Shown one piece after another: positions 1 to 34,569 of a stretch of 34,569 nucleotides of DNA. The stretch is from contig JAIRUN010000093.1 in assembly GCA_031254365.1 (NCBI GenBank), forward strand, positions 1-34,569, read 5' to 3'. Made by a program: the position numbers and the translations under genes. The DNA comes from Treponema sp. (lineage in GTDB: Bacteria; Spirochaetota; Spirochaetia; Treponematales; Breznakiellaceae). Below the pieces are notes generated by a model that saw nothing but the letters and a program-made list of their open reading frames with translations, was not told where the DNA came from and did no database searches. Within the stretch, counting starts at the first letter, position 1, and every line of letters starts with the position of its first letter.

Positions 1-56
1 GTAGATGACATTACCCGCTATTTATGCTATACTGTTATTATAACAAGGAGACCATT

Positions 57-272
57 ATGGCAAAAAAAACCGACATTGACAAACTTCCCTGGATCGTTAA
101 AGTTATCCTCACCCTTTTCTTTGATCCGATAGTTCAGGGCATTAACCGCATACTGCGGGGCAAAGTAATTATCGGGCTTTTGTGGATCATCACCATCGGC
201 ATCTTTGGAATTGGATGGCTTATTGATTTCATTACCGTGTTGATTTATAAAGACATCAAGTTTCTTGCGTAG
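57..272 (+). CDS. Small TM2-like membrane protein
   Basis: ORF with AAGGAG upstream of ATG at 57; two hydrophobic segments with a G-K-x(n)-FGIGWLIDF pattern resembling TM2-domain proteins. Confidence 0.65.
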   Translation: MAKKTDIDKLPWIVKVILTLFFDPIVQGINRILRGKVIIGLLWIITIGIFGIGWLIDFITVLIYKDIKFLA

Positions 273-280
273 ATGATCTT

Positions 281-1924
281 TTACAACGAATCAAAATAGG
301 CTGTAACAAAAACCGCCGGGGAATTCCAATAAATGGCATTTTCATTGGATGATGCCGAAGGCGTAAAGTCCAGATAGAATTTCGCCGGGGCCGTGTCAGG
401 GGGTATGGTCATCTTGGCCGCACCGTCCGGGTGTCCTTTATTGGGCCCTCCTGACACAAGGCCCGGTACTGGATCATCAACCCCGTCAGCGTAAGAAGGC
501 CGGTGATGGGGAAAGCGGAAAGCCCGTTTCCCAAAGCCTGTTACAAAGCTATAGCCTGTGGCGTTCATTCCCAAAAGATAATCAAGCTGGTTCTGGGCGG
601 CGTTCCGGTATTTCATTTCTCCTGTAAGAAGGCAGGCGCAGATCATAACGATGGCGTTGTTCAGAATCGGAAGTATGCTTCCCCATCTGTAACCGTCCGC
701 ACCCAGAGCCGTATGGTAACCGCTTTTTTGGGTCAGAGTCAGGGATGAATCCGCAGCCTGAACAAACCGCTTTTGTAAGGACGCGATAAAATCCCCGTCA
801 AGTTTATTTCGCATAACAAAGAAGCAGCACAGCGCCCCCATGCCCGCGGTATCCCGCCAGCCGAATTTTGAAACATCTACCGCGTCCGCCCGTTTTTTTA
901 AGGCATCCAGATAGCGGGCTTCTCCGGTAACGGAATACAATTCTGCGGAAGCCCAGAAAAGTTCGTCCTCGCAGCTTGAATCCCCATAGGCCCCGGAACT
1001 GAGATTTGGCGGATTGACAAAGGGCTCAAACGCGGGGTTCGCCTCCATCCAATCCCATGCTTTTATGGCGGCCTCAAGCAGTTTGCTGGCAAAGGCAGCG
1101 TCATAGGCCCGGTAGACTCTGGAAGCCTGCGCCGCCGCTGCCGCGAATCCCGCGGTGGAACAATGAGTAACCCGAAAGAGCCATAAATCATCCGTGTCTT
1201 GTTCAGGCATAATGAATTTTGCGAAATACCTGGTGGCTACCTTGTGGTAGAGTCCCCCGTCTGCCCGCTGCATCCTGAGCATCCACTCCAGTTCATAGCG
1301 GCATTCGTTGAGAATGTCGGGAATCCCGTTGCCGCTTTCGGGGATATTAAGCTGATCCTGATAAACCGGATAAAATAATTCATAAGAATAAAGTAAGTGT
1401 GACACTGCTACTGCTGCGGGCGCGATATACCTGCCGTAATCCCCGGCATCATGCCAGCCGCCGACGCAGTCTACCACCGTATCCATGTCCAGTTCCCCAT
1501 CGTTCTTAACCAGCGTGGCTTTTCCCGCATGGCAGATTCCGTGATGATAAGGGCCGGCGTATTTTTCCGGCAGCTCGCAGCCGCAGCGTTGATAATAGAA
1601 GCTCTTTACCAGCGCATTGCTCAAGGCATGATAAGGCTTTTCTTTTATCTCGATAATGACACTCTCGCCATCGGCAATAAGATAATACTTACCCGGTTCA
1701 GAGAAGGCGGAAAAATCCACGGTGCGCACCGTATCCCCTGAAGCTTCATCGTAGACTGCCGGAGAAAGAATAACATTGCAGATATTTTCGTCCGCTCCGG
1801 TTTGCGGCCGGTATGTACCAAGCATCCGCTCGTTCAGAATCATGCAATGCGCTCCCTTGCCGGTCAAGACTGCCTTTTTCGGCAGCCGGGGATCGTAGCC
1901 TGTCTGGTTATAATGAATACTCAT
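281..1924 (-). CDS. Glycoside hydrolase family 9 (endoglucanase/cellodextrinase-like), no obvious signal peptide
   Basis: 547 aa; N-terminal Ig-like region (NQTGYDPRLPKKAVL), GGWHDAGDYGRY motif and C-terminal NENAIYWNSPAVF motif typical of GH9. Confidence 0.9.
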   Translation of the reverse strand: MSIHYNQTGYDPRLPKKAVLTGKGAHCMILNERMLGTYRPQTGADENICNVILSPAVYDEASGDTVRTVDFSAFSEPGKYYLIADGESVIIEIKEKPYHALSNALVKSFYYQRCGCELPEKYAGPYHHGICHAGKATLVKNDGELDMDTVVDCVGGWHDAGDYGRYIAPAAVAVSHLLYSYELFYPVYQDQLNIPESGNGIPDILNECRYELEWMLRMQRADGGLYHKVATRYFAKFIMPEQDTDDLWLFRVTHCSTAGFAAAAAQASRVYRAYDAAFASKLLEAAIKAWDWMEANPAFEPFVNPPNLSSGAYGDSSCEDELFWASAELYSVTGEARYLDALKKRADAVDVSKFGWRDTAGMGALCCFFVMRNKLDGDFIASLQKRFVQAADSSLTLTQKSGYHTALGADGYRWGSILPILNNAIVMICACLLTGEMKYRNAAQNQLDYLLGMNATGYSFVTGFGKRAFRFPHHRPSYADGVDDPVPGLVSGGPNKGHPDGAAKMTIPPDTAPAKFYLDFTPSASSNENAIYWNSPAVFVTAYFDSL

Positions 1925-3138
1925 GGCGAAACCTTCGGCTGGTTATAAACCCTTACATAATCAACGAGCATTTCGCCTTCGGTGAAGCCGGGCGGTAATG
2001 TTCCTGCCCATTCAGCTCCTTCTACACTTAACTTGATATAGTTGGGATTCTGGTTTATGCCGCAGTTCTGAAATTGCGGGCCGCCGTTAACGCGCCACAG
2101 TATTTGGCCGTCTACATAGAACACATATTCCGAAGGTGACCAGTCAAGCGCGAAAATGTGGAATTCGCCATCATAAATATCCAGCCCCGGCAGGCTGCTG
2201 TTATCCTGACCTGTACTCTGGTGATTGCTGCCATAACCATTCCAGTGCAGCGCGGCGTTATATGTACCGTTTTGATTATGTATGGATTCAATGATGTCGA
2301 TTTCAGTGCCTATCACGCCATCATTGGTGATGATGTCCTGTGTTGGACTCATCAGCCAGAACGCCCCCCATGTGCCGCTTGCTTTGGGGAATTTAATTTT
2401 TGCCTCATAATAACCATAGCTGTTGTCAAATATTACAGGCCCGTTTATTTGTTTTGTACGCGAGCGTATGGCCCCTGCGCGAATCCAGTTATCCGCAAGC
2501 GCTTTTTGGGATGATTTACCCGCGCCGAGTTTTGTGTCGCGGATCATTTTAAGATGCAGCATCCCGTCGCTGATCGAAACCATATCGTCTCTCCATGAAC
2601 TGCGCCCCTGCCTGTCCCATTCAGGACAAAATTCCCACTTGGTTTTATCAAGCGTGGTTCCTTCGAATTCGTCAAAGAAAATAATTTCCGGTTCCGCGTT
2701 TTCGTCTGCTGTTTTTGCGAACATGATCTTTATGACAAGGCTGTCGCCTGTCGTCTCGGCGCTTATGTTTTCTACACGGTCTGTTGGCAGGCCCTTAACA
2801 TCGTCAAGAAGTATGCCGCTGAAGGTATGCCGCTTGTCCGCGGGCTCAAGGATCAATGTGGCGGTGTACTGTGTGTCTTTCCCGAATGTTTTGCTGACTT
2901 GCGGGTTCCATTCGAGAGTCTGCGTAAAGGATTCCCTTGTTAATAATTTTGCCCTGAAAGGGTATTTGTACAGGCTCTGGGGATAATTACCCGCCGCAGG
3001 AGATTTGAGGGGATAAACTTCCGGTGAACTGATCTGCGATTTGCCGTTCAAGCCTCCGGCAGTACCGCACGAAATTACAACAACAATAATGAAGCACACG
3101 CCAAGCGCCCCTATAAGAATAATTTTAGGTGTCATCAT
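1921..3138 (-). CDS. Glycoside hydrolase family 16 (beta-glucanase-like), probable lipoprotein
   Basis: 405 aa; EIDIIES (ExDxxE) GH16 catalytic motif; N-terminal hydrophobic segment ending VVISC, a plausible spirochaetal lipobox. Confidence 0.88.
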   Translation of the reverse strand: MMTPKIILIGALGVCFIIVVVISCGTAGGLNGKSQISSPEVYPLKSPAAGNYPQSLYKYPFRAKLLTRESFTQTLEWNPQVSKTFGKDTQYTATLILEPADKRHTFSGILLDDVKGLPTDRVENISAETTGDSLVIKIMFAKTADENAEPEIIFFDEFEGTTLDKTKWEFCPEWDRQGRSSWRDDMVSISDGMLHLKMIRDTKLGAGKSSQKALADNWIRAGAIRSRTKQINGPVIFDNSYGYYEAKIKFPKASGTWGAFWLMSPTQDIITNDGVIGTEIDIIESIHNQNGTYNAALHWNGYGSNHQSTGQDNSSLPGLDIYDGEFHIFALDWSPSEYVFYVDGQILWRVNGGPQFQNCGINQNPNYIKLSVEGAEWAGTLPPGFTEGEMLVDYVRVYNQPKVSP

Positions 3139-3228
3139 GTCATCAGTATACCATGAATGGTTAACGCAATGCTATTTCCTTAATCAGTAATTCGTGATAA
3201 AATAAATAATTGTAACGGAGGCATATCC

Positions 3229-4233
3229 ATGAATACAAAAAAGATTAAGGCCGGAAAGCTGGCGCTTGCCGCGCTTGTAGTCATTTGTCTTGGAGCGCTG
3301 GTTACAGCCGGTAGTGTAGATAAAACAAAAGCGCATGAAACGGTCCCGGATACAGCCCGTATCAATACCGAACAGGTCGGGGGTTCCAAAGTGTATTTCA
3401 CCAGCGACATCAGTGCGCAGGGAATACTCGCGGTTTATGAAGCCCTGAATGTTCCGGTATCCGGCAAAGTGGCGGTAAAGCTCCACATGGGAGAGCCGGG
3501 AAATCAAAATTACCTCAGGCCGGAACTGCTTCGGACATTGGTTGATACAGTGAAAGGCAGTTTCGTTGACAGCAATACCGCTTATGGCGGACGCCGGGGC
3601 AATGCCCAGGCCCATCTTCAGGCTGCCAGGGAACACGGCTTTACCTATGCGCCGGTTGACATCCTTGACGCGGACGGGGAAATAAAGCTCCCCATAAAAA
3701 ACGGCAAGCACCTCAAGGAAGCCCTTATGGGTTCCCATATTATGAATTACGACTGGATCATTTCTGTGGCGCATTTCAAAGGTCATTCAATGGCTGGTTT
3801 CGGGGGAACCTTCAAAAATCTGGCTATTGGCATTGCCACCCCAGCGGGTAAAAGGGCAATTCACTCTGATCCCGGCGGCGGAATGTTTTCCAGTTCCGGT
3901 GAACCTTTTTTTGAGAAAGTCATTGAATATAATATGGCGCTCGCGGATGCCAAATCCGGCAGAATGCTCTACATCAATGTGCTGAATAATCTTTCAACAG
4001 AATGTGACTGCAATGCCCGCGCTCCGGGGGCCACTATGCCGGACATCGGCGTTCTGGCGAGCCTTGATCCGGTGGCTCTGGAAAAGGCCAGCCTTGATAT
4101 GATCTACGCCCGGCCCGCTGATGAACGCAGACATCTGGTAGAGCGAATCGAATCCCGAAACGGAACCTATCAGGTGATCTATGGTGAAAGAATGGGTCTG
4201 GGCAAACAAACATACGAGTTAATCAGATTGTAG
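3229..4233 (+). CDS. DUF362-family protein with N-terminal export signal/anchor
   Basis: 334 aa; DUF362-like core (VAVKLHMGEPGNQNYLRPELLRTLVDTVK, HFKGHSMAGFGGTFKNLAIG, DPVALEKASLDMI); hydrophobic N-terminus LALAALVVICLGALVTAG; RBS-like GGAGG upstream. Confidence 0.75.
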   Translation: MNTKKIKAGKLALAALVVICLGALVTAGSVDKTKAHETVPDTARINTEQVGGSKVYFTSDISAQGILAVYEALNVPVSGKVAVKLHMGEPGNQNYLRPELLRTLVDTVKGSFVDSNTAYGGRRGNAQAHLQAAREHGFTYAPVDILDADGEIKLPIKNGKHLKEALMGSHIMNYDWIISVAHFKGHSMAGFGGTFKNLAIGIATPAGKRAIHSDPGGGMFSSSGEPFFEKVIEYNMALADAKSGRMLYINVLNNLSTECDCNARAPGATMPDIGVLASLDPVALEKASLDMIYARPADERRHLVERIESRNGTYQVIYGERMGLGKQTYELIRL

Positions 4234-4261
4234 AGAACAATTAACAGTTAACTGTAACGGA

Positions 4262-5176
4262 GTGATACCGTTGGAAATTCTTGCAAGGGAATTAATTTAT
4301 TTCTGGTATTACTTTTCCGTACAGCTTTCCCAGATAGCGATTTATTGGATTTTGGGAATGATCCTCGGCTCGCTAATCTCGGTTTTTGGCAGGGAAAAAC
4401 TTCACTCCATGTTCGCTGCCTTGCGGGACAGGGACTTGGGGATTTTGGGCATTATCCCCGCTTCCCTCATCGGCATTGCCTCTCCGCTCTGTATGTACGG
4501 AACCATTCCCATTTCCGCATCCTTTGCCGAAAAGGGAATGGAAGAAGACTGGCTCGCGGCCTTTATGATGAGTTCGATTCTGTTGAATCCCCAACTCCTG
4601 TTCTACAGCGCCGCTCTGGGGCCGGCTGCTTTGATAATCCGTTTTGTGAGCTGCTTTCTCTGCGGCATTAGCGCGGGCCTGCTGGTTCGTTTTTTTTTCA
4701 AGGGCAGAAAATTTTTTAATTTCAAAGGTTTTGAAGAAGCAACAAACCGCGACATTGATCCCAATCTTTTTTTGCGCTTCATTAAAAATCTCTGGCGGAA
4801 TGTAAAAGCCACCGGCCCGGCCTTTCTCCTCGGTATAAGCCTCGCTGCCCTGTTCCAGCGGTATGTTCCCGCTGATGTCATGGCATCGCTTTTTGGGAAG
4901 CACCGGGGCTTTGGCCTGCTCATGGCCGCCACAGTAGGAGTCCCCCTCTATGTCTGCGGCGGCGGCACTATTCCCCTGCTCATCTCATGGATGGGAAACG
5001 GAATGTCACTTGGTTCCGCCGCGGCTTTTATGATCACCGGCCCTGCCATGAAAATTACAAATCTGGGAGCGGTAAAGATCATTCTGGGAATAAAAGACTT
5101 TGCCCTTTACCTGGCCTTTGCGATTCTCTTTGCGCTTTGTACCGGCTTCCTTGTTGATTTCGCATTTTTTTTATAA
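4262..5176 (+). CDS. Predicted permease, UPF0718/DUF318 (ArsP-like) family
   Basis: 304 aa polytopic protein from GTG start; PLCMYGTIPIS and GVPLYVCGGGTIPLL motifs characteristic of the family. Confidence 0.75.
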   Translation: MIPLEILARELIYFWYYFSVQLSQIAIYWILGMILGSLISVFGREKLHSMFAALRDRDLGILGIIPASLIGIASPLCMYGTIPISASFAEKGMEEDWLAAFMMSSILLNPQLLFYSAALGPAALIIRFVSCFLCGISAGLLVRFFFKGRKFFNFKGFEEATNRDIDPNLFLRFIKNLWRNVKATGPAFLLGISLAALFQRYVPADVMASLFGKHRGFGLLMAATVGVPLYVCGGGTIPLLISWMGNGMSLGSAAAFMITGPAMKITNLGAVKIILGIKDFALYLAFAILFALCTGFLVDFAFFL

Positions 5177-5205
5177 CAGAATAACCAGTGGTTTAGACAA
5201 CTCCC

Positions 5206-5236
5206 TTGACTAAACTAAGTTTATAGACTAAGTTTA
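5206..5236 (+). promoter_or_regulatory. Predicted promoter/operator of TA module 1: two abutting 13-bp palindrome-like sites TAAACTAAGTTTA|TAGACTAAGTTTA
   Basis: First site (5211-5223) is a perfect 6+1+6 inverted repeat; second (5224-5236) differs by one base; TTGACT (-35-like) at 5206-5211; antitoxin start at 5250. Confidence 0.5.
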
Positions 5237-5249
5237 CAAGAGAGACACT

Positions 5250-5486
5250 ATGCAGCAGTACAATATTCACGCGGCTAAAACTCATCTTTCCGCGCTGGTG
5301 GAAAAAGCCGCCGGAGGTGAAGCCTTTATTATCGCGAAAGCCGGTAAACCTATGGTAAAAGTCGTTCCCTGTATGATGCAAAGTGACGGGCAAAAACGGG
5401 TTGGATTCCTCAAAGGGGAAATCGCAATTCCTGATGACTTTGATCAGATGGGTCAAAACGAAATAAGCGAAGCGTTTGAGGCTTGA
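5250..5486 (+). CDS. Type II antitoxin, Phd/YefM family
   Basis: 78 aa; MQQYNIHAAKTHLSALVEKAAGGEAFIIAKAGKPMVKVVP is a canonical Phd/YefM N-terminus; overlaps or abuts downstream PIN gene. Confidence 0.88.
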   Translation: MQQYNIHAAKTHLSALVEKAAGGEAFIIAKAGKPMVKVVPCMMQSDGQKRVGFLKGEIAIPDDFDQMGQNEISEAFEA

Positions 5487-5487
5487 T

Positions 5488-5901
5488 GTGAAACTGCTTA
5501 TTGATACGCACCTGCTTTTATGGGCGGCGGCAGGCACATTGCCTTCCAAAGCTGAGCCCTACTTTTCCAATGCCGAAAATGAACTGCTTTTTAGTTCCGC
5601 CAGCATCTGGGAAGTAATTATCAAAAAGGGCTTAAATCGCCCTGATTTTCGGATAGATCCCAATGCGCTGTATTGGGGTCTTTTGAATAACGGCTATACG
5701 GAACTTGACATTACGAGCCGTCATACGCTTTTGACCGCGAACTTACCTCCGTTTCATAAAGACCCTTTTGATCGTATTCTGGTAGCTCAAGCCAAAGCGG
5801 AAGGGGCGGCACTGCTTACATCGGATAAGATCGTATCACGTTATTCACCCGCTATTTACATAAGCGCGGGACGAAAAAGCAACCGGCATCGTTTGGAATA
5901 G
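5488..5901 (+). CDS. PIN-domain toxin (VapC-like)
   Basis: Four acidic positions: LLIDTHLLLW, SIWEVIIKKG, DPFDRILVAQA, LLTSDKIV; start could be TTG 5476 or GTG 5488. Confidence 0.87.
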   Translation: MKLLIDTHLLLWAAAGTLPSKAEPYFSNAENELLFSSASIWEVIIKKGLNRPDFRIDPNALYWGLLNNGYTELDITSRHTLLTANLPPFHKDPFDRILVAQAKAEGAALLTSDKIVSRYSPAIYISAGRKSNRHRLE

Positions 5902-5958
5902 AAGAAAACTCTTAATTGGTGTTCCTATAGCAGAAAAATTTGCTATGCTGATTGTACT

Positions 5959-8064
5959 GTGTTTCTGCGATCCCTTACTGTTCCGCTAACCGCTATCCGG
6001 GGCATCGGCCCTGCCCAGATTCCCAAATTCGCCAGGCTGGGAATACAGAATGTGGCGGGACTCCTTTGTCACTATCCCCGTGACTGGGAAGACCGGAGTC
6101 TTGCAGTTCCCCTGAAAGAATTTTATCGTGCGCCGGTCTGTACGGAAATTACCGTCCTTGCCCATGACTGGATCGGCTTTGGCAGGAAGCGGACACTCAA
6201 AGTCCATGTTGAAGATGAAAGCGCCAGAGCAACGCTGCTGTGCTTTAACCGTCCCTGGCTGGAGAAGCAGCTTGTTCCCGGCAACCGTTACCGGCTGTGG
6301 GGCCGCTTTAATTATAAATACAGCGAGATACAGTCCAGTTCTTTTGAAGTTGAGCCGCTTGACGGGGACATGGGTGAAAGCAGCTCAGCTGGTTTTGGCC
6401 GTTTGCTTCCGGTGTACCCCCTGAGCGCGGGCCTTAATCAGACAATGGTCCGCAGATTCATAAGCCAGACTCTTCAGCATTACGCCGCTGATTTTGAGAA
6501 TGAACTTCCTGCGGAAATTATTGAACGGGACGCACTGCTTTCAAAAGCCGCCGCAATCAGGGCCATCCATTTTCCCGCTTCCGCCGCGGAACTTGAACAG
6601 GCGAAAAAGACCCTTATATATGAAGAATTATTTTACCTTGAAGTGATGGTGGGGAAGAGGAGCCGCACTCCGTCAAAGAGCGTAGATGAACAAAATATTG
6701 ATAAAAACGCAATAGATACCTATTCCTCTTTGCAGCAGCGTCTGCTTGAGCGGCTGCCCTTTACACTTACGCCGGGACAGCGGGAAGCGGCTGCTGACAT
6801 TGACCGTGACATGACGCATAACGTGGGTGTCTCCATGTCGCGGCTGTTACAGGGTGATGTCGGTTCCGGGAAAACGTTGGTTTCATTTCTGGCCGCGCTG
6901 CGGGCAGTGGAAGACGGGGGGCAGGCGGCGATCATGGCTCCAACGGAATTGCTTGCCCGCCAGCATGCGGAAAACGCCGCCCGGCTGCTTGAGCCGCTGG
7001 GAATACGGATCGCCTTTTGTACGGGAAACATAAAAGCCGCCGGAAGAAAAGAATTACTGCTGCGCCTTGCCTCCGGTGAAATTGATATTGCCGTTGGAAC
7101 CCATGCGCTTTTTTCACGTGATGTACAATATAAAAACCTGCGCCTCGTGGTAATAGACGAACAGCACCGCTTCGGTGTAACCCAGCGCGCGCTTATCATG
7201 GCAAAGGGCACTTCGCCCCAGGGCGTGCCCCATTTGCTGATGATGAGCGCCACGCCCATTCCCCGCACTCTTGCCCTGACAGTTTTCGGCGACATGGATG
7301 TTTCAGTGATCCGCGATCTGCCGCCCGGCAGAAAGCCGGTAAAAACTCATCTGGCAAAACAATCCAGCGAGGCCAGAGTTTACGATTTTGTGCGCAAAGA
7401 ACTGAGCGCCGGGCATCAGGCATATTTTGTCTATCCGTTAATTGATGACAGCGGCGATGCTGAATTAAAAGACGCTGTTTCAATGGCTGAACGTCTGGCG
7501 AAGAAAGTTTTCCCCCGTTATGCGCTTGCGCTGGTTCACTCAAAACTGGACGAAGAAGAAAAGCAGCGCACCATGGAACGCTTCCGTAGCGGGGAAATAA
7601 AAATCCTCGTTGCAACCAGCGTTGTCGAGGTAGGAGTTGATGTGCCAAACGCGAACTGCATGGTCATTGAACACGCCGAGCGTTTTGGCCTTTCCGCCCT
7701 GCATCAACTCCGGGGCAGGGTCGGCCGCGGTCTTGATCAGTCGTATTGTTTTCTTGTGTATTCCGATGAACTTACCGATGACGGAAAATCCCGGCTCAAG
7801 GTGATGCTGGAAAACTCAGATGGCTTTGTCATTGCCGAAGAAGATTTGAAACTCCGCGGCCCCGGACAAATTACCGGAACCGAACAGTCCGGCTACCTGA
7901 ATCTGGGAATAGCCAATCCGATCCGTGACATCGAAGAACTCGTCCGCGCCAGAACCGATGCCTTTGCTATCCTCGAAAGCGACCCGGACCTCCTGCTGCC
8001 CGATCACCGCGTCATCGCCCGCGTACTGGAAACCGTTCCGCCCTTTGACGAAGTTGCGCTGTAA
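5959..8064 (+). CDS. recG: ATP-dependent DNA helicase RecG
   Basis: 701 aa; wedge/OB N-domain (AIRGIGPAQIPKFARLGI), Walker A GDVGSGKT, DEQHRFG box, MMSATPIPRTLALT, QLRGRVGRG. Confidence 0.97.
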   Translation: MFLRSLTVPLTAIRGIGPAQIPKFARLGIQNVAGLLCHYPRDWEDRSLAVPLKEFYRAPVCTEITVLAHDWIGFGRKRTLKVHVEDESARATLLCFNRPWLEKQLVPGNRYRLWGRFNYKYSEIQSSSFEVEPLDGDMGESSSAGFGRLLPVYPLSAGLNQTMVRRFISQTLQHYAADFENELPAEIIERDALLSKAAAIRAIHFPASAAELEQAKKTLIYEELFYLEVMVGKRSRTPSKSVDEQNIDKNAIDTYSSLQQRLLERLPFTLTPGQREAAADIDRDMTHNVGVSMSRLLQGDVGSGKTLVSFLAALRAVEDGGQAAIMAPTELLARQHAENAARLLEPLGIRIAFCTGNIKAAGRKELLLRLASGEIDIAVGTHALFSRDVQYKNLRLVVIDEQHRFGVTQRALIMAKGTSPQGVPHLLMMSATPIPRTLALTVFGDMDVSVIRDLPPGRKPVKTHLAKQSSEARVYDFVRKELSAGHQAYFVYPLIDDSGDAELKDAVSMAERLAKKVFPRYALALVHSKLDEEEKQRTMERFRSGEIKILVATSVVEVGVDVPNANCMVIEHAERFGLSALHQLRGRVGRGLDQSYCFLVYSDELTDDGKSRLKVMLENSDGFVIAEEDLKLRGPGQITGTEQSGYLNLGIANPIRDIEELVRARTDAFAILESDPDLLLPDHRVIARVLETVPPFDEVAL

Positions 8065-8120
8065 CAGTACACGGCTGTATGCCGCTTGCCCTCGCTCCCT
8101 TTTTGTGTTATGTTTCTTTA

Positions 8121-8360
8121 ATGACCATTGAGCAAACTATTGAAATTCCGTCTGATCACCGCCTTGTGCTGGATTTGCCATATGAACTGCCTATAGGCAG
8201 GGCAAGGGTTGAACTAACGGTTACCCCGGAAAAAAAAGAACTTGTTGCAGATGGAAAATCCGCTTTCGGCTGTCTCCACCAGTTTGCCGTCCCCTCAAAA
8301 ATTTCTGACGAAAAAGAGGCTTGGTCACAGGCTGTTATTGAGAAATATGCACAAAATTGA
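8121..8360 (+). CDS. Putative antitoxin of TA module 2
   Basis: 79 aa from ATG 8121 (MTIEQTIEIPSDHRLVLDLPYELPIGRARVELTVTP), overlaps following PIN ORF by 14 nt. Confidence 0.65.
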   Translation: MTIEQTIEIPSDHRLVLDLPYELPIGRARVELTVTPEKKELVADGKSAFGCLHQFAVPSKISDEKEAWSQAVIEKYAQN

Positions 8361-8727
8361 CGCTAATATCATTCTTCGGTATATGCTGAATGACCACACC
8401 GAACTTTCACCCAAAGCAAAGGAAATAATAGATCAACACTCGGTTGAAGTTCCCATTGAAGTTTTTTGTGAAGTTGTTTATGTATTAACCGGATACTATA
8501 AAATTGACAGGCAAATTGTCAGTACAGAATTGGAACATTTTATTGAGCAAACCCGGTGCATTTTACCGCATCAGAGGGTTGTTTTACAAACTCTAAAATA
8601 TTTCGGAAAAACTTCCCTTGACTTCGTAGATTGTATTTTGGCGAGTTATGCTCAGATTGAGAAAGACGAAATACATACCTTTGATAATAAATTGCAAAAA
8701 CTGCTTGCGGAAATTAGACAGCCATAA
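8347..8727 (+). CDS. PIN-domain toxin of TA module 2
   Basis: 126 aa; KIDANIILRYML, VPIEVFCEVVYVL, TSLDFVDCILASYA, HTFDNKL carry the PIN acidic residues. Confidence 0.83.
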   Translation: MHKIDANIILRYMLNDHTELSPKAKEIIDQHSVEVPIEVFCEVVYVLTGYYKIDRQIVSTELEHFIEQTRCILPHQRVVLQTLKYFGKTSLDFVDCILASYAQIEKDEIHTFDNKLQKLLAEIRQP

Positions 8728-8844
8728 AAATATCACAACAGCGGCCCATGGTGTTGTCACCTTTTATCCAAAACAGCGCCTCAATATGGTATATTATAAG
8801 CAGGAGTCATCGTCACCGCTCACACGGCTTAATAGAGGTTAAAC

Positions 8845-9483
8845 ATGGAAGCGATACAAACAGCTAGGCATCCGCAGGATGCCAATCCCCCCACCTTTGA
8901 GTCGGTTATGGCGGCATTGCAGGAAAATGCACAAGGAATGAAAGAACTGAGAGAATTCCAAAAGGAAACGGCTCGGATTGTAAAGGAAACCTCCGAACGG
9001 CAAAAGGAAAACGAGCGGCTTATGAAGGAAAGCCGAGCGGATTTTGATGCAAGAATTGGGTCATTAACCAATCTTTTTGGTAATATCGCCGAATATATGG
9101 TGGCGCCAAAAATGCGTGAAAAATTTTTGGAGTTTGGGCTTGATTTCCCCAAGATAAATCAAAGTACCTATGTTAATGACAAGGTTAATAAGATTTCTCT
9201 TGAAATTGACGTTATGCTGGAAAACGGCGATAAGGCTATGCTGGTTGAAGTAAAAACCAAACTTACCACCGAACGCATAAACAAGCATATAGAACGCCTT
9301 GAAAAAATGCGTATGTATGCAAATTTACACGGCGACAAACGCACATTTTTAGGGGCGGTTGCGGGTGTTGTAGTAACTGACGAATTAAAAAACTACGCAT
9401 TAAATCAAGGTTTTTTTGTAATAGAACCTGTGGGGCAAAACTTAAACATTACGCCGCCAAACGGTCAACCGAAAGAATGGTAA
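8845..9483 (+). CDS. Coiled-coil protein with PD-(D/E)XK nuclease-like C-terminal domain (DUF3782-like)
   Basis: 212 aa; heptad-like charged helix (residues ~25-65) followed by EIDVMLENGDKAMLVEVKTKLT, a D-x(n)-ExK core. Confidence 0.65.
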   Translation: MEAIQTARHPQDANPPTFESVMAALQENAQGMKELREFQKETARIVKETSERQKENERLMKESRADFDARIGSLTNLFGNIAEYMVAPKMREKFLEFGLDFPKINQSTYVNDKVNKISLEIDVMLENGDKAMLVEVKTKLTTERINKHIERLEKMRMYANLHGDKRTFLGAVAGVVVTDELKNYALNQGFFVIEPVGQNLNITPPNGQPKEW

Positions 9484-9505
9484 CAAGCCATAATTCTCCC
9501 GGCTT

Positions 9506-9528
9506 TGACAAAAATGGCATATTTGTCA
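9506..9528. repeat. 23-bp imperfect inverted repeat TGACAAAAATGGCATATTTGTCA
   Basis: 7-bp arms (9 bp with flanking TT/AA); reverse complement matches 22539-22561 at 20/23 positions. Confidence 0.7.
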
Positions 9529-9651
9529 AAATAAAGAGCTGACTTTCATACAATAAACTTATCCGGTTTTTTCCTTGACAGCAGGGTATTTTTATGCCAG
9601 AATAATAATATCCAGTTTGGAATTTCTTTATCATACCTGTGGGATTAAGCA

Positions 9652-10428
9652 ATGCAGTATTTTGATACTCATGCCCATTTGGGGCTTATTATTGATGACC
9701 CTATTGAACAGCTCATTGTGGTACAGGAAGCTCGTCAGGCTTCGGTTTCCCGAATTGTCTCTGTTTGCAATAATCTCCATGACTTTGGTCAGGTATATGA
9801 CAATCTCAGATCCGCTACCAACGTGTACCATGCAGTTGGAGTCAGTCCCTCGGAGGTACAGAATCCCGGCAAGGGCTGGCTTCAGATTATTGAGCAGAGC
9901 GTTCAACATCCGCGGGTAGTTGCCATTGGAGAAATTGGGCTGGATTATTATCGTAAATTCGGCGATAAAAAATCCCAAATCGAGCTTTTTATCACTCAGC
10001 TTGATCTGGCGGGCAAGTTGAATTTGCCGGTCATCATCCACAACCGTGAGGCAGGGCATGATGTGCTGGATATACTCCGTGACCGTCTGCCTCCCAAGGG
10101 CGGGGTACTGCATTGCTATTCCGAGGATGCCGCTTACGCTGAAAAAGCCCTTGAACTAAACCTGTACTTTTCTTTTGCGGGGAATCTTACCTATCGAAAC
10201 GCCAAGAATCTGCATGAAACTGCGGGGATTTTGCCTGTGGATCGAATTCTCATCGAATCCGAAAGTCCCTTCATGGTTCCTGCTGAACACCGGGGCAAAC
10301 GGAATATGCCCAAATATCTGCCGCTGACTGCCCGGTTTCTTGCGGATATGCTGCAAATGGAAGAAGAAGCCCTGGCCGCGCAACTGTGGGAAAACGCGAA
10401 TAAGTTTTTTGGTCTGCCGAAAGAGTAG
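9652..10428 (+). CDS. TatD-family metal-dependent hydrolase
   Basis: 258 aa; FDTHAHLG, AIGEIGLDYYR, PVIIHNREA, GGVLHCYSE, LIESESPF motifs. Confidence 0.92.
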   Translation: MQYFDTHAHLGLIIDDPIEQLIVVQEARQASVSRIVSVCNNLHDFGQVYDNLRSATNVYHAVGVSPSEVQNPGKGWLQIIEQSVQHPRVVAIGEIGLDYYRKFGDKKSQIELFITQLDLAGKLNLPVIIHNREAGHDVLDILRDRLPPKGGVLHCYSEDAAYAEKALELNLYFSFAGNLTYRNAKNLHETAGILPVDRILIESESPFMVPAEHRGKRNMPKYLPLTARFLADMLQMEEEALAAQLWENANKFFGLPKE

Positions 10429-10442
10429 AGCGTTTCCCGTTT

Positions 10443-11069
10443 TTACGACTGACCAATCACTCTGACAAAACTGCCGTAGAGGTAGACCGAGTCTTCAACG
10501 GGCTTTGGCCGTCTGGGCAGATTTCCGTGTACAACGTTCATAACTTTGTTCTTTTCGATTATTTCCACGATTTTGCGGCGGAAGGCATAGGGTCTGGCAA
10601 CCATGTAAAATACCGGCATTATACCGCCTATGCCGGAAATGCAGAGCGTACCATAATGGAAGATTCTGCCCATGATTCCCTGGGTACAGGAAATGCTTTC
10701 TATGCGGTCAGTGGGAATATCCCTTGTGATCTGGCGGAAAACGCCTTTTTTTATCATCAGCCGCCTGTTGGTAACGCCATATTCGGTGCATACATACTGG
10801 AAAATGCTGCACAGAAACAAAAGCAACACAATGGCAAGCACTGCCAGAAACGCGTATTTGCAGATAAAAGAAGTCATCAGGATTGTTTCTCTATCTATTG
10901 ATAATCCGAGTAATTCGACAAGGTCACCGGCTTTCGCCCACAAGACAAACAAAACCGCGAAAAGCGGCAGGGACCATATCATGTGCCTGATAATATATAT
11001 TCCGTGAAGCCGCGGTATATACAGCAGTTCTTCTCCCTGATGAAGATTTTTCTTTCTGACAAATTTCAT
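10443..11069 (-). CDS. Bacterial PH-domain (YdbT/bPH2-like) membrane protein
   Basis: 208 aa; two TM segments followed by YGVTNRRLMIKKGVFRQITRDIPTDRIESISCTQGIMGRIFHYGTLCISG. Confidence 0.85.
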   Translation of the reverse strand: MKFVRKKNLHQGEELLYIPRLHGIYIIRHMIWSLPLFAVLFVLWAKAGDLVELLGLSIDRETILMTSFICKYAFLAVLAIVLLLFLCSIFQYVCTEYGVTNRRLMIKKGVFRQITRDIPTDRIESISCTQGIMGRIFHYGTLCISGIGGIMPVFYMVARPYAFRRKIVEIIEKNKVMNVVHGNLPRRPKPVEDSVYLYGSFVRVIGQS

Positions 11070-11155
11070 TACCGGCCTCCGTTTTTGCTTTTTTGCGCCA
11101 ATTACACACTATAATACCGGTTATGGCTGGCTGTCAATATACGGTATAATGGGAC

Positions 11156-12181
11156 ATGAGCCTGTATCGCCCAATACAAATTGGCGGCCTTGAGCTTTCC
11201 GGCAATCTCTTTCTCGCGCCGGTGGCCGGTTATTTTGATCCGGTCTTCCGGTCGCTGTGCGCTGAACAGGGCGCGAATTTCAGCTTTACCGAGCTTGTTT
11301 CCGCCGAGGCCCTGTACCGCAAGCCGGAGCATTACGGGCTGGGTGAAAACGCGGCAGCCGCGCATATATCGCCCGCAGCGGTCTGTCTGGTGAGCCGCGG
11401 CGAAAACGAGCGGCGTTATGCGATACAACTGTTTGGTGCGGAGCCGCAGGCTCTTTTCCGGGCGGCGGTTTTGCTGGCCCCGCTGCGGCCCGATGCTCTG
11501 GACATCAATGCCGGCTGCCCGGTACCTAAAGTCGTAAAAAACGGCGCGGGTTCCGCGCTGATGAAAAATCCCGCCGCGATTGGCCGGATAGTGGAAGCGG
11601 CAATACGGGCTTCCCGCGAGAGTTTGGGCGGCATACCGGTTACGATCAAAATACGTTCCGGCTGGGATAGTTCTTCCATTAATTACGCTGAATGTGCCCG
11701 CATTGCCGTGGAAGCCGGGGCCGCGATGGTAAGCCTTCATCCCCGTACCAGAAGCCAGAACTACGGCGGTACGAGCGACTGGTCCTGCATTGCGGATTTG
11801 GTTTCGCGGCTGCGGGTTCCGGTTGCCGGTTCAGGCGATCTGTATACGCCGGAAGACGCGCGGCGGATGCTGGGGGAAACCGGCTGCGCCGCAGTGATGT
11901 TTGCGCGGGGTGCTATGGGTAATCCTTTTATTTTTTCCGCAGCCCGCTCTTTGCTGGAATCAGGCACTTGGGAACCAGTTCCTTTTTCAGCGCGAATAAG
12001 CACGGCGTTCCGCCATCTGGAAATGCTGGCCGCTGTCATTGGCGAGCGAACTGCCTGTCTTGAAATGCGTAAACAATTCTGCGCTTACACAAAAGGGCTT
12101 GAAGGCGGAGCGGCCTTGCGCGAGCAGGCGGTTCATGCGCAAACCATTGCGGATTACCGGAGAATTATTGCCGGTGCGTAA
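11156..12181 (+). CDS. dusB: tRNA-dihydrouridine synthase (DusB-like)
   Basis: 341 aa; LFLAPVAGYFDPVFR, NAGCPVPKVVKNGAGSALM (catalytic Cys), VTIKIRSGWD, GSGDLYTPEDA, RGAMGNPFIF. Confidence 0.9.
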   Translation: MSLYRPIQIGGLELSGNLFLAPVAGYFDPVFRSLCAEQGANFSFTELVSAEALYRKPEHYGLGENAAAAHISPAAVCLVSRGENERRYAIQLFGAEPQALFRAAVLLAPLRPDALDINAGCPVPKVVKNGAGSALMKNPAAIGRIVEAAIRASRESLGGIPVTIKIRSGWDSSSINYAECARIAVEAGAAMVSLHPRTRSQNYGGTSDWSCIADLVSRLRVPVAGSGDLYTPEDARRMLGETGCAAVMFARGAMGNPFIFSAARSLLESGTWEPVPFSARISTAFRHLEMLAAVIGERTACLEMRKQFCAYTKGLEGGAALREQAVHAQTIADYRRIIAGA

Positions 12182-13596
12182 CGGATTCGCAGTTCAGGCG
12201 GATTGTATAATTTCGCATAATAGTTAATTTCCCAATCCGGCCCCTGAGCGAGATCGTTGACACCTTCCGGCGGCGGCGCGAACAGGCGCAGGGTAATTTC
12301 CTGTTTTCCCTGAAGTTTGTTATGGAAAAATGCCGGCCCCAGATCGATGGTTTTAACGCCGGGCTTTTTATAGAACCAGCGGCCATTGAGTTCCATCATC
12401 AGATTGAGGTTTACATCTTCTCCGGTAAAGGCGGCTTCACAGAATACAGGGTTTTGCTCAAAGCGCAGGGGGACAGCAAGCCCGTCTGAATCCTCACTGC
12501 CGCCCCAGCGGAGTTGTGCGGGGAAATTTGCTTTTTCACCCTGTGTCATAGAGGGCAGATATGATTCCATAGCCATTATCTTTTTATATTCTTCCAGAAT
12601 CGGCTGAGCGCAGCCAATGCCGGGGTTGTTGGGGTCCTGGATTTCAAGACCAAGCCGGCCGCGATCACGAAACTGGTAGAACGTAACGCCTGTTACGCAG
12701 GACGCTTCTGCGGGCAGACGGCGGTAAAAGTCCGATAGCTGTTCAGCCTGTTCATAGGGGCCGGTAACATCGCCGTCAGCGTTAAATTCGCTGATAACAA
12801 AGGGGCGGGTGTTGCCCCCCCGCTGCATGAAACGCCCGTATTCAAAATTGAAGCCTTTTAATGTTTCGCTGTTACCGGTTCGCTTGTGCGATTTGCCGCC
12901 AGGTTCGGCAATATCAAAGGGCCAGCCCCAATGAAGCGCCACATAAGTATCGGTTGACCATATATCAGTAACGCGGATGGCTTCGGCAAATTCATCTTCA
13001 TATTTCATTTTGCCATTTTCATCAGGATGATCATCGCCTATGCAGAGGATCGTTCTGATATGGGGAGCGTGCTGTTTGATAATAGTGTGAAAACGTACAT
13101 AGAAGTCAGCGACTTGCTGATACGTGTAACGTTTGTTAAACGCAAACCAGTTACCCGTGGCCTCGTGATTGATACGGAGCATCAGCCGCCCGAAGGGACG
13201 AAGGTCTTCCGCGATTTTGACAAGCTGTTCATCGGACACAGCGCAGTCAACTGTAAGCGTCAGAATGACATCCTGCCCGTGACGGCGCACATCGATCATT
13301 GATTTGAATGGCTCACCCAGGGTATTACCCTCTATACCGCCCTGATACGGGAAATAATCGTCATAAGCGTAATCCCATGCGAAACCAACTTTATCGCCAG
13401 GGTTGATCAGAGCGCTGGCGCGGGTGGGCCAGCCTTTATCCAGAGGGTAATAGCAATACATCAGATTGATGGCGCGGTGAGGCCGTCCCAATGTGTGGAG
13501 AATATAGTCCTGATCAACATATTCCCCACGCTCGCTGCCGTCACCCAAATCAAGCGCGCATTTTGCCGGGCCCATACAAAGACAATAAGCATCCAT
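12154..13596 (-). CDS. Putative GH26-like (clan GH-A) glycoside hydrolase, no obvious signal peptide
   Basis: About 480 aa; LRINHEATGNWFAFN resembles GH26 acid/base motif (HExxGxWFxW) and FVISEFNADGD a nucleophile strand; ATG at 13596 preferred over upstream TTG at 13632. Confidence 0.6.
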   Translation of the reverse strand: MDAYCLCMGPAKCALDLGDGSERGEYVDQDYILHTLGRPHRAINLMYCYYPLDKGWPTRASALINPGDKVGFAWDYAYDDYFPYQGGIEGNTLGEPFKSMIDVRRHGQDVILTLTVDCAVSDEQLVKIAEDLRPFGRLMLRINHEATGNWFAFNKRYTYQQVADFYVRFHTIIKQHAPHIRTILCIGDDHPDENGKMKYEDEFAEAIRVTDIWSTDTYVALHWGWPFDIAEPGGKSHKRTGNSETLKGFNFEYGRFMQRGGNTRPFVISEFNADGDVTGPYEQAEQLSDFYRRLPAEASCVTGVTFYQFRDRGRLGLEIQDPNNPGIGCAQPILEEYKKIMAMESYLPSMTQGEKANFPAQLRWGGSEDSDGLAVPLRFEQNPVFCEAAFTGEDVNLNLMMELNGRWFYKKPGVKTIDLGPAFFHNKLQGKQEITLRLFAPPPEGVNDLAQGPDWEINYYAKLYNPPELRIRYAPAIILR

Positions 13597-13628
13597 AGTT
13601 TTCACAATACTACAAGACAAGTGGTTTT

Positions 13629-14564
13629 TCAATATACATTACATAGCCCTGTCGCAAAGCGGATGATCTGATCGTAATATTCAGGTGTCAGGCGCAAGTG
13701 GCTGTCCAATGGCCCGTTGAGGCAGCGCCATGTTTCGGGAAGCTGCATACGGGCCGCTGTGTCGCCGCCTGAACCGGCAATGACAATATCCGCGAACCCC
13801 GGCTGGTTCTGCAAGAGCGAGGCATAGGATGCGGCTTCTATGGCAGGGAGCATGGTGATCGTCAGGGCAGGAAGGCCAGCCCGGAGAAAACCCGCATCAT
13901 CTGAAAAGGGAGCCGGAACCGACAGCACACGGGCAAGCTGTAATTTTCGGGCGGTATGCAGGGCCTGTTCCCGCAGTTCACGAATACGCTGCTTTGTCAT
14001 ACGGAGGCCGGGCCGCCCGTTATTTTTCAGCAGATAATCGCCTGTGCCGGAAAAAATAAAAGTGTCGCCAGTGCCGCAGGCATCAAAGTTAAAAATTCGG
14101 GCTCCACCCAGCCCCCATGCTTTGAGTTTTTCCGCCAGACTAAAAGCTCCCTGATCCTGAAAACCCTCGCCTGATTGCAGTTCTTCTTTATCGGTAAAGA
14201 TGATGATCCAGTGATCCGCCCCCTGTGCAGTCAGCCTGAGCGCGGCTTTGAGCAGCAGAAAAACCGCGGCACTGTTGTCATTCGCGCCGGGGCTGCCGGG
14301 AACGCGATCATAATGGGCAACCAGCACCATTGGCTTCTGTCCGCGGAAGGGAAATTTTCCACCAGTGGACGCGTTCAGATTCTTTCCCGCCGGAAACACA
14401 AAAAAATGCCGGTTCCCCTCAATGGGAATGATAATGGAATTAAGGGACAAACTTTTAATATGATCCCGCAGTATTACAAAACGATCCGCGTCCGGGGCGA
14501 TAAAATCAAAAAAGCGCTCGAAGGGGCTTTCCGCAGTCCAGTTTTGGTTTGTATTGACTTGCAT
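13629..14564 (-). CDS. M28-family zinc peptidase
   Basis: 311 aa; VLVAHYDRVPGSPGANDNSAAVFLLLKAA and FTDKEELQSGEGFQ metal/catalytic motifs, DDAGFLRAGLPALTI. Confidence 0.82.
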   Translation of the reverse strand: MQVNTNQNWTAESPFERFFDFIAPDADRFVILRDHIKSLSLNSIIIPIEGNRHFFVFPAGKNLNASTGGKFPFRGQKPMVLVAHYDRVPGSPGANDNSAAVFLLLKAALRLTAQGADHWIIIFTDKEELQSGEGFQDQGAFSLAEKLKAWGLGGARIFNFDACGTGDTFIFSGTGDYLLKNNGRPGLRMTKQRIRELREQALHTARKLQLARVLSVPAPFSDDAGFLRAGLPALTITMLPAIEAASYASLLQNQPGFADIVIAGSGGDTAARMQLPETWRCLNGPLDSHLRLTPEYYDQIIRFATGLCNVY

Positions 14565-14570
14565 GGAATC

Positions 14571-15452
14571 TTATATACCCACAGCTTCAAACATATACGA
14601 TGGCGAACTCAATTCATTTTGATTCTGAATGATCCGCAGTTCCATTGTACCGGTGTTTGCGGCGTTTTCGCTTTCCCGCGCGTGAACGCTCGCTTCCAGA
14701 ATACCGTAGATCGAAGCGGTACAGAGTTCCAGTGTTTTTTTGACATCGCCTGTTTCAAGGTAACGGGAAAGAAACACCGAAGCGGTAAGGTCTCCTGAAC
14801 CGGCCATGTCCGTTCCGGTTGAAAGATACGGGGTACTGATCCGGTACATTCCGTTTTTATCAGATACCAGCATATTGATACATCCGGCGCTGTCGTCCCT
14901 GCCGCGGTAACTCGTAACCAGCACAATACGCGGCCCTTTTTTATGAAGCATATCAATAGCTTTGCGGGCATCATCAATGGTTCCGGCAGAGAGGCCTGTC
15001 AGGGCTTCCAGTTCAAACTGGTTAGGCGTAATGATGTCCGCCAGCGGGATGAGTTCATTTATAAACATATCGGGAATATCCGGCTTGACGTAAAAACCCC
15101 GGCCCACATCGCCCATCACCGGATCGCAGCAGTACAGGGCGGCAGGGGCGGCTGCGCGTACCCGCCGTACCGCGCCGATAATCGCCCGGCCAACAGCGGC
15201 ATCTCCCAAATAACCTGAAAGCACCGCCTCGCAGCGGGGAAGAACGCCCCGCTCATCAAGGCCCGTTACCAGTTCTTCGACCAGTTCCGCGCCGAGAATT
15301 TTCCCCCGCCACGCGCCGTAGCCCGTATGATTGGAAAATTCAACCGTATTGATCGCCCATACTTCGCGGCCCAGCCGCTGCAGGGGAAAAACCGCCGCGG
15401 TATTCCCCGCGTAGCCGTATACCACATGGGACTGAATCGATAAAACCGCCAT
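14571..15452 (-). CDS. pdxY: Pyridoxal/pyridoxine kinase
   Basis: 293 aa; [73 protein letters not shown]. Confidence 0.95.
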
Positions 15453-15463
15453 TGATATTTTCC

Positions 15464-16414
15464 TTAATTATTCGTACTTGTGTTAACGCCGCTTTTTCCG
15501 CCGCGCCTGCCAAAAATCCGATCCGCCAGCAAAGGCAGGAACCTGAAAAAACTCCCCTTGCTTTGCCCGTACTTTTTGGAAAAATCATCCGCCGCGTCTG
15601 CCAGCGGATAACATCCGTATTTTTTTTTCAGGAAATCCCAGTGCTTGATAATCCATACATACAGATCGCTTTCGGTTCTGCCGGGAAAATTAACCAGAAG
15701 CCATTGTTCCTTTATGATCGCAATCACCGGATTATAAACATTTTTGTACCATGAAACAAGAGCGTCGGAAAAAGGAATCTCTTCTTCCTTGTCTTCGTTC
15801 AGAAAATATTTATGCACCAGAATATGATTGTAAATTACATCATAACGGCCCGGCGTGCTGAAATTGAGAGTCATATTTCCGGTGAGTTTGCCAAAACTGG
15901 TTTGCTCATAAAAAATATTTTTTTCGTACGCGATGAGTGCCTCTTTAAGCTGATCGGTGGTCATTGAGGGATCGATGCTTATCTCCGTGGCAAGGCTCGT
16001 TACTTCCGCGTCAATAAATTCAACATTCTGCGCTTTGGCAACCGAGACACGGTGGTTTCCATCGCGTACAAAATACACCCCTCCGATCTCGTAGAGCTGG
16101 ATGGGGGGCAGAATTACATCTCTCAGGTGGGCCTGATCTACCCGCTCCCAGCGGCTGCGCAGATGATCTGCTTTTGGGAGAAAAAATTTGTTGAAATCCT
16201 TGTAACGGCCTTCGCTGCCGGCGACAAGTTTGATCGGTACAACCTGATGTCCCTGGTATACCTGATTCTTTGGCTTTAATATGTCCTTTACATCATGAAA
16301 GGAAAGCAGTTTATCTTTGTCGGTATTCAGAAAATGCTGAATCTCTGAAAGAATCGCCTGTCCCCGCGCACGGGAAAAATCATTCGCAGCCAGTTGTTTC
16401 ACTATATCATCCAT
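15464..16414 (-). CDS. ParB-like nuclease-domain protein
   Basis: 316 aa; YEIGGVYFVRDGNHRVSVAKAQNVEFIDAEV resembles ParB/sulfiredoxin fold motif; begins 2 nt after upstream metallophosphoesterase stop. Confidence 0.7.
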   Translation of the reverse strand: MDDIVKQLAANDFSRARGQAILSEIQHFLNTDKDKLLSFHDVKDILKPKNQVYQGHQVVPIKLVAGSEGRYKDFNKFFLPKADHLRSRWERVDQAHLRDVILPPIQLYEIGGVYFVRDGNHRVSVAKAQNVEFIDAEVTSLATEISIDPSMTTDQLKEALIAYEKNIFYEQTSFGKLTGNMTLNFSTPGRYDVIYNHILVHKYFLNEDKEEEIPFSDALVSWYKNVYNPVIAIIKEQWLLVNFPGRTESDLYVWIIKHWDFLKKKYGCYPLADAADDFSKKYGQSKGSFFRFLPLLADRIFGRRGGKSGVNTSTNN

Positions 16415-16416
16415 TT

Positions 16417-17082
16417 TTACATTCCTTCATTGGTATCTATTATACAATGATTGTAAGCATTGACAACCATTGTTTCTCCGCAGCGGGTACGGCGTACATC
16501 CGACAGATCATAAAGGTGAATGTGGCCGTGGACAAGATATTTGGGTTTGAATCTTTTCATGAACCAGAGGAACGCGTTAAATCCCCAATGGCATCTGTCG
16601 GCTTTGTCGTGAATGCCTCTGGGCGGCGCATGGGTAAGCAGAATATCCACATAACGTCCACGGAACAGGCGGTTGCACAGGAGCCGGGGAATGAGCTTGA
16701 TAATTTCAAGGTACATTTCAAAATCGGTGAATTGATTCTCCCCCTGATTGTAACGTATGGAACCGCCCAACCCCGCGATGATCAAACCTTCTTCCATTTT
16801 GATTTTTGATCCTATATGAACCGCGCCGCAGCCCAGGTATCTGTCAATCCCGGTATCAGGAAGATATTCCACGGGAAGTTTTTTGTAATACCCGATATTC
16901 TCAAGGTGGTGGTTTCCGAAAACAAACAGCAGCGGTTTGTTGAGACTGGAAACAATGAAATCAAGATAGTCCAGAGGAAGGTCTCCGGCGGAAAGAACAA
17001 TCTCTGTATCGGAAAAACGTTCCTTGATGGAATTGGAATACACCAAAGGATCGATATGATCCGATACGCATAGAATCTTCAT
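16417..17082 (-). CDS. Calcineurin-like metallophosphoesterase
   Basis: 221 aa; ILCVSDHIDP, LSAGDLPLDYLD, FVFGNHH, LLTHAPPRG, LVHGHIHLYD. Confidence 0.9.
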   Translation of the reverse strand: MKILCVSDHIDPLVYSNSIKERFSDTEIVLSAGDLPLDYLDFIVSSLNKPLLFVFGNHHLENIGYYKKLPVEYLPDTGIDRYLGCGAVHIGSKIKMEEGLIIAGLGGSIRYNQGENQFTDFEMYLEIIKLIPRLLCNRLFRGRYVDILLTHAPPRGIHDKADRCHWGFNAFLWFMKRFKPKYLVHGHIHLYDLSDVRRTRCGETMVVNAYNHCIIDTNEGM

Positions 17083-17164
17083 GTCATGCCAGCCGCAGTT
17101 CAGAAAAGGCTTGTTTCATAATACTATTTTACACTATTATTATTGTATAGGGAACGGGAAGGCC

Positions 17165-18031
17165 ATGAAGATACCTTATTTTACCGCGCTTATATTTTTT
17201 CTTGCTGTGGTGACGGGTTTTAGTCAGACGAATTTTTCACAGGGTGAAGAATTGTTTTTATGGAATAGAACCGCAGAAGCGGCGGTGTATCTTGAGAGGG
17301 CCGTTGCCGAAGACCCAGGCAACGCGAGGGCTTTTCTGTATCTGGGTATTTCCTATGAGCATTTGAACCGGCCTGATGACGCTATTGCGGTATATCAGCG
17401 GATTTTGGATCAGGCGGGGGAATTAACCGTATATGTGGCAAATAATCTGGGGAATGTCCATTTCAGCCGGGGAAATTCCAGAGAAGCGGAACGATACTAT
17501 ACCAGGGCCATTGAAGCGGATTCTTCGTTTCCTTCCGCATGGCTGGGCAGGGCCAATACCCGCTTAAAGACCTTTTCACTGGAAACGGCTGCCAACGATT
17601 ATGAACAGTACCTGTCTTTGGAACCGGATTCTCCGCAGGGCGATGAAATACAGCGGCTTATTGAGCTGATACGCGCGGAGCTTGCCGCTATGGGACCTCC
17701 CATAACGGAATCCGCCATAGCGGAATTTGCCGTAACGGAGTTTGCCATAGTGGAATTCGGCGTAGCTGAATCCGCCATAACAGGACCGGCTGTAACGGAA
17801 TCCGCTGTAGTGGAATTCGCCGTAGCTGAATCCGCCATAGCGCAGCCTGCCGTAACGGAATCCGCCGTAGCGCAGCCCGCCATAGTGGAATTCACCGTAA
17901 CGCAGCCTGCTGTAGTGGAATTCACCGTAACGGAATCCGCTGTAGCGCAGCCTGCCATAGTGGAATCCGCCGTAGCGGAACAGACACATCTCCTGCCGGA
18001 TGAAATTGATGAGGAGGCTGACTATGAGTAA
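17165..18031 (+). CDS. TPR-repeat protein with C-terminal degenerate pentapeptide tandem repeat
   Basis: ATG at 17165 with signal-like N-terminus (MKIPYFTALIFFLAVVTGFSQ), TPR units (AFLYLGISYEHLNRPDDAIAVYQRIL, VYVANNLGNVHFSRGNSREAERYYTRAIE), then 19 x 5-aa units. Confidence 0.88.
   Translation: MKIPYFTALIFFLAVVTGFSQTNFSQGEELFLWNRTAEAAVYLERAVAEDPGNARAFLYLGISYEHLNRPDDAIAVYQRILDQAGELTVYVANNLGNVHFSRGNSREAERYYTRAIEADSSFPSAWLGRANTRLKTFSLETAANDYEQYLSLEPDSPQGDEIQRLIELIRAELAAMGPPITESAIAEFAVTEFAIVEFGVAESAITGPAVTESAVVEFAVAESAIAQPAVTESAVAQPAIVEFTVTQPAVVEFTVTESAVAQPAIVESAVAEQTHLLPDEIDEEADYE
17699..17983 (+). repeat. Tandem 15-bp repeat, 19 units, encoding A-[IV]-x-[EQ]-[SFP]
   Basis: Units read in frame: PITES AIAEF AVTEF AIVEF GVAES AITGP AVTES AVVEF AVAES AIAQP AVTES AVAQP AIVEF TVTQP AVVEF TVTES AVAQP AIVES AVAEQ. 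Confidence 0.93.
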
Positions 18032-19127
18032 TATTGATCCCAATATGGCGCACCCTCAACGAAACATACAAAATTATGTTTTTGGGGCAATTCTCGTTTT
18101 GCTTCTTCTGGCAGTGCTGCGGCTGCTGGCTCCCATTTTTACGGCTTTGCTCTGGTCAACCCTGCTGTACATTTTAATAAGTCCGCTGCACCGCCTCCTG
18201 ATACGGAACCTTAATTTTGATACCCTGAAAGGAAAAATTCTGCGAAACGTGTGGGCCGTTGTGTTTACTTTGGGGACGATAGTCATTATTCTTTTTCCCC
18301 TTTCATTTGTCATTTCGATTTTCTTCAGGCAGTTTATGGAAATGGTGCGTTATGCCCGCGACATCCTGAATGAAAGGCCGGAATATCTGAATGATATTTT
18401 TGAAAAAATAGCTGAAATTATGCGCGATATTTCCGCCGGGCAGGCTTATATAACTGCCGAAGATATAAGACATCAGATCATAAATTTTCTAACCACCCAG
18501 CAGCAGCGCATACTGGGCATTGGCAGCAGTGTTTTTCGGTACATCGGCAGCTTTTCCATAAATATGCTGTTAATGACATTTTCAATATTTTTCTTTTTTG
18601 TTGACGGCCCGTATCTTGCCCGGCTGGTATTGGGGGCCATTCCGATTAGAAGCGAATATATCAGCACCCTTACTACGAAATTTCTGGACATAACCCGTAA
18701 CCTGTTTCTGGGTTATATAATTGTAGCGGCCCTGCAATCATCAATAGCATATATTATTTATACAATTTTCGGAGTTAAGGGCTCGCTGGTGCTTGCAGTC
18801 ATTACCTTCTTCCTTGTATTTATTCCCATGTTTGGGGCAACGGTGATATGGATTCCTGTAGGCATTATGAAAATTGCAGGCGGAGATATAGCGGGCGGCA
18901 TTTTATTCATGATTGTTTCAGCGATTTTTATTTCCGGGACCGACAATATACTGAGGCCCTTCTTCCTGAAAGACCGTATACGGCTCCATCCCCTGATAAT
19001 ACTGTTTGCCATATTCGGCGGATTGGCTACGTTTGGCTTTAACGGATTTATTCTCGGCCCGGTACTGGTGATATTTTTCCTGACTGTACTGGATATGTTT
19101 TTAACAGAACACAAGATCAAGCAATAA
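18024..19127 (+). CDS. AI-2E family transporter (PerM-like)
   Basis: GAGGAGG RBS upstream of ATG 18024; overlaps TPR stop by 8 nt; polytopic, with GVKGSLVLAVITFFLVFIPMFGATVIWIPVG and LILFAIFGGLATFGFNGFILGPVL. Confidence 0.9.
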   Translation: MSNIDPNMAHPQRNIQNYVFGAILVLLLLAVLRLLAPIFTALLWSTLLYILISPLHRLLIRNLNFDTLKGKILRNVWAVVFTLGTIVIILFPLSFVISIFFRQFMEMVRYARDILNERPEYLNDIFEKIAEIMRDISAGQAYITAEDIRHQIINFLTTQQQRILGIGSSVFRYIGSFSINMLLMTFSIFFFFVDGPYLARLVLGAIPIRSEYISTLTTKFLDITRNLFLGYIIVAALQSSIAYIIYTIFGVKGSLVLAVITFFLVFIPMFGATVIWIPVGIMKIAGGDIAGGILFMIVSAIFISGTDNILRPFFLKDRIRLHPLIILFAIFGGLATFGFNGFILGPVLVIFFLTVLDMFLTEHKIKQ

Positions 19128-19132
19128 ACAAA

Positions 19133-19417
19133 TTAAGAATGTGGTTCGTCTGTTCCTCTTTTTTTTCGCTGGAGGTGAATTGCCAAATGGAATGTACTGA
19201 TTATCAAGGTTAACACAAACGAAACTATTGAAAAAGCAATCAGCACAGTAACATTGTTAACAATGCCGGATAACTGGGGTACAAAACCCAGTACCAACAG
19301 CAAGGTGACGATAGAACAGGGTATATACAGGCAAATCAGAAAAAGGATTATTACTGACAGGCGGTTTCTGCTTGCCAAGAATTTCCTGAGATTTACTTTC
19401 TGTTCTTTTTCCGGCAT
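19133..19417 (-). CDS. Small two-TM membrane protein, unknown function
   Basis: ATG at 19417 (MPEKEQKVNLRKFLASRNRL) followed by two hydrophobic segments. Confidence 0.55.
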   Translation of the reverse strand: MPEKEQKVNLRKFLASRNRLSVIILFLICLYIPCSIVTLLLVLGFVPQLSGIVNNVTVLIAFSIVSFVLTLIISTFHLAIHLQRKKRGTDEPHS

Positions 19418-19448
19418 ATATATATAATAACAAATTCTGGCCCTGGGG

Positions 19449-20648
19449 TCAATGATTATTTTTTTCCAGTTCGAAAAAAACATCGCGGAGAAAGGCATCC
19501 AGAAAGAGCATTCCCTTACGCGAAGGGGCTAAAGCCGGCGCTGCCGCATTTTCAAAAAAGCCTTGCTCCTGCCAGTGGGCAATGGCGCGGGGAATACATT
19601 CCGCAATGCCACGGCCAAAACGCTGTTGGAACAGGACCGCATCCGGCCCTTTGCCGCAGCGGAAACCCATGAGCAGACTCTCCCTCATCAGAACCGCCTG
19701 ATCCAGTTCTTCAACAATGGCCCTTGAAAAAGCGGGTCGCGGCGCAACGAGATATGCGTCAATATCCGCGGCATAACTCAAGCGTCTGCCGGTTCCGGTT
19801 TCATCATTGATGATGGTTCCTGACGCGGCAGGGCCTGCTGCCAGCCAGCTTTCCATGCGCCAGTACCGGAGATTGTGGACGCAGTATTTTTCCGGCAGGG
19901 CAAAGTTGGAAATTTCATACTGCGGGAAACCTGCCTGTTCCAGAGCATCCCTGCCAATAAGCCAGAGCGCGTCAGCTTCGCTTATGTCAGGCAGGGAAAC
20001 CATGCCCTGGCGTAAGTTTTGTTCAAGCGGCGTATCCTGCTCCACAGTCAGGCTGTACAGCGAAACATGGGAAGGCTCAAAAGCAAGAAGCCGCTTGATA
20101 TCATCCAGCAGAATGTTTTCGGTTTGGAAGGGAAGGCCGCTGATGAGGTCAGCCGAGAACGCGCCGGGAAAATAGCGCGCGGCCAGAGCAAGCCGCTCAT
20201 CAAGAATGTTGGCATTGCCCAGCCGGTGTATTGCCCGGCGGGACGGCTCATAAAAACTCTGTATACCCAGACTGAGCCGGTTCACGCCTCCTGTCCGGCA
20301 GGTCTGCAGAAAATCATCATCCGCTGATTCGGGATTTGCCTCCACGGTGAATTCCACCGGCGTACTGTCCATGCCGGACAACAGGGAAGAAAGCCCCGCA
20401 AGCAGGCGGCCCACGCGCCGCGCCCCCAGCACAGAGGGAGTTCCGCCGCCAATGTATACAGTGGGAACCTGCCGTATGCCAGAAAAACTGAATTGATCTT
20501 CAATATCAGCTAACACTGCCGTGACGTATTGATCCAGCCGCTGCTCATCCTGTCCCGCGCTGTTAGCCGCAACTGAATAAAAATCGCAGTAATCACAGGC
20601 CCCGGCGCAGAATGGAATGTGAATATACAGCGAGGCTGCTGTGTTCAT
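19449..20648 (-). CDS. hemW: Radical SAM HemW (coproporphyrinogen III oxidase-like)
   Basis: 399 aa; YIHIPFCAGACDYCDFYS (CxxxCxxC), YIGGGTPS, NRLSLGIQSF, ISGLPFQT. Confidence 0.93.
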   Translation of the reverse strand: MNTAASLYIHIPFCAGACDYCDFYSVAANSAGQDEQRLDQYVTAVLADIEDQFSFSGIRQVPTVYIGGGTPSVLGARRVGRLLAGLSSLLSGMDSTPVEFTVEANPESADDDFLQTCRTGGVNRLSLGIQSFYEPSRRAIHRLGNANILDERLALAARYFPGAFSADLISGLPFQTENILLDDIKRLLAFEPSHVSLYSLTVEQDTPLEQNLRQGMVSLPDISEADALWLIGRDALEQAGFPQYEISNFALPEKYCVHNLRYWRMESWLAAGPAASGTIINDETGTGRRLSYAADIDAYLVAPRPAFSRAIVEELDQAVLMRESLLMGFRCGKGPDAVLFQQRFGRGIAECIPRAIAHWQEQGFFENAAAPALAPSRKGMLFLDAFLRDVFFELEKNNH

Positions 20649-20663
20649 TAAAGCGGCGATTCC

Positions 20664-21392
20664 TTATGGAAGCCCAATTCTTGAAAGGGGCCAATACCGG
20701 AATACGACTCTGCCGGAGACAAGTTCAGTGGGAACCGGCCCCCATGTACGGGAATCGCTGGTGCTGCTGCGATCATCAGAAAGAACAAAACACTCTCCGG
20801 TTCCCAGATTTAAGAGTTCCATGTTTCCCGAAAAGGGAAGGGACTCATCCCAGAGCGCGGGCACATGGGGGATATTCGGGTAATATGGTTTGTCAGAAAG
20901 CTCAAATTCGGTAAGGGTATAGGAATCGCCCGCGGGCCGTATGCGCATAACAAAGTTGTTCATGCTGATTTCATCACCGGGAAGGCCGATGAGCCGCTTG
21001 AAATACAAACGTTCTTCTTTTGCGAATATGCTTGCCCGCTGGGCAGTACAGAAACGGACAATGCTGTCCGCTATCACCAGCGACATTTTTCTCTGTTCCC
21101 TGAGTCCGGTATCAACCAGTACAATTTGCCCCCGCTTGAACGGAGATGTATATTCTGTTCCCCTGATCTGTGTCAGGAGGGACGGAAGTGTGGCAGACAT
21201 CACTATAAAGCGATCCCCGGCCTGTAAACCCGGCTGCATGCTTTCATTCTGTAATACCCACACTGAAACAAACAAGGCGCTTATGAGGTTATACAGGGTA
21301 AACAGAACAAGCAGCACAATGACAGCCCGCAAAAGACGGCGGCGCTCGTGCTTTTGCGCGGTGTATGAATATCGTACTGACCGGTCAAACAT
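20664..21392 (-). CDS. lepB: Signal peptidase I (second copy)
   Basis: 242 aa; N-terminal TM, NESMQPGLQAGD (catalytic Ser), LYFKRLIGLPGDEI (catalytic Lys), FVLSDDRSSTSDSRTWGPV. Confidence 0.92.
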   Translation of the reverse strand: MFDRSVRYSYTAQKHERRRLLRAVIVLLVLFTLYNLISALFVSVWVLQNESMQPGLQAGDRFIVMSATLPSLLTQIRGTEYTSPFKRGQIVLVDTGLREQRKMSLVIADSIVRFCTAQRASIFAKEERLYFKRLIGLPGDEISMNNFVMRIRPAGDSYTLTEFELSDKPYYPNIPHVPALWDESLPFSGNMELLNLGTGECFVLSDDRSSTSDSRTWGPVPTELVSGRVVFRYWPLSRIGLP

Positions 21393-21413
21393 TCGGCGTG
21401 TTTCCTTGTTTCC

Positions 21414-22409
21414 CTAGCGGAACGATCCAAAACGGTTCAGCGGCCAGTGGATCATCATGCCTTTACCCAGCACTTTTGATTCTCTTACCGGCCCAAAATA
21501 GCGCCCATCGCGGGAATTATCCCGGTTGTCTCCCAGCGGAAGTATCCGGCCTTCATTGATATACCAGCCCAGATGCTGGCGGGCCATGAGCGCCGCATAA
21601 CGGCGGTCATGGGGCAAAGCCCCCCGCAACGTTTCCAGTCTGGCTTTTTCACGGGCAAGATGATCATCGGCGCGGATGCCGCCTGTCTGCGCCGCAACAT
21701 TGCGCAGCCGTTCAGGTATGGCAAGCCCCAAATTCTGGTATGCCGTTACCTGACCCACCGCTTCCAGCACAGGGTATTGTTCCATTTGTATGAGTCGACT
21801 GATGTGGTGTTTCCAGCCCCGCGCCGCAGCATAGTCCCGCTCATTGATCCAATGGTCCTCCCCGGCAAAACGCACTTTCATTTCACCCCTTTCCATGACA
21901 AAATGATCCCCGCCCTTGCCCACAGCCCGCTTGATCAGGAAATGCGGGCGGGGGTCCCCTGCTTCATCCCGGTCAATATCAACCAGCGTAATGGTAAGCA
22001 TGTAGATGACCCGCTGGGCAATGTCAAAGACTGTCCCTTTTGAAATATACGAAGGATTCTCAAAAATGATGATGTCATTGCGTTTGGGATGTATGGGGCT
22101 GGGCAGCTTGCCCACACCGGGAAGGAGTTCAGGCCCGTAGATGATTTTATTGACAAAGATATGATCGCCGATGAGCAGGGTATCGATCATGGAGCCTGAG
22201 GGGATTTGATACGCCTGTATAAGGTATTGATTGGCAAGCAACACCATGCCCGCGGCCCAGAGAAAGGCCTCGATCCAGTCCAGGGCCTGATTTTTTGCCC
22301 GCTGTTTTTCTTTTTTGATACGCCGGATTCGGTTCCGCCGGGTTAAATACGCCTCGGTGATACTTTGGAGTCGATCAAAAAAATCAGCGTTCCGGGTGTT
22401 CTGAGACAT
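21414..22409 (-). CDS. lepB: Signal peptidase I (first copy, with large insertion)
   Basis: ATG at 22409 (MSQNTRNADFFDRL); IPSGSMIDTLLIGDHIFVNK, FLIKRAVGKGGDHF, ILPLGDNRDNSRDGRYFGPV. Confidence 0.92.
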   Translation of the reverse strand: MSQNTRNADFFDRLQSITEAYLTRRNRIRRIKKEKQRAKNQALDWIEAFLWAAGMVLLANQYLIQAYQIPSGSMIDTLLIGDHIFVNKIIYGPELLPGVGKLPSPIHPKRNDIIIFENPSYISKGTVFDIAQRVIYMLTITLVDIDRDEAGDPRPHFLIKRAVGKGGDHFVMERGEMKVRFAGEDHWINERDYAAARGWKHHISRLIQMEQYPVLEAVGQVTAYQNLGLAIPERLRNVAAQTGGIRADDHLAREKARLETLRGALPHDRRYAALMARQHLGWYINEGRILPLGDNRDNSRDGRYFGPVRESKVLGKGMMIHWPLNRFGSFR

Positions 22410-22466
22410 TATTACGTAACCATACCATGAACAGGCCCCACAGGGCAACAGCATGGCATACCCGTC

Positions 22467-22504
22467 TGAGGGGAGCTTGGCGGCTAGCCGCCAAGCTCCC
22501 CTCA
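22467..22504. repeat. Perfect 38-bp zero-loop palindrome TGAGGGGAGCTTGGCGGCTAGCCGCCAAGCTCCCCTCA
   Basis: 19-bp arms matched base by base about centre 22485/22486; pairing breaks at 22466/22505. Confidence 0.95.
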
Positions 22505-22509
22505 AGCAG

Positions 22510-22590
22510 CCAAAAAAAGGTGACTGACACCTTTTCTATGACAAATTTGCTGTTTTTGTCAGAATAAACGGTGTCAGTCACCTTTTTTGG
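22510..22590. repeat. Nested inverted repeat: REP-like arms CCAAAAAAAGGTGACTGACACC / GGTGTCAGTCACCTTTTTTGG around an inner TGACAAA...TTTGTCA hairpin
   Basis: Left arm 22510-22531, right arm 22570-22590, inner element 22539-22561. Confidence 0.9.
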
Positions 22591-22746
22591 AGAAATGTAT
22601 TTTTTTCAAAAAAACTTGATATTTTTCATTTGATGTGGCATCTTGATCCATCAAGTACCCAAAATTAAAAATAAATATTATGCCTCCCCCCGCACGGTTA
22701 TGTCGCTGATGGGCCGGGAAAATCGTCATTCGAAGGATTATGATTT

Positions 22747-22998
22747 ATGAACAAAGCGCGACAGCCAGAACTTGTGAATAAAATATTTACCGGAGATGAC
22801 GGCGACAAATATGAAGGCGAGCGGTTTATTACCGTAAGCAATCCAGCCATGCCGAGCGGTATGTCGGTAACAAGGATTAATTATCATCAAGGGAAAATTC
22901 ACGGCACACCTGCGATTGTGTATCCGGATGGCCTCGAAGAATCTTGGGAACACGGCACATTTACCGGAGTATACCGGCTACCGTATGCCGAGCGGTGA
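22747..22998 (+). CDS. Small hypothetical protein with a MORN-like segment
   Basis: 83 aa; GKIHGTPAIVYPDGLEESWEHGTFTGVY resembles MORN-type YxDGxxxxG repeats; no strong RBS seen. Confidence 0.45.
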   Translation: MNKARQPELVNKIFTGDDGDKYEGERFITVSNPAMPSGMSVTRINYHQGKIHGTPAIVYPDGLEESWEHGTFTGVYRLPYAER

Positions 22999-23054
22999 GG
23001 ACAAAAGTTGACTCGGTTGTCAAAACGTTCATAATAATATTTTATAGGGGTGAC

Positions 23055-23079
23055 AAAAAAGGTGACTGACACCTTTTCT
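23055..23079 (+). repeat. Second direct copy of AAAAAAGGTGACTGACACCTTTTCT (REP-like)
   Basis: Identical 25 nt at 22513-22537. Confidence 0.92.
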
Positions 23080-23214
23080 GGCCTGTATCCATTACCATAA
23101 ACCAGCAGAGTAAATGACACCAAACTAACGGCGGATAAATTAAACCCAGATTTCGGCTTTTAAGTAATGCCCTTGCTTAACCACGAAAAAAGACTTCAAA
23201 CGAAGCGAATTTTC

Positions 23215-23240
23215 TTGACTATTTTAGTAATTTTTGTATT
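23215..23240 (+). promoter_or_regulatory. Predicted sigma70-type promoter for the DeoR-family gene
   Basis: TTGACT at 23215-23220, AT-rich TATTTT/TATAAA downstream, in the intergenic region before ATG 23300; -10 assignment ambiguous. Confidence 0.35.
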
Positions 23241-23299
23241 TTATAAATAGGGGGAGAGAAAAATTCCCCGCGGCGCCGCAAAAGACAGGAGAAAAAATC

Positions 23300-24073
23300 A
23301 TGACAAACAGACACTCAAAGATTCTTGAAATCCTGGCGAAATGTCGGCGTATAGAAGTAAATGTACTGGCGGAAATGCTGAATGTATCCCAGGTAACGAT
23401 ACGTAAAGATTTGGAGCATCTTGAAGAACGGGGCCTTATCCGCCGTGAACATGGGTACGCCAGCCTGGATGGTACGGATGATGTAGGCAGGCGTATGGCT
23501 TACAATTACGACATCAAACGGCGGATCGCCAAAGCCGCTGCCGCAACGGTAGAGGAAGGCGAAACAGTGATGATCGAGTCAGGTTCCTGCTGCGCGTTTC
23601 TGGCGGAAGAACTGGCTCTGGCGCAGAAAGATATTACCATTATCACTAATTCGGTTTTCATCACCAATTATATCCGTCATGCGCCCCGTACCAAAATAAT
23701 TCTCCTGGGCGGCTATTATCAGCCTGAATCCCAGGTGCTGGTGGGGCCAATGACAAGAAAATGCGGTGAAATTTTCTTCTCCGACAAATTCTTCATAGGG
23801 ACTGATGGTTTTATTCCTGATTTCGGCTTTACCGGCAAGGATCATCTGCGGGTGCAAACGGTGATGGATCTGGCGGAAAATGCCCGTGAAATAATCGTTC
23901 TGACTGACGCGGAAAAATTCCAGCATAAGGGTGTACTTGGGCTGGTAACTCTGGAAAGGGTCTCCAGTGTGTATACCGATGAGCGAATCCCCGAATTTGC
24001 CGAAACAATGCTGCTGAACAAAAATATTGCGCTTCACAAGGTTCCTGAGAAAAATCCTGAACAGGAGGCGTGA
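23300..24073 (+). CDS. DeoR/GlpR-family transcriptional regulator
   Basis: ATG 23300 with CAGGAGA upstream; RHSKILEILAKCRRIEVNVLAEMLNVSQVTIRKDLEHLEERGLIRREHG HTH and DeoRC sugar-phosphate sensor domain. Confidence 0.93.
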   Translation: MTNRHSKILEILAKCRRIEVNVLAEMLNVSQVTIRKDLEHLEERGLIRREHGYASLDGTDDVGRRMAYNYDIKRRIAKAAAATVEEGETVMIESGSCCAFLAEELALAQKDITIITNSVFITNYIRHAPRTKIILLGGYYQPESQVLVGPMTRKCGEIFFSDKFFIGTDGFIPDFGFTGKDHLRVQTVMDLAENAREIIVLTDAEKFQHKGVLGLVTLERVSSVYTDERIPEFAETMLLNKNIALHKVPEKNPEQEA

Positions 24074-24089
24074 ATTATGTCTGATTACC

Positions 24090-25745
24090 TTAATACACGC
24101 CGAGGATGTTCAACAGTCGTTCCTTTTCGATGGAACGAAGGAAATTTGCCAGCCGCGGACCCTGATCTTTGCCAATTAGGGCCTGATACGCGGCGCGGAA
24201 CAAGGCCTTTCCATCAAGACCGGCCTTTCCCGCAGTTGCATATATCGCTTCGGCGCAGACCTTGTCGTCACTGAAGGTTTCAATGCGGGCGATTACATCA
24301 TCCCGCAGCAGCCTGATGGCGGCGCATTCCGCCCCGGCAAGTTCGGCCCGCTCGCCTGCCTGCCGCAGCGCAAAACGGAATTCTTCCGGGGCGCAGTTGT
24401 CCACCCAGTATCTCGCGCAGAGCGCCCGCGCCCGCAGCGCGGGGAGTTGTTCCGGTTTCGGGCCCGGCGCGGTTCCACAAGAGAGGTCAGCAAGTGTTTT
24501 TTCAATATCGCCGTCTGCAATTTGAATCAGATTGCAAAAATGACGGAAGGGAATCTGAAACGGGGGGCTCATGTTCTCAAGGGGCAGGGTTTTCCCATCA
24601 GCGTCAAGCGCAATTTGGGAAAGCTCGTAAATACGCCGTTCCCAGCGGTAAGTATTTTCATCTTTTGCGGGCTCCATCTTCCAGGCGATCCGCTCGGTCT
24701 TGTCATAATCTTCGTAAATTTTTATCACATCAAGATCAAACGAAATGGTAAATTCCGTATTGGGCCGTGTGCCGGCAAAGAGGTAACGCGCCAGTTCCGG
24801 CGTGTATACTTTTAGCACGTCCTCGATGGTAATTACATTCCCCGATGAGGACGACATTTTTCCCGGCAGTCCCTTGGTTCCGATAAAGTCATAGCGGAAG
24901 GTAATGGGCGCGTCCCAATCATACACATCCTTGCACACATGGCGGGCGGTATCAAAGCTGCCCCCCTGACTGTGATGATCCTTGCCCGCAGGTTCAAAAT
25001 CAACTTTTTCGTATTCCCAGCGCATGGGCCAATCAACCCGCCAACTCAGTTTGATTCCTTTGGCGCTGCGAATATCGGCGTTTTCCGTATGGCCGCAGGC
25101 ATTACAGTGGTAACTCAAGCCCCATTCGCCGTCCCAGCCGTCAATATCGGTCTTATCTTTATTACAGGCGCTGCAAAATACACTGACCGGCCACCATTCG
25201 CCCTGTATCTTGTGTTCCTCATCGCGGAATTTATCGAGGATATTTTTCAGCGCGTCACGATGTTCCAGCGCCCGGCGAATTCCTTGCGCATAACGGGAAG
25301 ATTGATACCGTTCCGCCTGGCAGATATATTCGGGATGAATTCCCACAATGGGAAGCACGGTTTCCACATCAACTTCGTGATGGCGGGCATAGCTTGAATC
25401 CCGTTCCCAGGGATCGGGAACCATAGTAATGGGGAAGCGCAGGTACGATTCAAGTTCCGCCTGTTTGGGCATATTCGCCGGTACTTTGCGGAACACATCA
25501 TAATCGTCCCAAGAATAGATAAAGCGTACTTTTTTTCCTTTGTCACGGAGCGCGCGCACCACCAAATCAACCGAGATTATTTCCCTGAAGTTACCGATAT
25601 GCACCGTGCCTGACGGGGTGATCCCCGAAGCGCAGGTATAGAGTTCCTTCTCGCCTTTTTCAAAAATTATTTTCGCGGCAGTTTCATCAGCCCAATGCGC
25701 CCCGGCGCGCTGCGCAGATGTCTTTTTTTGCTCGTTGTTGCTCAT
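24090..25745 (-). CDS. lysS: Lysine--tRNA ligase, class I
   Basis: 551 aa; ITPSGTVHIGNFRE (HIGH-type) and GLPGKMSSSSGN (KMSKS-type) motifs; class I LysRS architecture with Cys-rich zinc site. Confidence 0.95.
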   Translation of the reverse strand: MSNNEQKKTSAQRAGAHWADETAAKIIFEKGEKELYTCASGITPSGTVHIGNFREIISVDLVVRALRDKGKKVRFIYSWDDYDVFRKVPANMPKQAELESYLRFPITMVPDPWERDSSYARHHEVDVETVLPIVGIHPEYICQAERYQSSRYAQGIRRALEHRDALKNILDKFRDEEHKIQGEWWPVSVFCSACNKDKTDIDGWDGEWGLSYHCNACGHTENADIRSAKGIKLSWRVDWPMRWEYEKVDFEPAGKDHHSQGGSFDTARHVCKDVYDWDAPITFRYDFIGTKGLPGKMSSSSGNVITIEDVLKVYTPELARYLFAGTRPNTEFTISFDLDVIKIYEDYDKTERIAWKMEPAKDENTYRWERRIYELSQIALDADGKTLPLENMSPPFQIPFRHFCNLIQIADGDIEKTLADLSCGTAPGPKPEQLPALRARALCARYWVDNCAPEEFRFALRQAGERAELAGAECAAIRLLRDDVIARIETFSDDKVCAEAIYATAGKAGLDGKALFRAAYQALIGKDQGPRLANFLRSIEKERLLNILGVY

Positions 25746-25792
25746 GTGTGGTTTATTATACTAAAAGGATGGGCGCTGGACAATGCCTCAGT

Positions 25793-26521
25793 TTATCTTA
25801 CCCTGCGTCCAGGAACTGTAGAACGCTTTAGGTTGTCACTATCTTTTTGAGAAAGTCTAATCAGCAAATACGGCCTTTCACCGGTATATTTTACTATATA
25901 TTGCTTTCCCCCATATTCTACCTCGCCTTTTACATCGCCGGACACGGATGAACCTCGATCCCCAATAGAATGGTAATTCAGATAAAACAAAGCATCCGGT
26001 TCACCGGTAATATTTGAAAACATTAACCGGTTATTGGAATCATCTCCAAAACAAACGGCAAGCACAATGATATCACCTTTGAATTCCATTTTCAGAGCCA
26101 ATCCCTCTGTCTGATCATTGATGATTATAACTTCTTTGGTATGAATATCTTCAAATAGCACCTTTCCTCTTTCCTGTCCCGCTGCCACCACCGTATCTTT
26201 TCTGTCAATTTCATCACGTTCCAATGTAATTCCGCCATCAAGCAAGAGTTGGAATTTGTCTATATTGACGGATACATATCCGTATTTTTCAAGATGAACT
26301 GAACTTTCACGCAATTCTTCCCGGTAATACTCATCAAGGCGCTGTAGAATAGAGGTTGTCAGTTTTACAGGGAGTTCAACGGGCGGCGGCGGCGGCGGTT
26401 GTTGCGGAGGAGGAGGTGGAGGCGGCGGCTGTACCACAGCTTCGGTGTTGGGGCTGCATCCTGAAAACAGTACAAACAAAGACGCCATAAGGATCATTGC
26501 GAAAAAACTTTTACCTTTCAT
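25793..26521 (-). CDS. Lipoprotein with polyproline linker, unknown function
   Basis: 242 aa; lipobox LFVLFSGC then QPPPPPPPPQQPPPPPP. Confidence 0.7.
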   Translation of the reverse strand: MKGKSFFAMILMASLFVLFSGCSPNTEAVVQPPPPPPPPQQPPPPPPVELPVKLTTSILQRLDEYYREELRESSVHLEKYGYVSVNIDKFQLLLDGGITLERDEIDRKDTVVAAGQERGKVLFEDIHTKEVIIINDQTEGLALKMEFKGDIIVLAVCFGDDSNNRLMFSNITGEPDALFYLNYHSIGDRGSSVSGDVKGEVEYGGKQYIVKYTGERPYLLIRLSQKDSDNLKRSTVPGRRVR

Positions 26522-26562
26522 ATAGCTCCTCTGTTAAATTTTATTATTTTCGTTATAGTTTT

Positions 26563-27981
26563 TCAAGTATTTTTGCGAATATTTCCGCGATGGGGCTGCC
26601 TGTCTTTGCCCGAAGCCCGTATCTCAATCGAAACGGGAATGAGGGAAAAGCCCAATTCCCCGCGGATTTTGTTTCGCAGATATGAGATATATGATTCGCT
26701 GACCGCGTGGACCCGTGAAGTGAAGAGAATAAAATGCACCGGATTAGCGGATTTCTGGATTGCGTACTTGACTTTGAAGCGGGTTTGCGGCCCGGATGGG
26801 GGAGGGTACTCCTGGAGCCAGCGTTCCAGCGCCTGATTAAGACGGCTTGTTTCAATCTGGGTATTAAGCTGACCGTACATGGTTATCGCGGTGTTGAGCA
26901 GTTTGTCAATGCCGGTTCCCTTGGTGGCGCTGACCGGAACAATGGGAGCGTATTCCATTTTGCCAAACATAAAATGAATCCGGTCAGATACAGCCTCAAA
27001 AATATTTTTCACCACCGGAGCGCCGGAACTCTGATCCTGCATGGTGTCCCATTTGTTAAGCGCCATGATGATTCCCCGGCCCTTGTCATGGGCAAGCGCG
27101 GCGATCTTTTTGTCCTGATCGGAAAGCCCTTCCTGCGCGTCTATCAGCAATACTACAATGTCCGCTTCATCAATGGTTTTGATAGCGCGGTTCACCGAGT
27201 AATATTCGATGTTTTCCGTTACTTTTGTTTTGCGGCGGATACCGGCGGTATCAAGGATCACAAATTTCCGGGACTTCCAGTTAAAGCTGCCTTCTACCAC
27301 ATCGCGGGTAGTGCCGGGAATGTTGCTGACAATGGAAGCGTTAGACGAAGTAAGCCGGTTTGACAGCGTGGACTTGCCGGTGTTTGGCTTTCCCAGAAGC
27401 GCGATACGGATTGGTTCGAATTCTGTTGCCGCTTCTTTCACTCCGGAAAAATCAAGGCGGCTTATGATCTCCTGTTCCAGTTCGCCGATATTGTCGCCAT
27501 GCTCTGCGGAGATCATAAACACTTTTTCAAAACCGAATGACAGAATGTTCCAGGCATCGGCTTCCCGCCTGCCACCCTCGGTCTTGTTCACTGCGGCAAT
27601 GAGCCGGCTTTGGTATGGCCGCAGAAGCGCGACAAATTCTTCATCTTCACTGGTGATTTCACCCGCTTCAAGCAGCAGCACAATGAGGCTGGCTTTTGTA
27701 AGAGTCGCAAGGGTTTTCTCCACGACAAGGTCATCAATGTTATCGCCATTCTCAACAGAGCGTTCCAGTTTGAAACCGCCGGTGTCGATGAGCCGCAGGG
27801 GTTTGCCCGCGATAAAACCGTCCATCTCAACCGGATCGCGGGTAACGCCGGGCGTGGGATCGGTGATGGCCCGGCGCTTGTGAAGCAGGCGGTTAAAGAG
27901 CGTGGACTTTCCCACATTGGGACGACCAACCAAAACTACAGTGGGGAGGTTGCGGTATTTTTGCGCGGTATTAAATTCCAT
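26563..27981 (-). CDS. der: GTPase Der (EngA)
   Basis: 472 aa; two G domains (GRPNVGKSTLFNRL, GKPNTGKSTLSNRL), KH-like C-terminal domain. Confidence 0.96.
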   Translation of the reverse strand: MEFNTAQKYRNLPTVVLVGRPNVGKSTLFNRLLHKRRAITDPTPGVTRDPVEMDGFIAGKPLRLIDTGGFKLERSVENGDNIDDLVVEKTLATLTKASLIVLLLEAGEITSEDEEFVALLRPYQSRLIAAVNKTEGGRREADAWNILSFGFEKVFMISAEHGDNIGELEQEIISRLDFSGVKEAATEFEPIRIALLGKPNTGKSTLSNRLTSSNASIVSNIPGTTRDVVEGSFNWKSRKFVILDTAGIRRKTKVTENIEYYSVNRAIKTIDEADIVVLLIDAQEGLSDQDKKIAALAHDKGRGIIMALNKWDTMQDQSSGAPVVKNIFEAVSDRIHFMFGKMEYAPIVPVSATKGTGIDKLLNTAITMYGQLNTQIETSRLNQALERWLQEYPPPSGPQTRFKVKYAIQKSANPVHFILFTSRVHAVSESYISYLRNKIRGELGFSLIPVSIEIRASGKDRQPHRGNIRKNT

Positions 27982-29713
27982 GTGCCTTTACTGCGGCGCG
28001 GGCTTCCGCAATGGATCGGCCCTGCAAACATTCGGCGGCAAGGGATTTGCAGGATTCAAGACTCGTTTCCCGGATAACCTGTTTGACCAGCGGAATGGAA
28101 GAAGCGTTCATGCTGAATTCGTCAAGGCCCAGACCGATCAGTATGGCCGTTGCCGCGGGATCTCCGGCAAGCTCGCCGCACATCGCGGCCTTTATTCCCT
28201 TCTCGTGGGCAGCGTCAATGATCCGCTTGAGGAAACGCAGCACCGCCGGATGATGGTATTCTCCCAGATGGCTTACTTTTTCATTTCCCCGGTCAACCGC
28301 CATAGTGTATTGAATAAGATCATTGGTTCCAATGGAAAAGAAATCTGATTTTTCCGCGAGAATATCAGAAGTCATTGCCGCTGAGGGAATTTCGATCATC
28401 ACGCCGGTTTCGATATTCGGGGCAAAAGCCTGTCCCTTTGCTGTACATTCAGCGCGGGCCTGATCAAGCAGGACATGGGCCTGATCCAGTTCCTCAATGC
28501 CTGAGATCATGGGAAACATGATCCGCACGTTGCCGTAAACGCTGGCCCGCAGTATCGCCCGCAGCTGCACTTTGAACAGTTCAGGATATTCAAGGGAAAA
28601 ACGGATCGCCCGCAATCCAAGCAGGGGATTTTTCTCGCTGGTGTACTGTCCCTGAGCAACCTGAAGATCGGGAACGATCTTGTCGCCTCCCACATCTATG
28701 GTTCTGATTGTAACGGGCAATGTTCCCATTGTTTTCAAAACGTGGCTGTAAGCCTGGTACTGGGTATCTTCTTCGGCGGCATTGCCCGGCGTAATAAACA
28801 GAAATTCCGAGCGGTACAGGCCGATACCTTCCGCGCCATAGTGGAGTACCTTCTCGGCTTCTTCGGGAAATTCGATGTTCGCCTTGAGCGTTACCCGGCA
28901 GCCATCAGTGGTTTCAGCGGGAAGATCCCGCAGGGCGTTGAGGCGGTTTGTCTGCTTGCGTTCAAGTTTTTCCTCATCTTCCTGCCGCGCCAGAGTCTGT
29001 TGATCGGGATCGACTATCACGATACCCGATGAACCGTTCAGCGCCACTGTTTCGCCGTCTCTGATTTCTCTGGAGACAAGCGAAAGCCCCAGCACCGCCG
29101 GTATATTAAAAGCCCGCGCGAGAATCGCCGTGTGGCTCGTTCTGCTCCCCTCATCCAGCGCAAGGCCCTTTACCCGTGATTTATTCATTATCAACGTATC
29201 AGAGGGCAGAAGATCATGGGACACGAGAATTACATCCTCGTCCAGATCGGCAAGAGTAGAACGGCTGCGCGTAACAGAGAGCAGATTGTCGATAAGCCTG
29301 CGGGACACATCGGTAATGTCCACAGCCCGTTCGCGGAACAAAGGCTCAGGTGACCGCATCAGTTTCTGGCTGATTTCGCGGGACACATCCCAGACAATCC
29401 ATTCAACGTTTAGCAGATTTTTGTGCAGTTTTTCCTTTATTTGCTCGTGAAAATCAAAATCCTCCAGCATAAACAAGTGAGCCTTAAAAATATCAGCCTG
29501 TTCCCGGCCCATCTCCCGGTTTGCCCGTTCATACAGGGCCTTTATTTCACCCGCGGCCTCGGCCAGCGCCTTTTGCAGCCGTTCCCATTCGGCGGACAGT
29601 TCCGCCTCTGTAACGCTGTAGCGGGGAATTTCGAGAGGAGCATCGCCCTGATACACAAAAGCCTTGCCGGACGCAAAGCCCGGAGAAGCTGGAATGCCGG
29701 TAAATGTTTTCAT
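27971..29713 (-). CDS. ptsI: Phosphoenolpyruvate-protein phosphotransferase (PTS enzyme I)
   Basis: ATG at 29713 (MKTFTGIPASPGFASGKAFV); GSRTSHTAILARAFNIPAVLG phospho-His motif; FSIGTNDLIQYTMAVDRGNE. Confidence 0.95.
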   Translation of the reverse strand: MKTFTGIPASPGFASGKAFVYQGDAPLEIPRYSVTEAELSAEWERLQKALAEAAGEIKALYERANREMGREQADIFKAHLFMLEDFDFHEQIKEKLHKNLLNVEWIVWDVSREISQKLMRSPEPLFRERAVDITDVSRRLIDNLLSVTRSRSTLADLDEDVILVSHDLLPSDTLIMNKSRVKGLALDEGSRTSHTAILARAFNIPAVLGLSLVSREIRDGETVALNGSSGIVIVDPDQQTLARQEDEEKLERKQTNRLNALRDLPAETTDGCRVTLKANIEFPEEAEKVLHYGAEGIGLYRSEFLFITPGNAAEEDTQYQAYSHVLKTMGTLPVTIRTIDVGGDKIVPDLQVAQGQYTSEKNPLLGLRAIRFSLEYPELFKVQLRAILRASVYGNVRIMFPMISGIEELDQAHVLLDQARAECTAKGQAFAPNIETGVMIEIPSAAMTSDILAEKSDFFSIGTNDLIQYTMAVDRGNEKVSHLGEYHHPAVLRFLKRIIDAAHEKGIKAAMCGELAGDPAATAILIGLGLDEFSMNASSIPLVKQVIRETSLESCKSLAAECLQGRSIAEARAAVKAHGI

Positions 29714-29839
29714 TTTCTGAGATAAAGAATAATGGAAAACAGACGAATAATCAACTGAGCCATTTAGCGGGGCTGTTTTACTATGGGAAAAACTCACTTG
29801 ACGTTCTTTTCGCTTTGTGGCAGGATAATTCCACTATTA

Positions 29840-29912
29840 GGACCGCTAGCTCAGCTGGTAGAGCAGCAGACTCTTAATCTGCGGGTCGAAGGTTCGATCC
29901 CTTCGCGGTTCA
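29840..29912 (+). tRNA. tRNA-Lys(CTT)
   Basis: Cloverleaf folds by eye: acceptor GGACCGC/GCGGTTC, D-stem GCTC/GAGC, anticodon stem GCAGA-CTCTTAA-TCTGC, T-stem GAAGG/CCTTC. Confidence 0.95.
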
Positions 29913-29929
29913 GGATTTGAAATGCCCTA

Positions 29930-29958
29930 TTGCCATAATATGAGTAATCTTGTATACT
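29930..29958 (+). promoter_or_regulatory. Predicted sigma70 promoter upstream of tRNA-Gly/uxaC
   Basis: TTGCCA (29930-29935), 17-nt spacer, TATACT (29953-29958). Confidence 0.6.
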
Positions 29959-29994
29959 GGCAGCAACATTTTGAAAGGCTTTGCCTTTCCTTTT

Positions 29995-30066
29995 GCGGGA
30001 ATAGCTCAGTGGTAGAGCGCGACCTTGCCAAGGTCGATGTCGCGGGTCCGACTCCCGTTTCCCGCT
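29995..30066 (+). tRNA. tRNA-Gly(GCC)
   Basis: Acceptor GCGGGAA/TTCCCGC, D-stem GCTC/GAGC, anticodon arm CGACCTTGCCAAGGTCG, T-arm GCGGG/CCCGT-type stem. Confidence 0.95.
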
Positions 30067-30071
30067 GTAAT

Positions 30072-31520
30072 GTGAAAAGATTCATGGGCAGGGAATTTCT
30101 GCTTTCCACCAAAACAGCGCAAAAACTCTACTATGGAGCGGCGGCGGAAGAGCCGATTTTTGATTATCATTGCCACCTTATACCAAAAGAAATTGCCGAT
30201 AACCGCCGTTTTCCGGACCTTGCGTCGGTGTGGCTGGGCGGCGATCATTATAAATGGCGGGCGCTCCGGGCCAATGGCGTGCCTGAGCAACTGGTTACCG
30301 GCAACGCTGATCCTTACGACAAATTTATCGCATGGGCGCAGACCGTTCCCCGGCTGATTGGAAATCCCCTGTACCACTGGACTCATCTGGAACTTCAGCG
30401 CTGCTTTAATATTACTGAGCCGCTTAATCCGCAGAGCGCACCTGGAATCTGGAAGGCTGCCAATGATCAGCTTAAAAACGATCCGGCGCTTTCGGTTTTT
30501 GGCATCTTCAAAAAATTCAAAGTCTTTGCGGTGGGAACCACCGATGATCCGGCGGATACCCTTGAATATCATGCGCAGGTGAAAACCGCAACAGAGACAA
30601 AAGTGTTGCCATCGTTCCGGCCTGACCGTATCATCTATATAGAAAAGCCTGATTTTGCCGGATATATCGCAAAGCTGGGAGCGGCGGCGGGCAAACGCAT
30701 ACAAAACCTTGACGATCTGTTAGATGCAATTAAAAACCGCATTGACTTCTTTCACAATAACGGCTGCCGTATTAGCGACCACGGCATGGAATATGTTCCG
30801 TATATGACCGCTTCCTCTGATCCCTACCCTGCCCGGCCTGCTAAAGTTAATTTTAACCTGTGGGAACAGGAAATAAGGGTGATTTTTTCCCGTGCGCTGA
30901 ACGGGGAAGAATTGAATCATTGGGAAATTGAAACATGGAAAACCTTTGTTTTTAATTTTCTTGGGGAAGAATACGCCAACCGGGGCTGGGTAATGCAGAT
31001 GCATACCAATGTTATTCGCAGCAACAACAGCGCTGCGCTTGCGTCTCTTGGCCCCGACACGGGTTTTGACGCGGTAAATGATTTTCCTATGGTGGCGGAA
31101 AAACTCGCCCGCTTTCTGGACTTGCTTCATTCACGGGGCAAGCTTCCCAAGACAATACTCTACAGCCTTAACATCAACGATCTGTACCCAATGGCAACGC
31201 TTGCGGGCTGTTTTCAGGAAGCAATTCCCGGCAAAATACAGCTTGGTTCAGGCTGGTGGTTCCTCGATCATATTGACGGTATGGAAACCCAGATGCGGCT
31301 TTTGGGGAATACCGGTCTGCTTTCCCGTTTTGTGGGAATGCTCACCGACTCCCGCAGTTTTCTTTCATATCCCCGGCATGAATATTTCCCCCGCATACTC
31401 TGTAATATTCTGGGGACATGGGCGGAGAACGGCGAAATTCCCAATGACTTTGAACTGCTCGGCGCTATGGTAAGGGATATTTCGTTTAGAAATGCCGAAC
31501 GTTATTTTGCCATAGCATAA
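30072..31520 (+). CDS. uxaC: Uronate (glucuronate) isomerase
   Basis: MKRFMGREFLLSTKTAQKLYYGAAAEEPIFDYHCHLIPKEIADNRRF and GDHYKWRALRANGVPEQLVTG, NPLYHWTHLEL; starts GTG 30072 or ATG 30084; the ORF-track start at 29922 runs through the tRNA and is wrong. Confidence 0.95.
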   Translation: MKRFMGREFLLSTKTAQKLYYGAAAEEPIFDYHCHLIPKEIADNRRFPDLASVWLGGDHYKWRALRANGVPEQLVTGNADPYDKFIAWAQTVPRLIGNPLYHWTHLELQRCFNITEPLNPQSAPGIWKAANDQLKNDPALSVFGIFKKFKVFAVGTTDDPADTLEYHAQVKTATETKVLPSFRPDRIIYIEKPDFAGYIAKLGAAAGKRIQNLDDLLDAIKNRIDFFHNNGCRISDHGMEYVPYMTASSDPYPARPAKVNFNLWEQEIRVIFSRALNGEELNHWEIETWKTFVFNFLGEEYANRGWVMQMHTNVIRSNNSAALASLGPDTGFDAVNDFPMVAEKLARFLDLLHSRGKLPKTILYSLNINDLYPMATLAGCFQEAIPGKIQLGSGWWFLDHIDGMETQMRLLGNTGLLSRFVGMLTDSRSFLSYPRHEYFPRILCNILGTWAENGEIPNDFELLGAMVRDISFRNAERYFAIA

Positions 31521-31639
31521 CAAAAGACATATACCATCTGCCCAAGAATTGTACAGAGTTTTTAATTACATATTAGAAAGCAGAACCACAACGCGATTCG
31601 CCTATGGATTTTTCTCCCATAAGCCGTTATGATTAACTG

Positions 31640-33070
31640 GTGGACTATGATGTAGCTATTATCGGCTGCGGGGTGTCCGGGGCGAATATCGCACGGCGGC
31701 TTTCGGCCTACAATATCAAAACGGCGATTCTTGAAAAAGCGGCGGATGTGTCGTTTGGCACGTCCAAGGCCAATTCGGGCATTGTTCACGGCGGTTTTCA
31801 CCATAACAAAAAATACCTCAAGGCGCGGCTGGAAATTCAGGGAAACCTTATGTTTGATCAGCTCAGGCAGGAATTAAATTTTCCATTTGAGCGCTGCGGC
31901 ATTATTGTGGCGGCCCTGCATGATGATGAAATGAAGGCTGTGGAACATCTGTATATGCAGGGGGTGGAAAACGGAGTCATCGGCATTGAGCTTTGTTCCC
32001 GCGAGCGTATTCTGGAACTGGAACCCAAGCTCAATTATGACACTGTTGGCGGATTGTATGCGCCCGGCGGCGGTATAGTCGAGTCGTACCGTTTTGTGTT
32101 TGCGCTGGTGGAATCGGCGCTGAAAAACGGCGTTGAATTGTTTACTAATTTTAAGATAAGCGCGGCGCGGCGGAATGAAAGTTCAGGATATTGGACGATC
32201 AGCGCCGAAGATGGCCGCAGCCTTAATGCCCGTTATGCGGTTAACGCAGCGGGTCTGTTTGCCGATGAGGTTTCGGCGGTTTTTGGCGGCGAGGAATTTT
32301 CGATTAAAGCCCGCAAAGGCGAATATTTTTTAATGGATCGACTAACGCGGGCCTGTCCTGACCGGGTGGTTTTTCCGGTTCCGACCGCGATTTCCAAAGG
32401 TATGCTGGTGATCCCCACGGTTGAGGGAACCGTGCTGGTCGGCCCCACCGCGGATGCAACGGATGACAAATACGATTTTGCCACAACAAGCGAGCGGCTT
32501 GAGCAAATACTCGATTCAGGAAAGACGATGATTCCTTTTTTAAGCCGAAACGATGTAATCACCAGCTTTGCGGGACTGCGGCCCTGCCTTGACGATGATT
32601 TTTATATTGAGCCGTCACAAAAAGCGCCGGCCTTTGTGCAGGTGGCAGGGATTCAGAGTCCGGGCCTGACCGCTTCACCGGCTATTGGCGAATATGTCAA
32701 AAACATTCTGCGGGACATGGGGCTGGAGTTGCAGGAAAAGCCCGGCTGGGACCCGTATGTCGAGGATCATCCCCGTTTGCGGGAACTCGATCCCTTTGCG
32801 CTTGACGCGCTCATCGCCACTGATCCCGCATGGGGAAACGTTGTCTGCCGCTGCGAAAATGTCAGCGAGGCGGAGATCATACAGGCCGTGCGCCTGGGTC
32901 ATCATACGCTGGACGGAGTAAAATATTTTACCCGCGCCCAAATGGGCCGCTGTCAGGGGGGCTTTTGCACGTACAAGATCATCAAGATCATCATGCGGGA
33001 AACCGGCCTTTCATGGAATGAGATTACCAAGCACGGCGGGGCGAGCCGTCTTTTGGAGGCTGAACTATGA
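31640..33070 (+). CDS. FAD-dependent glycerol-3-phosphate dehydrogenase-like oxidoreductase with C-terminal BFD-type [2Fe-2S] domain
   Basis: 476 aa from GTG; DYDVAIIGCGVSGANIARRL FAD motif; CRCENVSEAEIIQA...MGRCQGGFC. Confidence 0.88.
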   Translation: MDYDVAIIGCGVSGANIARRLSAYNIKTAILEKAADVSFGTSKANSGIVHGGFHHNKKYLKARLEIQGNLMFDQLRQELNFPFERCGIIVAALHDDEMKAVEHLYMQGVENGVIGIELCSRERILELEPKLNYDTVGGLYAPGGGIVESYRFVFALVESALKNGVELFTNFKISAARRNESSGYWTISAEDGRSLNARYAVNAAGLFADEVSAVFGGEEFSIKARKGEYFLMDRLTRACPDRVVFPVPTAISKGMLVIPTVEGTVLVGPTADATDDKYDFATTSERLEQILDSGKTMIPFLSRNDVITSFAGLRPCLDDDFYIEPSQKAPAFVQVAGIQSPGLTASPAIGEYVKNILRDMGLELQEKPGWDPYVEDHPRLRELDPFALDALIATDPAWGNVVCRCENVSEAEIIQAVRLGHHTLDGVKYFTRAQMGRCQGGFCTYKIIKIIMRETGLSWNEITKHGGASRLLEAEL

Positions 33071-34329
33071 AAGAACTCCAATACGATGCGGTGGTAATCG
33101 GCGGCGGGGCAGCGGGCATGGCAGCGGCGCTGGAACTTGAGGCCGCTGGTTTTTCCTGCGCTATTATTGAGCGTGAGGATCATCTGGGCGGTATTCTCAT
33201 GCAGTGTATTCACAACGGATTCGGCCTGCACGAATTTTCCGAAGAACTCACCGGCCCGGAATTCGCGGAACGTTTTATTGAGCGGGTAATAAAATCAAAA
33301 ATCGCCGTATACTTAAACGCAACGGTAACGCAATTTACCAATAATGCCGCGCCGTCCTCTGCTAAAGAGCTGCTCTGCGTTTCACCTGAGGGCGTTATGC
33401 GTATACAAAGCCGGGCAATGATACTGGCAATGGGCTGCCGCGAGCGGAACCGGGGCAATGTGCGAATTCCCGGCGCGCGTCCTGCCGGAGTGTTTACCGC
33501 CGGTCTTGCCCAGCGGCTTGTTAACATCGAAGGGTATATTCCCGGAAAAGAAGTTGTGGTCATCGGGTCAGGCGACATAGGACTTATCATGGCGCGGCGG
33601 ATGAGCTGGGTTGGCTGCGCGGTAAAGGCGGTTATAGAGATCATGCCCTACCCCGCCGGACTTACCCGGAACATTGTTCAATGTCTGCGGGATTTTGACA
33701 TTCCGCTGTACCTTTCCTGCCAGACCACGAGCATTTTTGGCAATGACCGGGTTGAAGGTGTTGAAGTGAGTCCCATGGAAAACGGTATTCTCGTTCCCGA
33801 AAAACGTTTCCGCATTGACTGTGATACGGTGCTGCTTTCCGTTGGGCTGGTTCCTGAAAACGAACTTTCCAGAGCAGCCGGTGTGGAACTGAACGGAGCG
33901 ACCGGCGGCCCACTGGTGGATTCGAATTTGATGACCACTGTTGACGGCGTTTTTGCCTGCGGCAATGTGCTTCATGTTCATGATCTTGTTGACTGGGTTT
34001 CAGAGGAGAGCCGCAGGGCGGGCCGTTATGCCGCGGAATGGCTCAGAGGAGAGCGGCCGGAATTGCAGATACGGGCAAAGGCCGGTTCCAATGTGCGTTA
34101 TGTGAATCCCGTACGGATCAATCCCCGGCGGGAAAATCAGATTTACCTTCGCTCACTGGTAGTAAAAAATGACGCTGTACTGGAACTCCGGCTTGATAAC
34201 CGCATGATCCGCAGCATCAAGAAAAGCCATGTTCAGCCTTCGGAAATGATCAGCCTTACTGTAGGCCCCAAAGATTTTCCGGGACAGACAGCGGGAATGG
34301 ATTCAGTTTTGGAATTCAGTATTGTATAA
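33067..34329 (+). CDS. NAD(P)/FAD-dependent oxidoreductase
   Basis: 420 aa; DAVVIGGGAAGMAAALELEAAGF and EVVVIGSGDIGLIMARRM dinucleotide-binding motifs; 4-nt overlap with preceding gene. Confidence 0.9.
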   Translation: MKELQYDAVVIGGGAAGMAAALELEAAGFSCAIIEREDHLGGILMQCIHNGFGLHEFSEELTGPEFAERFIERVIKSKIAVYLNATVTQFTNNAAPSSAKELLCVSPEGVMRIQSRAMILAMGCRERNRGNVRIPGARPAGVFTAGLAQRLVNIEGYIPGKEVVVIGSGDIGLIMARRMSWVGCAVKAVIEIMPYPAGLTRNIVQCLRDFDIPLYLSCQTTSIFGNDRVEGVEVSPMENGILVPEKRFRIDCDTVLLSVGLVPENELSRAAGVELNGATGGPLVDSNLMTTVDGVFACGNVLHVHDLVDWVSEESRRAGRYAAEWLRGERPELQIRAKAGSNVRYVNPVRINPRRENQIYLRSLVVKNDAVLELRLDNRMIRSIKKSHVQPSEMISLTVGPKDFPGQTAGMDSVLEFSIV

Positions 34330-34347
34330 TGAAATGAGGAATTAAAA

Positions 34348-34569
34348 GTGAAGGAGTTAGTTTGTATTGTCTGTCCCATTGGCTGCTCTTTGCGTGTTGA
34401 AGAAGGACCTGCTGCCACGGACGGTTTGCCCGCGATAAGCGTAAGCGGCAACCGCTGTCCCCGCGGCGCGGCCTACGCGCAGGAAGAAATACGCGCTCCC
34501 AAGCGGATGATTACCGCTACCTGTGCTATTAGCGGTGCTGATAATAACGCCGCCGGGGCAAGCAGCGCC
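34348..34569 (+). CDS. DUF1667-family protein, truncated by window end
   Basis: GTG 34348 gives MKELVCIVCPIGCSLRVEEGPAATDGLPAISVSGNRCPRGAAYAQEEIRAPKRMITATCAIS...; open to the end of the window, absent from ORF track. Confidence 0.82.
   Translation, partial: MKELVCIVCPIGCSLRVEEGPAATDGLPAISVSGNRCPRGAAYAQEEIRAPKRMITATCAISGADNNAAGASSA

Follow-up and report, generated by a model that had tools for sequence, protein, structure and literature searches.

What is the nature of the stretch of DNA, almost entirely able to pair with itself, that lies immediately upstream of a signal-peptidase gene (lepB) in a Treponema from the termite gut? The window analyzed here is one 34.6-kb contig of a MAG of 1.67 Mb (191 contigs, 84% complete). 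The closest named relatives of its lepB belong to Treponema MAGs, which we take to be of termite-gut origin from their isolate names and general knowledge. An earlier note on this DNA suggested that the island could be a BIME/MITE-like mobile palindromic element. A genome-wide search for further copies showed that both of its halves are indeed dispersed in this genome. However, the island is not one element but two different small repeats that adjoin, a REP hairpin pair and a transposon remnant, and the palindrome in the remnant is not an intact element but what is left of one after its collapse. We are fairly confident that the island as a whole is best explained as a REP doublet beside a palindromic MITE that lacks its interior, both placed upstream of the lepB promoter. 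The features are listed in Table 1.

Table 1. Features of the island and its surroundings (positions in the window)
Feature	Position	Strand	Remarks
Promoter-like block TTGCCC-N13-TTCATGGTA	22423..22448	-	Outside the island; conserved with loci L086, L087 and L088
Palindromic MITE remnant, both terminal-repeat tips, no interior	22461..22510		Tip alignments, tip count
Perfect zero-spacer palindrome	22467..22504		19+19, 100% complementary
GCTAGC, self-complementary centre, proposed deletion junction of the two arms	22483..22488		Present in both arms of C187 and C186b
REP copy 1, core GGTGACTGACACC at 22519-22531	22513..22535	+	Flank consensus AAAAA-core-NTTT
Inner 7-bp inverted repeat TGACAAA/TTTGTCA	22539..22561		22539-22545/22555-22561, inside the REP spacer
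REP copy 2, inverted, core at 22570-22582	22566..22588	-	51 bp from copy 1, outer stem
Further REP singlet, downstream of an 83-aa ORF	23061..23073	+	Core match

Folding of the island and its relation to lepB

The 135-nt stretch 22461-22595 folds far beyond chance on both strands. As single-stranded DNA it reaches -50.3 kcal/mol (z = -13.0, equalled by 0 of 200 shuffles), and as RNA the z scores of the two strands lie between -11.3 and -11.8. On the minus strand, positions 20664-22409 hold two consecutive Peptidase_S26 (signal-peptidase) genes followed by a radical-SAM HemN-type gene. An ATG at 22409 is a possible lepB start, 58 bp from the palindrome, as had been noted before.

This closeness to lepB and the very stable RNA fold (z about -11.5) would suit a structured 5' leader or a riboswitch-like element of the lepB operon, which the earlier note had offered as its other reading. 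That proposal is not supported and we regard it as very improbable, since the conserved promoter-like block lies between the island and lepB (about 18 bp separate it from the palindrome) and the lepB relatives inspected lack such an upstream structure. The exact REP core was not found upstream of lepB in these relatives, nor was a comparable inverted repeat found among 104 loci, after discounting a match at L147 whose coordinates are meaningless because its gene is truncated at a contig end. If the block is the promoter, lepB transcripts do not include the island. In addition, an Rfam search of the island returned no family above the gathering score, only sub-threshold chance matches that were mostly to eukaryotic microRNA hairpins. 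We also considered whether the lepB promoter side could be part of a repeat; this was ruled out because the stretch with the promoter-like block is single-copy in the genome.

No match to the 83-aa ORF or to DeoR was found near lepB in its nearest relatives. These are 77-78% identical in protein, too distant for their intergenic regions to be aligned, and no empty site was found among them. Since neither an empty site nor a target-site duplication was found for the island, its insertion is something we can only infer. The island most likely has no dedicated function at lepB, and would be neutral there.

The REP doublet and its distribution in the genus

The right half of the island (22513-22588) is an inverted pair of the REP-like repeat AAAAAGGTGACTGACACC. 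The nested hairpin that had been described here is real, and encloses the second inverted repeat as claimed, but its arms fit best as two 23-nt segments, 96% complementary, at 22513-22535 and 22566-22588 instead of 22510-22531 and 22570-22590. The spacer of the doublet is essentially unique in this genome, with weak matches only. By comparison, the 13-bp core GGTGACTGACACC has 38 exact copies (20 forward and 18 reverse) against none for the reversed control. Thirty-three of the 38 lie outside ORFs, which leave about 8% of the sequence uncovered; these proportions are approximate because ORFs were defined simply by their length.

Many dispersed copies of a short palindromic core, most of them intergenic, are characteristic of REP sequences, and as in REPINs some copies form inverted doublets with a hairpin-forming spacer, four of them at 57 bp and the one at lepB at 51 bp. 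A-rich sequence precedes the core and T-rich sequence follows it; each of positions -5 to -1 is an A in 33 to 35 of 37 copies. The GT(A/G)G head is missing: GTAG is absent from the REP copies of this genome. Besides singlets and inverted doublets there is a tandem array on contig C178, where five copies, mostly 57 bp apart, occupy positions 1-240 at the contig end (L063, G000:C178). Tandem arrays of this kind may break assembly.

The shape of each REP, an A-stem-T arrangement of the form AAAAAAGGTG-loop-CACCTTTT (-8.0 kcal/mol for copy 1), and the intergenic bias of the copies raise the idea of a bidirectional terminator or insulator co-opted between divergent genes. We find this improbable: a terminator scan gave none at the island, the neighbouring genes are divergent and therefore neither is expected to be read into it, and REPs between tandem, divergent and convergent genes number 14, 4 and 5, so that convergent pairs are not favoured.

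We looked for the REP family in 40 relatives. The exact core was present in 17 of the 40 sampled, all of the same genus, and the wider motif GGTGNCNGNCACC had 664 sites across 40 congeneric genomes versus 20 for its reversed control. Relatives carry Y1 transposase genes, and a G001 protein passes the NCBIfam cut-off for the REP-associated tyrosine transposase (RAYT) with 99.7 versus 80 bits. Around 19 RAYT loci, 21 motif sites were observed where 0.54 were expected from each genome's own density, the motif being carried by seven of these loci. The identical 13-mer stands beside the RAYT gene of G001 and, in the same orientation, on both sides of that of G053, while variants of the motif flank both sides of the RAYT genes of G050 and G042; in the latter, AAAAAAGGTGATTGACACCTTTTTTGG beside the gene is one base from the core. 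Across the 40 genomes, motif count and RAYT presence were weakly linked and not significantly so (p = 0.055).

Several of these loci show further arrangements. In G001, GTAG stands directly before the core in 11 of 17 copies. Its doublets of 75-76 bp, bounded by GGTGTCAGTCACC/GGTGACTGACACC, show this tag at 11 of 17 ends (L178, G001:C48, 2934-3009, and the similar L179-L183), and one of them lies immediately upstream of a RAYT gene. In G042 (L355, G042:C22, 960-1230 and 2080-2200) a RAYT gene is flanked on one side by a tandem GGTGTCAATCACC array and on the opposite side by copies in either orientation. G051 carries eleven divergent Y1-transposase-like genes, none of which reaches the RAYT cut-off.

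In the assembly studied here we found neither a RAYT nor a Y1 transposase gene; as this assembly is 84% complete, the gene may have been lost or may fall in a gap. Likewise, none was found in G005 (77 cores) or G020 (18 cores). A RAYT acting in trans on hairpins in single-stranded DNA is the probable agent that spread the REP doublet. We infer this role by association, because of the missing gene in this assembly and the weak correlation across genomes. The GTAG head is important for RAYT cleavage in vitro and its loss is tolerated to different degrees among systems (PMC8266576). It is possible, at somewhat less than even chances, that the GGTGNCNGNCACC repeats represent a class of REPs that has not been described before, in which most repeats carry no tag, and that coevolves with the RAYTs across the genus, with GTAG kept in only some species, so that these RAYTs would recognise the hairpin rather than a tetranucleotide head.

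Origin of the 38-bp palindrome

The zero-loop palindrome in the left half was found exactly as first described. No other perfect palindrome of at least 16 bp occurs in the window, and in 30 Markov shuffles of the window the longest ones measure 12-22 bp. In the stretches surveyed, which total about 626 kb of the 1.67-Mb genome, it is the longest, with the next at 26 bp, and no palindrome above 24 bp appeared when all 626 kb were shuffled five times. The suggestion that such a sequence is prone to SbcCD cleavage is partly sustained: the minimum stem for cleavage is 8-16 bp as cited in one survey (PMC3733652), yet 38 bp is far below the 460-bp palindrome that served as an SbcCD substrate in E. 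coli (PMC4245961). Our literature search found no published length above which palindromes become inviable.

The palindrome is not a CGTC-tagged REP. These are defined by a CGTC tag, a stem of 8-9 bp and a loop of 4-5 nt (PMC3733652), whereas the palindrome has CGTC on its left side only, a 19-bp stem and no loop.

The ends of the left half led to another family. They read CCCGTC-TGAGGGG on the left and, in reverse complement, GGCTGCT-TGAGGGG on the right. The tip TGAGGGGAGCNNGGC has exactly 10 matches in the genome, which form five inverted pairs and never occur unpaired. Four pairs bound palindromic elements of 170-240 bp, and the fifth is the pair of fused tips that makes up the palindrome at lepB. 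A REP, degenerate in one case, lies at one end of all five. There are about 15-17 copies of such palindromic elements in this genome, 140-240 bp long, and the full copies on C187, C186, C170 and C40 show them to be multicopy, non-coding and bounded by terminal inverted repeats, as MITEs are. No consistent target-site duplication was seen by eye in the printed flanks of the copies. The palindrome is best read as a collapsed MITE of the TGAGGGGAGC family, its interior probably lost by deletion.

A plausible route is suggested by the arms. Both arms of the full copies C187 and C186b contain GCTAGC, which, because the hexamer is self-complementary, makes a direct repeat. When the arms are joined at this hexamer, the 38-mer results letter for letter. 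A palindromic MITE of this family would have inserted at 22461-22510 and later lost its interior; since the arms of such MITEs can carry GCTAGC as a shared direct repeat, a deletion between its two copies, which the pairing of the arms in a hairpin would ease, may have left the perfect zero-spacer palindrome.

The opposite order is conceivable, with the 38-bp palindrome ancestral and the larger MITEs arising by insertion at its GCTAGC centre. The hexamer would then resemble a target-site duplication flanking the interior, and A. variabilis and H. neapolitanus are described as having REP dimers that lie inside palindromic sequences (PMC3733652). However, some copies have CCAGC in one arm and its inverted form GCTGG in the other. 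Because the arms vary in this way as inverted repeats, not as direct duplicates, deletion is more likely than insertion into a short palindrome; moreover, four full elements share these tips, and only one collapsed palindrome was found. On these grounds we judge an ancestral palindrome to be unlikely, and favour deletion from a full MITE. An assembly fold-back, which could be suspected in a MAG of 191 contigs, is hardly credible as the source of the palindrome, because its flanks differ on the two sides and both halves of the island match independent repeats elsewhere in the genome, the tips included; besides, the island is internal to the 34.6-kb contig.

Two other observations concern this family. 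The copies on C186 and C170 (L060 and L066 of G000) are near-identical, and an A/C difference between them (GCTAGC/GCTCGC) falls in opposite arms, which suggests that the two arms of a single palindrome have exchanged sequence. In many copies the MITE core lies inside a third repeat, whose ends are GGCATACATTTCTGC / GCAGAAATGTATGCC, and nested palindromic mosaics result (L060 1853-2164, L066, L064 and L230-L232).

The island among known repeat systems

Both parts of the island are common kinds of bacterial repeat, and in that sense it is ordinary genomic debris. The REP family resembles the REPIN/RAYT system (PMC3116915; Nunvar 2010, PMC2817692) in being a short, dispersed, intergenic palindrome that occurs as singlets, inverted doublets with variable hairpin spacers and tandem clusters, and in standing beside RAYT genes in relatives. 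It differs in that the copies here have no GT(A/G)G head, a short stem (GGTG/CACC plus A/T runs) and a lower copy number, in a spirochaete genome where no RAYT was found. In the founding RAYT survey, REP-flanked RAYTs were found only in gammaproteobacteria (PMC2817692).

With the GTAG- and CGTC-tagged REP superfamilies (PMC3733652), the repeats share palindromic intergenic sequences, dimers and nesting with other palindromes, and CGTC repeats have been reported in Spirochaetes (PMC3733652). Yet GTAG precedes the core in G001 (11 of 17) and not in this genome, and only some ends carry CGTC at the MITE tip, whose 19-bp stem falls outside the 8-9-bp class. As to MITEs with long terminal inverted repeats, the non-coding nature, inverted ends, size (140-240 bp) and copy number (about 15-17) of the elements agree, whereas the copy at lepB has no interior and no target-site duplication was identified.

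Our literature search found neither the core GGTGACTGACACC in a bacterial-repeat context nor a relevant paper on RAYTs with Treponema, and the REP family of this genus looks unreported. Both parts of the island are new, although they belong to known kinds, and the REP class is the more interesting of the two.

A puzzling structure is in this way resolved into two ordinary repeats. The palindrome suggests a simple route to a long perfect palindrome, in which a MITE loses its interior between self-complementary hexamers carried by the arms. The GGTGNCNGNCACC class, with its 664 sites in 40 genomes and its position beside several RAYTs, could be used to test how far RAYTs depend on the GTAG head, and deserves study at the level of the genus.
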